From Archangium primigenium (lineage in GTDB: Bacteria; Myxococcota; Myxococcia; Myxococcales; Myxococcaceae): a stretch of 64,000 nt of DNA. Under the pieces are notes generated by a model. That model was not told the DNA's origin, made no database searches, and saw nothing but the letters and a program-made list of their open reading frames with translations. The first letter of the stretch is position 1. Every line of letters starts with the position of its first letter. The stretch is from assembly GCF_016904885.1 (NCBI RefSeq), contig NZ_JADWYI010000001.1:1054001-1118000 (forward strand), given 5' to 3'. Of the stretch, positions 1-64,000 are shown one piece after another. The translations under genes and the position numbers were made by a program.

Positions 1-525
1 GCGGGGGCCGCGTACCGGCTCCTCGGCGCTCCCGAGGGCGCGCGCCTGGGCGCGGAGGGCTCGGCGCTGGACGTGGAGGCCGCCGTCGTCGTGCACCGCT
101 TCCCCCAGGAGGCCTTCACCCTGGGCGGCGGCGAGGTCTTCCTGCGCGGCCGGTACGACCTGGCGCGGCTGGGCGCGCGGCTCGCGGGCTCCTTCGCGGA
201 GATGGGCGGAGGCCTGGCGATCCAGCGCTACGCCTACCCGGACTTCCTCGACGACCGGCTGTCCCAACAACTGCTGTTCACCTTTGGCTTCGGCGTCTAC
301 CTGGGACGCGGCGGCCCCTTCCGGGGCGAGGCCCTGCTCTATTACGACCACCGCAAGGACGACTTCGCCGGCGGCATCCGGGGCGGGGCGGGGGTGCCGG
401 GCTTCCTGGGCCTGCGGGCGCGGGCGCTGCTCGTGGGGCCCTGGGGCGCTTCGGTGGAAGCTCAGGCGGGCTCGGCCCTGGTGGGCCGCGTCGCGCTGTT
501 CTACGCGTGGGGAGGCGATTCATGA
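1..525 (+). CDS. Outer-membrane beta-barrel-like protein, C-terminal part
   Basis: The reading frame is open from the first base of the window, so the true start lies upstream and only the last 174 residues are seen. These alternate short polar and hydrophobic or aromatic stretches, with many glycines at turns, and the protein ends in an aromatic-rich strand (LFYAWGGDS). That pattern suggests an outer-membrane beta-barrel, but no family motif is recognisable. The stop codon overlaps the ATG of the following lipoprotein gene (ATGA), so the two are probably translated together and may both act in the cell envelope. An internal GTG at 73 is in frame but is unlikely to be the start. The barrel assignment is inference from residue pattern. 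Confidence 0.55.
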   Translation, partial: AGAAYRLLGAPEGARLGAEGSALDVEAAVVVHRFPQEAFTLGGGEVFLRGRYDLARLGARLAGSFAEMGGGLAIQRYAYPDFLDDRLSQQLLFTFGFGVYLGRGGPFRGEALLYYDHRKDDFAGGIRGGAGVPGFLGLRARALLVGPWGASVEAQAGSALVGRVALFYAWGGDS

Positions 526-1628
526 GGGCCTGGGCATGGGGAGTGGTGGGGCTCGTGGCGCTGGGCGGCTGCATGCGTCCGGCCGAGGAGCGCGCCGTCA
601 AGGACCTGGAGGTGGGCCGGGGCGAGGCCGGGGGCGTGGCCTTCACCGTGGAGGGCGGGCTGGCCGTGGTGCGCCAGGCCCAGGGCGGCGCGCTCACCCT
701 GTGGGGCTCGGCGCCCGCGTTCCACGTGCGCGCGGTGTCCGCCGAGGACGCCCTCACCGTGTGGACGGTGCAGGTGCGCAACGTCATGCCCGACGCGGCG
801 CTCTCGGCCACCGACGCGGGCGGCGCGCCGCTGCTCGTGGAGTCCCTGTCCCCACCGGGTGACCTGTCCACGGTGAAGACCTGGCGGGTGACGCTGCCCG
901 CCGGGGGCGCGGCGCGCTTCACCGTGGCGCCGCCGGGCTGGGACACGGCCGCGCCGTTCCGCTTCGTGGCGCTCGCGGACGTGCAGGAGGCCTTGCCGCG
1001 CGTGGGGGACATCTACCGGCGCATCAACGCGGACCCCACGCTGCGCTTCATCTTCTTCTCCGGGGACCTCACCCAGACGGGCACCGTGGAGCAGCTCGAG
1101 GAGTTCGAGTCCCGCCTGCTCGAGTCGCGCATCCCCCTGTTCGCCACGCTCGGCAACCACGAGATCATCACCCCGGACCCGCGCTACCAGGACTACTACG
1201 GCCGGGGAAACCTGCACTTCACCTTCCAAGGCGCCCACTTCACGATGCTCGACTCGGGCAACGGCTCGTTGGACCCGCTCGCCGTGGAGGCCCTGGACGG
1301 CTGGCTCGCCGAGGGCAAGGACAGCGTGCACATCCTCGGCACGCACATCCCCCTGGTGGACCCCATCGGCGTGCGCAACGGCTCCTTCAACAGCCGCAAC
1401 GAGGCGGCGGCGCTCCTGGGCAAGCTCGCCCGCGGCGGGGTGGACCTCACGATCTACGGCCACCTGCACTCGTATTACGCCTACGGCAACGGAGGCATCC
1501 CCGCCTTCATCTCTGGCGGCGGCGGCGCCATCCCCGAGCAACTGGACGGCATCGGCCGGCACTACCTCGCGGTGGAGGTGGACCCCGCCCAGGGCGTGAA
1601 GAACGTGGACCTGGTGCGCGTGGACTGA
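522..1628 (+). CDS. Lipoprotein metallophosphoesterase (calcineurin-like)
   Basis: This 368-residue protein is a predicted lipoprotein phosphoesterase exposed in the periplasm or on the envelope. The N-terminus is a short lipoprotein signal ending in the lipobox LGGC around residue 17. An Ig-like segment follows, and then the calcineurin-like fold. The fold shows the usual metal-binding blocks in order: LADVQ (the normal D-x-H first block has Gln in place of His), SGDLT, LGNHE, GTH and GHLH. The ATG at 522 is preferred over an in-frame GTG at 507 because it begins exactly at the signal peptide and overlaps the upstream stop codon. The substrate cannot be told from sequence; family members cleave phosphomonoesters or phosphodiesters. 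Confidence 0.85.
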   Translation: MRAWAWGVVGLVALGGCMRPAEERAVKDLEVGRGEAGGVAFTVEGGLAVVRQAQGGALTLWGSAPAFHVRAVSAEDALTVWTVQVRNVMPDAALSATDAGGAPLLVESLSPPGDLSTVKTWRVTLPAGGAARFTVAPPGWDTAAPFRFVALADVQEALPRVGDIYRRINADPTLRFIFFSGDLTQTGTVEQLEEFESRLLESRIPLFATLGNHEIITPDPRYQDYYGRGNLHFTFQGAHFTMLDSGNGSLDPLAVEALDGWLAEGKDSVHILGTHIPLVDPIGVRNGSFNSRNEAAALLGKLARGGVDLTIYGHLHSYYAYGNGGIPAFISGGGGAIPEQLDGIGRHYLAVEVDPAQGVKNVDLVRVD

Positions 1629-1770
1629 GGCCCCCTGGCCGCCCTCCAGGCGACCGGAGATGTCGGGCGCCCGGGCCTCATGTGGGGGGTGGTTTTGGCG
1701 GGGGCGCTCCTGGGGGCCGAGCGGGCGATCGCGGCGCGAGGCCGACAAATCGGCCTCGGGGCGGACCCCC

Positions 1771-1800
1771 TTGCGCGGCACTGCACATCCGTGCAGATAA
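1771..1800 (+). promoter_or_regulatory. Possible promoter with small inverted repeat
   Basis: TTGCGC and AGATAA are separated by 18 bases just upstream of the coiled-coil gene. A short inverted repeat (CTGCAC, 4 bases, GTGCAG) lies inside the spacer at 1781-1796. The match to a sigma-70-type promoter is weak. Confidence 0.3.
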
Positions 1801-1837
1801 AGGGGTATCACGCGGTTCCCGAAGGGGTTGCCCCACC

Positions 1838-2368
1838 ATGTTCGACGCGACGGAAAACGATCCCATCTCCCCCTCCATGCGCACGCTGCTCGAGGTGTTC
1901 TCCACCGACCTGTCCGAGGTGAAGTTCCCGGACGTGGACGCGGAAATCCTCGAGGAGGCGGCGGCCAAGGTCCGCGCCCAGGCGGAGGCGGTGGCGCGCG
2001 CGCAGGCGGCGCTGGAGGCGGCGCGTCAGGCGCTGGCCGACGGTCAGGACGCGCTCCTGCAGAAGGGCCAGCGGGCGCTGGCGTACGCGCGGGTGTTCGC
2101 CGAGGAGGACATCGACCTGAGCATGAAGGTGGAGGCCATCACCCTGCCCAAGCGGGGCGCGCGCTCGGAGGCCGTGACGGAGACGGCGTCCCAGAACGAC
2201 GACACCTCGCCGCGCCGCCGGGGCCGTCCGCCGAAGTCCCGCCCGAGCGCCCCGCTGTTCGCCGATGGCTCCTCGCCCGAGGCCGCCGCGAGCGCCGAGC
2301 CGGCCGCGGCGCCCGCGCCCACCCGTCCTCCGCCCCCGGTGCCCGTGCGCTCGGCCGAGGCGGCCTGA
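1838..2368 (+). CDS. Coiled-coil protein with AT-hook-like motif, unknown function
   Basis: This 176-residue protein is not recognised as a named family. Residues about 30-90 are an alanine/glutamate/glutamine-rich helix of coiled-coil character. A basic RRRGRPPK patch near residue 130 resembles an AT-hook or nucleic-acid-binding tail, and the C-terminus is Pro/Ala-rich and probably disordered. The start at 1838 is chosen because the in-frame sequence upstream looks non-coding and contains a promoter-like segment. A DNA-binding or nucleoid-associated role is possible from the AT-hook-like patch but is only inference. It stands alone on the plus strand, with about 100 bases before the next gene. 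Confidence 0.7.
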   Translation: MFDATENDPISPSMRTLLEVFSTDLSEVKFPDVDAEILEEAAAKVRAQAEAVARAQAALEAARQALADGQDALLQKGQRALAYARVFAEEDIDLSMKVEAITLPKRGARSEAVTETASQNDDTSPRRRGRPPKSRPSAPLFADGSSPEAAASAEPAAAPAPTRPPPPVPVRSAEAA

Positions 2369-2472
2369 GCGGTACACGCTTCACGCCATCGTGGTCCCCA
2401 CCGGCCTGGGGCCCCTCGCGGGGCTCCGGGCCGTGGTGTTTCTGGCAGGATGCGCCACTCCAGGGAGGCGTG

Positions 2473-3759
2473 ATGCGCGTTGAAGTGGCCGTGCTCCTGC
2501 TGCTGATGACGTCCGGCTGCGCGGCCCGGCGGGTGGTGTGGCTGGACACGGGCCAGGGCCCGCCCCGCACCTACACCCCGGTGGCGTCCACACCGGTCCG
2601 GGTGGAGCAAGACGCGTTCGAGTCCGCGGTCGTCGAGCTCGTGCTCGGTCTGCGGTGGGACGTCGGCCTCGCGAGTCCCGGGCGGGACGATCGTCTGTCC
2701 CTGCTGGCGGGAGGAGTCGTTGACGGCGTACGGAGCCCGTCCGTGCGCGCCTTCTCTCCGCGCATGTGCGCGCGACGGCTCACGCCGGAAGACTGCCTGG
2801 GCCGGTTGTCGAGCGAGGGGGCGCGCATGCCCATGGGCCGACAGGGGCTGGCACTCGCCTTCGCCTTCGACACGGTGTGGACGGGCGTCGGCGCGGCGGT
2901 GGGGGAGTTGGCGGACCCGGAGGCGCTGCGAGCCCTGGTGGTGTCCCTGGTGGGCACCGCGCTCGTCATGCTGGTGGCGCCCGAGCCCATCACCAAGCTC
3001 ATCGCGATTGGCCTGACGGCCTCGCTCATCGCGTACCTGGGGACGGGACCGGTGTGGAACCTGGGCCAGGGCTTCCTGCGACTGCGGGAGGACGCACGGA
3101 CGGCCCGAAGCGTGGGCGCGCTGGAGGATGCCGGGCACCGCGTTGGACAGGTGCTTGGTGAGAATGGCGCGCGGGTGGTGGTGCTCGTGGCGTTGACGGC
3201 GCTCGGGGGCAAGAGCGCCCTGGCGGCCCAGGGGCCACGGCTACCGGGCTTCGCCCAGGCCGCCGCGCGAGCGCGGACCGAGGCGGGTCTGGAGTTGTCA
3301 GGAGCGCTGGCGGGAGAGGTGCGCGCGCTCGCCCTGCCCGCGGCGGGGGTGTTGAACGTGGTGCTCGCTCCCACGGCCGTCGCGGCGGTGGCGATGGGCC
3401 CGGGCAGCGCCATTCAAGGAGACCCCGAGGGGACCGTCCACCACATCTGTACGGACAAGAACGAGGTGTCGGAGGCCTCGGGGGGCCCGTGGACGCCCAT
3501 CTTCGAGGAGTACTTCGAACAGGCGGGACTGAGCCTGGGTGACAGCGCGAACATGGTGCGCATCAAAGGGCACAGGGGACCGCATCCAGCCGAATACCAT
3601 CAAGAAGTGCTCCGGCGTATCGATGGAGCCACACGCGGATGTCGAGGCGTTGCGCAATGTCGGTCTGAATTGCTGAAGGAATTGGCGAAGATCGCGCGAG
3701 AACTCACGACCGCGGGCACCCGATTGCGAGCGCTCATCACGAGAAACCCCGATGCATGA
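2473..3759 (+). CDS. SitA-type lipoprotein toxin with C-terminal AHH nuclease domain (copy 1)
   Basis: This is a 428-residue polymorphic toxin, probably delivered between kin cells by outer-membrane exchange as known for SitA lipoproteins of Myxococcus. The N-terminus is a lipoprotein signal with lipobox TSGC near residue 16. The opening RRVVWLDTGQG block is the hallmark of a myxobacterial paralogous lipoprotein family. The middle contains two hydrophobic segments (about 155-200 and 300-320). The last 110 residues match the AHH nuclease family of the HNH/Endo VII superfamily: HHI, then GPWTP, then GHRGPHPAEYH. The start is placed at the signal peptide, although the frame stays open upstream. 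The stop overlaps the immunity gene. Membership of the SitA5 subfamily is my recollection of the family hallmark, not tested here. Confidence 0.8.
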   Translation: MRVEVAVLLLLMTSGCAARRVVWLDTGQGPPRTYTPVASTPVRVEQDAFESAVVELVLGLRWDVGLASPGRDDRLSLLAGGVVDGVRSPSVRAFSPRMCARRLTPEDCLGRLSSEGARMPMGRQGLALAFAFDTVWTGVGAAVGELADPEALRALVVSLVGTALVMLVAPEPITKLIAIGLTASLIAYLGTGPVWNLGQGFLRLREDARTARSVGALEDAGHRVGQVLGENGARVVVLVALTALGGKSALAAQGPRLPGFAQAAARARTEAGLELSGALAGEVRALALPAAGVLNVVLAPTAVAAVAMGPGSAIQGDPEGTVHHICTDKNEVSEASGGPWTPIFEEYFEQAGLSLGDSANMVRIKGHRGPHPAEYHQEVLRRIDGATRGCRGVAQCRSELLKELAKIARELTTAGTRLRALITRNPDA

Positions 3760-4336
3760 GGTCATGGAAAAGCGCTTTTTTGATTTGAGTCTCGACGTCT
3801 ATGTTCCGGGCCGCTGGTATTTCAAGACACCTGCCCGAGCCGATGGTCAGCCCGTGGAGGACCCCTGGGTCTTCACGAACGGGCAAGGAATAGAGTCCCC
3901 TGGGAAACTGCTCATTCCGTTGTCTCGTCCTGGCAACCCATTGGACTTCACGACGGCGGGCGTTGGACTGACACCCATCGTGAGCGAGCGCGTGGCGCGG
4001 GTGTTCCGCGACATGGCCCCCGAGGACGTCCAACTCTTCCCCGTGGACGTCGAGGGTCAGAGCACACCCTACTTCCTGTTGAACGTGGCGCGGGCGGTGC
4101 GCTGCATCGACGACGCGGCCTGCGAGGAGGTGCGTCGCTGGACCGCCGAGGATGGTCGTCCCGACAGGGTGGGTGAGTACCGCGTGGTGGCGGGCCTTCG
4201 CATCGACCCGTCGACGGTGGGGGATGCGCGGGTGTTCCGGCCGTGGGGTTGGAGTGCGCCCATCCTCGTGGAGGCGTCCGTCAAGGACGCGCTGGAGCGC
4301 ACGGGCATCGTGGGAGGCCGTTTCGACGCGGTCTGA
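3752..4336 (+). CDS. Imm11-family immunity protein (copy 1)
   Basis: This 194-residue cytoplasmic protein is the predicted antidote to the AHH toxin gene that it overlaps by 8 bases. It resembles the Imm11 (MXAN_0049-like) immunity family of myxobacteria: FFDLSLDVYVPGRW at the N-terminus, a central VQLFPV strand, and a basic/acidic C-terminal half ending IVGGRFDAV. The start is ambiguous. ATG 3752 has a GAGA upstream, while ATG 3764 aligns exactly with the start of the second copy at 9437 but is only two bases from its nearest GAGG. The overlap with the toxin gene suggests coupled production, as expected for a toxin/antidote pair. Confidence 0.8.
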   Translation: MHEVMEKRFFDLSLDVYVPGRWYFKTPARADGQPVEDPWVFTNGQGIESPGKLLIPLSRPGNPLDFTTAGVGLTPIVSERVARVFRDMAPEDVQLFPVDVEGQSTPYFLLNVARAVRCIDDAACEEVRRWTAEDGRPDRVGEYRVVAGLRIDPSTVGDARVFRPWGWSAPILVEASVKDALERTGIVGGRFDAV

Positions 4337-4339
4337 GCC

Positions 4340-4873
4340 TCACGGGTCACTCAGGGACTTGTGCATGAACAGGGAGGGCTCCAGCACGCCGTGGATGGAG
4401 CGGGCATATCCCGGCACCACGCCCGTGCTCTGGAATCCCAGCGAGCGGTAGAGCGCCTCCGACGCGTTGCCCGGCACGGTGTCGAGCACCAGCAGGCTTC
4501 TGCCCGCGCGGCGGGCCTCCTCCTCCGCGCGCAGCATCAGGGCCCGCGCGAGGCCCCGCCGTCGCGCCTCCGGATGCACGAGCATCTTCGCGATCTCCGC
4601 GCGATGTCGGCCATTCGGTGGCATGTCGAGCAGCAACTGCACGGTGCCGACCACCCGGCCCTCTCCGCGCGCGACGAACAGGCGTCGGGCGCCCGTCTGG
4701 AACACGGGCCGCAGCCGGTGCCAGAAGTCACGCGCCTCCTCCCGCGTGAAGGGCAGGACGAATCCCACACTGGCGCCCTCCAGGACGTTCGCGTGGAGGA
4801 CGTCGGCCAGCGCCGACAGGTCCGCGTCCAAGGCCTCCGCGCGCACTTCCTCGATGGGGAACACCGTGCTCAT
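4340..4873 (-). CDS. GNAT-family N-acetyltransferase
   Basis: This 177-residue protein has the GNAT fold, which transfers an acetyl group from acetyl-CoA to an amine or alcohol. The acetyl-CoA binding loop is visible in HPEARRRGLARALM (about residues 117-130), preceded by the beta-4 strand containing AKMLV. Motif B follows with LYRSLGFQSTG. The substrate cannot be predicted. The gene runs against its neighbours and ends three bases from the end of the first immunity gene. It is therefore a separate transcription unit within the segment between the duplicated toxin cassettes. Confidence 0.85.
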   Translation of the reverse strand: MSTVFPIEEVRAEALDADLSALADVLHANVLEGASVGFVLPFTREEARDFWHRLRPVFQTGARRLFVARGEGRVVGTVQLLLDMPPNGRHRAEIAKMLVHPEARRRGLARALMLRAEEEARRAGRSLLVLDTVPGNASEALYRSLGFQSTGVVPGYARSIHGVLEPSLFMHKSLSDP

Positions 4874-4980
4874 GCGCTCCGGGATTCAAGCCATCCGGTC
4901 AGGAAGACGCAAGCCGAGGTCTGTCAGGGGTCTTCTGTACATGAGTGGTCAGCCCCGCGTGGGCAAGGGAGTGAAGACCC

Positions 4981-5466
4981 ATGACCAAGGAAGTCCTGGA
5001 ACGACACGTCGCGGAACCCAAGGCACCTGACGCGGTTGCCTTCTCCATGCGCGAGTCCATCGCCAACCTCGTGGCGCGGTATGCGTTGGCCTACGACACC
5101 CGTGATTGGGACACGCTCATCGGGTGCTTCACCCTGGACGCCTCCTTTACCCTGCGCGTCGAGGGGTCCGACCTGGTCGGACCCTTCCAGGGCCCTGCGG
5201 ACATCCTGCGGCTGATGCGGGACTCCGCCGCGGCGCAGGACGATCGCCGACGGCACCTGTGCACGAACCTGATGGTCGAGCCTTCCGGCCCCGACAGGGC
5301 CATCGCGCGCTCGTACCTGACGTTGATCTCCATCCGTGACGGGCACCTCGAGGTGCTGTCGACCGGAACCTACACCGATGAGGTGGTCCTCTACGGAGGC
5401 GCCTGGCGGTTGCGCACCCGGCACCTCGAGCTCGACCTGCCCTCGGACGGACGGCGCCGCGGATGA
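4981..5466 (+). CDS. SnoaL-like / NTF2-fold protein
   Basis: This 161-residue protein has the cone-shaped NTF2/SnoaL-like fold. The family pattern is seen in RYALAYDTRDWDTLIGCFTLDASF near residues 37-60, the middle GP.DI helix, and the late strands ending WRLRTRHLELDL. Such proteins act as small cyclases, isomerases or hydroxylase-like partners in secondary metabolism, or only as ligand-binding proteins; the exact role is unknown. The stop overlaps the start of the downstream acyl-CoA ligase gene (ATGA), making it the first gene of a three-gene operon with a ligase and a KAS III-like enzyme. A GGGAG lies ahead of the ATG. Confidence 0.8.
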   Translation: MTKEVLERHVAEPKAPDAVAFSMRESIANLVARYALAYDTRDWDTLIGCFTLDASFTLRVEGSDLVGPFQGPADILRLMRDSAAAQDDRRRHLCTNLMVEPSGPDRAIARSYLTLISIRDGHLEVLSTGTYTDEVVLYGGAWRLRTRHLELDLPSDGRRRG

Positions 5467-7013
5467 ACCTCGGACTCATCCCCGCCAAGTGGGCGGCGCT
5501 CACGCCCCGGCGAACCGCGCTGATCGACATTCCCCATCAACGGCGCATCGACTGGGCCAGCCTGGACGCCCGGGTGCGCCGGCTGGCCCATGGCCTGCGG
5601 GCCCTCGGCCTGCGCTCCGGGGATCGGGTGGCGGTCCTCAGCCGCAATGGCATCGAGTACCAGGAACTCTACTTCGCGGTGGCCCGCGCGGGCCTGGTGC
5701 TGTTGCCCCTCAACTGGCGGCTGTCCCCCGAGGCGCTGCGGACCCTGCTCACCGACGCCGAGCCCGCCCTGCTGGTGGCCTCGGACGAGTTCCGGCACGT
5801 CGCCGCGGACCTGGGCCGGGCCGTCGACCTGAAACGCCTGCTCCATTACGGCCCCACGGCGGATGGGAGCTACGAGGACCTCATCGCCGCGTCGCCGGAT
5901 TCCGAGCCGCCCTGGTGCGAGCAGGTCCAGGACACCGACCCCTGCTTCATCCTCTACACGGGGGGCACGACCGGCATGGCCAAGGGCGTGGTGCACTCGC
6001 ATCGCAGCGTGGCCGCCGGCATGCTCAACCAGACGGTGGCGGAGCGAGTCGTCCCGTCCGATGTCTATCTGCTCACCGGGCAGATGTTCCACATCCCCGT
6101 GGTGCTCTCCATGAACTACCTCGCCCACGGCTGCCCCGTGGTGCTGATGAACTTCGAGGCCCGACAGGCCTTGGAGGTCATCGCCCAGGAGCGGGTGTCG
6201 GCGTTCCTCGGCATCACCACGATGCTCAGCTGGATGATGGCGACGCCGGGGTTCGGTGCCCAGGACCTGTCGAGCCTGCGCAACATCCAGTACGGCGGCG
6301 GCCCGATGCCCAGCGCCATCGTGCGGGAGGTGGCCGAGGCCTTTCCGTGTGGGCTGATTCAAGGCTACGGCCAGACCGAGGGCGCCACCATGTCCTTCCT
6401 GTCCCAGGAAGACCATCGCGACGCGCTCCGGGGCCACCACCCGCACCGGCTGCGCTCCTGTGGCCGCGAGGGCTTCGGCACCCGGATCCGAGTCGTGGAC
6501 GCGGACGGCCACGAGGTGCCCCGGGACGGCAAGACCCCGGGGGAGATCGTCGTGCGCGGCGAGGCCAACATGCTCGGCTATTTCCGGCGGCCGGACCTGA
6601 CCGCGAAGACCTTCCAGAATGGCTGGATGCGGACCGGGGACGTGGCCACCTGGGACAGCGAGCGCTACCTCTACATCGTCGATCGGCTCAAGGACATGAT
6701 CATCTCGGGGGGGGAGAAGATCTACAGCGTCGAGGTGGAGGAGGCGATTGGCAGACATCCCGCGGTGTTGGAGTGCGCCGTGATTGGCGTGCCCGACGCG
6801 CGGTGGGGCGAGTCGGTGAAGGCCTTCGTCGTGCTCAAACCCCACCACACGGCCACGGCGGAAGACATTCTCGCCGTCACGCGCGACCACCTGGCCTCCT
6901 ATCAGAAGCCCCGCTCGGTGGAGTTCGTCGCCGCGCTGCCCAAGGCCCCCACGGGCAAGTTGCTCAAACGCGAGCTGCGCGCCCCCTACTGGGCGGAGCA
7001 GGAGTCCCCATGA
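5463..7013 (+). CDS. AMP-dependent acyl-CoA synthetase/ligase (fatty-acid type)
   Basis: This 516-residue ANL-superfamily enzyme activates a carboxylic acid to an acyl adenylate and then an acyl thioester. All core motifs are present: the P-loop YTGGTTGMAKGV near residue 162, YGQTE near 302, TGDVATWD near 390, the hinge DRLKDMIISGGEKI near 405, and the catalytic lysine block PTGKLLKREL near residue 500. Length is normal for the family. The gene overlaps both neighbours by four bases (SnoaL-like upstream, KAS III-like downstream), so it probably supplies the activated acyl group that the KAS III-like enzyme uses. The chain length or aromatic nature of the substrate cannot be inferred. Confidence 0.9.
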   Translation: MNLGLIPAKWAALTPRRTALIDIPHQRRIDWASLDARVRRLAHGLRALGLRSGDRVAVLSRNGIEYQELYFAVARAGLVLLPLNWRLSPEALRTLLTDAEPALLVASDEFRHVAADLGRAVDLKRLLHYGPTADGSYEDLIAASPDSEPPWCEQVQDTDPCFILYTGGTTGMAKGVVHSHRSVAAGMLNQTVAERVVPSDVYLLTGQMFHIPVVLSMNYLAHGCPVVLMNFEARQALEVIAQERVSAFLGITTMLSWMMATPGFGAQDLSSLRNIQYGGGPMPSAIVREVAEAFPCGLIQGYGQTEGATMSFLSQEDHRDALRGHHPHRLRSCGREGFGTRIRVVDADGHEVPRDGKTPGEIVVRGEANMLGYFRRPDLTAKTFQNGWMRTGDVATWDSERYLYIVDRLKDMIISGGEKIYSVEVEEAIGRHPAVLECAVIGVPDARWGESVKAFVVLKPHHTATAEDILAVTRDHLASYQKPRSVEFVAALPKAPTGKLLKRELRAPYWAEQESP

Positions 7014-8077
7014 AGACCCCCGGCATTTTCCTGGGTGCCACGGGCGTCTGGCTTCCCGAGCGGGTTCCCATCGCGTGGGCCGTGGAGCGGGGCTCGCTGG
7101 ACCCGGCCACGGCCGAGCGCTACGGCATCCTGAGCGTCCCGATCGCGGGGGAGCTGCCGGCCCCCGAGATGGCGCTCCGGGCGAGCCGACAGGCGCTCGA
7201 GCGGGGCGGTCAGGACCCCACGGCGCTGAGCCTGCTGCTGTACGTCAGCACCTGGTACCAGGGGCCTCACGGCTGGTGTCCTCAGTACTACGTCCAGCGG
7301 CACACGGGCTCCGGGCAGGCGACCGCGGCCGAGGTCCGGCAGGGCTGCATGGGCCTGTTCAGCGCCTGCGAGCTGGCCGCGGCCCACCTCCTGGCGGCGC
7401 CGGAGCACGAGGCCGCCCTGCTCACCTCGGCGGACAACTACAACGCCCCGATGCTCGACCGCTGGCGCTCCAGTCCGCACGCGATGCTGGGGGATGGGGG
7501 CTGCGCGCTGCTGCTCACCCGGCGGACGGGGTTCGCGCGCCTGGAGGCCATCAACGCGCGGACGCTGCCCCAGTTCGAGGAGCGGCACCGGGGATCGGCG
7601 CCCCTGTTCCCACCCGAGGCGACCCTCGGCACGAAGGTCGACTTCGAGACGACCAAGAGCCAGTGGTTCGCGGCCTCGGACGTGAAGCCCCGGGAGCTGG
7701 AGGCGACGATGTCCCAGGCCTTGTTGGAGGTCGTGGGCAAGACGCTCCGGGAGGCGGAGCTGGAGCTGTCCGAGGTCACCCGGGTCCTCTTCGTCAACTG
7801 GTCCGAGGAGCGGGTGCGCCAACGCGCCGCGGTTCCCTTGGGTCTGCCCATGTCCCGCCTGGCCTGGGACTACGGTCGCACCGTCGGCCATATCGGCGCG
7901 AGCGATCAAGTGCTCGCGCTCGATCACCTGCTCCTGTCGGGGGAGCTGAACGCGGGGGATTCCCTCCTGCTGCTGGGCACGGGGCCGGGTGCGAACATCG
8001 CCTGCATGGCCGTGCGCATCCTGCACCGGCCCACGTGGGCGGACGCCGGAGCGCGCGAGCTGAAATCACCCGCTTGA
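7010..8077 (+). CDS. 3-oxoacyl-ACP synthase III-like protein with altered active site
   Basis: This 355-residue protein has the thiolase-fold KAS III layout. The nucleophilic cysteine is present in QGCMGLFSAC (Cys113). The FabH catalytic histidine (usually in a PHQAN block) is replaced: the equivalent stretch reads FVNWSEERV, with Asn263 there. The usual GN-T/S-A-S block reads GHIGASD (His294, Asp299). This is therefore not a standard FabH. KAS III relatives in secondary metabolism that condense or transfer acyl groups with altered triads are the closest functional guess. The gene starts within the stop of the acyl-CoA ligase gene. The second toxin cassette begins right after it. Confidence 0.8.
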   Translation: MKTPGIFLGATGVWLPERVPIAWAVERGSLDPATAERYGILSVPIAGELPAPEMALRASRQALERGGQDPTALSLLLYVSTWYQGPHGWCPQYYVQRHTGSGQATAAEVRQGCMGLFSACELAAAHLLAAPEHEAALLTSADNYNAPMLDRWRSSPHAMLGDGGCALLLTRRTGFARLEAINARTLPQFEERHRGSAPLFPPEATLGTKVDFETTKSQWFAASDVKPRELEATMSQALLEVVGKTLREAELELSEVTRVLFVNWSEERVRQRAAVPLGLPMSRLAWDYGRTVGHIGASDQVLALDHLLLSGELNAGDSLLLLGTGPGANIACMAVRILHRPTWADAGARELKSPA

Positions 8078-8148
8078 GGCCCTTCGCCGGGGCTCCGGGT
8101 CGTGGTGTTCCTGGCAGGATGTGTTCCCGTCCATCCGGGGAGGCCGTG

Positions 8149-9432
8149 ATGCGCGTTGGGGTGGCCGTGTTCCTGCTACTGCTGGCGTCCAGCTGCGCGG
8201 CCCGGCGGGTGGTGCGGTTGGACACGGGCCAGGGCCCTCCCCTCACCTACACTCCGGTGGAGTCCGCGCCCGTCCGGGTGGATGAGGACGCGTTCACATC
8301 CGCGGTCGTCGAACTCGTGCTCGGTCTGCGATGGGAGCTCGGCCTCGCGCGCCCCGGGCGGGACGAGCGCCTGTCCCTGCTCGCGGGAGGGCTCGTCGAC
8401 GGCGTGCGGAGCCCATCCGTGCGCGCCTCTCCAGACAGGTGTTCGAGACGGCTTTCTCCGGAGGTGTGTCTGGGCTTGTTGTCGCGCCGGGGCGTGTGGA
8501 TGCCCATGGGCCGACAGGGGCTGGCGCTCGCGTTCGCTTTCGACATGGTGTGGACGGGCGTCGGCGCGGCGGTGGGGGAGTTGGCGGACCCGGAGGCGCT
8601 GCGGGCCCTGGTGGTGTCCCTGGTGGGCACCACGCTCGTCATGCTGGTGGCGCCCGAGCCCATCACCAAGCTCATCGCGATTGGCTTGATGGCCTCGCTC
8701 ATCGCCTACCTGGGGACGGGGCCGGTGTGGAACCTGGGCCAGGGCTTCCTGCGACTGCGGACGGAAGCCCAGCGGGCCGGGAGCATGGGCGCGCTGGAGG
8801 ATGCCGGGCACCGCTTCGGACGGGTGCTTGGCGAGAATGGCGCGCGGGTGGTGGTGCTCGTGGCGCTGACGGCACTCGGGGGCAAGAGCGCCTTGGCGGC
8901 CCAGGGGCCTCGTCTGCCAGGCTTCGCCCTGGCGGCCGCGCGGGCTCGGACCGAGGCGGGCCTGGAGTTATCAGGCGCCCTGGCGGGAGAGGTGCGCGCG
9001 CTCGCCCTGCCAGCGGCGGGAGTGTTGAACGTGGTGCTCGCGCCCACGGCCGTCGCGGCGGTGGCGATGGGCCAGGGCAGCGCCATTCAGGGGGACCCCG
9101 AGGGGGACCTCCACCACATCTGCACGGACAAGAACGAGGTGTCGGAGTCCTCGGGGGGGCCGTGGACGCCGCAGTTCGAGAAGCTCTTCGCGCAGGCCGG
9201 AATGAACTTGGGTGACAGCGCGAACATGGTACGCATCCGCGGGCACAGAGGCCCTCATCCCGCCGAGTACCATCACGAAATCTTGAGGAGGCTCGTCGGC
9301 TCGATGAAGGGGTGTCGGGGGGCAGGCCAGTGCCGGGCCGCATTGGTCGAAGCACTGGCGGAGATCGCACGTGAACTCACGACGACCGGAACACGGCTTC
9401 GAAAGTTGATCACCCGGAACCCAGAGGGATGA
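8149..9432 (+). CDS. SitA-type lipoprotein toxin with C-terminal AHH nuclease domain (copy 2)
   Basis: This 427-residue paralogue of the toxin at 2473 has the same architecture: lipoprotein signal with lipobox ASSC, the RRVVRLDTGQG block, two central hydrophobic stretches and a C-terminal AHH nuclease region (HHI, GPWTP, GHRGPHPAEYH). It differs from copy 1 in scattered positions throughout, with a cluster around the cysteine-containing segment near residues 95-115. The start is placed at the signal peptide because the frame is open far upstream. The immunity gene follows four bases after the stop. Two related toxins close together could allow recombination that creates new kin-recognition specificities; that is inference. 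Confidence 0.8.
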   Translation: MRVGVAVFLLLLASSCAARRVVRLDTGQGPPLTYTPVESAPVRVDEDAFTSAVVELVLGLRWELGLARPGRDERLSLLAGGLVDGVRSPSVRASPDRCSRRLSPEVCLGLLSRRGVWMPMGRQGLALAFAFDMVWTGVGAAVGELADPEALRALVVSLVGTTLVMLVAPEPITKLIAIGLMASLIAYLGTGPVWNLGQGFLRLRTEAQRAGSMGALEDAGHRFGRVLGENGARVVVLVALTALGGKSALAAQGPRLPGFALAAARARTEAGLELSGALAGEVRALALPAAGVLNVVLAPTAVAAVAMGQGSAIQGDPEGDLHHICTDKNEVSESSGGPWTPQFEKLFAQAGMNLGDSANMVRIRGHRGPHPAEYHHEILRRLVGSMKGCRGAGQCRAALVEALAEIARELTTTGTRLRKLITRNPEG

Positions 9433-9436
9433 CGCC

Positions 9437-10009
9437 ATGGCGAGTCAATTCTTTGATCTGAGCATGGATGTCTATGTGCCAGGGCGCTGGTCCCTCGCTG
9501 AGCCAAGGCGCCTCGATGGACAGCCCATCGAAGACATCTGGCAGTTCATCGAGGGTCGGGAGGTCGAGGACCCGGGTCCCCTGTATGTTCCGCTCTTCCA
9601 GGCGGGTCGGCCTCTCGACCTTGAGTTCGCCGGGGCGGGACAGGCGCCGGTCGTGAGCGAGCGCGTGGCGAAGGTGTTCCTCGACATGGCGCCCCATGAC
9701 GTTCAACTCTTTCCGGTGGAGGTCGAGGGACAGCCCGGTTCCTACTTCCTGCTGAACGTGACGCGGACGGTGCGATGCATCGACGACGCGGCTTGTGAGG
9801 AGGTGCGGCTCTGGACTTCTGGAGATGGGCGTCCCGATAGGGTCGGCGAGTATCGCGTGGTCGCCGGATTGCGCATCGACCCATCGAAGGTGAACACCGC
9901 CCGTGTGTTCCGTCTGTGGGGGTGGACCGTTCCTCTCATCGTGGAAGCCTCCATCAAGGACGCGTTGGCGCGTACCGGCATCGTGGGCGGGCGCTTCGAC
10001 GCGGTCTGA
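9437..10009 (+). CDS. Imm11-family immunity protein (copy 2)
   Basis: This 190-residue predicted antidote is paralogous to the protein at 3752. The C-terminal half (from SERVAKVF onward) is strongly conserved between copies, while the N-terminal half has drifted. The start ATG at 9437 has a GAGGG-type ribosome site within the end of the toxin gene and lies four bases after its stop. It supports ATG 3764 as the equivalent start in copy 1. If the two antidotes differ in specificity, the divergent N-terminal half is the likely determinant. Confidence 0.8.
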   Translation: MASQFFDLSMDVYVPGRWSLAEPRRLDGQPIEDIWQFIEGREVEDPGPLYVPLFQAGRPLDLEFAGAGQAPVVSERVAKVFLDMAPHDVQLFPVEVEGQPGSYFLLNVTRTVRCIDDAACEEVRLWTSGDGRPDRVGEYRVVAGLRIDPSKVNTARVFRLWGWTVPLIVEASIKDALARTGIVGGRFDAV

Positions 10010-10108
10010 GCCTTGCCGCGAAGACGCATGCTCGACGTCTTCGGCAGTGGAGTCCTTCGCCCTCGAGGGTGGGCTTACATCACCTGACTGGAGTCTCACC
10101 CTCTGAGC

Positions 10109-10291
10109 ATGAGTGACGATAAGAATGAGCCTGGGAAAGTGAAGTTGTCCCTGAAGAAGGAGGAGTTGCGGGTTCTTTCCGATGAAGACCTGGATCTGCT
10201 CGATCAGGTCGTGGGGGGCGATTGCTGGGTCACCTGCAACAACACCTGCGTCTTCTCGCGGAGTGATCAGCTCGAGCGAGAGCAGTCTTGA
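10109..10291 (+). CDS. Double-glycine leader peptide, lanthipeptide-like RiPP precursor
   Basis: This 60-residue peptide starts with a charged leader: a KLSLKKEELRVLS segment, then an acidic DEDLDLLDQV helix ending in VVGG. That is the pattern of class I lanthipeptide-like leaders cut after GG. The predicted core (24 residues after the GG) begins DCWVTCNNTC and contains three Cys plus Thr and Ser, which could form thioether or disulfide bridges. No modification enzyme or peptide transporter lies nearby, so either it relies on enzymes encoded elsewhere or it is a remnant. It sits just after the second toxin/immunity cassette. Start choice is supported by the typical short Met-Ser-Asp opening. 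Confidence 0.65.
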   Translation: MSDDKNEPGKVKLSLKKEELRVLSDEDLDLLDQVVGGDCWVTCNNTCVFSRSDQLEREQS

Positions 10292-10412
10292 GCAAAACAC
10301 CGCCCGGAGGCATGGCGTTCTCCCGGAGCCCCCTCCGTGAGATCGCGCATGCGTCCAGGCGATGGGGCCGTGGTGGGCACGGCTCCCGGTGCCGCGTGCG
10401 ATGGACGGTGGC

Positions 10413-11798
10413 TCAGTTCTCCGGGAACGCGGTCCAGCCGGCCAGCCAGTTGTCCTTGCCCACCGCGCCCACGAACTGGGCCGAGGCATCGAAGAAGCCA
10501 TCCGCGGGCGGCACCGCGGCGTTCTCGGCGGCGAGCAGCGGCGAGCCCGCGGCGGGTGTGAAGTCCGGCGCCTTCAGGTCCAGGGCGCCCGGAATCTGGG
10601 GGTCCACCGAGGCGTGGTTGCGCAGCGCGGCGGCGAGGAACTGGTCCGGCTCGCGGAAGACACCGCCATGGGCGAGCAGTGAGCTGTCCGCCTGGGTGGT
10701 GTTGCCCGCGCTGTCCTTCACCGGGTTGGGCGCGTACGGGAGGGTCGTGGTGTCGCCCTTGTTGCCGTAGAAGTAGGTGGTCGAGATGGACAGGTCCCCC
10801 GCCTCGAACAGCGCCACCGAGGCCCGGCCGTCCACGTCCACCGCCTGGTCGGCGAACCAGGCCACCACGGCGTTGCGCAGCTTGACGCCCGCGCCGGTGT
10901 TGAACACGAGCCCCTCCTGCTTGGTGCCCGAGGCGCCCGGGGCGCGCTTGGAGCCGATGAAGCTCGCGTTCCAGATCTCCGGCACCGAGCGCGGCGAGGC
11001 CGAGTTGTCGCTCTTGTTGCCGCTCGCCTCGATGCCGCGGTTGCCCACGGTGCTGTTCTGCTGCACCACCAGGAACTGCACCTTGCCGCTGTAGCCCAGG
11101 TCGTAGTCCAGGCCGTCGTCGTCCGCCTGGGTGATGACGATGTGCTGGAGGTTCGCCGTGCCGCCGAACATCTCCACGCCGTCGTCGGCGCCCTTGTGCA
11201 CCTGCACGTAGTCGATGCGCGTGCGCGAGCCGCAGCCGCCCGTCGTCAGGCCGTTGAGCTCGTTGTCCTGCGCGAGCTGGTAGCCGGCGAACTCGATGCG
11301 CGCGAACGTGAGCGTGCCGCAGTCGTGCGTGTCATCCGTGCCGCCGTAGCGCACGCGCTCGTCGGTGCTGTTGGAGAGGAAGCCCTCGATGGCGGCCACG
11401 CCGCCCGAGGAGTTGATGCGCGCGCGGCCCAGCAGCACCACGCCGCCCCAGTCACCCGCGGCGCGCTCGCCCACCGCCGCCGCGCTGGTGAAGACGATGG
11501 GCCGCTCGCGGGTGCCCGCGGCGTCGAGCCGCGCGTTCTTGGTGACGATGAGCGCGCTGCCGTCCTCGCCGCGCACCTGGGTGCCGGGCTCGATGGTGAG
11601 CGTGCCGCCCTCCACGAAGATGTACTTCTTGAGCGTGTAGACCTTGTCGGCCGTCCAGGTGGTGTCCTGGGTGATGACCTCGGAGACCTCCACGGCGGAG
11701 CCGGTGCTGGTGTTGCCCGGGGGGGGCGTGACGGGGTCCTCGCCGCAGCCGGCGAGCAGGGACATGCCAAGGGTGAGGCCGAGCGTGAAACGCTTCAT
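10413..11798 (-). CDS. Lipoprotein with parallel beta-helix-like repeats, partner of TonB-dependent receptor
   Basis: This 461-residue predicted lipoprotein has a signal peptide ending in the lipobox LAGC, followed by a Pro/Thr linker. The body begins with LTIEPGTQVRG and runs in short strands typical of right-handed beta-helix surface proteins, with turns rich in Asp and Gly (DDGLDYD). Such proteins are often encoded with carboxypeptidase-regulatory TonB-dependent receptors, as here: it lies 36 bases downstream of the receptor stop in the same direction. It is likely an outer-membrane or surface component that helps bind the transported compound. The ligand is unknown. Confidence 0.75.
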   Translation of the reverse strand: MKRFTLGLTLGMSLLAGCGEDPVTPPPGNTSTGSAVEVSEVITQDTTWTADKVYTLKKYIFVEGGTLTIEPGTQVRGEDGSALIVTKNARLDAAGTRERPIVFTSAAAVGERAAGDWGGVVLLGRARINSSGGVAAIEGFLSNSTDERVRYGGTDDTHDCGTLTFARIEFAGYQLAQDNELNGLTTGGCGSRTRIDYVQVHKGADDGVEMFGGTANLQHIVITQADDDGLDYDLGYSGKVQFLVVQQNSTVGNRGIEASGNKSDNSASPRSVPEIWNASFIGSKRAPGASGTKQEGLVFNTGAGVKLRNAVVAWFADQAVDVDGRASVALFEAGDLSISTTYFYGNKGDTTTLPYAPNPVKDSAGNTTQADSSLLAHGGVFREPDQFLAAALRNHASVDPQIPGALDLKAPDFTPAAGSPLLAAENAAVPPADGFFDASAQFVGAVGKDNWLAGWTAFPEN

Positions 11799-11834
11799 GG
11801 GGTGGGTCCTCGGGGAAGGAAAGACAGCGGGGGT

Positions 11835-14723
11835 TTAGAGGGACCAGCCGAGCGAGGCGGAGAAGGCCAGTCCGGGGCGGTACGTCAGGATCGTGATGTC
11901 GCCCTGGGAGAGGGTGACGGCGGAGTCGAGCAGGTTGGAGCCGGTGAGCTTGAGCTGGGTGCGGCCGCCCAGCTTCTGGCTCACCGTGAGGTCCAACCGG
12001 TGAAAGGGCACTTCATAGACATCCGGCAACTGCTGCACGCCCACCTCGCTGATGCGCGGGCCGGAGACGTTGTAGAGCAGGGCCACCTCGGTGCCGCTCT
12101 CGGGCCGGTCGTAGCCGAGGTTGAGGTTGATGACATACGGAGACTGGCCTTGCATGGGGCGGTTGCTGTTCGTCTGTAAACCCAGCTTTCGAGGATCCGT
12201 GAGGACGATGTTGGACTGGATGAGGGTGAGGTTGGCGGCGGCGCGGAAGCGGGAGAGCGCCGGGGTGAGGCGGCCGAGCGAGGCGCGTGCTTCCAGCTCC
12301 ACTCCATAACTTCTCGCGCCGTCGGCGTTTTCAAACACCAGGTCACTTCCTTGTGGATTGCTGTTGATGACGCGCTCGATCGGGTCACGGAAGTGTTTGT
12401 AGAAGGCGCTGGCGGCGAGCACCTCGTTGTCCCCGACGAACCACTCGGCGCGCGCGTCGAGGTTGTGGATGCGCGTCTCCTTGAGCGCGGGGTTGCCGGA
12501 CACGTTGCGGCGGCGCACGAAGTCGTAGAAGAGGAAGGGCGCGAGCTCGCGGAAGGTGGGCCGCGCGAGCGTGTAGCTGTAGCCGGCGCGCAGGTTCACC
12601 TGGGGGGTGAGCGTGTAGACGGCGTTGAAGGCCGGCAGCACGTCCAGGTACTTCGCCGTGTTGTGCAGGGAGCGCACGGGCTCCAGGGGACTGCCCGCGT
12701 CGAGCCGCTGGGTGGACTGCTCCACGCGCACGCCGCCCACCAGCCTCAGGGGCTCCACGGGCCGCACGTCCGCGGACACGAAGCCGGCGAAGATGCCCAG
12801 GAAGGCGTCGTAGGCGTCGTCGTCGCGCGTCACCTCGCGCAGGCGGATGCCCGTGCCCAGATTGTCCGGGCCGAAGAGCTGCTCGGGCGGCAGCGAGGCG
12901 TCCACGGGGACGTCGGTGCGCAGGTAGCGGAAGCGGCGCGTGAGGAAGTCGCGGAAGGACAGTTGGGTGAGGCCGCCCACCTTGAGCCGCACGAGCGACA
13001 CGGGCACGCTGAGGCTCGCGCTGCCGCCGGTGGAGTTCTCGCCGAGCTCCGAATAGAAGCGGTCGCCGCTGTTGGGCTGGTTGGGGAAGGAGTAGCGGCC
13101 GGTGGGGGTGCCCAGGTCGTCCGCGTAGAGGGTGTCGCGCGTGTCCGGATCGTCGCGCTCCACGCGGCTGAAGTTCGCCTGCCAGTCGAGCTCCGTGTCC
13201 CCCAGGCCCGAGAGCCGGTGGAAGCCGCGCAGCTGGTTGAAGGTCAAGGAGCGCGAGCTGAACTGCAGGCGGCTGCCCTGGTACTGCTCGGAGCGCTCGT
13301 TGTTCACACCCGTGGAGCTGAAGGAGTGCGTGTCCGCGCCGCGCGTGTAGAGGCTGAAGAGGGTCAGCTCGTGGTCGCGGTTGAACTGGTAGCCCACACT
13401 GGCCAGGCCGCTGAGCGCCGCGCCGGAGCTGCCCTGCAGCGTGGTGGCGGGGTCGCGCGCCTCCAGCGCCTGCTCCTGGCGGATGGCGCGGGAGAACTGG
13501 GACACGCGGTTCGTCTCGCGGTGGCCGTAGTTGACCAGGGCCAGGTAGCCCAGGCGCTGGTGGCCCGAGCGCAGCGTGTCGCCCACCGACAGGCCCAGGC
13601 CCAGGTTGGGCAGCGAGGTGGTGGTGCGCGGCGTCCAGACGTTGGGGAAGCTGTTCCACGTCTCCGTCGAGTGGGCCAGCCGCTCGGTCCGGGACACGGC
13701 CGCGGGCAGGCGCCGGCTGGGGCTCGCGAAGCCCAGCGTCTCCAGGAAGGAGCCCGGCTGGGTGTTGCGCCGCTGGAAGGTGGACATCGTGTCGCCGGAG
13801 AGCGTCAGGCGCGGCTTGAACTCGAACTGGCTCGGGTAGGTGTTGGTCTCGATGAGCAGCGCGCCGCCGCCGAAGGTGCCCGGCAGGTCCGCCGTGTAGC
13901 TCTTCACCACGTTGAGGTTGGCCAGGAGCGTCGTGGGGAACAGGTCCAGCGGCACCGAGGGCTCGTCCGGCTCGGGGCTGGGGAAGAGCGCCCCGTTGAG
14001 CAGCGTCACCGAGTAGCGGCCCCCCAGGCCGCGCAGCAGCACGAAGCGGCCGTCCACCACCGTGGCGCTCACCACGCGCTTGACCGCGTCCGACGCGCTC
14101 GAGTCCGGCGTGCGGGCGATCTCCTGCGCGCTGATGGCGTCCGACAGCGTGGCGGCCTTCTTGCGCTCCTGGAGCAGGGCGCCCTCGGCGCGGCGATCCG
14201 AGCGCGCCTCGACCACCACCTCCTGCACGGCGCCCGCGTCGGCGCTCAGCCCCACGTCCAGACGCGCGGCCTTGCCTGCCTCCACGATGACGCCGGTGAT
14301 GCGGCGGCCCTCGTAGACGTCGTAGAAGACGCGCAGGTCGTAGCGGCCTGGCGGCAGCGCCAGCCGGTAGTGGCCATCCACGTCCGTGAGCACCGTCTTC
14401 TGGGCGCCCGCGACGACCTTCACCGTGGCCTCGATGAGGGTCTCCTTCGTCTGCGCGTCCGTCACCTGGCCGTAGATGCCGGTGAAGCCGGGCGGCGGCG
14501 TGGCGGACGCCTCCAGGTCCTCGTCCATCCCCTCGTCCACGACCTCCGTGGCGGGGGTGGTGGCCTCGGGCGGCGCGCGCGGCTCGGTCTGGAGGGGGAG
14601 GACGTCGTTCGTGGGGGCGAGCCCGGGCGCGTCCGAAAGGGGGACCTGGGCCCAGGCGGGCCCGGCGAGCAGCAGCAGCGCCATCAGGCAGGCGCGGAGG
14701 GAATCAGGGCGAAGAGACAACAC
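11835..14723 (-). CDS. TonB-dependent outer-membrane receptor with carboxypeptidase-regulatory domain
   Basis: This 962-residue receptor has a signal peptide (ALLLLAGPAWA), an acidic linker, a carboxypeptidase-regulatory-like domain (GIYGQVTDAQ, about residues 80-165), a plug domain (SDAISAQEIARTP, then RGLGGRY and FGGGALLIET), and a beta-barrel ending in an aromatic strand. The start is a GTG at 14723: it has GAGGAG five bases upstream and begins the signal peptide, whereas longer frames upstream overlap the exbD gene and look non-coding. It imports an unknown large ligand across the outer membrane using the TonB-ExbBD energy supplied by the same operon. Confidence 0.85.
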   Translation of the reverse strand: MLSLRPDSLRACLMALLLLAGPAWAQVPLSDAPGLAPTNDVLPLQTEPRAPPEATTPATEVVDEGMDEDLEASATPPPGFTGIYGQVTDAQTKETLIEATVKVVAGAQKTVLTDVDGHYRLALPPGRYDLRVFYDVYEGRRITGVIVEAGKAARLDVGLSADAGAVQEVVVEARSDRRAEGALLQERKKAATLSDAISAQEIARTPDSSASDAVKRVVSATVVDGRFVLLRGLGGRYSVTLLNGALFPSPEPDEPSVPLDLFPTTLLANLNVVKSYTADLPGTFGGGALLIETNTYPSQFEFKPRLTLSGDTMSTFQRRNTQPGSFLETLGFASPSRRLPAAVSRTERLAHSTETWNSFPNVWTPRTTTSLPNLGLGLSVGDTLRSGHQRLGYLALVNYGHRETNRVSQFSRAIRQEQALEARDPATTLQGSSGAALSGLASVGYQFNRDHELTLFSLYTRGADTHSFSSTGVNNERSEQYQGSRLQFSSRSLTFNQLRGFHRLSGLGDTELDWQANFSRVERDDPDTRDTLYADDLGTPTGRYSFPNQPNSGDRFYSELGENSTGGSASLSVPVSLVRLKVGGLTQLSFRDFLTRRFRYLRTDVPVDASLPPEQLFGPDNLGTGIRLREVTRDDDAYDAFLGIFAGFVSADVRPVEPLRLVGGVRVEQSTQRLDAGSPLEPVRSLHNTAKYLDVLPAFNAVYTLTPQVNLRAGYSYTLARPTFRELAPFLFYDFVRRRNVSGNPALKETRIHNLDARAEWFVGDNEVLAASAFYKHFRDPIERVINSNPQGSDLVFENADGARSYGVELEARASLGRLTPALSRFRAAANLTLIQSNIVLTDPRKLGLQTNSNRPMQGQSPYVINLNLGYDRPESGTEVALLYNVSGPRISEVGVQQLPDVYEVPFHRLDLTVSQKLGGRTQLKLTGSNLLDSAVTLSQGDITILTYRPGLAFSASLGWSL

Positions 14724-14808
14724 GGGGCTCCTCACCAGCGGACGCGCGCGGGGAGCGCGCGCCGTCCGTGGCGGCTCGAGAGAAAGAAGGGGAAGGGGAG
14801 ACGAGGGG

Positions 14809-15246
14809 TTACGGCGCCGCGGGCGAGGCCACCGCGTCCGGCACCACGGCCACGGTGATGCCGCCGCCGCGCGCCAGGTCCAGCACGTCCATGGCACTGC
14901 CGTAGGGCACGTCGTTCTCCGCGTCGAAGAAGACGATCTTGTCCGGGCGCGCGTTGAGCATGCGTCGCAGCCGCGCCACCACCTGCTCGCGAGGCACGTC
15001 CTCGCGGTTGATCTGCGTCACTCCGGCCCGAGTGAGCGTGAGCACCACCGGGGGCAGGGCTCCGGGGGGCGGCGGCGTCACGGCCGTGTCGTCCGCCTTG
15101 CCCGGCACGTCCTGCCACATCTGTTGGGTCATCAGTGGGGTGACGACCATGAAGATGATGAGCAACACCAGCACCACGTCCACGAGCGGCGTCACGTTCA
15201 TCGCCGGCCGCACGCCCCCCTTGCCACCACCGAGATCGAAAGCCAT
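14809..15246 (-). CDS. exbD: ExbD/TolR-family biopolymer transport protein (second)
   Basis: This 145-residue inner-membrane protein has one transmembrane helix near its N-terminus. The ExbD signature MNVTPLVDVVLVLLIIFMVV contains the proton-channel aspartate. A Pro-rich linker and a periplasmic domain follow. It is the second of two adjacent ExbD paralogues, after exbD1 and before the receptor gene on the minus strand. Two ExbDs in one operon are common in myxobacteria and allow a mixed ExbB-ExbD complex. Confidence 0.9.
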   Translation of the reverse strand: MAFDLGGGKGGVRPAMNVTPLVDVVLVLLIIFMVVTPLMTQQMWQDVPGKADDTAVTPPPPGALPPVVLTLTRAGVTQINREDVPREQVVARLRRMLNARPDKIVFFDAENDVPYGSAMDVLDLARGGGITVAVVPDAVASPAAP

Positions 15247-15259
15247 GACGGTCGGGCTC

Positions 15260-15676
15260 CTAGTGCTTCGCGGGTTCGACGACCTGCAACGAGATGCCGG
15301 GAAAGCCGATGTCCTGCAGCGTCTTGAAGACGCTCCGCACGTCGGCGTAGCGCGCGGCCCGGTCCGCCTTGAGCACCACGCGCGTCTGACTGTCCTTGGC
15401 GTGCAGGGCGCGCAGCGTCTCCACGAGCTGGGCGCGGGGGACTTCCTGCTTGTCGAGGAACAGCGCGCCCTGGGTCGTGAGGCTCACGGTGGTGGGGGTG
15501 AGGGAGTTGTCCTCGCCCTTGTCGGTGTTCAGCGCGGCGGGCAGCTCCACGGCGGCGCCCGCCTCCAGCTGCGGGGTGACGACCATGAAGATGATGAGCA
15601 GCACCAGCACCACGTCGACCAGCGGCGTCACGTTCATCTCGGGCACGAGGCCCGCGCCCCTACGCCGGGCGGACAT
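15260..15676 (-). CDS. exbD: ExbD/TolR-family biopolymer transport protein (first)
   Basis: This 138-residue membrane protein has the same MNVTPLVDVVLVLLIIF motif as its downstream neighbour, including the channel aspartate. Its periplasmic domain contains KADRAARYADV typical of ExbD. The start lies 17 bases inside the end of exbB, suggesting coupled translation. The two ExbDs differ mainly in the linker and periplasmic parts and so may bind different TonB or receptor partners. Confidence 0.9.
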   Translation of the reverse strand: MSARRRGAGLVPEMNVTPLVDVVLVLLIIFMVVTPQLEAGAAVELPAALNTDKGEDNSLTPTTVSLTTQGALFLDKQEVPRAQLVETLRALHAKDSQTRVVLKADRAARYADVRSVFKTLQDIGFPGISLQVVEPAKH

Positions 15677-16415
15677 CGTGGCCCTCGCTCCGCGCCGAGC
15701 GCTCCACGCCCAGGGCCCGGGCGCCCTCGTGGCGCACCGCCGGCACGCTCGCGCCGTGCACGTCCTCCAGGTGGTCCATGAACTCGCGGCGCGCCAGGTC
15801 CAGCGACAGGAGCAGCGCGTCGGCGCGCGTGCTGAGCAGGTTGAACATCAGCACCGCGGGGATGGCCACCAAGAGGCCCAGCGCCGTGACCACGAGCGCC
15901 TCGGAGATGCCCGCGGACACCGCGCCCAGGCCTCCCGAGCCCGTCTTGGCGATGCCCGCGAAGGACTCGATGATGCCCACCACCGTGCCGAGCAGCCCCA
16001 CGAACGGCGCCACCGAGCCCACCGACGCGAGCACGCTCATGCCCCGGCGCACCTCGGACGAGACGCGCTCGTGGAGTCGCTCCACCTCGCGCCGCGTGAG
16101 CTCCACCGCGCCCAGCTTGCCCTGCGGCGCCTCCTTGCGCGCCAGGTACGCCTTCACCCCGCCCCCCAGGAGCTTCGCCAGGCTGCTCGCCCGGGCCTGG
16201 GCCGCCTCGATGACGAACGGCGCGTGCTGCTGCGACTCGAGCAGCCGGCCCGCGCGCGCCGCGAACCGGCGGTCCGCCGCCCGGGTGCGCAAGAAGAAGA
16301 GCAACCGCTCGAAGAACACCACCAACGACGCCAGCGCGAAGGCCAGCAGCGTGTAGGCGATGCCCCGGGCGAAGAAGCCCATGTGGTGGTAGATGTCGAT
16401 CAGATTGAAGTTCAC
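15660..16415 (-). CDS. exbB: ExbB/TolQ-family proton-channel protein
   Basis: This 251-residue inner-membrane protein has three hydrophobic helices: around residues 14-40, around 130-155 (SVAPFVGLLGTVVGIIESF, the TolQ/ExbB channel helix) and around 165-195. It forms the proton channel with ExbD that energises TonB. The start is a GTG at 16415 with GGAG eight bases upstream; the frame extends much further upstream but overlaps tonB. The last 17 bases overlap exbD. It sits between tonB and exbD in operon order. Confidence 0.85.
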   Translation of the reverse strand: MNFNLIDIYHHMGFFARGIAYTLLAFALASLVVFFERLLFFLRTRAADRRFAARAGRLLESQQHAPFVIEAAQARASSLAKLLGGGVKAYLARKEAPQGKLGAVELTRREVERLHERVSSEVRRGMSVLASVGSVAPFVGLLGTVVGIIESFAGIAKTGSGGLGAVSAGISEALVVTALGLLVAIPAVLMFNLLSTRADALLLSLDLARREFMDHLEDVHGASVPAVRHEGARALGVERSARSEGHDVRPA

Positions 16416-16459
16416 GGCGGGGGCTCCGGCGAAGGACGGCGGGACGGGGACGGCGGGCG

Positions 16460-17200
16460 CTACGTGAGGCGGAAGGGAATCTTCACGATGCGGTAGACGG
16501 CGGTGGGCTGCCCGGCGACGAGCGCGGGGGCGTAGCGCCAGGACTTCACGGCGGCCACGGCGGCGCCCACGAAGGGCTCCTCGCCGCGCATCACCTTGAC
16601 GGCGCCCACGCGGCCCTCGTCGTCCACGACGATCTTCAGGATGACGAGCCCCTCCAGGCCCCGCGAGCGCATGTCGGCGGGGAACTCGGGCGCCACGTTC
16701 GAGTCCAGCTCCCGGGGCGGCGTGGCGCTCTCGGGCAGGTTGATGGGCGCGGCGCGCGGCGTGCCCGTGCCCCCCACCACCCCCGCGCTGTTCAGGCCCG
16801 TGACAATGGCACCCGCCACGAGCGCGCCCGTGCCCCCCACGGCCACGGGCGCGGCGGCCACGGCGTTGGCGGCGTCCGTCTCGGGCGGCTTCTCCACGGG
16901 GATTTCCTGGGGCGCCACCAGGGCGGCGGGGGCGGCCACGGTGGGCGGCGGGGGCGGCTTCGCCTTGGGCTTGGGGGGCGGCGGAGGCGGGGGCGGCGGC
17001 TTCACCTCGGCCACCACGGGCGGCGGGGGCGGGCGGAACACCACGTCCACCTTCTTCTCGCGGATGACCTGCCGCACCTGCTGCCCCAGCGTCACCGCGC
17101 CCACGCCCAGGAGGGCGCTCACGCCCAGGGCGGCGAGGGTGGAGAGCGCGAAGCGCCGGGCGGACTGGGTGTCGGTGGCGCTGTCGTAGGTCTCGAACAT
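16460..17200 (-). CDS. tonB: TonB-family energy transducer
   Basis: This 246-residue protein has an N-terminal cytoplasmic stub, one transmembrane helix (about 18-40), a Pro-rich span of PP runs and a KPK motif (about 55-90), an Ala/Val-rich linker, and a C-terminal TonB domain (LEGLVILKIVV, then VMRGEEPF, then SWRYAPAL). It carries energy from the ExbBD complex to the outer-membrane receptor encoded three genes downstream. It is the first gene of the six-gene minus-strand operon, so the promoter should lie in 17201-17300, divergent from the kinase gene. Confidence 0.85.
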   Translation of the reverse strand: MFETYDSATDTQSARRFALSTLAALGVSALLGVGAVTLGQQVRQVIREKKVDVVFRPPPPPVVAEVKPPPPPPPPPKPKAKPPPPPTVAAPAALVAPQEIPVEKPPETDAANAVAAAPVAVGGTGALVAGAIVTGLNSAGVVGGTGTPRAAPINLPESATPPRELDSNVAPEFPADMRSRGLEGLVILKIVVDDEGRVGAVKVMRGEEPFVGAAVAAVKSWRYAPALVAGQPTAVYRIVKIPFRLT

Positions 17201-17402
17201 GACGCCTCGCCGTATAGCGAGCGCATGTCGCGAACCCGTTCAGCCCCGGTGACAATTGATGGCGCGACGAGTCACACCCGCGTCACGTGGATCTCCCCGC
17301 GCGGACTTCACGGGTGCGCGGTGACTTCTGGAAATCCGGGGCAGGCAGACGGTCGGGGGGATGCTCCGAGGGGGGGGCCGTTCTTGGTCGGGGGGGCGAA
17401 CC

Positions 17403-21239
<3,837 letters not shown>

Positions 21240-21275
21240 GCGCGGGTTCTCCACGTGCCGTGCGACAGTGCCGGC

Positions 21276-21944
21276 ATGAGCCAGATTCGAGTGAGTGCGT
21301 TTCAGTGGGTGCCGCCGTTGGCCCAGGGCCTGGTGCGGGACCTGCGCGTGCGGTGGGCGCTGGAGGAGGCGGGGGTTCCCTACGAGGTGTGGCTGATCGG
21401 CCTGGGGGAGGAGCAGAAGAGCGAGGCCTACCGCCGCTTCCAGCCCTTCGGGCAGGTGCCCGCCTACGAGGAGGACGGGCTCGTGCTGTTCGAGTCCGGC
21501 GCCATCGTGCAGCACATCGCCGAGCGCCACGAGGTGCTCATGCCCACGGAGCCCCACGCCCGCGAGCGCACGAAGTGCTGGATCTTCGCGGCGCTCAACT
21601 CGGTGGAGCCCGCGTTCCAGGTGCTGATGTTCGTGGACGTCTTCAATGGCAACGCGGAGTGGTCGAAGCAGGCCCTGCCCGCGGCGCTCCAGTGGGCGAC
21701 GCTCCGGCTGGATGACCTGGAGGCGCACCTGAAGACGCGCGAGTACCTGGAGGACCGCTTCACCGCGGCGGATCTGCTCATGGCCTCGGTCCTGGAGATT
21801 CCGCGCCACACGGACCTGGTGGCCCAGCGGCCGGCGCTCGCGGCCTACCTGCGCCGATGCCTGGCGCGCCCCGCCTACCAGAAGGCCCTGGCGGATCAGC
21901 TCGCCGTGTTCGCCCGGAACGCGCCCCCGGCCGCGGGCGCCTAG
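21276..21944 (+). CDS. Glutathione S-transferase-like protein
   Basis: This 222-residue protein has the two-domain GST layout. The N-terminal thioredoxin-like half contains the cis-proline block FGQVPAYEEDG followed by FESGAIVQHIAERH. An all-helical C-terminal domain follows, with the FTAADLLMASVL N-capping motif. Such proteins conjugate or reduce substrates with glutathione or a similar thiol; the substrate is unknown. The start ATG at 21276 is preferred over an in-frame codon at 21255. Its end overlaps the end of the opposing SRPBCC gene by four bases. Confidence 0.85.
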   Translation: MSQIRVSAFQWVPPLAQGLVRDLRVRWALEEAGVPYEVWLIGLGEEQKSEAYRRFQPFGQVPAYEEDGLVLFESGAIVQHIAERHEVLMPTEPHARERTKCWIFAALNSVEPAFQVLMFVDVFNGNAEWSKQALPAALQWATLRLDDLEAHLKTREYLEDRFTAADLLMASVLEIPRHTDLVAQRPALAAYLRRCLARPAYQKALADQLAVFARNAPPAAGA

Positions 21945-22381
21945 AAGCAGCCCTTGCGCAGGTTGATGCCGTGCTCCAGGTACGCCTTGAGGCACATGAT
22001 CATGTGCATCCACCCGCCGCAGTTGCCGTAGGACAGCGCCAGTCCCTTGGGCGTCTCCTTCCAGCCGGACTCGGCGATGGAGACGAGCGTGGACTGGGCA
22101 TCCACGGACTCGAAGCGCATCTCCACGCGCGTCTCCGCGTTGTCCTCGCCGCCATCCCACGTGAGCAGGATGAGCGCGTTGGGGATCACCTGCCGCACCT
22201 GTACCGGGAAGGGCGGCACCGGCGGCTCGGAGAACGCCCACTGGACCGTCGTGCCCTCGACCAGCGGGCCGCTCGCCTCGGAGACGAAGTACCCGGTGAG
22301 CTTCTTGGGGTTGTAGACCCCGTCGAACACCTCGGCCACCGGCTTCTGGATCTTCACCTGCACCCGGAATTTCAGCTCCAT
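21941..22381 (-). CDS. SRPBCC/AHSA1-family protein
   Basis: This 146-residue protein has the START/Bet v1-like fold used to hold hydrophobic ligands. It is recognised by the opening VQVKIQKPVAEVFDGVYNP, the middle strand WAFSEPPVPPFPV and the final helix block (GGWMHMIMCLKAYLEHG). SRPBCC proteins paired with ArsR regulators are a common arrangement; the gene starts 42 bases from a divergent ArsR gene and shares a palindromic control region with it (22401-22430). The ArsR protein therefore very likely regulates it. No enzymatic function can be assigned. Confidence 0.85.
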   Translation of the reverse strand: MELKFRVQVKIQKPVAEVFDGVYNPKKLTGYFVSEASGPLVEGTTVQWAFSEPPVPPFPVQVRQVIPNALILLTWDGGEDNAETRVEMRFESVDAQSTLVSIAESGWKETPKGLALSYGNCGGWMHMIMCLKAYLEHGINLRKGCF

Positions 22382-22400
22382 GACGCACTCCCCTGTGGGC

Positions 22401-22430
22401 CCGACATGTTATAAATCTACAACATGTCGG
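22401..22430. promoter_or_regulatory. Palindromic operator and divergent promoter between SRPBCC and ArsR genes
   Basis: CCGACATGTT and AACATGTCGG form perfect ten-base arms around the ten bases ATAAATCTAC. TATAAAT starting at 22410 lies seven bases before the arsR ATG (22424), which itself falls in the right arm. TATAAC on the opposite strand can serve the SRPBCC gene. An ArsR dimer bound here would block both promoters. Confidence 0.6.
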
Positions 22431-22756
22431 CCGAGGAGCAACAGGACAAGGTCTTCAAGGCGCTGGCGGACCACCGGCGGCGGCGCATGTTGGACCTGCT
22501 GCGCGACGCGCCCCGGACGACGGGGGACCTGTGCGAGCTGTTCGCCGGGCTGGACCGGTGCACGGTCATGCAGCACCTGGGCGTGCTGGAGAAGGCGGAC
22601 CTGGTGATCGTCAAGCGCGAGGGCCGCACGCGCTGGAACTACCTCAACCCGCTGCCCATCCGGGAGATCCACGACCGGTGGATCTCCCGCTACGCCACGG
22701 GCGCGGTGGACCTGCTCGCGCGCCTCAAGCGGGACCTGGAGGGCAGCGGGGGCTAG
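22424..22756 (+). CDS. ArsR-family transcriptional regulator
   Basis: This 110-residue winged-helix regulator has the ArsR pattern: FKALADHRRRRMLDLL, then RTTGDLCELF, recognition helix LDRCTVMQHLGVLEKADL and wing VKREGRTRWNYLN. No metal-binding Cys cluster typical of arsenic sensors is visible, so it probably belongs to the large group of ArsR-like regulators paired with SRPBCC proteins. The start codon has no ribosome site: the preceding TATAAAT ends about seven bases before ATG, suggesting a leaderless transcript. It probably represses itself and the divergent SRPBCC gene. Confidence 0.85.
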   Translation: MSAEEQQDKVFKALADHRRRRMLDLLRDAPRTTGDLCELFAGLDRCTVMQHLGVLEKADLVIVKREGRTRWNYLNPLPIREIHDRWISRYATGAVDLLARLKRDLEGSGG

Positions 22757-25317
22757 AGCCGGGGGTCGACGGGCTCGCTCTCCAGCGCCAGCACGCCAAA
22801 GACACACGCGTGCACGTGCCGCAGGGGCTCCCGGCGCACGAAGCGCTCCAGGCCCTCCACGCCCAGGGCGAACTCCCGCAGCGCCAGGGAGCGCTTGGTG
22901 GACAGGCCCCGCTTGCGCAGGCGCTCCAGGTGCTCCGGCGTGGTGTACTCCGGCCCGTAGATGATGCGCAGGTACTCGGGGCCCCGCGACTTGATGGCGG
23001 GCTGGAGCAGGCCCTTGCGCCCGCGCGCCGTGAAGGACAGGGGCTTGACCACCACGCCCTCCCCGCCACGGCCGGTGAGCTCCTCCCACCAGCGCAGGCC
23101 CGCCTGGACCGCGTCCGCGTCCGCCAGGTCGATGACCCGGTAGGGCGTGGCGACGAGGAAGCGCGCGTCCGCGCGGCACACCTGGGCCAGGGTCTCCATG
23201 TGCCAGACATGGTCCTTGTCCACGTGGACCGCGCCCTCGGTGGCGAGCAGGTGGAAGGGCGCGAGACGCAGGTCATCGAGCGAGTGCACCGGCCAGCAGT
23301 AGCGCCGGTAGGCCTCCACGTAGAGGCCCACCTGCCGCTGCTTCTGCTCGAAGCGCGCGGCGAGCCCGCCCACGTCCAGTCCGCGCGCCCGGGCCTGACC
23401 GAGCACGTCCACGACGTCCGTCAGCGCCGCGCGCGACGCCGCGCCCACGGCGGCGTACTGGGTGCGCAGCAGTTCCTGGGCCTTGAGCGACCAGGGCATC
23501 AGCTCGGCGTCGAGGCAGGCCCAGTCCGTCTGGAAGGTCTCCCAGAAGCCCGTGGCGTCCATCGCCGCCCGGAGCCGCGCGAGGAAGGCCGCCTCCAGCG
23601 CCGCGTCCGAGAAGAAGCGCCGGCCGGTGCGGGTGTAGCAGATGCCCGTCTCGCCCGATGTCACCCCGAAGCGCGCGCGGGCCGCCTCGGCGTCGCGGCA
23701 GACGATGACCACCGCGCGCGAGCCCATGTGCTTCTCCTCGCACACCACCTGGGCCACGCCCTCCTTGCGGTAGTAGGCGAGCGCCTCGGCGGGGTGCTCG
23801 AGCAGGCCCTCGGCCGTGCTCGTCTCCGAGGGGGACATGGTGGGCGGCAGGTAGACGAGCCACCGGGGATCGATGGCGAAGCGGCTCATGGCCTCGAGCG
23901 CGGCGGTGGTGTTCTCCTCGCGCAGGGTGACGTGGCTCATCAGGCGGGTGGGGATGATGCGCTTGCCCGACACGTCCGCCAGGTCGAGCAGGTCATCGTG
24001 CTGCTGCTGCGCGCTGAGGCCGGAGGACACCGGGGCGGCGGGCACGAGCGGCCGGGTGGGCTCGCAGTACACGCGCGCGGCCGGCACGGAGACCAGCTCC
24101 CGCTCGGGGTAGCGCAGCGCCGTGAGCTTGCCGCCGTAGACACAGCCCGTGTCCACGCACAGGGTGTTGTTGAGCCACTCGGCCTCGGGCACGGCCACGT
24201 GGCCGTAGACGACCGCCGCCTTGCCCCGGTACTCCGCCGCCCAGTCGTGGCGGACGGGAATGCCGTATTCGTCCGTCTCGCCGGTGGTCTCGCCATAGAG
24301 GGCGAACTCGCGCACCTTGCCCGAGCCGCGCCCCTGCATGGACTCCTTCATGCCCGCGTGCGCGACGACGAGCCGCCCCCCGTCCAGGACGTAGTGCGAG
24401 ACGAGGTCGTCGATGAAGCTCGCCACGGCCGCGCGGAACTCGGGCGGCTCGCGCTCGAGCTGCTCCAGGGTCTGCGCGAGGCCATGGGTGGGCTTCACGT
24501 CCTTGCCGCGCAGCTTGCGCAGGAGCTTCATCTCGTGGTTGCCGGGCACGCACAGGGCGGTGCCCGCCGCCACCATGCCCATGACGAGCCGGAGCACGCC
24601 GGGGATGTCCGGGCCCCGGTCCACCAGGTCCCCGAGGAAGACGGCCTTGCGGCCCGCGGGCGGGCGCACGTCGACGCCGGGCGCGCCGTCGGCCCGGGGC
24701 TGGATGTCATAGCCGAGCTGGGTGAGCAGCCGCGTGAGCTCGTCCAGGCAACCGTGGATGTCGCCGATGATGTCGAAGGGGCCGGTGTCGTGCTTGAGGT
24801 TGCTCCACAGCGGCTGCCGCTCGAAGTGGGCGGATTCAATCTGCTCGGGCTTGAGCACGTGGATGTGGCGGAAGCCCTCGCGCTCGAGGCCCCGGAGCGA
24901 GCGGTGCATCTGCTGGAGCTGGGTGCGCACGACATGCGCGCCCATGCTCCGCCCGGTGCGCAGTCGGTTGCGCTCCTGGCAGACCTTCTCCGGCACGTCG
25001 AGCACCACCGCCACGGGGAGCACGTGGTACTGCCGGGCGAGCTCCACCAGCATCTTGCGCGACTCGGGCTGCACGTTGGTGGCGTCGATGACGGTCAGCC
25101 GGCCTCGGGAGAGCCGCTTGGCGGCCACGAAGCGCAGGGCCTCGAAGGCATCCCCCGTGGCGTCCTGGTTCGTCTCGTCGTCCGAGACGATGCCCCGGTA
25201 CGCATCCGAGGACAGCACCTCCGTGGGCTGGAAGTGCTCGCGCGCGAAGCTCGACTTGCCCGAGCCCGAGGGGCCGATGAGCACGACGAGCGCCAGTTCG
25301 GGAATCGTGGTCTTCAT
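22753..25317 (-). CDS. pnkp: Polynucleotide kinase-phosphatase-ligase Pnkp (RNA repair)
   Basis: This 854-residue three-domain enzyme repairs RNA cut by ribotoxins. An N-terminal kinase with Walker A GPSGSGKSS (about residues 15-23) phosphorylates 5' ends. The central calcineurin-like phosphatase (DIIGDIHGC, FLGDLVDRGPD, VPGNHEMK, AHAGMKE) removes 2',3'-cyclic phosphate. A C-terminal nucleotidyltransferase/ligase has the lysine in EEKHMGSR near residue 527 and the motif GEGVVVKP. All catalytic blocks are intact. The gene starts inside the stop of hen1 (ATGA overlap), the known pairing in which Hen1 methylates the 3' end before sealing. It ends overlapping the opposing ArsR gene. Confidence 0.93.
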   Translation of the reverse strand: MKTTIPELALVVLIGPSGSGKSSFAREHFQPTEVLSSDAYRGIVSDDETNQDATGDAFEALRFVAAKRLSRGRLTVIDATNVQPESRKMLVELARQYHVLPVAVVLDVPEKVCQERNRLRTGRSMGAHVVRTQLQQMHRSLRGLEREGFRHIHVLKPEQIESAHFERQPLWSNLKHDTGPFDIIGDIHGCLDELTRLLTQLGYDIQPRADGAPGVDVRPPAGRKAVFLGDLVDRGPDIPGVLRLVMGMVAAGTALCVPGNHEMKLLRKLRGKDVKPTHGLAQTLEQLEREPPEFRAAVASFIDDLVSHYVLDGGRLVVAHAGMKESMQGRGSGKVREFALYGETTGETDEYGIPVRHDWAAEYRGKAAVVYGHVAVPEAEWLNNTLCVDTGCVYGGKLTALRYPERELVSVPAARVYCEPTRPLVPAAPVSSGLSAQQQHDDLLDLADVSGKRIIPTRLMSHVTLREENTTAALEAMSRFAIDPRWLVYLPPTMSPSETSTAEGLLEHPAEALAYYRKEGVAQVVCEEKHMGSRAVVIVCRDAEAARARFGVTSGETGICYTRTGRRFFSDAALEAAFLARLRAAMDATGFWETFQTDWACLDAELMPWSLKAQELLRTQYAAVGAASRAALTDVVDVLGQARARGLDVGGLAARFEQKQRQVGLYVEAYRRYCWPVHSLDDLRLAPFHLLATEGAVHVDKDHVWHMETLAQVCRADARFLVATPYRVIDLADADAVQAGLRWWEELTGRGGEGVVVKPLSFTARGRKGLLQPAIKSRGPEYLRIIYGPEYTTPEHLERLRKRGLSTKRSLALREFALGVEGLERFVRREPLRHVHACVFGVLALESEPVDPRL

Positions 25318-26720
25318 CGGGAGAACACCGCCATCTGGGTGGGCGCGCCCACCGTGTCATCGACCGGGCCGACGGGCGCGAAGCGCACCGCGTAGCCGAA
25401 GCGCTCGGCGAGCGCCCCAGCCCAGGCCTCGAACTCGGGCCGGGTCCACTCGAAGCGGTGGTCCGCGTGCCGGAACTTGCCCTCGGGCAGGGACTCGAAG
25501 CGCACGTTGTACTCGGCGTTGGGCGTGGTCAGCACCACGCGCTCGGGCCGGGCGAACTCGAACAGCACGCGCTCGAAGGCCGCGAGCCGGGGGGGATCCA
25601 GGTGCTCCACCACCTCGATGACGGTGGCGGCCTGGTAGCCGGCCAGCCGCCGGTCCCGGTACATGAGCGAGCCGTGGATGAGCTGGATGCGCTTGCGCTG
25701 CAGCTCCGACATCCGGTCCAGGTGGAGCCGCTCCGTGGCCAGCTCCAGCGAGCGCCAGGAGACGTCCATGCCGAGGATGTCCGTGAAGCGCCGCTCCTTG
25801 AGCAGCTCCCGGAGCAGCTTGCCCTCGCCGCAGCCCAGGTCCACCACGCGCGAGACGCCCTCGGCCTGGAGCACGTCCACTACGGCGCGCAGGCGCTGAT
25901 CGTTGAGGCTGAGCTTCGCCTCGAGCGAGGCCTCCTGCTCGGTGCGCACGCGCTCGCGCTCCTGCTCCTCGGTGGAGGAGTGGCCCTCGCCGATGAGCTG
26001 CTCCAGGGCCTCGCGCGCGAGGCTCTTCTGGTGGCGCAGGTAGCGGCGGGTGATGAACTCGCGCTCGGGGTGGGCCGCGAGCCAGCCCTCGCCATGGCGC
26101 AGGAGCTTCTCCACCTCGTCGTCGCTCACCCAGTAGTGCTTGTCGTCGTCGAACACGGGGATGAGGACGTAGAGGTGGGTGAGCAGCTCGCTCACGCGCG
26201 TGTGGGCCTCGAGCGTCACGGTGAAGTAGCGGCTCGGGCCCCACTCGGGCACGGTCTCGTCGAGGACGTGGGGGGTGACGGAGACCTGGTAGCCGAGCGG
26301 CTCCAGGAGTCGGCGCAGGAAGGCCTCGCCGCCGCGGCAGGGGAGCACGGACAGGCGGGCCACGAGGGGCAGGGCTTGTTGGGCCAGCGCGGGCCGCTCC
26401 TGGCTGCGGCCGGCGAGCGCCGCGTTGAACAGGCGCGAGAGGGCCACGCTCATGAAGGACGAGGCCACGTAGGGCCGGTCATTGACGTACTGCTCCAGCG
26501 CGCCGCCCTCACCCGAGGGACCCTTGCGATCGCGCACGAGCGCGACGGGATCGACATCGAGGAGGAGCGCGGCGGTGCACCGCTCGGCGGTGGCCTCCGG
26601 GTAGAAGACGTGGGCCTGGCCGAAGGACAGCTCGAAGGACTGGGCCCGGGCGGGGTTCTTGTGCAGCAGGTAGCCCAGGTCCGTGGCGGGCACGTGGGTG
26701 GTGGTGACGGTGAGGAGCAG
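25314..26720 (-). CDS. hen1: 3'-terminal RNA ribose 2'-O-methyltransferase Hen1, probable CTG start
   Basis: This 468-residue protein has an N-terminal region that stimulates the ligase partner and a C-terminal SAM-dependent methyltransferase. Motif VVDLGCGEGKLL binds SAM; EVVEHLDPP with a later HRFEWT segment supplies the metal-binding Glu and His residues typical of Hen1. The 3'-terminal ribose 2'-OH methylation marks repaired ends against further damage. The family usually begins LLT[IV]TTTH, and this sequence is encoded from a CTG at 26720 that has GGAGG five bases upstream, so a rare CTG start is likely. The next downstream candidate is a GTG at 26693, which would delete the conserved opening. 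Confidence 0.85.
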   Translation of the reverse strand: MLLTVTTTHVPATDLGYLLHKNPARAQSFELSFGQAHVFYPEATAERCTAALLLDVDPVALVRDRKGPSGEGGALEQYVNDRPYVASSFMSVALSRLFNAALAGRSQERPALAQQALPLVARLSVLPCRGGEAFLRRLLEPLGYQVSVTPHVLDETVPEWGPSRYFTVTLEAHTRVSELLTHLYVLIPVFDDDKHYWVSDDEVEKLLRHGEGWLAAHPEREFITRRYLRHQKSLAREALEQLIGEGHSSTEEQERERVRTEQEASLEAKLSLNDQRLRAVVDVLQAEGVSRVVDLGCGEGKLLRELLKERRFTDILGMDVSWRSLELATERLHLDRMSELQRKRIQLIHGSLMYRDRRLAGYQAATVIEVVEHLDPPRLAAFERVLFEFARPERVVLTTPNAEYNVRFESLPEGKFRHADHRFEWTRPEFEAWAGALAERFGYAVRFAPVGPVDDTVGAPTQMAVFSR

Positions 26721-26820
26721 GGCATCCTCCAGGCGCGAGGTGATGGCGCGCCAGACGCCAGCGCCAGGCGGCGCCTGACATCACGCGTCGGCGGCGTCCT
26801 GCCCTTCATGAGCCGCGCCG

Positions 26821-27723
26821 TCAGAGCCCCGCCCACAAGTGCGTGCGCACCCGGAGCGTTTCCGGATCATCGTCGAGCAGCGCCACGAGCCGGCCGCGCT
26901 GCACGGCGAGCACGGGGCCCTCGGGGTCGGGGTAGCCCTCGGGGGGAGACCAGGGCGCGGGGCGCACGTCACCCCTCGGGATGCCGCGCCCGTGCTTGAG
27001 GTGGTTCACCTCGTCCCCGGCGATGGCGCGCGTCGGGCACCAGGGCAGCACCGCCGGGCCGTGCACGCCCACGCGCTCGCCCGTGGGGCCGGGATCCGCC
27101 CAGGGGCCAATGGACGTGCGGTGCAGGCGGGACAGGTGCGCGCCACAGCCGAGCGCCCGGCCAAGCTCCCGCGCGAGCGCGCGCACGTAGTAGCCGCCCC
27201 GGCACACCAGGCGCAGGCGGCTCGTGCGGGGCAGATCGTGCGCGAGCCAGCGGGCCTCGTGCAGGTAGACGCGCGAGGGCGGCAGCACCACTGTCTCGCC
27301 CCGGTGGGCCTTCTTGTACGCGGGCTCGCCGCCGAGCTTCTTCGCGCTGGTGGCGGGGGGCACCTGGTCCGTCCATCCGAGAAAAGGCGGGAGCGCCGCG
27401 TCGAGCGCCGGGGCCGTCAGGTGCGAGGCGTCGCCCGTGTGCACCGCCTGGCCGAGCCCGTCCCCGGTGTCCGTCTCCACGCCCCAGACGACCTCGGCCT
27501 CGTACGTCTTGGGTGCGGAGTGCAACCAGTCCATCAGCTGCGTGGCCGGGCCGGCGAGCATGAGGAGCAGGCCCTCGGCGAAGGGGTCCAGGGTGCCCCC
27601 GTGGCACACGGGCAGCTGCTTGCGCGTGAGCCCCGCGGCCTCCACCTCGCGCATGAAGGCGTGCACCCGGGTGAAGCTCGTGACGCCCACGGGTTTATGG
27701 TCCAGGTAGATGCCGGCCTTCAT
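26821..27723 (-). CDS. truB: TruB-family tRNA pseudouridine synthase
   Basis: This 300-residue protein has the pseudouridine synthase core of TruB. The opening is YLDHKPVGVTSF, the catalytic block HGGTLDPFAEGLL contains Asp46, and the later GGYYVRALARELG block is the TruB signature. TruB makes pseudouridine 55 in the T-loop of tRNA. It is encoded upstream of hen1 and pnkp on the same strand with a 100-base gap, and 149 bases from tRNA-Gln on the other strand. In many genomes truB lies with infB and rbfA instead, so this may be a second, specialised copy. Whether it is cotranscribed with hen1 is unknown. Confidence 0.85.
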   Translation of the reverse strand: MKAGIYLDHKPVGVTSFTRVHAFMREVEAAGLTRKQLPVCHGGTLDPFAEGLLLMLAGPATQLMDWLHSAPKTYEAEVVWGVETDTGDGLGQAVHTGDASHLTAPALDAALPPFLGWTDQVPPATSAKKLGGEPAYKKAHRGETVVLPPSRVYLHEARWLAHDLPRTSRLRLVCRGGYYVRALARELGRALGCGAHLSRLHRTSIGPWADPGPTGERVGVHGPAVLPWCPTRAIAGDEVNHLKHGRGIPRGDVRPAPWSPPEGYPDPEGPVLAVQRGRLVALLDDDPETLRVRTHLWAGL

Positions 27724-27827
27724 GGCTCCTCGTCGCGCGAGCCCAGGAGGACGTCTCGGGGCGGGCGCACTCTTTCCTACCTGGGAGCACCCCTCGCTGT
27801 CTTCCAGGCGACCTCTGTCGAGAAAAG

Positions 27828-27856
27828 TTTCCGCTCCACGCGATATGTCCTACAAT
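27828..27856 (+). promoter_or_regulatory. Promoter of tRNA-Gln
   Basis: A good -10 box TACAAT lies at 27851-27856, 16 bases before the tRNA. TTTCCG at 27828-27833, 17 bases upstream of it, is a weak -35 candidate. Confidence 0.5.
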
Positions 27857-27872
27857 CTTTCAGCGGTCTTGC

Positions 27873-27943
27873 TGGGGCGTCGTCTAATGGCAGGACGTCA
27901 GACTTTGAATCTGATTATCAAGGTTCGAATCCTTGCGCCCCAG
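27873..27943 (+). tRNA. tRNA-Gln (anticodon TTG)
   Basis: The sequence folds as a cloverleaf: acceptor TGGGGCG paired with CGCCCCA and discriminator G, D arm with GTC/GAC stem, anticodon stem TCAGA/TCTGA with loop CTTTGAA, and T arm CAAGG-TTCGAAT-CCTTG. The anticodon TTG at 27905-27907 and the U1-A72 pair followed by G73 are features of tRNA-Gln. CCA is not encoded. It is unaccompanied by other tRNAs and lies next to the TruB, Hen1 and Pnkp RNA-processing genes. Many mobile elements integrate at tRNA genes, but no integrase or attachment repeat is seen here. Confidence 0.95.
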
Positions 27944-28010
27944 TCACCTCTCTTTCCCCTCCGGGTAGCGCACCCACGGGCGCCGCCGGGATGATCAGGA
28001 CGGTGCGCCG

Positions 28011-28544
28011 ATGCCGATGCCGCAGAAGGTCCTCCTGCTGGTCTCGGTGGGCAGTCCTCCCCCGGTGTTGTTGCGAGAGCTGGAGGACCCCATCGCGTTG
28101 CAGTTGGGGCTGAAGAGCACGGTGGGAAAAGTGGCCCTGTCCACGCCCACCTACGCGTTCAACAAGGACCGGGGCCAGTACCACTGCAACGCCATCCTCC
28201 GGCGGCTGGCCACGCTGATGGAGCCCGCGCACTCCATGGTGCTGGGCGTCACGGACGTGGACCTGTTCGTGCCGGACTCGCCCTTCGTGCTGGGGGAGGC
28301 GGACCGTGAGTCGCGCAGCGCCATCCTGAGCCTCGCGCGGCTGCGGCAGGGGGCCGAGGGCGAGCAGCTCAAGCGGCGGCTCCAGGTGGAGGCCGTGCAC
28401 CTGGCGGCGCACCTGACGGGCCTGTCCTACTGCGAGGACGCCCGGTGTGTGATGTTCTTCGCCCAGTCGCCCCAGGACTGTGACCGCAAGAACATCTCGC
28501 TGTGCAACCTGTGCCGCAACGAGATGAACAAGCTCAACCGCTAG
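28011..28544 (+). CDS. Archaemetzincin-like protein lacking the protease active site
   Basis: This 177-residue protein matches archaemetzincin (family M54) in length and in the cysteine-rich C-terminal zinc site: C141, C146, C165 and C168 in the pattern C-x4-CVM ... C-x2-C. The normal catalytic block HExxHxxGxxH reads HLAAHLTGLSY (residues 130-140). The catalytic Glu is Leu131 and the third metal-binding His is Tyr140, so protease activity is not expected. It probably has a structural or binding role, perhaps using the second zinc site. An ATG at 28017 is an alternative start. Confidence 0.8.
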   Translation: MPMPQKVLLLVSVGSPPPVLLRELEDPIALQLGLKSTVGKVALSTPTYAFNKDRGQYHCNAILRRLATLMEPAHSMVLGVTDVDLFVPDSPFVLGEADRESRSAILSLARLRQGAEGEQLKRRLQVEAVHLAAHLTGLSYCEDARCVMFFAQSPQDCDRKNISLCNLCRNEMNKLNR

Positions 28545-28666
28545 GGGCCGCCGTGTGCCGGGCCCGGGCCCGTGTTTGAATGCCGCCCGCGCGGGGACGT
28601 CGCTCCCCGCGAGGAGCGTCCCTCCAAGGGCGCTCCCTGGGCCGGAAGACACGGGAGCACGAGCGA

Positions 28667-29644
28667 ATGAAGGCGTTTCGGCGGATGATCGGACTGGCGG
28701 TGGTCGCGGGGCTGGCGGCGGGCTGTGAGTCGCTGGATGGGTTCGACCTGGACAACGGCGGTGGCGGTGGAGGCGGTGGGGCCTTCAGTCAGGGCTTCGT
28801 CTTCGTGCGCGCGCGCGACGTGCTGGCGGTGGACGAGAAGGGCGACCCCAACGCGCCCCTGCGGCTGACGACCCAGGGCAACGCGTACGAGCCCACCGTG
28901 GCCCCCAACGGGCGCAGCGTGGCGTACGTGTACCGGGACCGCGCGCGCGGGGTCGTGGAGCTGCGCTCGGTGCCCACCACCGGCCAGGGCCAGACCTCCA
29001 CGGTGTTCGCGCTCACGCAGAGCACCTGCCCGGGCTGCACGGACATCCGCTATCCCACCTTCAACCCCGGCAGCACCCAGCTCGTCTTCACCGTGGCGCA
29101 GGGCGGCAGCTCCTCCCTGGCCCGGGTGGACGCGGATGGCCGCGGCTTCGTGCGCTTCAACAACGGCAACATCGGCATCAACTCGCACGGCGCCGCGTCC
29201 TTCCTGCCCAACGGGCAGTCGGTGCTGTCCGCGGGCGGGGCGAGCCTCAACCTGCACAACCAGCTGGTGCTCACGGACATGACGAGCGGCCTGGCGCAGG
29301 TCTACAGCTTCAACCTGGGCAACGAGGCGCAGAGCGTGGTCAACCGCGTGGCCGTGTCGCCGGATGGCGCGCAGGTGGCCTTCGACGGGCAGACGAGCAG
29401 CGGCACCAGCGCCATCTTCGTGGCGGCGCTCGGGCAGACGCTCGGCCGGGTGACGCAGCTCACCCGCCACCCCGGGGAGAGCGGCGTGTCGGACTCCTGG
29501 CCGAGCTGGCGCGGCAGCACCGAGGTGGGCTTCCTGTCCAACGCGGGCGGCAACGACAACATCTACCGCATCAGCATCGCCACCACCGGCACGGGCACGC
29601 TCGTCGTCCCCAGCGCGCTCGAGCCGTCCTACGGCGGCCGCTGA
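28667..29644 (+). CDS. Lipoprotein with TolB-like beta-propeller repeats
   Basis: This 325-residue predicted lipoprotein has a signal peptide ending in lipobox AAGC, then a polyglycine linker near residues 33-40, then PD40-type propeller blades (YEPTVAPNGRSVAYVY, RYPTFNPGSTQLVFTV, VAVSPDGAQVAFDG, DSWPSWRGSTEVGFLSN). It resembles TolB-like propellers that bind other envelope proteins. The ATG at 28667 begins at the signal peptide. A strong hairpin lies just after the stop, separating it from the convergent oxidoreductase gene. Confidence 0.8.
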   Translation: MKAFRRMIGLAVVAGLAAGCESLDGFDLDNGGGGGGGGAFSQGFVFVRARDVLAVDEKGDPNAPLRLTTQGNAYEPTVAPNGRSVAYVYRDRARGVVELRSVPTTGQGQTSTVFALTQSTCPGCTDIRYPTFNPGSTQLVFTVAQGGSSSLARVDADGRGFVRFNNGNIGINSHGAASFLPNGQSVLSAGGASLNLHNQLVLTDMTSGLAQVYSFNLGNEAQSVVNRVAVSPDGAQVAFDGQTSSGTSAIFVAALGQTLGRVTQLTRHPGESGVSDSWPSWRGSTEVGFLSNAGGNDNIYRISIATTGTGTLVVPSALEPSYGGR

Positions 29645-29663
29645 GGCGCGCCCTCCAGACGTG

Positions 29664-29703
29664 ACGAGGCCCGGCGCCCCACCCTCGGGACGCCGGGCCT
29701 CGT
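29664..29703. terminator. Bidirectional terminator hairpin
   Basis: CGAGGCCCGGCG and CGCCGGGCCTCG pair as a perfect 12-base stem, with an extra A-T pair outside and a 14-base loop, between the convergent genes ending at 29644 and 29723. There is no long T run, but the stem is strong in both directions. Confidence 0.7.
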
Positions 29704-29722
29704 GTGCTTCAGGGACTCGGGA

Positions 29723-31924
29723 CTACTCCGGCTTGGCGCTCACCGAGGGGCCGGGGGACACGGTGGTGGGGGCGCGCACCTCCAGGGCATCGGCCACGAG
29801 CTCGGTGATGTCCTTCACCTTGATGTTCTGCTCGCGGCCCGTGTCGTTCACCGCGTCGTTGAGCATGGTGGAGCAGAAGGGGCAGGCCACCGCCACCACG
29901 CCCGAGCCGCCCGGCTCCTTGTACTCGCCCACCAGGCCCGGCTTCTTCTTGTCCGTGGCGCTGGGGTACGGGGTGCTCGGGTCCTCGGCGTGCTTGAGCG
30001 TGAGGGCCACCTCGTTGACGCGGTTGTGGTTGATGCGCGTGCCGATGTGCTCCTCCATCCACATGCGGCCGCCGCCCGCGCCGCAGCAGAAGCCCTCGCG
30101 CTTGCTGCGCTGCATCTCCACCACCTCCAGGCCCGGAATGGCCTTGAGCACCTCGCGCGGCGCGTCGTACACGCCGTTGTGCCGGCCGAGGTAGCAGGGG
30201 TCGTGGTAGGTGAGCTTCTGGTTCATCACCTGGGACAGCTTGATGCGCTTGTCCTTGAGCAGCTCGTTGATGAGCTGCGTGTGGTTGATGACCTTGTAGT
30301 CCCCGCCGAACTCCGGGTACTCGTTCTTGATGGTGTTGAAGCAGTGGGGGCACTGGGTGATGACGGCCTTGACCCCCATGGCGTTCCACGACTCCACGTT
30401 CGTCTTGGCGAGCGTCTGGTACAGGTACTCGTTGCCCATGCGCCGCGCCGAGTCGCCGTTGCACATCTCCTGCTTGCTCAGGGTGGCGAAGCTCACGCCC
30501 GCCTCGCGCAAAATCTTCACCAGCGCGCGGCTCACCTTCTTCTGCTTGTCGTCGTAGCTGCCCGCGCAGCCCACGAAGAACAGGTACTCGTAGGGGCCGC
30601 CCTCGTCACCCCAGGTGGGCAGCGCCAGGTCCTCCGCCCACTCGTCGCGCCGGTCCTGGCCGATGCCCCAGGGGTTGCCCTGGCGCTCCATGCCCTCGAA
30701 CACGCGCTGGATTTCCGCCGGGAACTCCGCCTTCACCTGCACCTGGTAGCGGCGCATGTCGATGAGCCGCGGCACGTTCTCGATGAACACCGGGCACGCC
30801 GTCTCGCACCAGCCGCAGCTCGTGCACGCCCACACCGTCTCCGCCTTGAGCGCGCTGCCGATGATCTCCGGCAGGGGCTCCTTGGCGCCGCTCGGACCCC
30901 GGCCCTCCTCCACCCACTGCTCGTGGTCCCACACCCAGTGCTTCAGGTCCTGGTTGACGCCCTTGTGCGTGAGCGGCTTGCCGGTGATGTACGTGGGGCA
31001 GTGCGTCTGGCAGCGGCCGCACTCGGTGCACGAGTACAGGTCCAGGCCCTGCTTCCACGTCAAATCCTTGAGCGTCGCGGTGCCGAACTCCTCCTTCTCC
31101 AGGTTGGGCGTGCTCAGCTTGGAGCTCTGCGTGGTGCTCGGCTCGTCCTGGGGCACCAGGCGCTGGAAGAAGACGTTGGGCAGGCCGGTGATGACGTGGA
31201 AGTGCTTGCCCACCGGCAGGAAGTTGAGGAACGCGAGGATGATGGCCAGGTGGATCCAGAAGCCCGCCACGCCCAGCGCGTGCGCCACCGTCCAGCCCAT
31301 GGGGCGCATCAGCATGCCGAACACGCTGGTGACGGGCTCCCACCACACGAAGTTGCCCGTGGCCAGGGGCATGGTCTGCTCGCGCGGCACCATGTGGCTG
31401 CCGCCGAAGAGGAACTCGGTCACCATCAGGCCGGAGATGAAGCCCAGGATGAGGAACGCCTCCCACGAGGGGCTGAGCCGGTCCGGCTTCACGCTGCCAC
31501 GCAGCCACACGAAGTACGCCGCGCCCACGAGCGCCAGCGCCGCCACCCCGTCCTTCACCAGGAGGTAGAGCTTGTAGACGAGCAGGAGCGGCGCCTTGTC
31601 CGCCCAGAAGGGATCCTGCAGGTCCGTGAGCACCACGAGCGCCGTCTCGGAGAAGCCCATCACGAACATCATGAGGGTGCGCACCGCGAGCACCATGAAC
31701 GCCGCGAAGATGAGCACGTGCATGAAGCCCGCGGTGCGCTCCTCGGGGTCCACCATGCGCTTCTGCCCGAGGCCGAAGCGCAGGAGCGCCAGCGCGCGTT
31801 GGGGGATGCGATCCAACCGGTTCTCCGTCTTCATCGCCAGGAGCGCGCCGATGCGCCCGGACATGGTGATGGCGAAGACGGAGATGCCGATGGTCAGCAG
31901 CAGGCCTGTGATGATGGCACTCAT
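29723..31924 (-). CDS. Fused membrane (NarI-like) and HdrD-like Fe-S oxidoreductase, probable ETF:menaquinone oxidoreductase
   Basis: This 733-residue inner-membrane protein probably takes electrons from electron-transferring flavoprotein to menaquinone during fatty acid oxidation. The N-terminal half has about five to six hydrophobic helices like the NarI b-type cytochrome. The cytoplasmic half carries two 4Fe-4S motifs (CTECGRCQTHCP and CTSCGWCETACP) and heterodisulfide-reductase CCG motifs (CPHCFN, HDPCYLGRHN, CCGAGGGRMW, ACPFCST). All are intact. The ATG at 31924 is preferred; the frame stays open upstream across a promoter region. The palindrome at 32020-32035 probably governs it. Confidence 0.85.
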   Translation of the reverse strand: MSAIITGLLLTIGISVFAITMSGRIGALLAMKTENRLDRIPQRALALLRFGLGQKRMVDPEERTAGFMHVLIFAAFMVLAVRTLMMFVMGFSETALVVLTDLQDPFWADKAPLLLVYKLYLLVKDGVAALALVGAAYFVWLRGSVKPDRLSPSWEAFLILGFISGLMVTEFLFGGSHMVPREQTMPLATGNFVWWEPVTSVFGMLMRPMGWTVAHALGVAGFWIHLAIILAFLNFLPVGKHFHVITGLPNVFFQRLVPQDEPSTTQSSKLSTPNLEKEEFGTATLKDLTWKQGLDLYSCTECGRCQTHCPTYITGKPLTHKGVNQDLKHWVWDHEQWVEEGRGPSGAKEPLPEIIGSALKAETVWACTSCGWCETACPVFIENVPRLIDMRRYQVQVKAEFPAEIQRVFEGMERQGNPWGIGQDRRDEWAEDLALPTWGDEGGPYEYLFFVGCAGSYDDKQKKVSRALVKILREAGVSFATLSKQEMCNGDSARRMGNEYLYQTLAKTNVESWNAMGVKAVITQCPHCFNTIKNEYPEFGGDYKVINHTQLINELLKDKRIKLSQVMNQKLTYHDPCYLGRHNGVYDAPREVLKAIPGLEVVEMQRSKREGFCCGAGGGRMWMEEHIGTRINHNRVNEVALTLKHAEDPSTPYPSATDKKKPGLVGEYKEPGGSGVVAVACPFCSTMLNDAVNDTGREQNIKVKDITELVADALEVRAPTTVSPGPSVSAKPE

Positions 31925-32019
31925 GTCGGTTCGGTGGACCTCGCGCGCCGCGCGGTAGGTGATGGACCCGGGATGCCGCGACGCGGCACGCCGGGGGAGA
32001 CAGCGCAACCCTAACAAGG

Positions 32020-32035
32020 TTGATTCTTGAATCAA
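32020..32035. promoter_or_regulatory. Palindromic operator ahead of the Fe-S oxidoreductase gene
   Basis: TTGATTC, two bases TT, GAATCAA: perfect seven-base arms. On the minus strand TTGATT (a -35 match) falls in the palindrome and TAGGGT at 32013-32008 gives a -10 candidate with a 16-base spacer, so a regulator bound here would block the promoter. A fatty-acid-responsive TetR-type regulator is a plausible guess only. Confidence 0.45.
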
Positions 32036-32310
32036 GCGCCTCGCCGGGCCTGTTTTCGAGGCATTTCACGGTCGGCGACGCTCGACCTCACCCTCGGGCG
32101 CACAACGTTCAGCGTACAACTGTTCAGGTGGGCTGGACGTCGGCCCTGGACACCGCGCCGGGACGGCCCGCCCGCTCGCCCTCCGGCCCGCCTTGGACCC
32201 CGCCGGCGCCCGCCGCGCCACGGTCCGACCCGGCGCGGTGCGTTTGACGCGTCCGGACTCCCACCCCTGGGGGCAGAGGTGGGCGGACGGGCACAGGGAT
32301 TGGGGCCCGG

Positions 32311-32338
32311 TTGCTTGAGACGCCAAGGACTTTACAAC
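32311..32338 (+). promoter_or_regulatory. Possible promoter of the small acidic gene
   Basis: TTGCTT at 32311-32316 and TACAAC at 32333-32338 are separated by 16 bases, with the small gene's start 57 bases further on. Confidence 0.4.
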
Positions 32339-32394
32339 GCGGAGCGCAATGCTCACCCTGAGCAAGTAAATCGGTCAACGCGCGGGAGGCGGCC

Positions 32395-32565
32395 ATGGTG
32401 CACGACGACAGGACGTATCTGGACGACGAAGGCCTGGAGTATCCGGCTCGGGAGCATCGCCAGGAAGACGACGAGGCGGACGCGCCGGGCGTGGTGAAGC
32501 GGTTGGGCGCCGGCGGGCAACTGTGGGGCGCGGACGAGGCGTACGGCGGCTACGACGCCGAGTAG
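32395..32565 (+). CDS. Small acidic protein, unknown function
   Basis: This 56-residue protein (MVHDDRTYLDDEGLEYP at the start, ending YGGYDAE) is very acidic and Tyr/Asp/Glu-rich, with no transmembrane segment or signal peptide. The evidence that it is real is the GGGAGG ribosome site seven bases before ATG, the promoter upstream, and the rho-independent terminator immediately after the stop. No family is recognised. Confidence 0.65.
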   Translation: MVHDDRTYLDDEGLEYPAREHRQEDDEADAPGVVKRLGAGGQLWGADEAYGGYDAE

Positions 32566-32570
32566 CAAAG

Positions 32571-32606
32571 CCCCCCCGTGTCCCGGGACTGGACGCGGGG
32601 GGTTTT
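32571..32606 (+). terminator. Rho-independent terminator after the small acidic gene
   Basis: CCCCCCGTGTCC pairs with GGACGCGGGGGG (one mismatch) and is followed by TTTT. Confidence 0.75.
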
Positions 32607-32715
32607 CGATCCAACGGTGCTCGCGGTTTCCACAGACTTCCGCCCGGGCGGTGATTGTTCCGGCTCCTGGAATCTGGGTTAAGTGAAACGTGGCCCGTTG
32701 CGTGTTCGAGAGTCC

Positions 32716-35679
<2,964 letters not shown>

Positions 35680-35793
35680 TCGGGCCCGGCCCCCCGGGCG
35701 CGGGTTTCCCCGGCGGGGGAGGTAGGTGATACTGGGGGGAGTGCGGTCCGTCGCGCGAGTTCGCGTGGCCGGGCCCGCACGGAGGACGTGTCG

Positions 35794-37032
35794 ATGAACC
35801 TGACGGCCTGGGCGGTCGAGCGCGATGGGAGCGGGGGGCGGGACGTGAACCTGCTCGTGACCGTGGAGGCCTCGGCGGACGCGCCCCGGGCGCCGGTGGC
35901 GGTGAACCTGGTGCTGGACCGCAGCGCGTCCATGCGCGGCGCGCCCCTGGCCGCGGCGGTGGAGGCCGCGCAGCTGCTCGTGGAGCGCGCCGGGCCCAAG
36001 GACTACCTGGGCCTCATCGCCTTCGACGGCGTGCCCGAGCAGCTCGCGCCCCTGCGCATCATGGACGCGAGCGCCCGCGCGCACCTGTCCGAGCGGCTCA
36101 CCGCCATGAAGACGGGCTCGGGCACCGCCCTGCACGAGGCGGTGGAGACGTCGGCGGCCGCCATGCGCCGGCTGTTCGTGCCCGGCGCCCGCCCGAAGAT
36201 GTTGGTGCTCACCGACGGCGAGCCCTCCGTGGGCCCGCGCGCCCTCGCGGACTTCCGCACCCTGGGCTCGCAGGTGGCCGAGTCGGGCATCTCCGTGCAC
36301 GCGCTGGGGCTCGGGCGGCACTACCTGCCGGAAATCCTGGAGGCGCTCACCGGCCCCTCGGGCACGGGCTTCACCCACGTGGACGACGCGGAGGGCCTGC
36401 CCCTGGCGACCGCGGCGCTGGTGGCCGAGCTCTTCGGCGAGGTGGGCACCTACGCGCGCCTGTTCGTGCGTCCCTCGGGCTTCGCCGAACTGCTCTGCCG
36501 CCACCGCTACCCGGCGCGCGCCGACGGGGACGCGCTGAGCGTGGGCCTGGGCTCGCTCTCGCACGCCTTCGCCCGGCGGGCGCTCTTCAGCGGGCGGCTG
36601 GAGTCGGCCGACTGGTCGCTCGGCGTGACGACGACGTGGATGGAGAACGGGGACACGCGCCGGGTGACGGTGCCGCTGCAGCGCGTGCTGCCCGAGAGCA
36701 CCGAGGGCCGGATGATCCGCGCGGTGGGCGTGGAGCTGGACCTGGTGGCGGCCGAGTCCGCCTCGTGGAAGGCGCTCTTGCGCAAGAACCCCCCGGGCGC
36801 CGAGCAGGCCCTGGCCACCGCCGAGGCCGCCTTGCGCGAGCTGGTGTCGCTCGACGCCGAGCAGGTGCCCGCGCGTCGGCACGAGGAGCGGCTCAAGGAC
36901 CTGCGCCACGCGGTGGAGCGCAAGGTGGGCGAGCTGCCCGCGCTGCTGGTGCGCCGCGCTCGCGCCGAGGACGCCCGCACGGGCCTGAGCATCGTCCAGG
37001 CCCTGCCCGTGTCCCGCAAGGCCCGTACGTAG
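35794..37032 (+). CDS. VWA-domain protein
   Basis: This 412-residue protein has a von Willebrand factor A domain in its N-terminal half. The metal-ion-dependent adhesion site is intact: DRSAS (D-x-S-x-S) with the later TGSGT and TDGEPS segments. No signal peptide or transmembrane helix is seen, so it is probably cytoplasmic. The C-terminal half is helical with no named domain. The ATG at 35794 is eight bases after a GGAGG; a GTG at 35788 would be too close to it. Such proteins mediate protein binding; the partner is unknown. It follows the hybrid kinase by 114 bases, so a regulatory link is possible. Confidence 0.85.
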   Translation: MNLTAWAVERDGSGGRDVNLLVTVEASADAPRAPVAVNLVLDRSASMRGAPLAAAVEAAQLLVERAGPKDYLGLIAFDGVPEQLAPLRIMDASARAHLSERLTAMKTGSGTALHEAVETSAAAMRRLFVPGARPKMLVLTDGEPSVGPRALADFRTLGSQVAESGISVHALGLGRHYLPEILEALTGPSGTGFTHVDDAEGLPLATAALVAELFGEVGTYARLFVRPSGFAELLCRHRYPARADGDALSVGLGSLSHAFARRALFSGRLESADWSLGVTTTWMENGDTRRVTVPLQRVLPESTEGRMIRAVGVELDLVAAESASWKALLRKNPPGAEQALATAEAALRELVSLDAEQVPARRHEERLKDLRHAVERKVGELPALLVRRARAEDARTGLSIVQALPVSRKART

Positions 37033-37161
37033 CGCTCTCGTCCAAAGCCCCCCGTTCGAGCCCGCTCGCTGGGGAATGAGCGCCCGCCCGGAGGGTTGAT
37101 GGGCGCCAAATACCCGGTGGAAGGATGGCGCGCGCCGAGCCGGTGGGTTAACGGGAGGCAC

Positions 37162-39414
37162 ATGACGCGTCCACGGGTACGACGTACAGGCGGCGGGGGG
37201 CTCTTCTGGCTGGCGGGGCTGGGGGCGTGGCTGACGGCCGCGAGTGCCCTGGCGGTGCCGCCACCCGCCTCGGCGGTGGCCTCGGGCGGCCTGGACGAGG
37301 GCGTGCCCCGGATGGAGGCCACCCTGCTCACGGACGTGACCCAGGTGAAGCCCGGGGACACCTTCCGGGTGGGCGTGCGCTTCAAGATGCACCCCGGCTG
37401 GCACATCTACTGGAAGAACCCCGGGGACTCGGGCCTGGCGTCGGACGTCGCCTGGGACACGCCGGGCACCACCGTGGAGGCGCTGCGCTGGCCCATGCCG
37501 GCCACGCTGCGCACGCCAGACGGCTTCATCACCACCTACGGCTACGAGGGCGAGGTGCTGCTGTCGGCCCAGGCCCGGGCGTCCGAGCAGGCCCAGGGCG
37601 TGCTGCACCTGTCGGCCGCGGCGGACGTGCTGGTGTGCGAGGTGAATTGCCTGCCCGCGCAGGTGGTGCTCTCCCGCGCGCTGCCGGTGGGCCCCGAGAC
37701 GCTCGGGGACGCCGAGCACGCGCCGGCCTTCGACGCGGCGTGGGCCCAGGTGCCGGTGGCGCCCGAGCAGGCCCGCTACACGGCGGCGCTCGCGCTGGAC
37801 GGGCCGTCGCTCGCCACGGGGGGCACCTTCACGGGCACCGTCACCCTGACGGGGGCCGACGGCAAGGTGCCCGCGGTGGAGAAGGACTTCTTCGTGCCCG
37901 AGCGGGTCAAGGGCCTGCGGCACCTGGCGCTCACGCCCGTGGAGGGCAAGCCCGGCACCTTCAAGCTCGAGGGCAAGACGGCGCTGGAGGTGCCCGCGGT
38001 GGAGCCGCGCTTCCTGGGCGTCATGCGCCTGGGCACGGCGGCCTCGGGCTACCAGTCGCTGAGCCTGGACCTGCCGCTCGCGCCCGTGGTGAAGGCCCCT
38101 TCGGGCGCGCCGGGCGTGCCGACGCCGGTCGCGGCGCCGGTGCCGGGCGGGGCGGGGCCCGCGGACGCCTCGGGCCTGTCCCTGGGGCTCGTGCTGGTGT
38201 TCGCCTTCCTCGGCGGCCTGTTGCTCAACCTCATGCCGTGCGTCTTCCCGGTGCTCGCGCTCAAGGCCTATGGCTTCACCCGCACGGTGGGCGAGGAGCG
38301 GGGCCGGGTGGGCGCGCACGCGTTGGCCTACACGGGCGGCATCATCGGCTCGCTCCTGGCGCTGGCGCTCACGGTGCTGGGCCTGCGCGCCGCGGGCCAC
38401 GGCGTGGGCTGGGGCTTCCAGTTCCAGGAGCCGCTCTTCGTGGCGGCGGTGGCCGCGGTGCTCGTGGCCTTCAGCCTCAACCTCTTTGGCGTCTTCAACG
38501 TGGGCACGGACGGCACCGCGCTCGTGGAGAAGGTGGACGCGAGCCATGGCCTGGGCCGCAGCGTGGGCGAGGGCGTGCTCGCGGTGGTGCTGGCCACGCC
38601 CTGCTCGGCGCCGCTGCTGGGCACGGCGGTGGGCTTCGCGCTCACCTCGGGCGCGGCCACCGTCCTCCTCACCTTCGTGCTCATGGGCCTGGGGCTCGCG
38701 CTTCCCTTCTGCCTGCTGGTGCTCGTGCCGGGCCTGGCCCAGCGCCTGCCCCGGCCGGGCGCGTGGATGGAGCGCTTCAAGCAGCTGCTCGGCTTCGCGC
38801 TCCTGGGCACCACCGTGTGGCTCGTGTGGGTGATGGGCGGGCTCACCGGCGTGGACGGCATGGCGCGCACGCTCGCGTTCCTCGCGGTGGTGGCCCTGGG
38901 CGCGTGGCTGTATGGCCTGGTGCAGGGCAGCACGGGCCCGCGCAAGCTCGTGGGCGTGCTGACGGTGGTGGCGCTCGTGGGCGCCGGGGCCTTGTGGAGC
39001 CTGCGCTTCGAGGAGGCCCACGCCCAGGCGCCCCGCGTGTCCGAGGCCCAGGCCTGGAGCGACGAGGCCGTGGCCACCGCGCTCGCCGCCGGCCAGCCCG
39101 TCTTCATCGACTTCACCGCCGACTGGTGCCTCACCTGCAAGTTCAACGAGCGCACCGTGCTCCAGTCCGACGACGTGCGCGCCGCCTTCGCCCGCCACCG
39201 CGTGGCCTTCCTGGTGGCGGACTGGACGCGGCGTGACGCGCGCATCAGCGCCAAGCTGGCCGAGTTCGGCCGCGCCGGCGTGCCCATGTACCTGCTCGTG
39301 AGCCCCTCGGCCCCGAACAAGCCCGAGGTCCTCAACGAGCTGCTCACCCAGGACGGCCTCATCGACGCCGTGCGCCGCGCCTCTGGCCGCGTGGCGGACG
39401 CGCGCCCCCTCTAG
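37162..39414 (+). CDS. dsbD: Thiol:disulfide interchange protein DsbD
   Basis: This 750-residue protein moves reducing power across the inner membrane to periplasmic thiol proteins. A signal peptide is followed by an N-terminal periplasmic domain with a cysteine pair (CEVNC), a central region of about eight transmembrane helices with the channel cysteines in LMPCVFPVL and ATPCSAPLLG, and a C-terminal thioredoxin-like domain with WCLTCK. All active cysteines are present. The start at 37162 has GGGAGG upstream and begins the signal peptide; earlier in-frame starts are not plausible. The redoxin gene after it is probably its partner. Confidence 0.9.
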   Translation: MTRPRVRRTGGGGLFWLAGLGAWLTAASALAVPPPASAVASGGLDEGVPRMEATLLTDVTQVKPGDTFRVGVRFKMHPGWHIYWKNPGDSGLASDVAWDTPGTTVEALRWPMPATLRTPDGFITTYGYEGEVLLSAQARASEQAQGVLHLSAAADVLVCEVNCLPAQVVLSRALPVGPETLGDAEHAPAFDAAWAQVPVAPEQARYTAALALDGPSLATGGTFTGTVTLTGADGKVPAVEKDFFVPERVKGLRHLALTPVEGKPGTFKLEGKTALEVPAVEPRFLGVMRLGTAASGYQSLSLDLPLAPVVKAPSGAPGVPTPVAAPVPGGAGPADASGLSLGLVLVFAFLGGLLLNLMPCVFPVLALKAYGFTRTVGEERGRVGAHALAYTGGIIGSLLALALTVLGLRAAGHGVGWGFQFQEPLFVAAVAAVLVAFSLNLFGVFNVGTDGTALVEKVDASHGLGRSVGEGVLAVVLATPCSAPLLGTAVGFALTSGAATVLLTFVLMGLGLALPFCLLVLVPGLAQRLPRPGAWMERFKQLLGFALLGTTVWLVWVMGGLTGVDGMARTLAFLAVVALGAWLYGLVQGSTGPRKLVGVLTVVALVGAGALWSLRFEEAHAQAPRVSEAQAWSDEAVATALAAGQPVFIDFTADWCLTCKFNERTVLQSDDVRAAFARHRVAFLVADWTRRDARISAKLAEFGRAGVPMYLLVSPSAPNKPEVLNELLTQDGLIDAVRRASGRVADARPL

Positions 39415-39449
39415 CTTTCCGCGGTACTCACCCAGGAGCATCGATCGCC

Positions 39450-40037
39450 ATGAAGTCCCTCTTCTCCGCCGTGGCCCTCTCCGTGCTGTTGCCCCTGTCG
39501 GCCCTCGCCGCCGACTCCGCCCAGGTGGGCAAGCCCGCCCCGGCCTTCACCCTCAAGGACGAGGCCGGCAAGGAGCACTCGCTCGCCCAGTACAAGGGCA
39601 AGATCGTCGTCCTCGAGTGGACCAACCCCGGCTGCCCCTTCGTGCAGCGCCACTACACCGCCAACACCATGCAGAAGACGGCCAGCGGCTATGACGCCTC
39701 CAAGGTCGTGTGGCTCGCGGTGGACTCCACCGCGAGCAACGCGCCGGACAAGTCCGCCGCCTGGAAGAAGGAGAAGGGCTTCGCCTTCCCCGTGCTCCAG
39801 GACCCCAGCGGCAAGGTGGGCAAGGAGTACGGCGCCCGGACCACGCCGCACATGTACGTCATCGATGACAAGGGCGTGGTGCGCTACGCGGGCGCCATCG
39901 ACGACGACGCGCGCGGCAACAAGACGGGCACCCCCACCAACTACGTGAAGGGCGCGGTGGACGCGCTCCTGTCCGGCAAGGACGTGCCCACGGCCACCTC
40001 CGAGCCCTACGGCTGCTCGGTGAAGTACAAGAGCTGA
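39450..40037 (+). CDS. Periplasmic redoxin/thioredoxin-fold protein
   Basis: This 195-residue secreted protein has a signal peptide (LSALA cleavage region) and a thioredoxin-like fold of the AhpC/TSA type. The expected redox cysteine is in NPGCPFVQRHY, with a further cysteine close to the C-terminus (YGCSVKY). It has no CxxC pair, so it is a peroxiredoxin-like single-thiol or two-cysteine enzyme rather than a classic thioredoxin. It is encoded 35 bases after dsbD and is probably reduced by it. Confidence 0.8.
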   Translation: MKSLFSAVALSVLLPLSALAADSAQVGKPAPAFTLKDEAGKEHSLAQYKGKIVVLEWTNPGCPFVQRHYTANTMQKTASGYDASKVVWLAVDSTASNAPDKSAAWKKEKGFAFPVLQDPSGKVGKEYGARTTPHMYVIDDKGVVRYAGAIDDDARGNKTGTPTNYVKGAVDALLSGKDVPTATSEPYGCSVKYKS

Positions 40038-40231
40038 ACGGCCCCTTCCGGGTTCAGCCCACGAGCCAACAGTGACGGGCTCGGGGGTGTCGCTCATGCC
40101 ACGCTCGCGCGCCCTTCCGGCACTTGTCGCTGGAGGGGCGCGGCTTTATCGGGTCCTGTGTCCCCTCACGCTCGCATGACACGCCGTGAGTGCTCCGCGT
40201 GCCGTGCGCCACATCGGGAGGCGAGGGTCAC

Positions 40232-41503
40232 ATGAAGCGCGACGACACCACGGGCTGGACGCGCCGGGGCCTGTTGGGCACCGCGGGCGGTGTGCTCGGC
40301 GCCGGGCTGTGGCTGCCCCGGGCCGCCCTGGCCGCCGCGGGCGGTGGCAAGGGCGAGGTGAAGCTGCCGCCCATGAAGGCCTCCACCGAGGTGGAGTCAC
40401 CCCTCCCCGAGCCGCTCGCTCCCGACCAGCGCGTGGGCTTCGCCATCGTGGGCCTCGGCCGGCTGTCGCTCGAGGAGCTGCTGCCCGCGTTCGCCCAGAC
40501 GGAGAAGTGCCGCCTGGTGGCGCTGGTGAGCGGGGACAAGGACAAGGCGCGCACCGTGGCGCGCCAGTACGGCGTCCTGGAGAAGAACCTCTACGACTAC
40601 AAGAGCTACGACACGCTCGCGGACAACCCCGAGGTGCAGGTCGTCTACATCGTGCTGCCCAACAGCATGCACGCCGAGTACACCGTGCGCGCCGCCAAGG
40701 CGGGCAAGCACGTGCTGTGCGAGAAGCCCATGGCCAACTCGGTGGCCGAGTGCCAGCAGATGATCGACGCGTGCCGTGCCGCCAAGAAGCAGCTCATGGT
40801 GGCCTACCGGCTCCAGTACGAGCCGCACCACCGCGCCGCCATCCAGCTCGCGCGGAGCAAGAAGCTCGGCGCGCTCAAGCTCTTCAGCGCGGACAACGGA
40901 CAGAACCAGGCGCCGGACGCCCAGTGGCGCCACAAGAAGGCCCTGGCCGGGGGCGGCGCGCTGCCGGACGTGGGCATCTACTGCCTGTCCGCCGCGCGCT
41001 ACTTGAGCGGCGAGGAGCCCGTGGAAGTCTCGGGCTCCATGTTCAGCACCCCCGGCGACGCGCGCTTCAAGGAGGTGGAGGAGAACTTCCTCTTCACCCT
41101 GCGCTTTCCCTCGGGCCTCATCGCCCAGTGCACCACCGGCTACGGCCACCACGACAGCCGCCGCCTGCGCCTCATGGGCTCGGAGGCGTGGGTGGACCTG
41201 GATCCCGCCTTCTCCTACAGCGGCCTGCGCATGCGCCTCTCGCGCAAGTCCCCGGAGGATCCGCGCGCCTCGGACACCACCGAGCGCTCCTTGCCGCAGA
41301 AGAGCCAGTTCGCCCGGGAGATGGACCACTTCGCCGACTGCGTGAAGAACGACCGCACGCCCCACACCCCCGGCGAGGAGGGCCTGCAGGACATGCGCAT
41401 CATCGAGGCGCTCTACCGCTCGGCCGCCGAGCGCACGCCCCAGAAGCTGGAGGCCCCGGGCAAGCTGGATGCCTTCCGGGGACCCGCGCCCGCCGCCCGT
41501 TGA
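40232..41503 (+). CDS. Gfo/Idh/MocA-family oxidoreductase with Tat-like signal
   Basis: This 423-residue NAD(P)-dependent oxidoreductase has an N-terminal RRGLLG twin-arginine-like signal, suggesting export to the periplasm. The nucleotide-binding fold is GFAIVGLGRL, and the sugar-oxidoreductase lysine block CEKPMA follows. Export, size and general pattern resemble periplasmic glucose-fructose oxidoreductase-like enzymes, but the substrate is not proved. The start at 40232 has GGGAGG upstream. It is the first gene of an operon with Rieske oxygenase and reductoisomerase-like genes, separated by 19 bases. Confidence 0.8.
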   Translation: MKRDDTTGWTRRGLLGTAGGVLGAGLWLPRAALAAAGGGKGEVKLPPMKASTEVESPLPEPLAPDQRVGFAIVGLGRLSLEELLPAFAQTEKCRLVALVSGDKDKARTVARQYGVLEKNLYDYKSYDTLADNPEVQVVYIVLPNSMHAEYTVRAAKAGKHVLCEKPMANSVAECQQMIDACRAAKKQLMVAYRLQYEPHHRAAIQLARSKKLGALKLFSADNGQNQAPDAQWRHKKALAGGGALPDVGIYCLSAARYLSGEEPVEVSGSMFSTPGDARFKEVEENFLFTLRFPSGLIAQCTTGYGHHDSRRLRLMGSEAWVDLDPAFSYSGLRMRLSRKSPEDPRASDTTERSLPQKSQFAREMDHFADCVKNDRTPHTPGEEGLQDMRIIEALYRSAAERTPQKLEAPGKLDAFRGPAPAAR

Positions 41504-41522
41504 GTCCACCCCGAGGGCGCCC

Positions 41523-42779
41523 ATGACCGCTCCCACCGAGTCGTTCTGGCCCTGGCCCGCCGAGGACACGGCCCACGTGCCCTACCGCGTCTTCACCGAC
41601 GCGGCGCTCTTCCAGCGCGAGCAGGCGCGCATCTTCCAGGGGCCCACGTGGAGCTACGTGGGCCTGGAGGCCGAGGTGCCCGGGGAGGGGAGCTTCCGCA
41701 CCACGCACATCGGCGAGGTGCCCGTCATCCTCTCGCGGAGCGCGGACGGGCGGGTGCACGTGCTCGTCAACCGGTGCGCCCACCGGGGCGCCCTCGTCTT
41801 GCGCGAGGCGTGCGGCCAGAAGAAGCGCTTCAACTGCATCTACCACCAGTGGGGCTATGACCCGGACGGTACCCTGCGCGCGGTGCCCTTCAAGCAGGGC
41901 GTGGAGGGCCACGGCGGCTACCGCGACTCGCCCCTGGACATGAAGGCGCGGGGCCTGCGCGCGCTGCGCGTGGAGGTGCTCAACGGCCTCGTCTTCGCCA
42001 CCTTCCGCGACGACACGCCGCCCCTGCGCGACTACCTCGGGGGGGTGTGGCCCCAGCTCACGCGCGTGTTCGACGGGCGCCCGCTGGAGGTGCTCGGCTA
42101 CCTGCGCCAGCGCGTGAAGGCCAACTGGAAGCTCTACTTCGAGAACGTGAAGGACCCGTACCACGCGGGCCTGCTGCACCTGTTCGTGGCCACCTTCGGC
42201 CTGTTCCGCTCCACCCAGCGCGGCGAGACGCTGGCGGAGCCGAGCGGCTGCGGCCACCTGGTGTCCTACCAGTCCGGGGCCCAGGAGAAGACCGAACAGT
42301 ACGAGCAGCAGGGTCTGTCCACGTACCGCAAGGGCTACCGGCTGCGGGCGCCGGAGCTCATGCGCAAGCTGCCGGACCTGGACGACGACGTGGCGGTGTC
42401 CATCCAGACGGTGTTCCCGAGCCTCGTCATCCACCGCATCTCCAACAGCCTGGCCACGCGCCAGGTGCTGCCGAGGAGCGTGGACGAGTTCGACCTGGTG
42501 TGGACGTTGTTCGGCTACGCGGGCGAACCGACGGCGCTGCGCCAGCAGCGCATCCTCCAGGCGAACCTGGTGGGGCCCTCGGGCTACATCTCCCTGGAGG
42601 ACGTGGAGGCCCTGGAGGTGGTGCAGCGGGGCATCCAGGGCGAGCGCGGGGACGCGGCCTTCGTGGGCCTGGGCGGCACGCGGGTGCTGCTCGGCGAGCC
42701 GGAGCGGGACCTGGCCAACGAGACGGCCCTGCGCGGCTTCTGGAAGACGTGGCGGGGGTTGATGGAGCTCGAGGAGTGA
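41523..42779 (+). CDS. Rieske aromatic-ring-hydroxylating dioxygenase, alpha subunit
   Basis: This 418-residue oxygenase large subunit has the Rieske [2Fe-2S] ligands Cys85-x-His87 and Cys105-x2-His108 in its N-terminal domain. The catalytic iron site is ENVKDPYHAGLLH, with the bridging Asp211 and the iron ligands His214 and His219. Such enzymes add molecular oxygen to an aromatic ring or carry out related oxidations. The beta subunit gene follows after five bases. The ferredoxin and reductase normally needed are not encoded nearby. The substrate is unknown. Confidence 0.9.
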   Translation: MTAPTESFWPWPAEDTAHVPYRVFTDAALFQREQARIFQGPTWSYVGLEAEVPGEGSFRTTHIGEVPVILSRSADGRVHVLVNRCAHRGALVLREACGQKKRFNCIYHQWGYDPDGTLRAVPFKQGVEGHGGYRDSPLDMKARGLRALRVEVLNGLVFATFRDDTPPLRDYLGGVWPQLTRVFDGRPLEVLGYLRQRVKANWKLYFENVKDPYHAGLLHLFVATFGLFRSTQRGETLAEPSGCGHLVSYQSGAQEKTEQYEQQGLSTYRKGYRLRAPELMRKLPDLDDDVAVSIQTVFPSLVIHRISNSLATRQVLPRSVDEFDLVWTLFGYAGEPTALRQQRILQANLVGPSGYISLEDVEALEVVQRGIQGERGDAAFVGLGGTRVLLGEPERDLANETALRGFWKTWRGLMELEE

Positions 42780-42784
42780 ACGAC

Positions 42785-43264
42785 ATGGGCGAGGCCTCCG
42801 CGCGTTCCCGAGTGGAAGACCTGCTCTACCGCTACGCCGAGGCGCTGGACGACGGCGCGCTCGAGGACTGGCCGGCGCTCTTCACCGACGCGGGCGAGTA
42901 CCGGCTCATCCCGCGCGAGAACCACGCGCATGGCCTGCCCGTGTGCCTGATGCAGTGCGTGGGCCGGGGGATGATGGAAGACCGGGTGGTGGCCATCCGC
43001 GAGGCGAGCGTCTTCTCGCCGCACGTGTGCCGGCACCTCTACACCAACGTGCGCGTGGCGCCGGATCCCGAGTCGGGCGAGGACGCGTGGCACGCGCGGG
43101 CCAACTACGCCGTCTACCGGACGATGGGGGACGGGGAGACGCAGCTGCTGAGCGTGGGGCGGGTGCTGGCGCGGGTGCGGCTCGAACCGGTGCCGTGCTT
43201 CACGCGCATGGACGTGGTGTACGAGACGTTCCGGATTCCGGGGCTGCTCGTCTACCCGCTTTGA
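42785..43264 (+). CDS. Aromatic-ring-hydroxylating dioxygenase, beta subunit
   Basis: This 159-residue protein has the NTF2-like fold of dioxygenase beta subunits: DLLYRYAEALDDGALEDWPALF at the start, followed by ENHAHGLP and the strand pattern ending in FTRMDVVYETFRIPGLLVYPL. It binds the alpha subunit encoded five bases upstream to form an alpha-3 beta-3 type complex. Length is normal. It has no catalytic residues of its own. Confidence 0.85.
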   Translation: MGEASARSRVEDLLYRYAEALDDGALEDWPALFTDAGEYRLIPRENHAHGLPVCLMQCVGRGMMEDRVVAIREASVFSPHVCRHLYTNVRVAPDPESGEDAWHARANYAVYRTMGDGETQLLSVGRVLARVRLEPVPCFTRMDVVYETFRIPGLLVYPL

Positions 43265-43280
43265 CACGGGGAGCCAGACG

Positions 43281-44282
43281 ATGACACGGGTGTTCTACGA
43301 CGCGGACGCGGACGTGGAGGCGCTGCACGGGCTGACGGTGTCCGTGTTCGACTACGGGAGCGTGGGCCGGGCGCAGGCGTTGAACCTGCGGGACTCGGGG
43401 GTGCACGTGCTGGTGTGCGAGCACGCGGACTCGCCCGAGGCGCGGCGCGCGGCGGACGAGGGCTTCGAGTGCGTGGAGGCGCACGAGGCGGCGCGGCGGG
43501 GCGACGTGCTGGCGCTGCTGGTGCCGGACTTGGCGCAGGAGGCGCTGTTCCGCGAGGCCATCGCCCCCGAGCTGTCGCCGGGCAAGATGCTGCTCTTCTA
43601 CCATGGCTTCGCGCTGCACTACGGCCGGGTGCGGCCGCCCGCGGATGTGGACGTGGTGATGATCGCCCCCAAGGGCCCGGGGGACCTGCTCCGCCAGAGC
43701 TTTGTGGACGGCGAGGGCGTGCCATGCCTCGTGGCGGTGCACCAGGACGCCTCGGGCCACGCGTGGGAGCGGGCGCTCGGCTACGGCAAGGCGCTGGGCG
43801 CGACGCGCGCGGGGCTCATCGAGACGAGCTTTCGGGAAGAGACGGAGACGGACCTGTTCGGCGAGCAGGCGGTGCTGTGCGGCGGCACGACGGAGCTGGT
43901 GCGCGCGAGCTACGAGACGCTGGTGGAGGCGGGGTACGCGCCGGAAGTGGCCTACTTCGAGGTGCTGCACGAGCTGAAGCTGGTGGTGGACCTGATGTAC
44001 GCGCACGGGATTTCAGGCATGCGCGCGCGCATCAGCGAGACGGCGGTGTATGGGGATTTGACGCGGGGGCCGCGGGTGGTGGACGCGGGGGTGCGCGCGC
44101 GGCTGAAGGAGATATTGGGGGAGATTCAGGACGGCCGCTTCGCGCGCGAGTGGATGGCGGAGAACGCGGCGGGAAGGCCGAGGTTCAAACGACTGCTGGA
44201 GGAGTGTCGGAATCATCCCATCGAGGCGGTGGGACGGCGGCTGCGGGCGATGATGCCGTGGTTCAACCGCAAGCCGGGCTGA
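43281..44282 (+). CDS. Ketol-acid reductoisomerase-like protein (IlvC paralogue)
   Basis: This 333-residue protein is aligned throughout with class I ketol-acid reductoisomerases. The magnesium ligands and active-site residues are present: ETSFREETETDLFGEQAVLCGG (Asp191, Glu195), FEVLHELKLVVD (Glu227, Glu231), Ser252 and His108. But several otherwise strict residues differ: GYGSQG is DYGSVG (Asp24), HGFNI is HGFAL and GPGH is GPGD. It is encoded with a Rieske dioxygenase, not with ilvB/ilvN/ilvD, so it probably acts on a different 2-hydroxy-3-keto acid in a specialised pathway. The gene starts 16 bases after the beta subunit. Confidence 0.85.
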   Translation: MTRVFYDADADVEALHGLTVSVFDYGSVGRAQALNLRDSGVHVLVCEHADSPEARRAADEGFECVEAHEAARRGDVLALLVPDLAQEALFREAIAPELSPGKMLLFYHGFALHYGRVRPPADVDVVMIAPKGPGDLLRQSFVDGEGVPCLVAVHQDASGHAWERALGYGKALGATRAGLIETSFREETETDLFGEQAVLCGGTTELVRASYETLVEAGYAPEVAYFEVLHELKLVVDLMYAHGISGMRARISETAVYGDLTRGPRVVDAGVRARLKEILGEIQDGRFAREWMAENAAGRPRFKRLLEECRNHPIEAVGRRLRAMMPWFNRKPG

Positions 44283-44296
44283 TAGCGTCCGAGGCC

Positions 44297-44695
44297 ATGG
44301 GGCCGCCCCTCCTGCGCTCGGTATTGCTCGTCGATGACTCCTTGATGTTCCGCAAGCTGCTCGGGGACCTGTTCCGGGACCTCGGGGTGGCCGAGATCGT
44401 GGAGATGCCTACGGGCTGGGACGCGATGCAGTACCTGCGCGAGGGGAGGCCGGACCTCGTGTGCGTGGACCTGGTGCTGCCGGACGTGTCGGGCTTCGGG
44501 GTGTGCGAGCACATCCGGGCGACGCCGGGGCTCGAGCACCTGCCGGTGCTGGTGGTGAGTTCGCGCCACGAGCCCGAGGCCAAGGCCCGCGCCGAGCAGG
44601 CGGGGGCCACGGGCTACCTCGCCAAGCCCTTCACGGTGGAGGACTTCGGCGCCTGCGTGCGCCAGGTGCTGGAGACCGCGTCCGTCCGATCGTGA
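44297..44695 (+). CDS. CheY-like single-domain response regulator
   Basis: This 132-residue receiver domain has the acidic pocket (VDDS), phosphoacceptor in CVDLVLPDVSG, conserved threonine/serine segment VVSSRHE and lysine in AKPF. There is no output domain, so it may act by protein binding as CheY does. It follows the reductoisomerase-like gene by 14 bases, so it may share that transcript. The partner kinase is not evident. Confidence 0.85.
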   Translation: MGPPLLRSVLLVDDSLMFRKLLGDLFRDLGVAEIVEMPTGWDAMQYLREGRPDLVCVDLVLPDVSGFGVCEHIRATPGLEHLPVLVVSSRHEPEAKARAEQAGATGYLAKPFTVEDFGACVRQVLETASVRS

Positions 44696-44696
44696 C

Positions 44697-45434
44697 TCAC
44701 GGGTCGAGGGAGGTCGGCGGCCGGAGGGGGCGCTCCTTGGAGACGGGCAGGTAGCACTTGCCCTTGTGCTCGGCCTGGCTCGCGACGATGCAGGGCGCCT
44801 TCTGGGCGAGTTCCATCCAGCACCCGCCGTTGATCTCCACCTCACCCAGTGCCGGCACGCACGGCGTGGCGGCCTGATCACTGAAGGGCTTGGACGGCAG
44901 GGGATAGGCGATGGCCGCCTTGACGGGCGCCCGGTTGCCGAGAATCGGTGACAGGGTTGGGTCTGGCTTCGGCTGGAGGGTCAGCGCCCACAGGCCCACG
45001 CCCACCGTGAGCATGGCGACGCCTGCTGCCGCCCACCTCCACGGGTGGGCGGCCTTGGGTTGTTCTTGCTCCGGAGCCGGTGGCGGCCCGAAGAGGTGGG
45101 CTTCCAACTCGGGGTTGTCCTCCACGCGCTGGAACGCGGCGGTGCCCAGGGTGAGCACATCGGCCAGGTTGGTCGCCCGAGGTGAACCGGGGGGCGCCCG
45201 GTCCACCTCCAGCGTGATGACCGTGGGCTCCGTGCGGCAGGAGATCTTCAGCGCCCACTCGCCCTGGGGTCGCCAGTGCACGCGGTCGCCGGGGAGGAAC
45301 ATCAACACGGGCTTGCCCGTGTCCACGTGCCTCGCCTCGTGGAGCCGCCCCAGGTCCGGGCCCACCTCGTCGTAGGCCCGCCCGAGCCGGTACCCGCCCA
45401 CCACACCGCCCTCCCGCTCCTGGTCGTCCGCCAC
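44697..45434 (-). CDS. Membrane protein with kinase-N-lobe-like segment (paralogue A)
   Basis: This 245-residue protein begins with a segment resembling the small lobe of Ser/Thr kinases: GGYRLGRAYDEVGPDLGRL followed by HEARHVDTGKPVLMFL. No catalytic-loop HRD, DFG or ATP-binding lysine is found, so it is not an active kinase. A hydrophobic helix (AAAGVAMLTVGVGLWALTL) in the middle is a transmembrane anchor, and an about 80-residue C-terminal part with four Cys is probably periplasmic. The start is a GTG at 45434 with GGGAGGAGG six bases upstream. Two further paralogues (45451 and 48195) share the segment but lack the cysteine-bearing tail. Confidence 0.65.
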   Translation of the reverse strand: MADDQEREGGVVGGYRLGRAYDEVGPDLGRLHEARHVDTGKPVLMFLPGDRVHWRPQGEWALKISCRTEPTVITLEVDRAPPGSPRATNLADVLTLGTAAFQRVEDNPELEAHLFGPPPAPEQEQPKAAHPWRWAAAGVAMLTVGVGLWALTLQPKPDPTLSPILGNRAPVKAAIAYPLPSKPFSDQAATPCVPALGEVEINGGCWMELAQKAPCIVASQAEHKGKCYLPVSKERPLRPPTSLDP

Positions 45435-45450
45435 GGGGGCCTCCTCCCGG

Positions 45451-46017
45451 CTATTCGAGGTAGAGGGGAGCCTCCGCGTCGGTGCCGGGTGCCTCCTCAT
45501 CGTACTGGACCGGCGCGGGCGCGGGTTGCTTGTGCGACGCGGCCCACCAGTCCTTCACGACCGCGTTGAGCGCGAAGGCGAGCCCCAGCATGGACAGGAA
45601 GACGAGCACGCGGATCCACGGCGACTTCCACCCGTGCTGCACGTACCACCGCCACGAGAGCTGCCGACTGCGCGCGTCCTCGAAGTAGACGCGCAGGCTG
45701 GGCACGTCGTCCCACTTGAGCAGCATCTCCGTCATGCGCTGGAGCACCAGGTCGAGTTCCTCGCGGCTCAGCGTGGCCGGAATCTTGTGCACCCGGGTCA
45801 CCAGCGCGCCGTTGGGCCCGTCGCGGATGACCTCCAGGTCGCGCACGCCCTCGGCCTCCCAGCGCACGCCCTTGGCGCCCAGCAGCACGAGCGCCGGCGC
45901 CCCCGTGTCCACGTGCTGCGCCAGATAGACGCTGCCCACCCCGGGCGTCGTCTCGACACACTCCTGCAGGAGGAACGGCCCGTGCTGGGTGCCCTCCTCT
46001 CGCTTCTCATCCTCCAC
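45451..46017 (-). CDS. Membrane protein with kinase-N-lobe-like segment (paralogue B)
   Basis: This 188-residue protein has the segment GPFLLQECVETTPGVGSVYL and AQHVDTGAPALVLL, closely like kinase small lobes, but with no ATP-binding Lys (VALK is PALV) and no catalytic loop. A transmembrane helix (VLVFLSMLGLAFALNAVV) follows a basic stretch near residue 145. It lies 16 bases upstream of paralogue A on the same strand, so the two are probably cotranscribed. The 64-base region ahead of it is repeated ahead of paralogue C (48195). Confidence 0.65.
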   Translation of the reverse strand: MEDEKREEGTQHGPFLLQECVETTPGVGSVYLAQHVDTGAPALVLLGAKGVRWEAEGVRDLEVIRDGPNGALVTRVHKIPATLSREELDLVLQRMTEMLLKWDDVPSLRVYFEDARSRQLSWRWYVQHGWKSPWIRVLVFLSMLGLAFALNAVVKDWWAASHKQPAPAPVQYDEEAPGTDAEAPLYLE

Positions 46018-46060
46018 GCGCGTTCCCTTCGCGAGGGCGTGACCAAACCTTCCCCCACTG

Positions 46061-46124
46061 CGCGCGTAGGGAACCGGATCTGACCTTTGAAGTCAAGTCG
46101 TGCACAGGTCCTCCGAGGTCAGGT
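46061..46124 (-). repeat. 64-base repeat ahead of paralogue B
   Basis: This segment matches 48701-48764 colinearly at 52 of 64 bases. It contains the promoter region of the minus-strand paralogue. The end (CTCCGAGGTCAGGT) corresponds to the last codons of the DUF4116 gene in the other copy. Confidence 0.75.
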
Positions 46125-46232
46125 CAACTCACTGGGATGGATGCTCTCGGAAAAGGCTGTTGGGTCGTGGCGAGCGGAAATTTGACGAGCCTGGAGCGGT
46201 CGGGGTCTCCTCCCTGCGGGAGCCATCACACG

Positions 46233-47501
46233 ATGCGGGCGCGACAACTCACCATCACGGGATTCCGTGGAATCGGACAGCTGGACCTTCACCTGGGGCC
46301 TTCCCTGACGGTGCTGGTCGGGGTGAATGGCTCGGGCAAGACGACGATCCTGGACGCGCTCGCCCTGCTCATGATGCCGCTTCAAGACCGCATCATGGGA
46401 ATCAAGAAGAAGTGGACCTCCCGGCTCGCGCCCTCCGATGTCAACGCGCAGGTGCCAGAGGCGCGGCTCGCCCTGCGGGCGGACGTGGACACGACGCCGC
46501 TGTCCTGGGGCTTGGTGGTGCGTCGAAACTTCTCCCAAGTGGCGGTCGCGGAAGATGCCGCGGCCATCCACCGCTTCGCGCATGACCTGCTCGCACGCCA
46601 GCACAAGGAGGCGGGCGTCGATGTGCCCCTCACGGTCTACTTTCCGACCAACCGGGCCGTGCTGGACATTCCCCAGCGGATCCGGACGCCGCACGTGTTC
46701 GACCAGCTCGCGGCGTACGACAACAACCTCGAGGAGAACTCCAGCAACTTCCGGCTGTTCTTCGAGTGGTTCCGAGCGCGGGAGGATGTCGAGAACGAGG
46801 CACGGCGAGATGACCCGCTCCGGCGAGATGCCCAACTGGAGGCCGTCCGTGACGCCGTGGGCTCCTTGCTGCCCGGCTTCACGGATTTGCGCATCCGGCG
46901 ACAGCCCACGCTGGCCATGACGGTGAAGAAGGGAGAGGAAGTCCTGGCGGTGGATCAGCTCTCGGCTGGAGAGAAATGCCTCCTCGCGCTCGCGGGGGAC
47001 CTGGCGCGTCGATTGGCGCTGGCCCACCCAAACGCCCCCAAGCCCTTGGACGCTCCGGCATTGGTGCTCATCGACGAAATCGAATTGCATCTCCATCCGG
47101 CGTGGCAGCGAGGTGTCATCACCGCCTTGCTTCGGACGTTCACGGGCTGCCAGTTCGTCATCACCACGCATTCGCCCCAGGTCTTGAGCGAGGTCCATCC
47201 GGAGAACATCCTCTTGATGCGCCAGCGGGACGGAGCGGTCGAGGTCCAGGGGGCGGAGAGTTCGTTCGGGCGGGACTCGAACTGGATTCTCAAGACCGTC
47301 ATGGGCGTTGACGAGCGTCCGCATCGAGTGGAGATGCGCCTGCGGGGCTGTTTTCAACTCATCGACGAAGGGCGGCTCGCGGAGGCCCGGCGGGAGAAGG
47401 ACGCGCTCGCGAGCGAGATTGGTGACGACGACCCGGAGCTGTTTCGGGCCGAGCTGCTCCTCCGGCGCAAGGAGTTGCTGACGCGTGCGCCCCATTCATA
47501 A
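46233..47501 (+). CDS. ptuA: PtuA-like AAA/SMC-type ATPase of a Septu defence system
   Basis: This 422-residue ABC/SMC-like ATPase has Walker A GVNGSGKTT (residues 30-38), ABC signature LSAGEK and Walker B ALVLIDEIELHLHP, with the H-loop in TTHSPQVL. It opens with LTITGFRGIGQLDLHLG, the RecF/OLD-like N-terminal strand. It pairs with an HNH nuclease gene that starts within its last 17 bases, the arrangement of Septu (PtuA-PtuB) anti-phage systems. ATG 46233 starts at the conserved strand; an in-frame ATG at 46137 would add 32 unlikely residues. No reverse transcriptase gene is present, so it is not a retron. Confidence 0.8.
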   Translation: MRARQLTITGFRGIGQLDLHLGPSLTVLVGVNGSGKTTILDALALLMMPLQDRIMGIKKKWTSRLAPSDVNAQVPEARLALRADVDTTPLSWGLVVRRNFSQVAVAEDAAAIHRFAHDLLARQHKEAGVDVPLTVYFPTNRAVLDIPQRIRTPHVFDQLAAYDNNLEENSSNFRLFFEWFRAREDVENEARRDDPLRRDAQLEAVRDAVGSLLPGFTDLRIRRQPTLAMTVKKGEEVLAVDQLSAGEKCLLALAGDLARRLALAHPNAPKPLDAPALVLIDEIELHLHPAWQRGVITALLRTFTGCQFVITTHSPQVLSEVHPENILLMRQRDGAVEVQGAESSFGRDSNWILKTVMGVDERPHRVEMRLRGCFQLIDEGRLAEARREKDALASEIGDDDPELFRAELLLRRKELLTRAPHS

Positions 47502-48159
47502 AGGCGTCGCTCCCGCCTCTTTCGCGACGTGGACGTCCTCCCACTCCCAGGTCGCTCTGCCCGACTGGGAGGCGTTCTCGAAGCGGTTTCCCACCATCAA
47601 GAGCGCGCTGAAGGCGGCACTCGTCCAAGAGCAGTTCGGCGTGTGTTGTTACTGCGAGCGTGACCTCACGGGGGGCGCGCACATCGAGCATCTGATGCCC
47701 AAGTCCTTGGCCTCGGCGCTGACGTACGACTACGCGAATCTGCTGGCCTCGTGTGAAGGCGAGAAGGGCAAGGGTCGCGCGCCCGAGACGTGCGGTCATC
47801 TCAAGGGCACGCGGGCGCTGCCCATCCACCCGCTGATGCCGGATTGCAGTGCGTATTTCGTGTTCAGTTCCTCGGGGACCGTCGGGCCTTCCCCAGAGGC
47901 GGCCCGGCATGCTCCGGCGCTCGGCTCCATCTCGATCCTCGGTCGCGACAGCGCGCGCATCGTCGCTTTGCGGCGAGTGGCCATCGCGGACATCGAGGCG
48001 CAGTTGCCTCCGCCCGGAGCCACACCCGAGGCGAAAGCCCTTTTGCTGGCCGAGGTCCAGCGGCTGCTCGTGGCGTACTCGGCACCAGATGCCAACGGAC
48101 GACTCGCTCCCTTCGCGACCGCCGTGGTGCAGCACCTCGAGCGTTACCTCACGCCGTGA
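47485..48159 (+). CDS. ptuB: PtuB-like HNH endonuclease of a Septu defence system
   Basis: This 224-residue HNH-type nuclease has the pattern CCYCERDL (Cys54/Cys57), HIEHLMPKS (His66, Glu68, His69) and NLLASC (Asn85, Cys90), the metal-finger layout of the HNH family linked to Septu and some retrons. The start is a GTG at 47485, inside ptuA, which implies translational coupling. The opening MRPIHKG matches the usual PtuB beginning. It probably cuts DNA or RNA of phage-infected cells under control of the ATPase. Confidence 0.8.
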   Translation: MRPIHKGVAPASFATWTSSHSQVALPDWEAFSKRFPTIKSALKAALVQEQFGVCCYCERDLTGGAHIEHLMPKSLASALTYDYANLLASCEGEKGKGRAPETCGHLKGTRALPIHPLMPDCSAYFVFSSSGTVGPSPEAARHAPALGSISILGRDSARIVALRRVAIADIEAQLPPPGATPEAKALLLAEVQRLLVAYSAPDANGRLAPFATAVVQHLERYLTP

Positions 48160-48194
48160 GAGGCGCCGGTGGCGGGTGATGTGCTGCCCTTGTC

Positions 48195-48659
48195 CTATTG
48201 ACGCGGGAAGTGACGCAGCGCCATCAGGACGACCAGGACGAGCAACACGGCGGCGGCGAGCCACCCGGTGCGCCAGGCGAGCGCGAGCCATGCGGCCAGC
48301 GAGCGACGGGGCCTCCGCGCCCGCCAGTGCGCGCGCACCCGGGCGTTGTGCTCCACGCCGCGCACCAGCTCCTCCATCAGGTGCAGCAGGATCATCAGGT
48401 CCGCGCGCGTGGCCGTAGCGGGGGCCTCGTGGATGCGCAGCCGCACGCCGCGCTGAGGGCCTCCCCCGGAGAGCTCCAGCTTCCAGGCGCCCTGGGTGTG
48501 CCACGTCGTGCCCCGGGCGCGCAGCATCACCAGGGCCGGCGCGCCCGTGTCCACGTGGTGGGCCACGTAGATGTCGCCCACGCCCGGCACCGCCTGGACG
48601 CACTTGCCCAGCACGAAGGCCCCGATCCGGGTGCCCTCGGCGCTCTTCTCTTCCTCCAC
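48195..48659 (-). CDS. Membrane protein with kinase-N-lobe-like segment (paralogue C)
   Basis: This 154-residue protein has the segment GAFVLGKCVQAVPGVGDIYV and AHHVDTGAPALVML, nearly the same as paralogue B (45451), followed by a helical region and a C-terminal transmembrane helix (LAAAVLLVLVVLMAL). There is no ATP-binding lysine, HRD or DFG. It is preceded by the 64-base repeat at 48701-48764, whose end coincides with the stop of the DUF4116 gene at 48759. The functional partner is probably the upstream DUF4116 gene. Confidence 0.65.
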   Translation of the reverse strand: MEEEKSAEGTRIGAFVLGKCVQAVPGVGDIYVAHHVDTGAPALVMLRARGTTWHTQGAWKLELSGGGPQRGVRLRIHEAPATATRADLMILLHLMEELVRGVEHNARVRAHWRARRPRRSLAAWLALAWRTGWLAAAVLLVLVVLMALRHFPRQ

Positions 48660-48700
48660 GGCCGACCCTTTCGGGAGGACGTGCGTCGTCCCTCCCCGTC

Positions 48701-48764
48701 GGCGCGCAGGGAACAGGAGATGACCTTGGAAGTCAAGTCAGGTGCCTGTCCTCCGAGGTCAGGT
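48701..48764 (-). repeat. 64-base repeat ahead of paralogue C
   Basis: Colinear with 46061-46124 (52 of 64 bases identical). It includes the stop codon of the DUF4116 gene at 48759 and the promoter region for the gene at 48195. Confidence 0.75.
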
Positions 48765-50561
48765 GCGCGAGCGGACGGCGGCCGGGACGTGTCGGCTCAG
48801 GCTCGGGTCCCGGGCCACGGCCGCCGCGCACATCGCCGCGTCGCGCAGCGCGTGCGGCACGTCGACGAGCGCCCGGGGCTGACGCGCGACCCATGCCCGG
48901 CACAGCGCCTCGGTGCGCAGGTAGAGGGGCACCTGGACCAGGGTGTCGTGCGGCTCGTCCGCGACGCGACACAGCGCCTCGTCGCGCAGTTCCCTGGGCA
49001 CGTCCTCGAGCAGGCCCCCGTGGCGACGCGCCTCCAGGCAGAGGTCGGGCGTGCGGAGCGCCCAGGGCACGAAGAGGAGCATGCTTCCGTCCTGCTCGAG
49101 GACGGCGCGGCAGAGCGCCTCGTCCCGCAGGGGCTCGGGAACGAAGTACAGCTGCTCCGCGTGGATGCGCACCGCGGTCAGACAGAGCTCGGGGTCGAGC
49201 AGGGGCTCGGGGACATACGCGAGGCCCTCGTGGAGCTCATGGCGGAGGTTGTGCAGACAGACCTCGCGGGTGCGGAAGGCCTCGGGCACGGCTTCCAAGG
49301 CGACGCCCCGCGCCGCGAGGGCCAGACACGTCTCGCGGTCTCGCAGGACCTCCGGCGCGAGGTCCGCGTGGAAGAAGCCCTCCGCCGTGGCCTCCCGCAG
49401 GCAGCGCTTCGGGGTCCGCTCCGCGAAGGGCACGAGGGCCAGTCCCGGAGTCGGCGCCCGGAGGTCGTCCTCCCTCGGCTCCACGCCAGCGGCCGCGGCG
49501 ATCTCCGCGCGCGACTCCGGAGGCACGAGGTGCAACGCGTGGCGGTTCTGGCGCACCGCCGTGGTGCACAGCTCCAGATCCCGCATCGCCAGGGGTACGA
49601 GTCCCAGGGTGACGCCCCAGGAGCTGACGGCCTGGAGGTACAGCGCCCGGTCCCGCAGCCGCTCGGGCACGTGACGGAGCGCGGTGCCATGTTGCTCGAT
49701 CGCACGGCGGCACAGCGCCGGGTCGCGCAGGGCGTGCGGGACGTGGGCAAGGCTGATCCGTCGTCGGCCCGCGAAGGCGCGGCGGCACAGCTCCGCGTCT
49801 CGCAGGGCCCAGGGGACGTGGTACAGCATGTCGGGCCAGCGCATGGCCTCCAGGCACAGCTCCCGGTCCCGGAGGGCGTCGGGCACGTCCTTGAGCGAGG
49901 CGCCCTCCTGGAGGGCGGTGAGGCAGAGGGTCCGGTCTCGCAGGGCCGTGGGGACGTGGACCAGGGCCTCGCCGTCCTGTTGCACGGCCTGGAGACAGAG
50001 GGCGGGGGTGCACAGGGACTCGGGCACATGGGCGAGGTTGTCGGCCGAGCGCTCCACGGCGAGCTGGCACCACCGGGCGTCCCGGTATGACTCGGGCAGG
50101 CAGCGCAGGGGCAGGCCCCAATCGACGATCGCCGAGCGGACAACCTCCTCGCCCACCTCCGAGGGCGAGCGCGCCAGCGGGTCGAGCGCGAAGACGAGGC
50201 CCGCGAGCCCCGCCGCCTCCAGCCGAGGCAGGAACGGGCCGAGCACCTCGAGGACATCCGCCGCGTCATCCGTTTCGTGCAGGAAGCTGTCGGTGGGCGC
50301 GTGGAACTCGAACTTCTCGCCCCGCACGAGGAAGATGACCAGGGGCCCGGCCTGGGTGTGCTCGGTGAATCCGATGTACTCCACGTCGTCCACGCCCTCC
50401 ACGCGCCACTCTGCGCTGGTGCGAAGCGCCCGGTCCCAACAGACGGCCGCGACCTCGGTGAGCGGCAAGGCGACGAGCAATTCCGCGTCCTCGAAGAGAA
50501 TGCGGCTCTGCGCGCGGGCGCGCTCCCGTTGACGGGTGGTCTGCTCGTTCGTGGATGTCAT
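48759..50561 (-). CDS. DUF4116 repeat protein, N-terminally truncated copy
   Basis: This 600-residue protein consists mostly of about 18 degenerate repeats of roughly 24 residues. Each centres on a VP-x2-LRD-x2-LC motif and would form an alpha-helical solenoid, as in DUF4116 proteins; the function is unknown. Compared with its two full-length neighbours it lacks the first about 115 residues and the GTRWCTA motif (residues there read CWDRALRTSAEW). Homology to the missing part continues non-functionally upstream of the ATG (50562-50654). The stop lies inside the repeat ahead of paralogue C. Confidence 0.7.
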   Translation of the reverse strand: MTSTNEQTTRQRERARAQSRILFEDAELLVALPLTEVAAVCWDRALRTSAEWRVEGVDDVEYIGFTEHTQAGPLVIFLVRGEKFEFHAPTDSFLHETDDAADVLEVLGPFLPRLEAAGLAGLVFALDPLARSPSEVGEEVVRSAIVDWGLPLRCLPESYRDARWCQLAVERSADNLAHVPESLCTPALCLQAVQQDGEALVHVPTALRDRTLCLTALQEGASLKDVPDALRDRELCLEAMRWPDMLYHVPWALRDAELCRRAFAGRRRISLAHVPHALRDPALCRRAIEQHGTALRHVPERLRDRALYLQAVSSWGVTLGLVPLAMRDLELCTTAVRQNRHALHLVPPESRAEIAAAAGVEPREDDLRAPTPGLALVPFAERTPKRCLREATAEGFFHADLAPEVLRDRETCLALAARGVALEAVPEAFRTREVCLHNLRHELHEGLAYVPEPLLDPELCLTAVRIHAEQLYFVPEPLRDEALCRAVLEQDGSMLLFVPWALRTPDLCLEARRHGGLLEDVPRELRDEALCRVADEPHDTLVQVPLYLRTEALCRAWVARQPRALVDVPHALRDAAMCAAAVARDPSLSRHVPAAVRSRT

Positions 50562-50654
50562 ATGGACGAAGGGGGCGACGGCGCGCGCGCGGAGCGTCGT
50601 GGAGCGGTCGAGTCGGCGGGCCGGGCGTCCTCCGCCCGGAGCCCGTCTTCCCGC
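50562..50654 (-). pseudogene. Decayed N-terminal remnant of a DUF4116 gene
   Basis: Read in the same frame as the gene at 48759, this segment gives ARRLDRSTTLRARAVAPFVH, which aligns with ARQLDTYVDLPALWRAVAPFAQ of the full copies. No start codon is available and the frame is closed upstream by the stop of the small gene at 50655. It is therefore a leftover of the missing N-terminus. Confidence 0.65.
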
Positions 50655-50828
50655 TCAGTTGTGCGGAGGGAAGGCCGCGGGCTGGCCCGTGCCGCCATTG
50701 CCCTCGGGCTGTGGCCCCGCCTCGCGCTCTTCCTCGGTCCGGCGATCCGCGCCCTTGTGGCGGAGGGGCGCGTTCTCGTCCGCGCCCTGCTGGGGCGCCT
50801 TCTTCTCATTGGGTTGCTTCGGGTCCAT
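50655..50828 (-). CDS. Small hydrophilic protein, unknown function
   Basis: This 57-residue protein (MDPKQPNEKKAPQQGADENA at the start, ending PAAFPPHN) is rich in Pro, Glu, Gln and Gly and is probably disordered. A clear AAAGGAG site lies seven bases before ATG. It occupies the place where the N-terminus of the neighbouring DUF4116 gene should be, so it appears to have arrived by replacement or insertion. No family is recognised. Confidence 0.6.
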   Translation of the reverse strand: MDPKQPNEKKAPQQGADENAPLRHKGADRRTEEEREAGPQPEGNGGTGQPAAFPPHN

Positions 50829-50917
50829 GTCTTGCTCCTTTCAGGCGTGTGATTCCCACATTGGGCATGGCCGATCGGCTCCGCCAGGAAGTCCGCCTGG
50901 CCGCCCGCTCGCCGGGC

Positions 50918-53041
50918 TCAGAGGGTCGGGCGGACGGAGGCCGGGACATGGCGGCGCAGGCTGGGGACCTGGGCCACGGCGGCCATGCACATCGCCGCGT
51001 CGCGCAGGGCGTGCGGCACGGCGGCGAGCGCCCGGGGCTGGCGCGCGACCATCTCCCGGCACAGCGCCTCGGTGCGCAGGGCGAAGGGAACGGAGGGGAG
51101 GGCGTTCAGCGGGCCGTCCTCGTCGACCGCGACACGACACAGTTCCTCGTCGCGCAGCGCCTCGGGGACATCCTCGAGCGCGCCTCCTCGGCGAAGGGCC
51201 TCCAGGCAGACCGCGCGCGTGCGGACCGCCCAGGGCACCTGGGGGAGCAGGAAGCCCCATTGTTTGACGGCGGCGAGGCAGACCGCCTCGGTCCGCAGGG
51301 GCTCGGGGACGAGGTACAACTGCTCCGCGCCCACGCGCATCGCCTCCAGACACAGCTCGACGTCGAGCACGTCCTCGGGAACGTAACCCAGGCCATACCG
51401 GGGCGAGGTGCATAGGTTGCGCAGACAGACCTCGCGGGTGCGGAAGGCCTCGGGCACGGCATCCAGCAAGACGCCTTGCGCCGCGATGGCCAGACACGTC
51501 TCCCGGTCCCGCAACACGTCGGGCGCGACTTCCGCGATGGAGGCGCCCCGGGCGGCTTCCCGCAAGCACCGCTCGGGGGTCCGCTCCGCGAAGGGCACGA
51601 GGGCCAGCCCGGTGAGCAAGGCTTGGACGCGCGCCTCGTTCAGGTCCACGCCCGCCGCGGCGGCGATCTCCGCGCGCAGCTCCGGAGGCGCGAGGAACAA
51701 CGAGAGCGGTTCCGAGCGCGCCGCCGCGGTGCACAGCTCGAGGTCCCGCATCGCCAGGGGCACGAGCAACAAGGAGATGCCCTGGGAGCTGACGGCGGAG
51801 AGGCACAGCGCCCGATCCCGGAAGGCCTCGGGCACGAAGGAAAGCAGGTCCCCGTCCTCCGCCATGGCGCGCTGGCACAGCTCACGGTCTCGGAATGCGC
51901 GCGGCACCTGGTCCAGGAAGACCTGTTGGCCCTCGAAGGCGCGGTGGCACAGCTCCGCGTCCCGCAGGGTCCAGGGGACGTCATTCAACTGCCTGGGGCG
52001 TCGGACGGCCTCCAGACACAGCGCCCGGTCTCGCAGGGGGTCGGGCACGTCCTTGAGCGAGGCGCCCGACTGGAGGGCGGCGAGACAGAGCGCCCTGTCC
52101 CGCAGGGCATGGGGCACGTGGACCAGGGCCGCTCCGTCCCGGCGCACGGCCTGGAGGCAGAGGGCCTGGGTGCGCAGGGGCTCGGGGACATGGGCGAGGT
52201 TGGCGGCCGAGCGCTCCACGGCGAGCTGACACCGCCGGGCGTCCCGGTGCGGCTCGGGCAGGCCGTACAGGGGCAGGCCCCAGTCAGCGAGGGCCGAGCG
52301 GAGGGCTTCCTCGCCGACCGCCTCGGGTGGGCGGGCCAGGGGGTCGAGCGCGAAGACGAGGCCCGCGAGCCCCGCCGCCTCCAGCTGGGAGAAGAACGGG
52401 CCGAGCACCGCGAGCACGTCCGCCGCGCCATCCGCGTCGTCGTGGAAGCTGTCGGTGGGGGCGTGGAACTGGAACTTCGCGCCCCGGACGATGAAGACGA
52501 CCAGGGGGCCCGCGCGATCGTACTCGGCGAAGGCGTTGTGCTCCTCGGCCGCCGTGCACCAGCGCGTGCCCCGGCCCCACCAGGTGGCGGCGAACTCGGT
52601 GTGGGGCACCGCGACGAGCAGCTCCGCGTCTTCGTGGAGCATCCGGCTCTCCGCACGGGCCCGCTCACGTTCCTCGGCGACCCGCTCGCGCTTGGAGGGC
52701 ACCTGGGCGAAGGGAGCCACGGCGCGCCAGAGCGCGGGAAGGTCCACGTAGGTGTCGAGCTGACGGGCGGCGGGGGCGAGGTGGCGGCGCGCCCGGCGGA
52801 AGAGCTGGAGGGTCTCGGGGACTTTGTAGAGGTCCTCGGCGGGGAGTCGTCCGGCGAGGTAGAGCCGGAGCACCCAGGCCAGGTGGGGCTTGCCCACGGT
52901 GGGGTCGGCCTCGGCGAAGCGGGCGAAGAGGGCCTCAGCGCCCGCGTCGGCCCAGGCGCGCTCGGGGCCATGCTCGCGGGCGAGGAAGGCCTGGAGCAGC
53001 GGCCGGGCGTGCGCTTCGCGCAGGTGGTCGAGGCGGGTCAT
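50918..53041 (-). CDS. DUF4116 repeat protein with GTRWCTA domain (copy 2)
   Basis: This 707-residue cytoplasmic protein has an N-terminal helical region and then a domain carrying GRGTRWCTAAEEHN and GPLVVF followed by the FHAPTDSF strand, a WCTA-type domain I associate with phage and mobile-element proteins. From about residue 250 it consists of VP-x2-LRD-x2-LC repeats. The start ATG at 53041 lies ten bases from the end of the homologous copy 3 on the same strand. The first about 120 residues differ from copy 3 at only three positions, while the repeats have diverged, suggesting recent gene conversion. The function is unknown. Confidence 0.75.
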   Translation of the reverse strand: MTRLDHLREAHARPLLQAFLAREHGPERAWADAGAEALFARFAEADPTVGKPHLAWVLRLYLAGRLPAEDLYKVPETLQLFRRARRHLAPAARQLDTYVDLPALWRAVAPFAQVPSKRERVAEERERARAESRMLHEDAELLVAVPHTEFAATWWGRGTRWCTAAEEHNAFAEYDRAGPLVVFIVRGAKFQFHAPTDSFHDDADGAADVLAVLGPFFSQLEAAGLAGLVFALDPLARPPEAVGEEALRSALADWGLPLYGLPEPHRDARRCQLAVERSAANLAHVPEPLRTQALCLQAVRRDGAALVHVPHALRDRALCLAALQSGASLKDVPDPLRDRALCLEAVRRPRQLNDVPWTLRDAELCHRAFEGQQVFLDQVPRAFRDRELCQRAMAEDGDLLSFVPEAFRDRALCLSAVSSQGISLLLVPLAMRDLELCTAAARSEPLSLFLAPPELRAEIAAAAGVDLNEARVQALLTGLALVPFAERTPERCLREAARGASIAEVAPDVLRDRETCLAIAAQGVLLDAVPEAFRTREVCLRNLCTSPRYGLGYVPEDVLDVELCLEAMRVGAEQLYLVPEPLRTEAVCLAAVKQWGFLLPQVPWAVRTRAVCLEALRRGGALEDVPEALRDEELCRVAVDEDGPLNALPSVPFALRTEALCREMVARQPRALAAVPHALRDAAMCMAAVAQVPSLRRHVPASVRPTL

Positions 53042-53051
53042 GGCGTGGGGG

Positions 53052-55169
53052 TCACGGGCGGACGGAGGCGGGGACGTGGCGGCGCAGGCTGGGGTCCTGG
53101 TCCACGGCGGACGCGCACATCGCCGCGTCGCGCAGGACATGCGGCACATCGACGAGCGCCCGGGGCTGGCGCGTGACCAGCTCCCGGCACAGCGTTTCGG
53201 TGCGCAGGGCGAGGGGGACATGGTCCAGGGTGTTGTTCTCCTCGACCGCGACGCGGCACATCTCTTCGTCGCGCAGCGCCTCGGGGACGTGCTCGAGCGA
53301 GCCGCCTTGGCGAAGGGCTTCCAGGCAGATCTCACGCGTGCGGTCCGCCCAGGGGATGTGGCCGAGCATGTCGCCATCCCAGGTGACGGCGGCGAGGCAG
53401 ACCGCCTCGGTCCGCAGGGGCTCGGGGACGAGATAGAACTGCTCCGCGTCCACGCGCATCGCCTCCAGACAGAGCTCGAGGTCGAGCACGTCCTCGGGAA
53501 CATGCCCGATGCCGTACATGGGGTCGGTGCGCAGGTTGCGCAGGCAGACCTCGCGGGTGCGGAAGGCCTCGGGAATGGCCTCCAGAGCGACGCCATACGC
53601 CGCGAGGGCCAGACACGTTTCCCGGTCCCGCAGGACATCGGGCGAGAGCCCCGCGTTGAAAAAGCCCCGCTCGGCCGCTTCGCGCAGACACCGCGCGGGG
53701 GTCCGTTCCGCGAAGGGCACGAGCGCCAGGCCCTTGAGCTGGGCTTGGAGGTATTCATCGTTCAGGTCCACGCCCGCGGCGGCGGCGATCTCCGTGCGCC
53801 GCTCCGGCGGGCAGATGACCAACGCGAGGGGGTCCGCGCGCGCCGCCGCGGTGCATGTCGCGTGGTCGCGCATCGCCAGGGGCACGAGACTCAGGGAGAG
53901 GCCCGAGGTGCTGACCGCCGAGAGGTACAGCGCCCGGTCGCGAAACGGCTCGGGGACGAAGGCCAGCATGGCGCCGTCCGCCTCGACCGCGCGCTGGCAC
54001 AGCTCCCGGTCGCGCAGGGCGCGCGGCACCTGCTCCAAGGAGATGTGGCGCGCCGCGATGGCCCGACGGCAGAACGCCGCGTCCCTCAACAGGGCCTGGG
54101 GAAGGTCGTGAGGAGCGCGGTAGCGCCGCATCATTTCCAGGCACAGCTCCCGATCGCGCAGGGAGTCGGGCACGTCCTCGAACCGACACGTTCCCGATTG
54201 GAGGGCGGTGAGGCAGATCGTCCGGTCCCTCATGGCGTGGGGCACGAGGCTCAACGCCCGGCCGTCCTGGCGCACGGCCTCGACGAAGAGGGCGTGGGTG
54301 CGCAGGGGCTCGGGGACATGAGCGAGGTTGTCGGCCGAGCGCTCCACGGCGAGCTGACACCACCGTGCGTCCCGGTGCGGCTCGGGCAGGCCGTACAGGG
54401 GCAGGCCCCAGTCGGCCAGGGCCGAGCGGACCGTCTCTTCACCCGCCTCGTCGGGCGAGCGGGCCAGGGGGTCGAGCGCGAAGACGAGGCCCGTGAGCCC
54501 CGCGGACTCCAGCCGAGGGAAGAACGGGCCGAGCACCGCGAGCACGTCCGCCACGCCGTCCGCGTCGTCGTGGAAGCTGTCAGTGGGGGCGTGGAACTGG
54601 AACTTCACGCCTCGGACGATGAAGACGACCAGGGGCCCGATCTGGGCATAGCGGGCGAAGGCGTTGTGCTTCTCGGCCGCCGTACACCAGCGCGTGCCCC
54701 GGCCCCACCAGGTGGCGGCGAACTCGGTGTGGGGTACCACGACGGTCAACGTGTCGTCCTCGAAGAGGATGTGGCTCTCCGCGCGGGCGCGCTCGCATGC
54801 GTCGGCGACCCGCTCGCGCTTGGAGGGCACCTGGGCGAAGGGGGCCACGGCGCGCCAGAGCGCGGGAAGGTCCGCGTAGGTGTCGAGCTGACGGGCGGCG
54901 GGGGGCAGGTGGCGGCGCGCCCGGCGGAAGAGCTGGAGGGTCTCGGGGACTTTGTAGAGGTCCTCGGCGGGGAGTCGTCCCGCGAGGTAGAGTCGGAGCA
55001 CCCAGGCGAGGTGGGGCTTGCCCACGGTGGGGTCGGCCTCGGCGAAGCGGGCGAAGAGGGCCGGGGCGCCCGCGTCGGCCCAAGCGCGCTCGGGGCCGTG
55101 CTCGCGGGCGAGGAAGGCCTGGAGCAGCGGCCGGGCGTGCGCTTCGCGCAGGTGGTCGAGGCGGGTCAT
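53052..55169 (-). CDS. DUF4116 repeat protein with GTRWCTA domain (copy 3)
   Basis: This 705-residue protein has the same architecture as copy 2: the MTRLDHLREAHARPLLQAF opening, a WCTA domain (GRGTRWCTAAEKHNAF) and about 18 repeats, one of them degenerate. It is the upstream member of the tandem pair, and its promoter should lie in 55170-55251, divergent from the gene at 55252. No signal peptide or transmembrane helix is present. The repeats may bind other proteins. Solenoid repeats with a WCTA domain in an island with Septu suggest a defence or conflict role, but this is not shown. Confidence 0.75.
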   Translation of the reverse strand: MTRLDHLREAHARPLLQAFLAREHGPERAWADAGAPALFARFAEADPTVGKPHLAWVLRLYLAGRLPAEDLYKVPETLQLFRRARRHLPPAARQLDTYADLPALWRAVAPFAQVPSKRERVADACERARAESHILFEDDTLTVVVPHTEFAATWWGRGTRWCTAAEKHNAFARYAQIGPLVVFIVRGVKFQFHAPTDSFHDDADGVADVLAVLGPFFPRLESAGLTGLVFALDPLARSPDEAGEETVRSALADWGLPLYGLPEPHRDARWCQLAVERSADNLAHVPEPLRTHALFVEAVRQDGRALSLVPHAMRDRTICLTALQSGTCRFEDVPDSLRDRELCLEMMRRYRAPHDLPQALLRDAAFCRRAIAARHISLEQVPRALRDRELCQRAVEADGAMLAFVPEPFRDRALYLSAVSTSGLSLSLVPLAMRDHATCTAAARADPLALVICPPERRTEIAAAAGVDLNDEYLQAQLKGLALVPFAERTPARCLREAAERGFFNAGLSPDVLRDRETCLALAAYGVALEAIPEAFRTREVCLRNLRTDPMYGIGHVPEDVLDLELCLEAMRVDAEQFYLVPEPLRTEAVCLAAVTWDGDMLGHIPWADRTREICLEALRQGGSLEHVPEALRDEEMCRVAVEENNTLDHVPLALRTETLCRELVTRQPRALVDVPHVLRDAAMCASAVDQDPSLRRHVPASVRP

Positions 55170-55251
55170 GGCCCCACTGTAACGGGCGGAGGAGGGATTC
55201 CTGACGGGGCCCTGTTACGGTGGGAGGAGCCACCCCTGGAAGGAGTCCCCC

Positions 55252-55653
55252 ATGGCCGGAATCCGTCAGGACTACATCACCCGGATGATCGAGCAGCTGG
55301 CCGCCGCGCTCGCCGCCATCCTCGGGGCCGCCACGGGCAAGAAGCCCGAGGACGCGCTGGCCCTGGTGCATGAGGCGAGCCTCACGCTCTTCGGCATGGA
55401 GTACCGCATGCTCATCACCGTGGACGCGGGCTCGGTGGCGGAGTTGCTCGGGCACCCGGCGAAGATCCAGGCCCTGGCGAAGCTGGTGATCGCGGAGGCG
55501 GACATCCTCCGGCGCCAGGGCGACACGGAGGGCGTGGCCCACCGGCTGGGCCATGCCCTCGGCCTGCTGCTGGAGACCGAGCGGCGGCGCGCCACCCCCG
55601 ACCCCGAGACCGAGGCGCTCTTGCGCGACGTGCGCGGCCAGCTCGCCTCGTGA
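55252..55653 (+). CDS. DUF6483-like helical protein
   Basis: This 133-residue protein begins with the MAGIRQDYITRMIEQLAAAL motif and is entirely helical, resembling the DUF6483 family of uncharacterised proteins. It contains no catalytic motif or membrane segment. It starts 82 bases from the divergent DUF4116 gene and ends four bases from the convergent gene at 55657. The function is unknown. Confidence 0.65.
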   Translation: MAGIRQDYITRMIEQLAAALAAILGAATGKKPEDALALVHEASLTLFGMEYRMLITVDAGSVAELLGHPAKIQALAKLVIAEADILRRQGDTEGVAHRLGHALGLLLETERRRATPDPETEALLRDVRGQLAS

Positions 55654-55656
55654 GGC

Positions 55657-56910
55657 TCAGGGGGCCAGGTCCGTGGCCTGGGCGGGTGGGGCGTTCGGGT
55701 CGGACGACGGGGACGCGGTGCTCGGCGCGGGGGCCATCTCGCGCGTGCGCTCGGGCGGCGGCTTGTCGCGCTGCGAGGGGTGCTCGGCGGTGATCTCCCG
55801 GAGCGTCCGGGGGGGCGGCACGTAGGGCGCGGAGGAGAACGCGCTCGCGGCGTAGGGCTTCGTCTGGTGCGCCTCCTCCACGGTCTCGCCCGGGTCGTAG
55901 TCGCCGGAGTTCTCCTGATCGCGCGTGAGCAGCACCTGGCGCACGCGGTAGGGCCCATCCACGCCCATGTCGTGCAGCACCTTGCCGAACACGTGCAGCG
56001 TCATGCGCTGGGTGCCCGCCTCCAGCTTCGCCGTCTGCTTCACCCAGGCGATCGGCTCCTGGTGGGGCCCGAACACCTGGGCCATGAGCGTGAACAGGCC
56101 CGCCTCTTCCACGCGCAGCTCGGCTTCCAGCGCGAGGCCGCCGTCGCGCACCGCGTCCGTCCAGCGGCCGGTGAGGGCCGCGCGCGGGCCCCGCGTGTAG
56201 ATGACCACCGAGGGGATGGTGCGCACGCCGCCGCCGGGCACGTCCACGGTGGCCTCGACGAGCACCCGCCCGAGCAGCTGCTTCTGCTGCTCGCGCGTGG
56301 GGCGCAGTTGGGCGGTGTAGCGCCGGTCACCCGCGCGCTCGTCCTCGCCGGTGCCGTCATCGCCCACGGGCACGTCGAGCCACGGCCGGGACGCGTCGTC
56401 GAGCAGGCGCGCGCGCACGCGGGGCGAGGACAGGGGCTGGCGCCGGCCCTGGGCGTCCGTCAGCTCCAGCCACAGGGCGAGGGGCCGGGGCGCCACCACG
56501 TTGTAGCGCGTGGGCAGGATGCGCAGGCGGTACTGGTGCGCGTCGTCCAGCGGGATGTCCTCCCACTCGGTGGTGCCCGGGTAGAACTCCTCGGCGAGCA
56601 CCTGCGTCGTGGGGGGCAGCTCGATGGCGGGCGCGTCCGGCGGCTGCTCGGGGGTGGTGCCGGGCGGCGGGGCCTCCAGCGCGGCGAGGCCCGCGGACGA
56701 CGGCACGGGCACGGCGGCGCGCACGGGCGTCGCCGCGCGCACCGGAGCCGGCGCGGGCGGGGGCGGCGGCGCGGAGGGCTCGACGTGGGTGACGGAGACG
56801 TCGGGCGGCGTCTGGCCGTACCACACGAGCGCGGCGAGCGCGGCGAGCAGCACGGCCGGGCCCCCCCAGCGCCACCGCGACGGCCGGGGCTTACTGGGCG
56901 TACTGGCCAA
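55657..56910 (-). CDS. Membrane-anchored beta-rich secreted protein (choice-of-anchor X-like)
   Basis: This 417-residue protein has an N-terminal transmembrane anchor (AVLLAALAALVWYG), a Pro/Ala-rich linker, then beta-rich Ig-like domains. These contain strands such as YRLRILPTRYNVV and LTGRWTDAVRDGGLALEAEL, and a final segment with LTRDQENSGDY. This resembles the choice-of-anchor X proteins often encoded near secreted hydrolases in myxobacteria. Its start overlaps the end of the hydrolase gene at 56891 by 20 bases, so the two are probably coexpressed. Confidence 0.65.
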   Translation of the reverse strand: MASTPSKPRPSRWRWGGPAVLLAALAALVWYGQTPPDVSVTHVEPSAPPPPPAPAPVRAATPVRAAVPVPSSAGLAALEAPPPGTTPEQPPDAPAIELPPTTQVLAEEFYPGTTEWEDIPLDDAHQYRLRILPTRYNVVAPRPLALWLELTDAQGRRQPLSSPRVRARLLDDASRPWLDVPVGDDGTGEDERAGDRRYTAQLRPTREQQKQLLGRVLVEATVDVPGGGVRTIPSVVIYTRGPRAALTGRWTDAVRDGGLALEAELRVEEAGLFTLMAQVFGPHQEPIAWVKQTAKLEAGTQRMTLHVFGKVLHDMGVDGPYRVRQVLLTRDQENSGDYDPGETVEEAHQTKPYAASAFSSAPYVPPPRTLREITAEHPSQRDKPPPERTREMAPAPSTASPSSDPNAPPAQATDLAP

Positions 56911-58042
56911 TGCACGTCCCCGGGGAGATGTAATAACAACCGGTGGCGCTCTGGAAGCCGTACTTCTTCACATACGCGTCATTGCGGTTGTGGGAGTGAT
57001 TGGACCAGGACTGGAGCCAGCGCCAGTAATAGCCGGTGTACTGCGCGCGGTACTTGCCGCCGTTGGAGCCGCTGGGGTTGGAGGTGGGATCGCTGTCGTA
57101 CTGCCACAGCACGCCGTCCGAGTCGTCGTCGGCGGAGTAGCCCACGCAGCCCACGAGCACGCCCATCTTGGCGTCGTTGGTGGACTCCTGGACGCTCTCC
57201 TTGGAGTTGTTGTTGGTGGAGCCCGCGCCGCCGGTGGTGGTGACCTTGTAGATCCATCGGGGGGACTTGCCCGCGCGGCCGTTGTTGGCCTCGCCGAGCA
57301 GGGTGGCGCGCGTGAGGCTGGCGGTGCCGGGATCCTTGAGCGCCCAGCTCGCCACCCAGCTCACCAGGGTGGTGCAGAAGTTCGAGGCGCCGTCCGTGCC
57401 GTACAGGGCGCTGGCGGCGCGCGAGCCGGCGAGCGCGCCCGCGGAGACGACGGGCGTGCCGGTGATGGCGCCGTTGGTGCCGGTGAGGTCCGGCCACGCG
57501 CCCGTGGAGAGGATGCGATCGAGCACGGCGCCGCCCGCGCTGTGCCCCACCACGCGAAAGCGCGTGCGCTGGTAGAGGCTCGGGTTGCAGCCGGTGGTGT
57601 TGGTGCCGTTGCGCAGGTCGAGCAGGCAGTTGGCCACGTCGTTGGTGGCCGAGGGCACGCTCTGGTTGACCAGGTCGTAGCGCACGGCGAAGGCCTCCGC
57701 GTACGACCACGGGCCCGTGTAGTTCACCGTGGAGCAGCCCGCGCCGCCGCACGACATGGTGCAGCCCGCGCCGGCGCAGCGCGACGTGGACTCGACCATG
57801 AAGTCATGGCCGTCTCCGCCGTCCTCCACCGAGTTGAGCCAGTAGCCGAAGGACGAATTGACGCAGCGCTCGTCCGCGCCCTTTCCGCCCACGCAGTTGC
57901 CATGGCCGTGGATGAAGACCGTGGTGCCGCCGCCGTTGCCCCCCCAGACGTACGACAGGTTCACCGTGCGCGCGGAGGCACTGCCACTCCACGCCACGGC
58001 CATGCCCGCGGCCAGGGCCGCGAATGCCTTGACGAGACTCAT
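56891..58042 (-). CDS. Secreted alpha/beta-hydrolase (lipase/esterase-like)
   Basis: This 383-residue secreted protein has a signal peptide (LAAGMAVAWSGSASA) and a hydrolase fold. HGHGNC provides the oxyanion-hole region and VVGHSAGG provides the nucleophilic serine. Several cysteines (CAGAGC, CGGAGC) suggest disulfides. The C-terminus has the NHSHNR segment, where the catalytic His could lie. The ATG at 58042 starts at the signal peptide; the frame stays open upstream. Ester substrates are unknown. Confidence 0.75.
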   Translation of the reverse strand: MSLVKAFAALAAGMAVAWSGSASARTVNLSYVWGGNGGGTTVFIHGHGNCVGGKGADERCVNSSFGYWLNSVEDGGDGHDFMVESTSRCAGAGCTMSCGGAGCSTVNYTGPWSYAEAFAVRYDLVNQSVPSATNDVANCLLDLRNGTNTTGCNPSLYQRTRFRVVGHSAGGAVLDRILSTGAWPDLTGTNGAITGTPVVSAGALAGSRAASALYGTDGASNFCTTLVSWVASWALKDPGTASLTRATLLGEANNGRAGKSPRWIYKVTTTGGAGSTNNNSKESVQESTNDAKMGVLVGCVGYSADDDSDGVLWQYDSDPTSNPSGSNGGKYRAQYTGYYWRWLQSWSNHSHNRNDAYVKKYGFQSATGCYYISPGTCIGQYAQ

Positions 58043-58215
58043 CGGGTCTCTCCTTCGTTGTGTTGGATCGGCCTCCATCAAAGACAGGATTCGGGTTTTC
58101 GTCCAGCCGGGGGGGCCACGGGTGCTGGCGGCGAACACTCGTGTCTGTCTTCCCCCACGCGCGGAGTGCGAGAGGTGTGTAGGGTCTCGGAAATTCTTCA
58201 CCGGAGTCCATCGGG

Positions 58216-59301
58216 ATGACCTCTTCGCCGCAGTCCTCCGCCCTGGCCAGTGCGCGGCTCGCCGCGCGGCTCGGGGTGGAGCACGCCTTCCTCCAGGCGC
58301 CCATGGCCGGAGTGTCCACGCCGGAGATGGCCGCCGCCGTGTCCAACGCGGGCGGCCTGGGCTCGCTCGGCGTGGGCTACCTCCCGCCGGACGCGGTGCG
58401 TCAGCTCGCGCGGCGCGTGCGCGAGCTGACGGATCGCCCCTTCGCCCTCAACCTGTTCGCGCCCCAGCCCGCGCCCGCGCTGGACGCGGACAGCCCCATG
58501 TGGGGCGTGCTCGCGCGGGCCCACGCCGCGCTCGGATTGGAGCCCCCGCGCCCGTCCGCCTGGTCGCTTCCTCCGTTCGACGAACAGGTGGACGCGGTGC
58601 TGGAGAGCGATGCGCGGGTGTTCAGCTTCACCTTCGGGATTCCCCCGGCGTCGGTGCTCGCGCGGCTGCGTGCGGCGGGCCGGGTGCTGCTGGGCACGGC
58701 GACGACGGTGCACGAGGCGCGGCTGCTCGAGGCCGCGGGGGTGGACGGCATCGTCGCCCAGGGCAGCGAGGCCGGGGGCCACCGGGGCACGTTCGCCGGC
58801 CCCTTCGAGGACGCAATGGTGGGCACGCTCGCGCTGGTGCCGCAGATGGTGGACGCGGTGGGCCTGCCCGTGGTGGCCAGTGGCGGGCTGATGGATGGCC
58901 GGGGCATCGCCGCGGCGCGGCTGCTCGGAGCGGCGGGGGTGCAGCTCGGCACGGCGTTCCTCTTGTGCCCCGAGTCAGGTGCCTCGGAGGCCTACCAGGC
59001 GGCGCTGCGGAGCGCGCGCGAGGACGGCACGGGGGTGATCCGGGCCTTCTCCGGCCGACCGGCGCGCGGGCTCGTCACGGACTTCGCGCGCGAGGTGGAG
59101 GCCTCGGCGGTGCCGCTGCCCTTTCCCCTCCAGCACGGCGCGACCACGCCCCTGCGCGCCGCGGCCGCGGCCCGGGGGGAGGCGCGCTTCCTGGCGATGT
59201 GGGCCGGCCAGGGCGTGACGCTGGCGCGGCGCGTGCCGGCGGGGGAGCTGACACGCGCGCTCGTCGCCGATGCCGAGCGGCGGCTGCGGGGGGGCGGATG
59301 A
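58216..59301 (+). CDS. Nitronate monooxygenase-family FMN enzyme
   Basis: This 361-residue TIM-barrel flavoprotein has the family pattern AFLQAPMAGVSTPEM, GLGSLGVGYL, VVAQGSEAGGHRG (FMN phosphate site with the His) and VVASGGLMDGRG. It probably oxidises toxic alkyl nitronates such as propionate-3-nitronate, although family members have other functions. It starts after a 173-base intergenic gap. The stop overlaps the start of the membrane metalloprotease gene (ATGA), an unusual pairing. Confidence 0.85.
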   Translation: MTSSPQSSALASARLAARLGVEHAFLQAPMAGVSTPEMAAAVSNAGGLGSLGVGYLPPDAVRQLARRVRELTDRPFALNLFAPQPAPALDADSPMWGVLARAHAALGLEPPRPSAWSLPPFDEQVDAVLESDARVFSFTFGIPPASVLARLRAAGRVLLGTATTVHEARLLEAAGVDGIVAQGSEAGGHRGTFAGPFEDAMVGTLALVPQMVDAVGLPVVASGGLMDGRGIAAARLLGAAGVQLGTAFLLCPESGASEAYQAALRSAREDGTGVIRAFSGRPARGLVTDFAREVEASAVPLPFPLQHGATTPLRAAAAARGEARFLAMWAGQGVTLARRVPAGELTRALVADAERRLRGGG

Positions 59302-60089
59302 GCGGCCCGGGGCCCAAGTGGGTGCGCGTGTCGGTGCTGCTGGCCGTGCTGGTGGGCGTGGTGCTCTGGGGCTGGGGCCGGCAGCGCACGCGGGCCCAGC
59401 GCCTGGCGTGGGACCGGACGCTGCGGGTGGCGGTGGTGTTGATCACGCGGGACGAGGTGCCGGCGCCGGTGCGCGAGGCGTGGCGCGAGGGCGTGGGCCA
59501 GTTGGAGGACTGGGTGGGCCGCGAGGCGGCGCGCTACCGGACGGACCTGGGGGCGCGGCCCATCTCCTTCGAGCTGGAGGGCCCGGTGAACGCGGGCACG
59601 GTGCGCTTCGAGGAGCCCGAGCAAGGCCTCTGGGCCCGACTGCTCCAGGCGCGGCGGCTCGCGCGGGAGCTGGCCGAGGTGGACCGGGCGGCGGGCGTGG
59701 TGCCGCGCGAGTGGGACGCGCGCATCTACGTGCTGCTGGAGGACGGCGTGGACGGGCAGCGCCTGGTGGAGGGCATGGGCGAGGAGGGGGGCGTGGTGGG
59801 GCTCGTCCGCGCGCCGCGCGAGGACACGGAGGTGACGCTGGAGCTGACGGCGGTGGTGCACGAGTTCTTCCACTGCCTGGGGGTGAAGGACGCGTACGAC
59901 GCCGAGGGCCATGCCCGGGTGCCCGAGGGCCTGGTGGAGCCCGAGCGCCGACCGCTCTACCCGCAGGACGCGGCGGAGGTGATGGTGGGTGAGGTGCCAC
60001 TGGGCGAGGCCGAGGGCCGACTGCCCGGGTCGCTGGACGAGGTGGGCATCGGACCCGCCACGGCGCGCGCGCTGCGCTGGACGGAGTGA
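59298..60089 (+). CDS. Membrane-anchored putative zinc metalloprotease
   Basis: This 263-residue protein has one N-terminal transmembrane helix (VSVLLAVLVGVVLWGW) followed by a periplasmic domain with the gluzincin/metzincin-like motif HEFFHCLGVKD (residues 188-198: H-E-x2-H-x2-G-x2-D). The third ligand is Asp rather than His. No characterised family is recognised. It overlaps the start of the nitronate monooxygenase stop, so the two are cotranscribed. Its protein substrate is unknown. Confidence 0.7.
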   Translation: MSGPGPKWVRVSVLLAVLVGVVLWGWGRQRTRAQRLAWDRTLRVAVVLITRDEVPAPVREAWREGVGQLEDWVGREAARYRTDLGARPISFELEGPVNAGTVRFEEPEQGLWARLLQARRLARELAEVDRAAGVVPREWDARIYVLLEDGVDGQRLVEGMGEEGGVVGLVRAPREDTEVTLELTAVVHEFFHCLGVKDAYDAEGHARVPEGLVEPERRPLYPQDAAEVMVGEVPLGEAEGRLPGSLDEVGIGPATARALRWTE

Positions 60090-60102
60090 GGGGGCGTCCG
60101 GC

Positions 60103-60777
60103 TCAGCGCCGGGTATTGCGCTGGAGGGGCCGCGAGGACCAGTGCTCGCCGATGGCCTGGACGAAGTCGGCGCGAACGAGCTTGGCGCGGGCGGCGAGGA
60201 AGTCCCCCTCGTCCCGGCGGACATAGAGCCCTTCCAGGGGAGCCTGGGTGAGCCGCGAGGTGCCGAGCATCCCGCGCAGATCCTCCAGGGTGAATCGCCC
60301 GCGGGCGATGGCCGGGACGCGGGCGAGCCCCAGCGCATCGAGCCAGGCGTCGCGCCGTCGCGAGGACCAGAAGCGGCCCGCCTGGCGGTCATAAAGGTCG
60401 AAGGCGAGGAACCAGTCCGGAAGTGCGTCGTAGTGGATGCTGTGGACGGCGAAGCACCACTCTCCAAAGAGGATGAGGTGGGAGCCCAGGGCTTGGGTCA
60501 GGGCGGCTCGCCGGGTGTCCAGCCAGGCCCAGAGCGGTTGGAACTGGGCCGGGGCGTGTGTGCCGAGGTAGGAACCACGGTTCTGGGCCTGGAGTTCTCC
60601 GGACGCGCTGACGGACAGACCCAGGTTGGCGCCATCGACCTTCTCCTCCACCAGGACCTCGGACGCCAGTAGCTCACGGACCTCGGGTGGCGAGAGCAGC
60701 TTGTCGCCTCGCGCGGACGTGGAGGCGAGCCAGGCCAGGTGCGGGGTGGAGGGGAACTTGAAGAAGGGCTCGGTCAT
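60103..60777 (-). CDS. RNA ligase (Rnl2/DRB0094-like family)
   Basis: This 224-residue ATP-dependent RNA ligase has the nucleotidyltransferase motifs in order: motif I EEKVDGAN (nucleophile Lys46), GEWCF near residues 105-109, the FDLYD segment, motif IV EGLYVR at 182-187 and motif V AKLVRADF. It is compact, without an extra C-terminal domain. It overlaps the PIN gene by four bases (60774-60777), so it is the last gene of a three-gene operon with an AAA ATPase. It probably seals tRNA or other RNA cut by a nuclease, perhaps including its own partner. Confidence 0.85.
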   Translation of the reverse strand: MTEPFFKFPSTPHLAWLASTSARGDKLLSPPEVRELLASEVLVEEKVDGANLGLSVSASGELQAQNRGSYLGTHAPAQFQPLWAWLDTRRAALTQALGSHLILFGEWCFAVHSIHYDALPDWFLAFDLYDRQAGRFWSSRRRDAWLDALGLARVPAIARGRFTLEDLRGMLGTSRLTQAPLEGLYVRRDEGDFLAARAKLVRADFVQAIGEHWSSRPLQRNTRR

Positions 60778-61301
60778 TTCGTGCCGGTCTTGCGCTGGTG
60801 AAGCTCCTCGATGTGCTCGGGACAGAGGAAGTGGACGGAGACGCCGCTCGCGGCCAGTGCGTCTCTCAGTCCCCACCACTTGCTGTCCGTGGCCTGGAGG
60901 ACAGGCGGCTTGTCCGGGTGGGCCACGCTGACGGCGACGAACTTCCGGTCGGAAGGGTCGAACGACGAGAGGGCCGCCTCGGTGGGGAACTCCTCGAAGT
61001 CGCGCGGGTCCGAGGCCTTGGGCGTGAGCTTCACGTGCGTGCAGCGAGTGGGGTTGGCCTGGTTCGTCAGCACCCATTTGAGGAACTTGTCGCCCACGCC
61101 GGGCTGCCCGCTGGGAGACAGCTTGTTCATGTACTCCTTCAAGACGCGGAACTTGTCGTCGATGACGATGTGGCCCGAGTGCATCAGCGCTTCGATCGCG
61201 CGGGTGCATGCCAGGACGCAGTGGGGATCGCCTTCTTCCCCGGCGTTCGCGGTGAGGGGCACATTGGTGTCGACGACGCACGGGTTCACGGGCGCGGTCA
61301 T
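60774..61301 (-). CDS. PIN-like ribonuclease
   Basis: This 175-residue protein has the PIN-domain acidic quartet: Asp11 in VVDTN, Glu37 (or Asp49) in the first helices, Asp118 in PSDRKFVAV and Asp139 in ATDSKWWG. PIN domains cut RNA, usually tRNA or mRNA, using magnesium. The start overlaps the ATPase gene by four bases and the end overlaps the RNA ligase start. The combination suggests a controlled nuclease paired with a repair enzyme. Confidence 0.8.
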   Translation of the reverse strand: MTAPVNPCVVDTNVPLTANAGEEGDPHCVLACTRAIEALMHSGHIVIDDKFRVLKEYMNKLSPSGQPGVGDKFLKWVLTNQANPTRCTHVKLTPKASDPRDFEEFPTEAALSSFDPSDRKFVAVSVAHPDKPPVLQATDSKWWGLRDALAASGVSVHFLCPEHIEELHQRKTGTK

Positions 61302-62704
61302 GACTCTTCCGAACCCAACTGGCGCTTCATGGCGGCCTCGGTCATCGCCGCGAGATCACCCACTTCATCGCCGAAGAAGTTCTCCGGCCAGTTGGTGATG
61401 TTGCCGAAGTCGTCGAGCTTGAGTTCCTCGATCGTGGATCCTTCGGGCCCCGGCTTGCAGAAATAAAGCGCGACGTCGGAGGGCGAGAGATTCTGCTCGG
61501 CGATGCGCCGTTGCAGTCGACGCAGGAAATGCTCGGAGTGGGTTTCCACGAGGAGTTGAATGTCGCGCTTTTCGCCCCCCATCTGAGTGTTCTCTTGCAT
61601 CTTCAGTGCCTCGATGAAGATGTCCGCGAGCGCGGACTGCGCTCGGGGATGAAGATGGAGTTCGGGCTGCTCGAAAATGAGCGTGGAGCCCCGCTCGACG
61701 TAGAGTAACTGCACGAGGACAGGGAGCACCTGGGAAACGCCAAACCCCACGTCCGTGAGGTTGACGGCGTCTTTCATCCCCATTGCTCGAACCAAGACCT
61801 CATATTCTTTTCGATTCGGTGCGATACTTTTTATATCGAAACTGTCGAGAAGTCCCAGGCATTGAAGCCACTTGGCGACCAGGACTTCGAGTTGGAAGTG
61901 CTGTTCTTCGGAGGGCGAAGTGAACATGCGCTCACGTGACGCGAGCAGTGCTTCGATGATGAGTTCACCATCAGGCCCCACGTCTTCAGGCGCATCTCCT
62001 GCCCATGTATATAGCCGAGAAGGAGGGATTCTTACAGGCGCGAGGTATCGGATAGAATCAAGGTTTTGCGCTAGGCTTTCCTGGAGGTCGTAATTGTCCT
62101 CCATGAATACCTTTAGTCCGTATTGGGAGATGTTTGTTTCAGTGGGGTTGATGCGAATCCCGTTGAAATGGACGGGAATTGCGGAAATGACTTGTGAGTA
62201 GGGGGGCGCGGGAGGGGCAGGGCTGAATTGGATTTGGTACTGGTTGAGCCCCATGCGTTGTGCACCAAGTTCGAGAGGGCCATCCGGCGAACTCATGTGC
62301 CGGTAATTGTAGGATTTCAGCTCCGCGCGTTCGTTCTCGGAGTCCACCGAGCCGATCGAGGCAGCGAAGGACATTGATTCTGCTCCATCGCGACCAATCA
62401 ATCTGTCAAGCCACATGCTTCTTGTAGGGAAGAGTTCCAGGGAGAATTCGATGGTCCGGCTGGGCTCGTGACGGAACACCATCTCCGGCCAGACCCCCAG
62501 GTCCACGAGACTGCGACTGTCCCCGAAGTTCAGCGCGCGCCTGCGATCGGTTGATTGGACCGTCTGCTTCAGCATGAGCAGGAACTGAAGCAGGCTCGTC
62601 TTGCCGGAACTGTTCGTCCCGAAGAACACCGTCAACGGCGCGAGCCGGATGTCGCCGGTGTCCTGCCATGCCTTGAAGTTCTGGATGCGAAGTCGGGTCA
62701 ACAT
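61298..62704 (-). CDS. AAA/ABC-type ATPase with DUF3696-like C-terminus
   Basis: This 468-residue ATPase has Walker A GTNSSGKTS (residues 29-37), Walker B LIFEQPELHLHP, and the H-loop in LVETHSEHFLRR. It opens with LTRLRIQNFKAWQD like SMC/OLD-family ATPases. The region 61700-62450 has lower GC and rarer codons than the flanks, a sign of acquisition. It is the first gene of the ATPase-PIN-ligase operon, with a palindromic operator candidate (62728-62744) ahead of it. Confidence 0.85.
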   Translation of the reverse strand: MLTRLRIQNFKAWQDTGDIRLAPLTVFFGTNSSGKTSLLQFLLMLKQTVQSTDRRRALNFGDSRSLVDLGVWPEMVFRHEPSRTIEFSLELFPTRSMWLDRLIGRDGAESMSFAASIGSVDSENERAELKSYNYRHMSSPDGPLELGAQRMGLNQYQIQFSPAPPAPPYSQVISAIPVHFNGIRINPTETNISQYGLKVFMEDNYDLQESLAQNLDSIRYLAPVRIPPSRLYTWAGDAPEDVGPDGELIIEALLASRERMFTSPSEEQHFQLEVLVAKWLQCLGLLDSFDIKSIAPNRKEYEVLVRAMGMKDAVNLTDVGFGVSQVLPVLVQLLYVERGSTLIFEQPELHLHPRAQSALADIFIEALKMQENTQMGGEKRDIQLLVETHSEHFLRRLQRRIAEQNLSPSDVALYFCKPGPEGSTIEELKLDDFGNITNWPENFFGDEVGDLAAMTEAAMKRQLGSEES

Positions 62705-62727
62705 GAGGCCGGGTTCTACCGCGTAAT

Positions 62728-62744
62728 CCGTTCAGACCGAACGG
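62728..62744. promoter_or_regulatory. Possible operator ahead of the ATPase-PIN-ligase operon
   Basis: CCGTTC and GAACGG form six-base arms around AGACC, 24-40 bases upstream of the ATPase start. A weak -10 candidate (TAGAAC on the minus strand, 62718-62713) lies between it and the ATG. Confidence 0.35.
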
Positions 62745-62882
62745 CGCGCTCTTGCGAGGGCGTCCACCAGATGGGACTCCTCGCCGCTCGGTCCACTGCC
62801 GGACGGCCCGCGCACCATGGGGTGACACCGGAGGTCACATTTCCGTGCTGACTTCTCCCGTCATGTCTAGACTGGGACTCGC

Positions 62883-64000
62883 ATGGAGACCGAGGAACAG
62901 GAGGGAGGGCGCGCCGAGGGACTGCCGCTGAGCTTCTACGCGCGGTGGGACGCCTCCACCGTGGACGAGAAGCTGGCCCTGGCGCGCGAGGCCGCGAGCC
63001 ATCCGGGCTTCGACGCGGAGGACGCCTTCGAGGTGGGCGGCCGTCTGGAGGAGGCGCTGGAGGAGGCGGGCCGCCACGCGGAGCTGGAGGCCGTGCTGGA
63101 CGAGTGGCGGCGGCGCGCGCCCCGGGTGCACGACGCCGAGCCCGCCGTGTACACGTGGCGGGTGGAGCTGGCCTTGCGGCGGCCGGGCGGGGACGTGAAG
63201 GGCGCGCTGGTGGCGCTGGCGCGGCGCACGGGCGACTGCGCGCTGGTGACCCGACTGGCCGAGTGGTGTCTCTACCGGGGCCGCGTGGAGGAGGCGTGGG
63301 CGGGCCTGCGCGAGGCGTGGCCCCGGGTGCGCGAGGACGAGTCCCTGCCCGAGTGGACGCGGGTGGACTACGTGACGCGCGCGGTGCTCACCGGCATGGA
63401 CGCGGCGCTGTTCCGGGAGCCCGCGCTGGGCGAGCCCGTGCTGGCCTCGCTGCTCGCGCCCTTCGAGCGGGCGGTGCCGCACTGGCTGGGCGAGGCCCTG
63501 GCGCTGCGCACCGGCCGCGAGGCGTGGCGACGGCGCTCGGGCCACGAGGTGCTGGCCCTGCCCGTGGAGCGCTTCATCGACGCGCAGCGCGCCCTGGTGA
63601 TGTCCTTCGAGCCGGAGTTGCGGCTGCGCCAGGGCTGGCCGTGGGGCCGCACGCAGCTGCTGTTCCCGGAGCTCTTCCACCTGCTGCCCGGCCCGTATGG
63701 CGAGGGCGGGAGGGATCCCCGGCCCGAGCATGTGCTGCTGCCCGTGCTGCGTGACCTGGAGCAATGGGTGTGGGGCCAGGCCGAGGAGCGGGCCCTGCAT
63801 CCGCACGTGCACGCCGCCCTGACGCTCTCGCTGCGCCCCTGGGGCGAGTACCTGTGTGGGCTCGGGCTGCTCGGGGCCGAGGCGTGGGCGGACTGGTGGG
63901 CGGCGGCCTGGGAGGTGCTCGCGGTCCTGCCCGAGCAGTTCGCCACGGCGGGGGATGGCCCGCTCGTGGATGAGGTGCACCGGTTCTTTCGAGGAGGCGC
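62883..64000 (+). CDS. Large helical protein of unknown function, 5' part
   Basis: The frame is open from ATG 62883 to the window end (about 372 codons, continuing). The protein is helical and rich in Trp, Leu, Ala and Arg. Alternating Glu/Ala-rich and Trp/Leu-rich helices (HAELEAVLDEWRRRAP, LAEWCLYRGRVEEAW) suggest a repeat or TPR-like scaffold. No domain or catalytic motif is recognised. It is divergent from the ATPase operon (178-base gap), so the two may share a control region. Confidence 0.7.
   Translation, partial: METEEQEGGRAEGLPLSFYARWDASTVDEKLALAREAASHPGFDAEDAFEVGGRLEEALEEAGRHAELEAVLDEWRRRAPRVHDAEPAVYTWRVELALRRPGGDVKGALVALARRTGDCALVTRLAEWCLYRGRVEEAWAGLREAWPRVREDESLPEWTRVDYVTRAVLTGMDAALFREPALGEPVLASLLAPFERAVPHWLGEALALRTGREAWRRRSGHEVLALPVERFIDAQRALVMSFEPELRLRQGWPWGRTQLLFPELFHLLPGPYGEGGRDPRPEHVLLPVLRDLEQWVWGQAEERALHPHVHAALTLSLRPWGEYLCGLGLLGAEAWADWWAAAWEVLAVLPEQFATAGDGPLVDEVHRFFRGG

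Follow-up and report, generated by a model that had tools for sequence, protein, structure and literature searches.

A mobile HEC-03-type ATPase and PIN nuclease cassette carrying an RNA ligase, a probable anti-phage system in Archangium primigenium

Three overlapping genes of A. primigenium, coding for an OLD/SMC-like ABC ATPase, a predicted PIN-domain RNase and a small RNA ligase, probably make up a mobile anti-phage cassette: the PADLOC candidate HEC-03 (Hma-embedded candidate 03) with an RNA ligase added, in which an ATPase would control an abortive-type RNase defence that carries its own repair enzyme. The cassette lies in the window, the whole 64,000-nucleotide stretch of DNA analysed here, and all positions refer to it. 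Sequence analysis supplies the gene set, its conservation, mobility and defence context, the intact active sites and the covariation of ATPase tail with PIN subtype. A proposed division of labour among ATPase sensor, PIN cutter and repairing ligase is consistent with these active sites, with the fold matches of the models and with tail-PIN co-evolution. The features are as follows.

61298-62704, minus strand: gene P0001 (468 aa), OLD/SMC-like ABC ATPase with C-terminal DUF3696, from Pfam and the HEC-03B match
60774-61301, minus strand: gene P0002 (175 aa), predicted PIN-domain RNase, from the HEC-03A match and an AlphaFold2 model
60103-60777, minus strand: gene P0003 (224 aa), small ATP-dependent RNA ligase (PF09414), from Pfam, model and motifs
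62713-62720, minus strand: GGTAGAAC, -10-like element just 5' of the ATPase start, retained by eye in relatives
62822-62838, no strand assigned: palindrome GTGAC-N7-GTCAC, a flank element outside the operon
60090-62820, no strand assigned: segment of ~2.7 kb missing from the same place in two congeneric genomes, right edge approximate

The initial annotation had described three minus-strand genes with four-base overlaps, and the reading frames bear this out: ATPase and PIN genes share a 4-bp ATGA at 61298-61301, and PIN and ligase genes another at 60774-60777. The overlaps are not due to chance, since the same -4 spacing recurs at most other junctions of this kind (43 of 64 between ATPase and PIN, 43 of 71 between PIN and ligase). 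The reduced GC content noted for part of the ATPase gene was also found: the gene has 56.6% and the window 71.2%, and of the 450-bp segments with a GC content of 58% or less almost every one falls inside the gene. Recent private acquisition was ruled out as the sole cause, because the ATPase gene likewise lies below its surroundings in relatives L044-L051. In the same relatives GGTAGAA, GATAGAA or close variants were seen by eye at a similar distance from the ATPase ATG, which makes GGTAGAAC at 62713-62720 a putative -10-like promoter element of the operon; few genomes underlie these GC and promoter statements. The palindrome, in contrast, is not the operator that it had been taken for. It exists at 62822-62838, but sister species without the operon carry TGAC-N7-GTCA or a close form at the corresponding sites, so that it predates the operon and belongs to the flank; upstream of the operon in relatives it was not seen. 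It is likely an element of the flanking gene that starts at 62883 on the plus strand. A TGAC-N7-GTCA palindrome, or a close form, is kept 5' of this gene in three congeneric genomes. Between 59500 and 63500 there was no Rfam match to a structured RNA.

P0001 contains the Pfam domains AAA_15/AAA_21 and DUF3696 and matches PADLOC HEC-03B (PDLC04148) over residues 1-464 (E 1.4e-108). Its Walker motifs are conserved (62 homologues), and residues 86-205 form its least conserved large segment. It scores 95 bits against the AriA model of PARIS, far under its HEC-03B score, and 207.8 bits against the NsnB model. Nsn is presumably Menshen; despite the NsnB-type ATPase match, Menshen partner genes are absent from the trio, and neither the PIN nor the ligase gene matches any Nsn model. 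Pfam gave no match for P0002, and only one of 71 family members matched, weakly. P0002 does match HEC-03A (PDLC04147) over residues 8-164 (E 2.1e-32), and the best structural matches of its AlphaFold2 model (pLDDT 94.3) are VapC toxins, with Z up to 9.4 (5sv2: Z 9.4, rmsd 3.1, 124 residues). Assignment to the PIN superfamily is supported by the modelled PIN fold together with four acidic residues, D11, E56, D118 and D139, that are invariant in 71/71 homologues. The protein thus resembles VapBC toxins in RNase fold and active site, whereas a VapB-like antitoxin is absent and the PIN neighbours are an ATPase and a ligase. P0003 is a PF09414 RNA ligase by its family score (E 7e-32, 111.3 bits vs a cut-off of 27) and its nucleotidyltransferase lysine; it had no match among PADLOC models, and its 13.5 bits against TIGR01209 (Rnl3) are below the cut-off of 136.9. 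The ligase model (pLDDT 92.5) matches a Naegleria nick-sealing RNA ligase, an archaeal RNA ligase, T4 Rnl2 and TbREL1, and residues K46, D48, G49, R67, E106, E182 and K199 are invariant in 84/84 homologues. The catalytic motifs described as intact in the initial annotation (Walker motifs, the PIN D/E/D/D quartet and ligase Lys46) are therefore conserved among homologues as well.

About 85,000 species genomes were scanned with a ligase alignment, which yielded 149 relatives; the closest 80 were kept. The initial annotation had suggested asking whether the three genes stay together outside close relatives and whether they lie close to defence genes, and both proved to be the case. ATPase, PIN and ligase genes stand together at 62 of the 80 loci, a count that takes in contig-edge fragments (L096, L100, L130), a split PIN gene (L113) and a decayed copy, L083, whose locus is also that of L053. 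PIN lies beside the ligase at 69 of the 80, that is, in the 62 trios and in 7 loci without an adjacent ATPase. These loci come from Myxococcota, Acidobacteriota, Planctomycetota, Verrucomicrobiota, Synergistota, Thermodesulfobacteriota, Nitrospirota, Pseudomonadota and the archaeon Methanolobus. Since this search started from the ligase, a second one was started from PIN; it covered 299 Pseudomonadota genomes, 14 of which carry PIN when the carrier used as centre is included. Among the other 298 there were 13 PIN matches, with an adjacent ATPase in 13/13 and an adjacent ligase in 10/13. About a quarter of the PIN+ATPase pairs in this sample thus lack the ligase, so that it is not strictly required; both searches were confined to a subset of the genomes available. 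In a panel of 193 genomes of relatives, PIN was present in 12, and in 11 of these 12, including two genomes of another family, a ligase of the close clade follows directly downstream. Protein distances are correlated for all pairs (Mantel r 0.62 for ligase/PIN, 0.70 for ligase/ATPase and 0.88 for PIN/ATPase; 0/2000 permutations). Distant PF09414 ligases from the same phylum (about 30-41% identity, L056-L063) are without PIN or ATPase partners. Judged from gene neighbourhoods and covariation, the ATPase-PIN-ligase set is a real unit. A ligase that is a chance neighbour or a core gene was ruled out by the recurrent PIN-ligase adjacency. On one metagenome-assembled contig, doubtfully labelled Klebsiella pneumoniae (L089:6300-8690), the ATPase gene runs directly into the ligase gene with no PIN gene between; decay or misassembly probably accounts for this copy.

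In the window the cassette sits between a metallopeptidase-like gene (59298-60089, plus strand) and the gene starting at 62883 (plus strand). The flanking genes P0004 and P0005 are only about 140 bp apart, with no cassette between them, in the congeneric genomes G002 and G003. Plasmids carry trios as well, in Azotobacter, Aeromonas, Tistrella and Rhodococcus; the PIN gene is annotated there as 'hypothetical'. On the ligase tree the phylum label has to change 30 times against a minimum of 13, a departure that fits transfer and to which genome bins and paralogues can also add changes. Occupied and empty sites, plasmid carriage and the ligase tree together indicate that the cassette is mobile. 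No defence genes were found in its immediate flanks in the window itself. Elsewhere, nine trios abut the BREX genes pglX and/or brxHI. Five of them (L099, L106, L109, L127, L134) are flanked by both genes, and in all five the brxHI start overlaps the ligase stop codon; three follow pglX (L091, L121, L137) and the archaeal one precedes brxHI (L115). Neighbour scans further returned methyltransferases, DISARM DrmMI and type IIG enzymes.

The ATPase C-terminal tail, after the WPxxFFGD motif, is of two types, and in each trio that was scored the tail type corresponds to the PIN subtype (9 of type 2, the remainder of type 1; inspection of PIN and tail sequences placed L072 and L090 in type 2). On a tree of ATPase bodies the tail type switches about four times. 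The switched ATPases L051, L052 and L084 cluster with type-1 bodies, L051 with low support for its placement. The ligases of L051 and L044 are 85% identical while their PIN proteins are 33% identical, so that the ligase stays while ATPase tail and PIN switch; in Burkholderiales, too, it is kept with PIN where no ATPase gene adjoins. The joint switching points to a tail that docks onto PIN or controls it. Since the ligase is indifferent to PIN subtype, it more likely acts on cut RNA than on the PIN protein.

These observations can be brought together in a model. The ABC ATPase would sense infection, with its variable middle region as the likely sensor, and its C-terminal tail would keep PIN inactive until a trigger arrives. 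Once released or activated, PIN would cleave a cellular RNA and halt phage growth; by analogy with VapC toxins, the target would most likely be tRNA or rRNA. The ends that PIN nucleases produce are 3'-OH and 5'-phosphate, and RNA ligases of the class of P0003 carry out ATP-dependent sealing of just such ends; the end type assigned to P0002 and the ligase polarity are taken from this family knowledge. With ATP, the ligase would thus seal the ends left by PIN, and no end-healing enzyme would be needed because these ends can be sealed directly. In uninfected cells it would mend leaky cuts, and it may enable survivors to recover. Altogether, the co-switching of tail and PIN, the constancy of the ligase and the end chemistry favor an ATPase-triggered RNase defence with built-in repair. 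More tentatively, and with somewhat less than even confidence, we propose self-reversing RNA-targeting immunity, with sensor, cutter and resealer in one operon, in which infected cells would arrest translation and could recover instead of dying. Host RNA cleavage can be undone by phage-encoded RNA ligases, as in T4 against PrrC. If the proposal is true, bacteria build reversibility into abortive-type defence, with cutter and sealer encoded together by a widespread host cassette. The cassette would be a compact system for asking whether such a defence kills the cell or only pauses it, the ligase would be a missing component of the catalogued, unexplained candidate HEC-03, and the docking rule between ATPase tail and effector can be tested.

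The ligase could instead be part of the attack, adenylating, circularising or mis-joining the PIN-made ends and thereby making the damage permanent or beyond the reach of phage repair enzymes. The ligase gene closes a tightly coupled operon and is kept with PIN even in loci that have lost the ATPase, and a Palaeococcus Rnl3 is described as combining strong adenylation with weak ligation (cited in PMC12153264). However, the top structural matches of P0003 are nick-sealing ligases, which normally restore RNA, and its absence from about a quarter of the PIN+ATPase pairs is easier to reconcile with an accessory safety device than with an essential step. We regard an attacking ligase as unlikely.

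An RNA repair device, in which the ATPase would recognise broken RNA or stalled ribosomes, PIN would trim and the ligase would reseal damage done by other toxins or phage nucleases, is improbable too. RNA ligases are a hallmark of bacterial RNA repair operons such as Pnkp1/Rnl/Hen1, and embedding in BREX could mean that damage done during infection is mended. In the Pnkp1-Rnl-Hen1 complex (PMC4411300), the RNA ligase is thought to neutralise ribotoxin damage; that complex has end-healing and end-protecting partners and, judging from the components described for it, does not include a nuclease. In contrast, neither a kinase-phosphatase nor a Hen1 3'-end methylase gene was found in the window operon or the annotated plasmid loci, so that 2',3'-cyclic-phosphate ends could not be healed. 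The PIN protein is moreover closest to VapC toxins, and an OLD-type ATPase with a nuclease is the layout of abortive systems.

A housekeeping or regulatory RNA-processing module that travels with defence islands by chance, for which HARP and Rnl3 offer a precedent (PMC12153264) and the PIN-ligase pair, at a conserved chromosomal place in Aquabacterium and other Burkholderiales, some support, is very unlikely given the patchy presence (12/193 relatives, 14/299 Pseudomonadota) and the plasmid carriage, cross-phylum transfer and BREX embedding that are typical of defence genes.

In that one lineage, the conserved chromosomal place and the lack of the proposed controlling ATPase do suggest a non-defence use. 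Seven Burkholderiales (L108, L116, L118, L123, L132, L139, L143) carry PIN and ligase without an adjacent ATPase, all with an intact PIN active site, and this is possibly a domesticated RNA-processing pair. By eye, an ExeA-type ATPase and a cyanophycin-synthetase-like gene recur as neighbours of these pairs.

The ATPase-controlled RNase defence proposed here shares features with several described systems. HEC-03 has the same adjacent HEC-03B ATPase and HEC-03A PIN genes and differs in that the RNA ligase lies outside any PADLOC model; the open-licence literature yielded neither a mechanism nor an assay for it. An OLD-ABC ATPase with a PIN endoRNase also figures among the BREX 'backup effectors' (Rakesh and Krishnan 2026, PMC12839542), which resemble our trio in placing an ABC ATPase and a PIN protein beside BREX genes; the word 'ligase' appears nowhere in the paper's main text. 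The statement in the initial annotation that no described system has this exact set therefore stands for the ligase, for which we found no report as third component with ATPase and PIN in the open-licence literature, but not for the ATPase+PIN pair, already present as HEC-03 and among the BREX effectors (PMC12839542). Only the ligase appears to be unreported. PARIS (AriA/AriB) likewise has an OLD-type ABC ATPase controlling an RNA-cutting effector, as proposed here, but its effector AriB is a Toprim protein whereas HEC-03A has a PIN fold, and the RNA ligase is an addition here. A PIN-superfamily nuclease gene co-occurs with an RNA ligase in HARP and Rnl3 as well (Seshadri and Gopalan 2025, PMC12153264). 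Those genes are usually divergent, come from extremophiles, have no reported ATPase and were given a proposed role in RNA maturation (PMC12153264). They also belong to other PIN and ligase families, the PIN protein described here having no Pfam match and the ligase scoring under the TIGR01209 cut-off.

The ligase clade also occurs in other settings. In the Verrucomicrobiota L110, L112 and L119 it follows a different ATPase/PIN-motif pair, the PADLOC candidate PDC-M07. PDC-M07B homologues show a D...E...D...D pattern by eye, and hhalign, run with a single sequence, detected no profile link between PDC-M07B and P0002. PDC-M07B loci in Pseudomonadota have no ligase. In L112, PDC-M07 and the ligase lie inside a methylase-helicase locus. 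Among viral contigs, just 3 of 54 ligase matches belong to a trio. Large viral contigs (L229-L246) often encode one or two RNA ligases of a related but distinct type, without PIN or ATPase. In a single complete example (L131:1486-4422), the ligase lies directly 3' of a PDC-S46 protein with AAA_13, which we take to be the Pfam domain of PrrC/RloC-like proteins, in a restriction-type locus.
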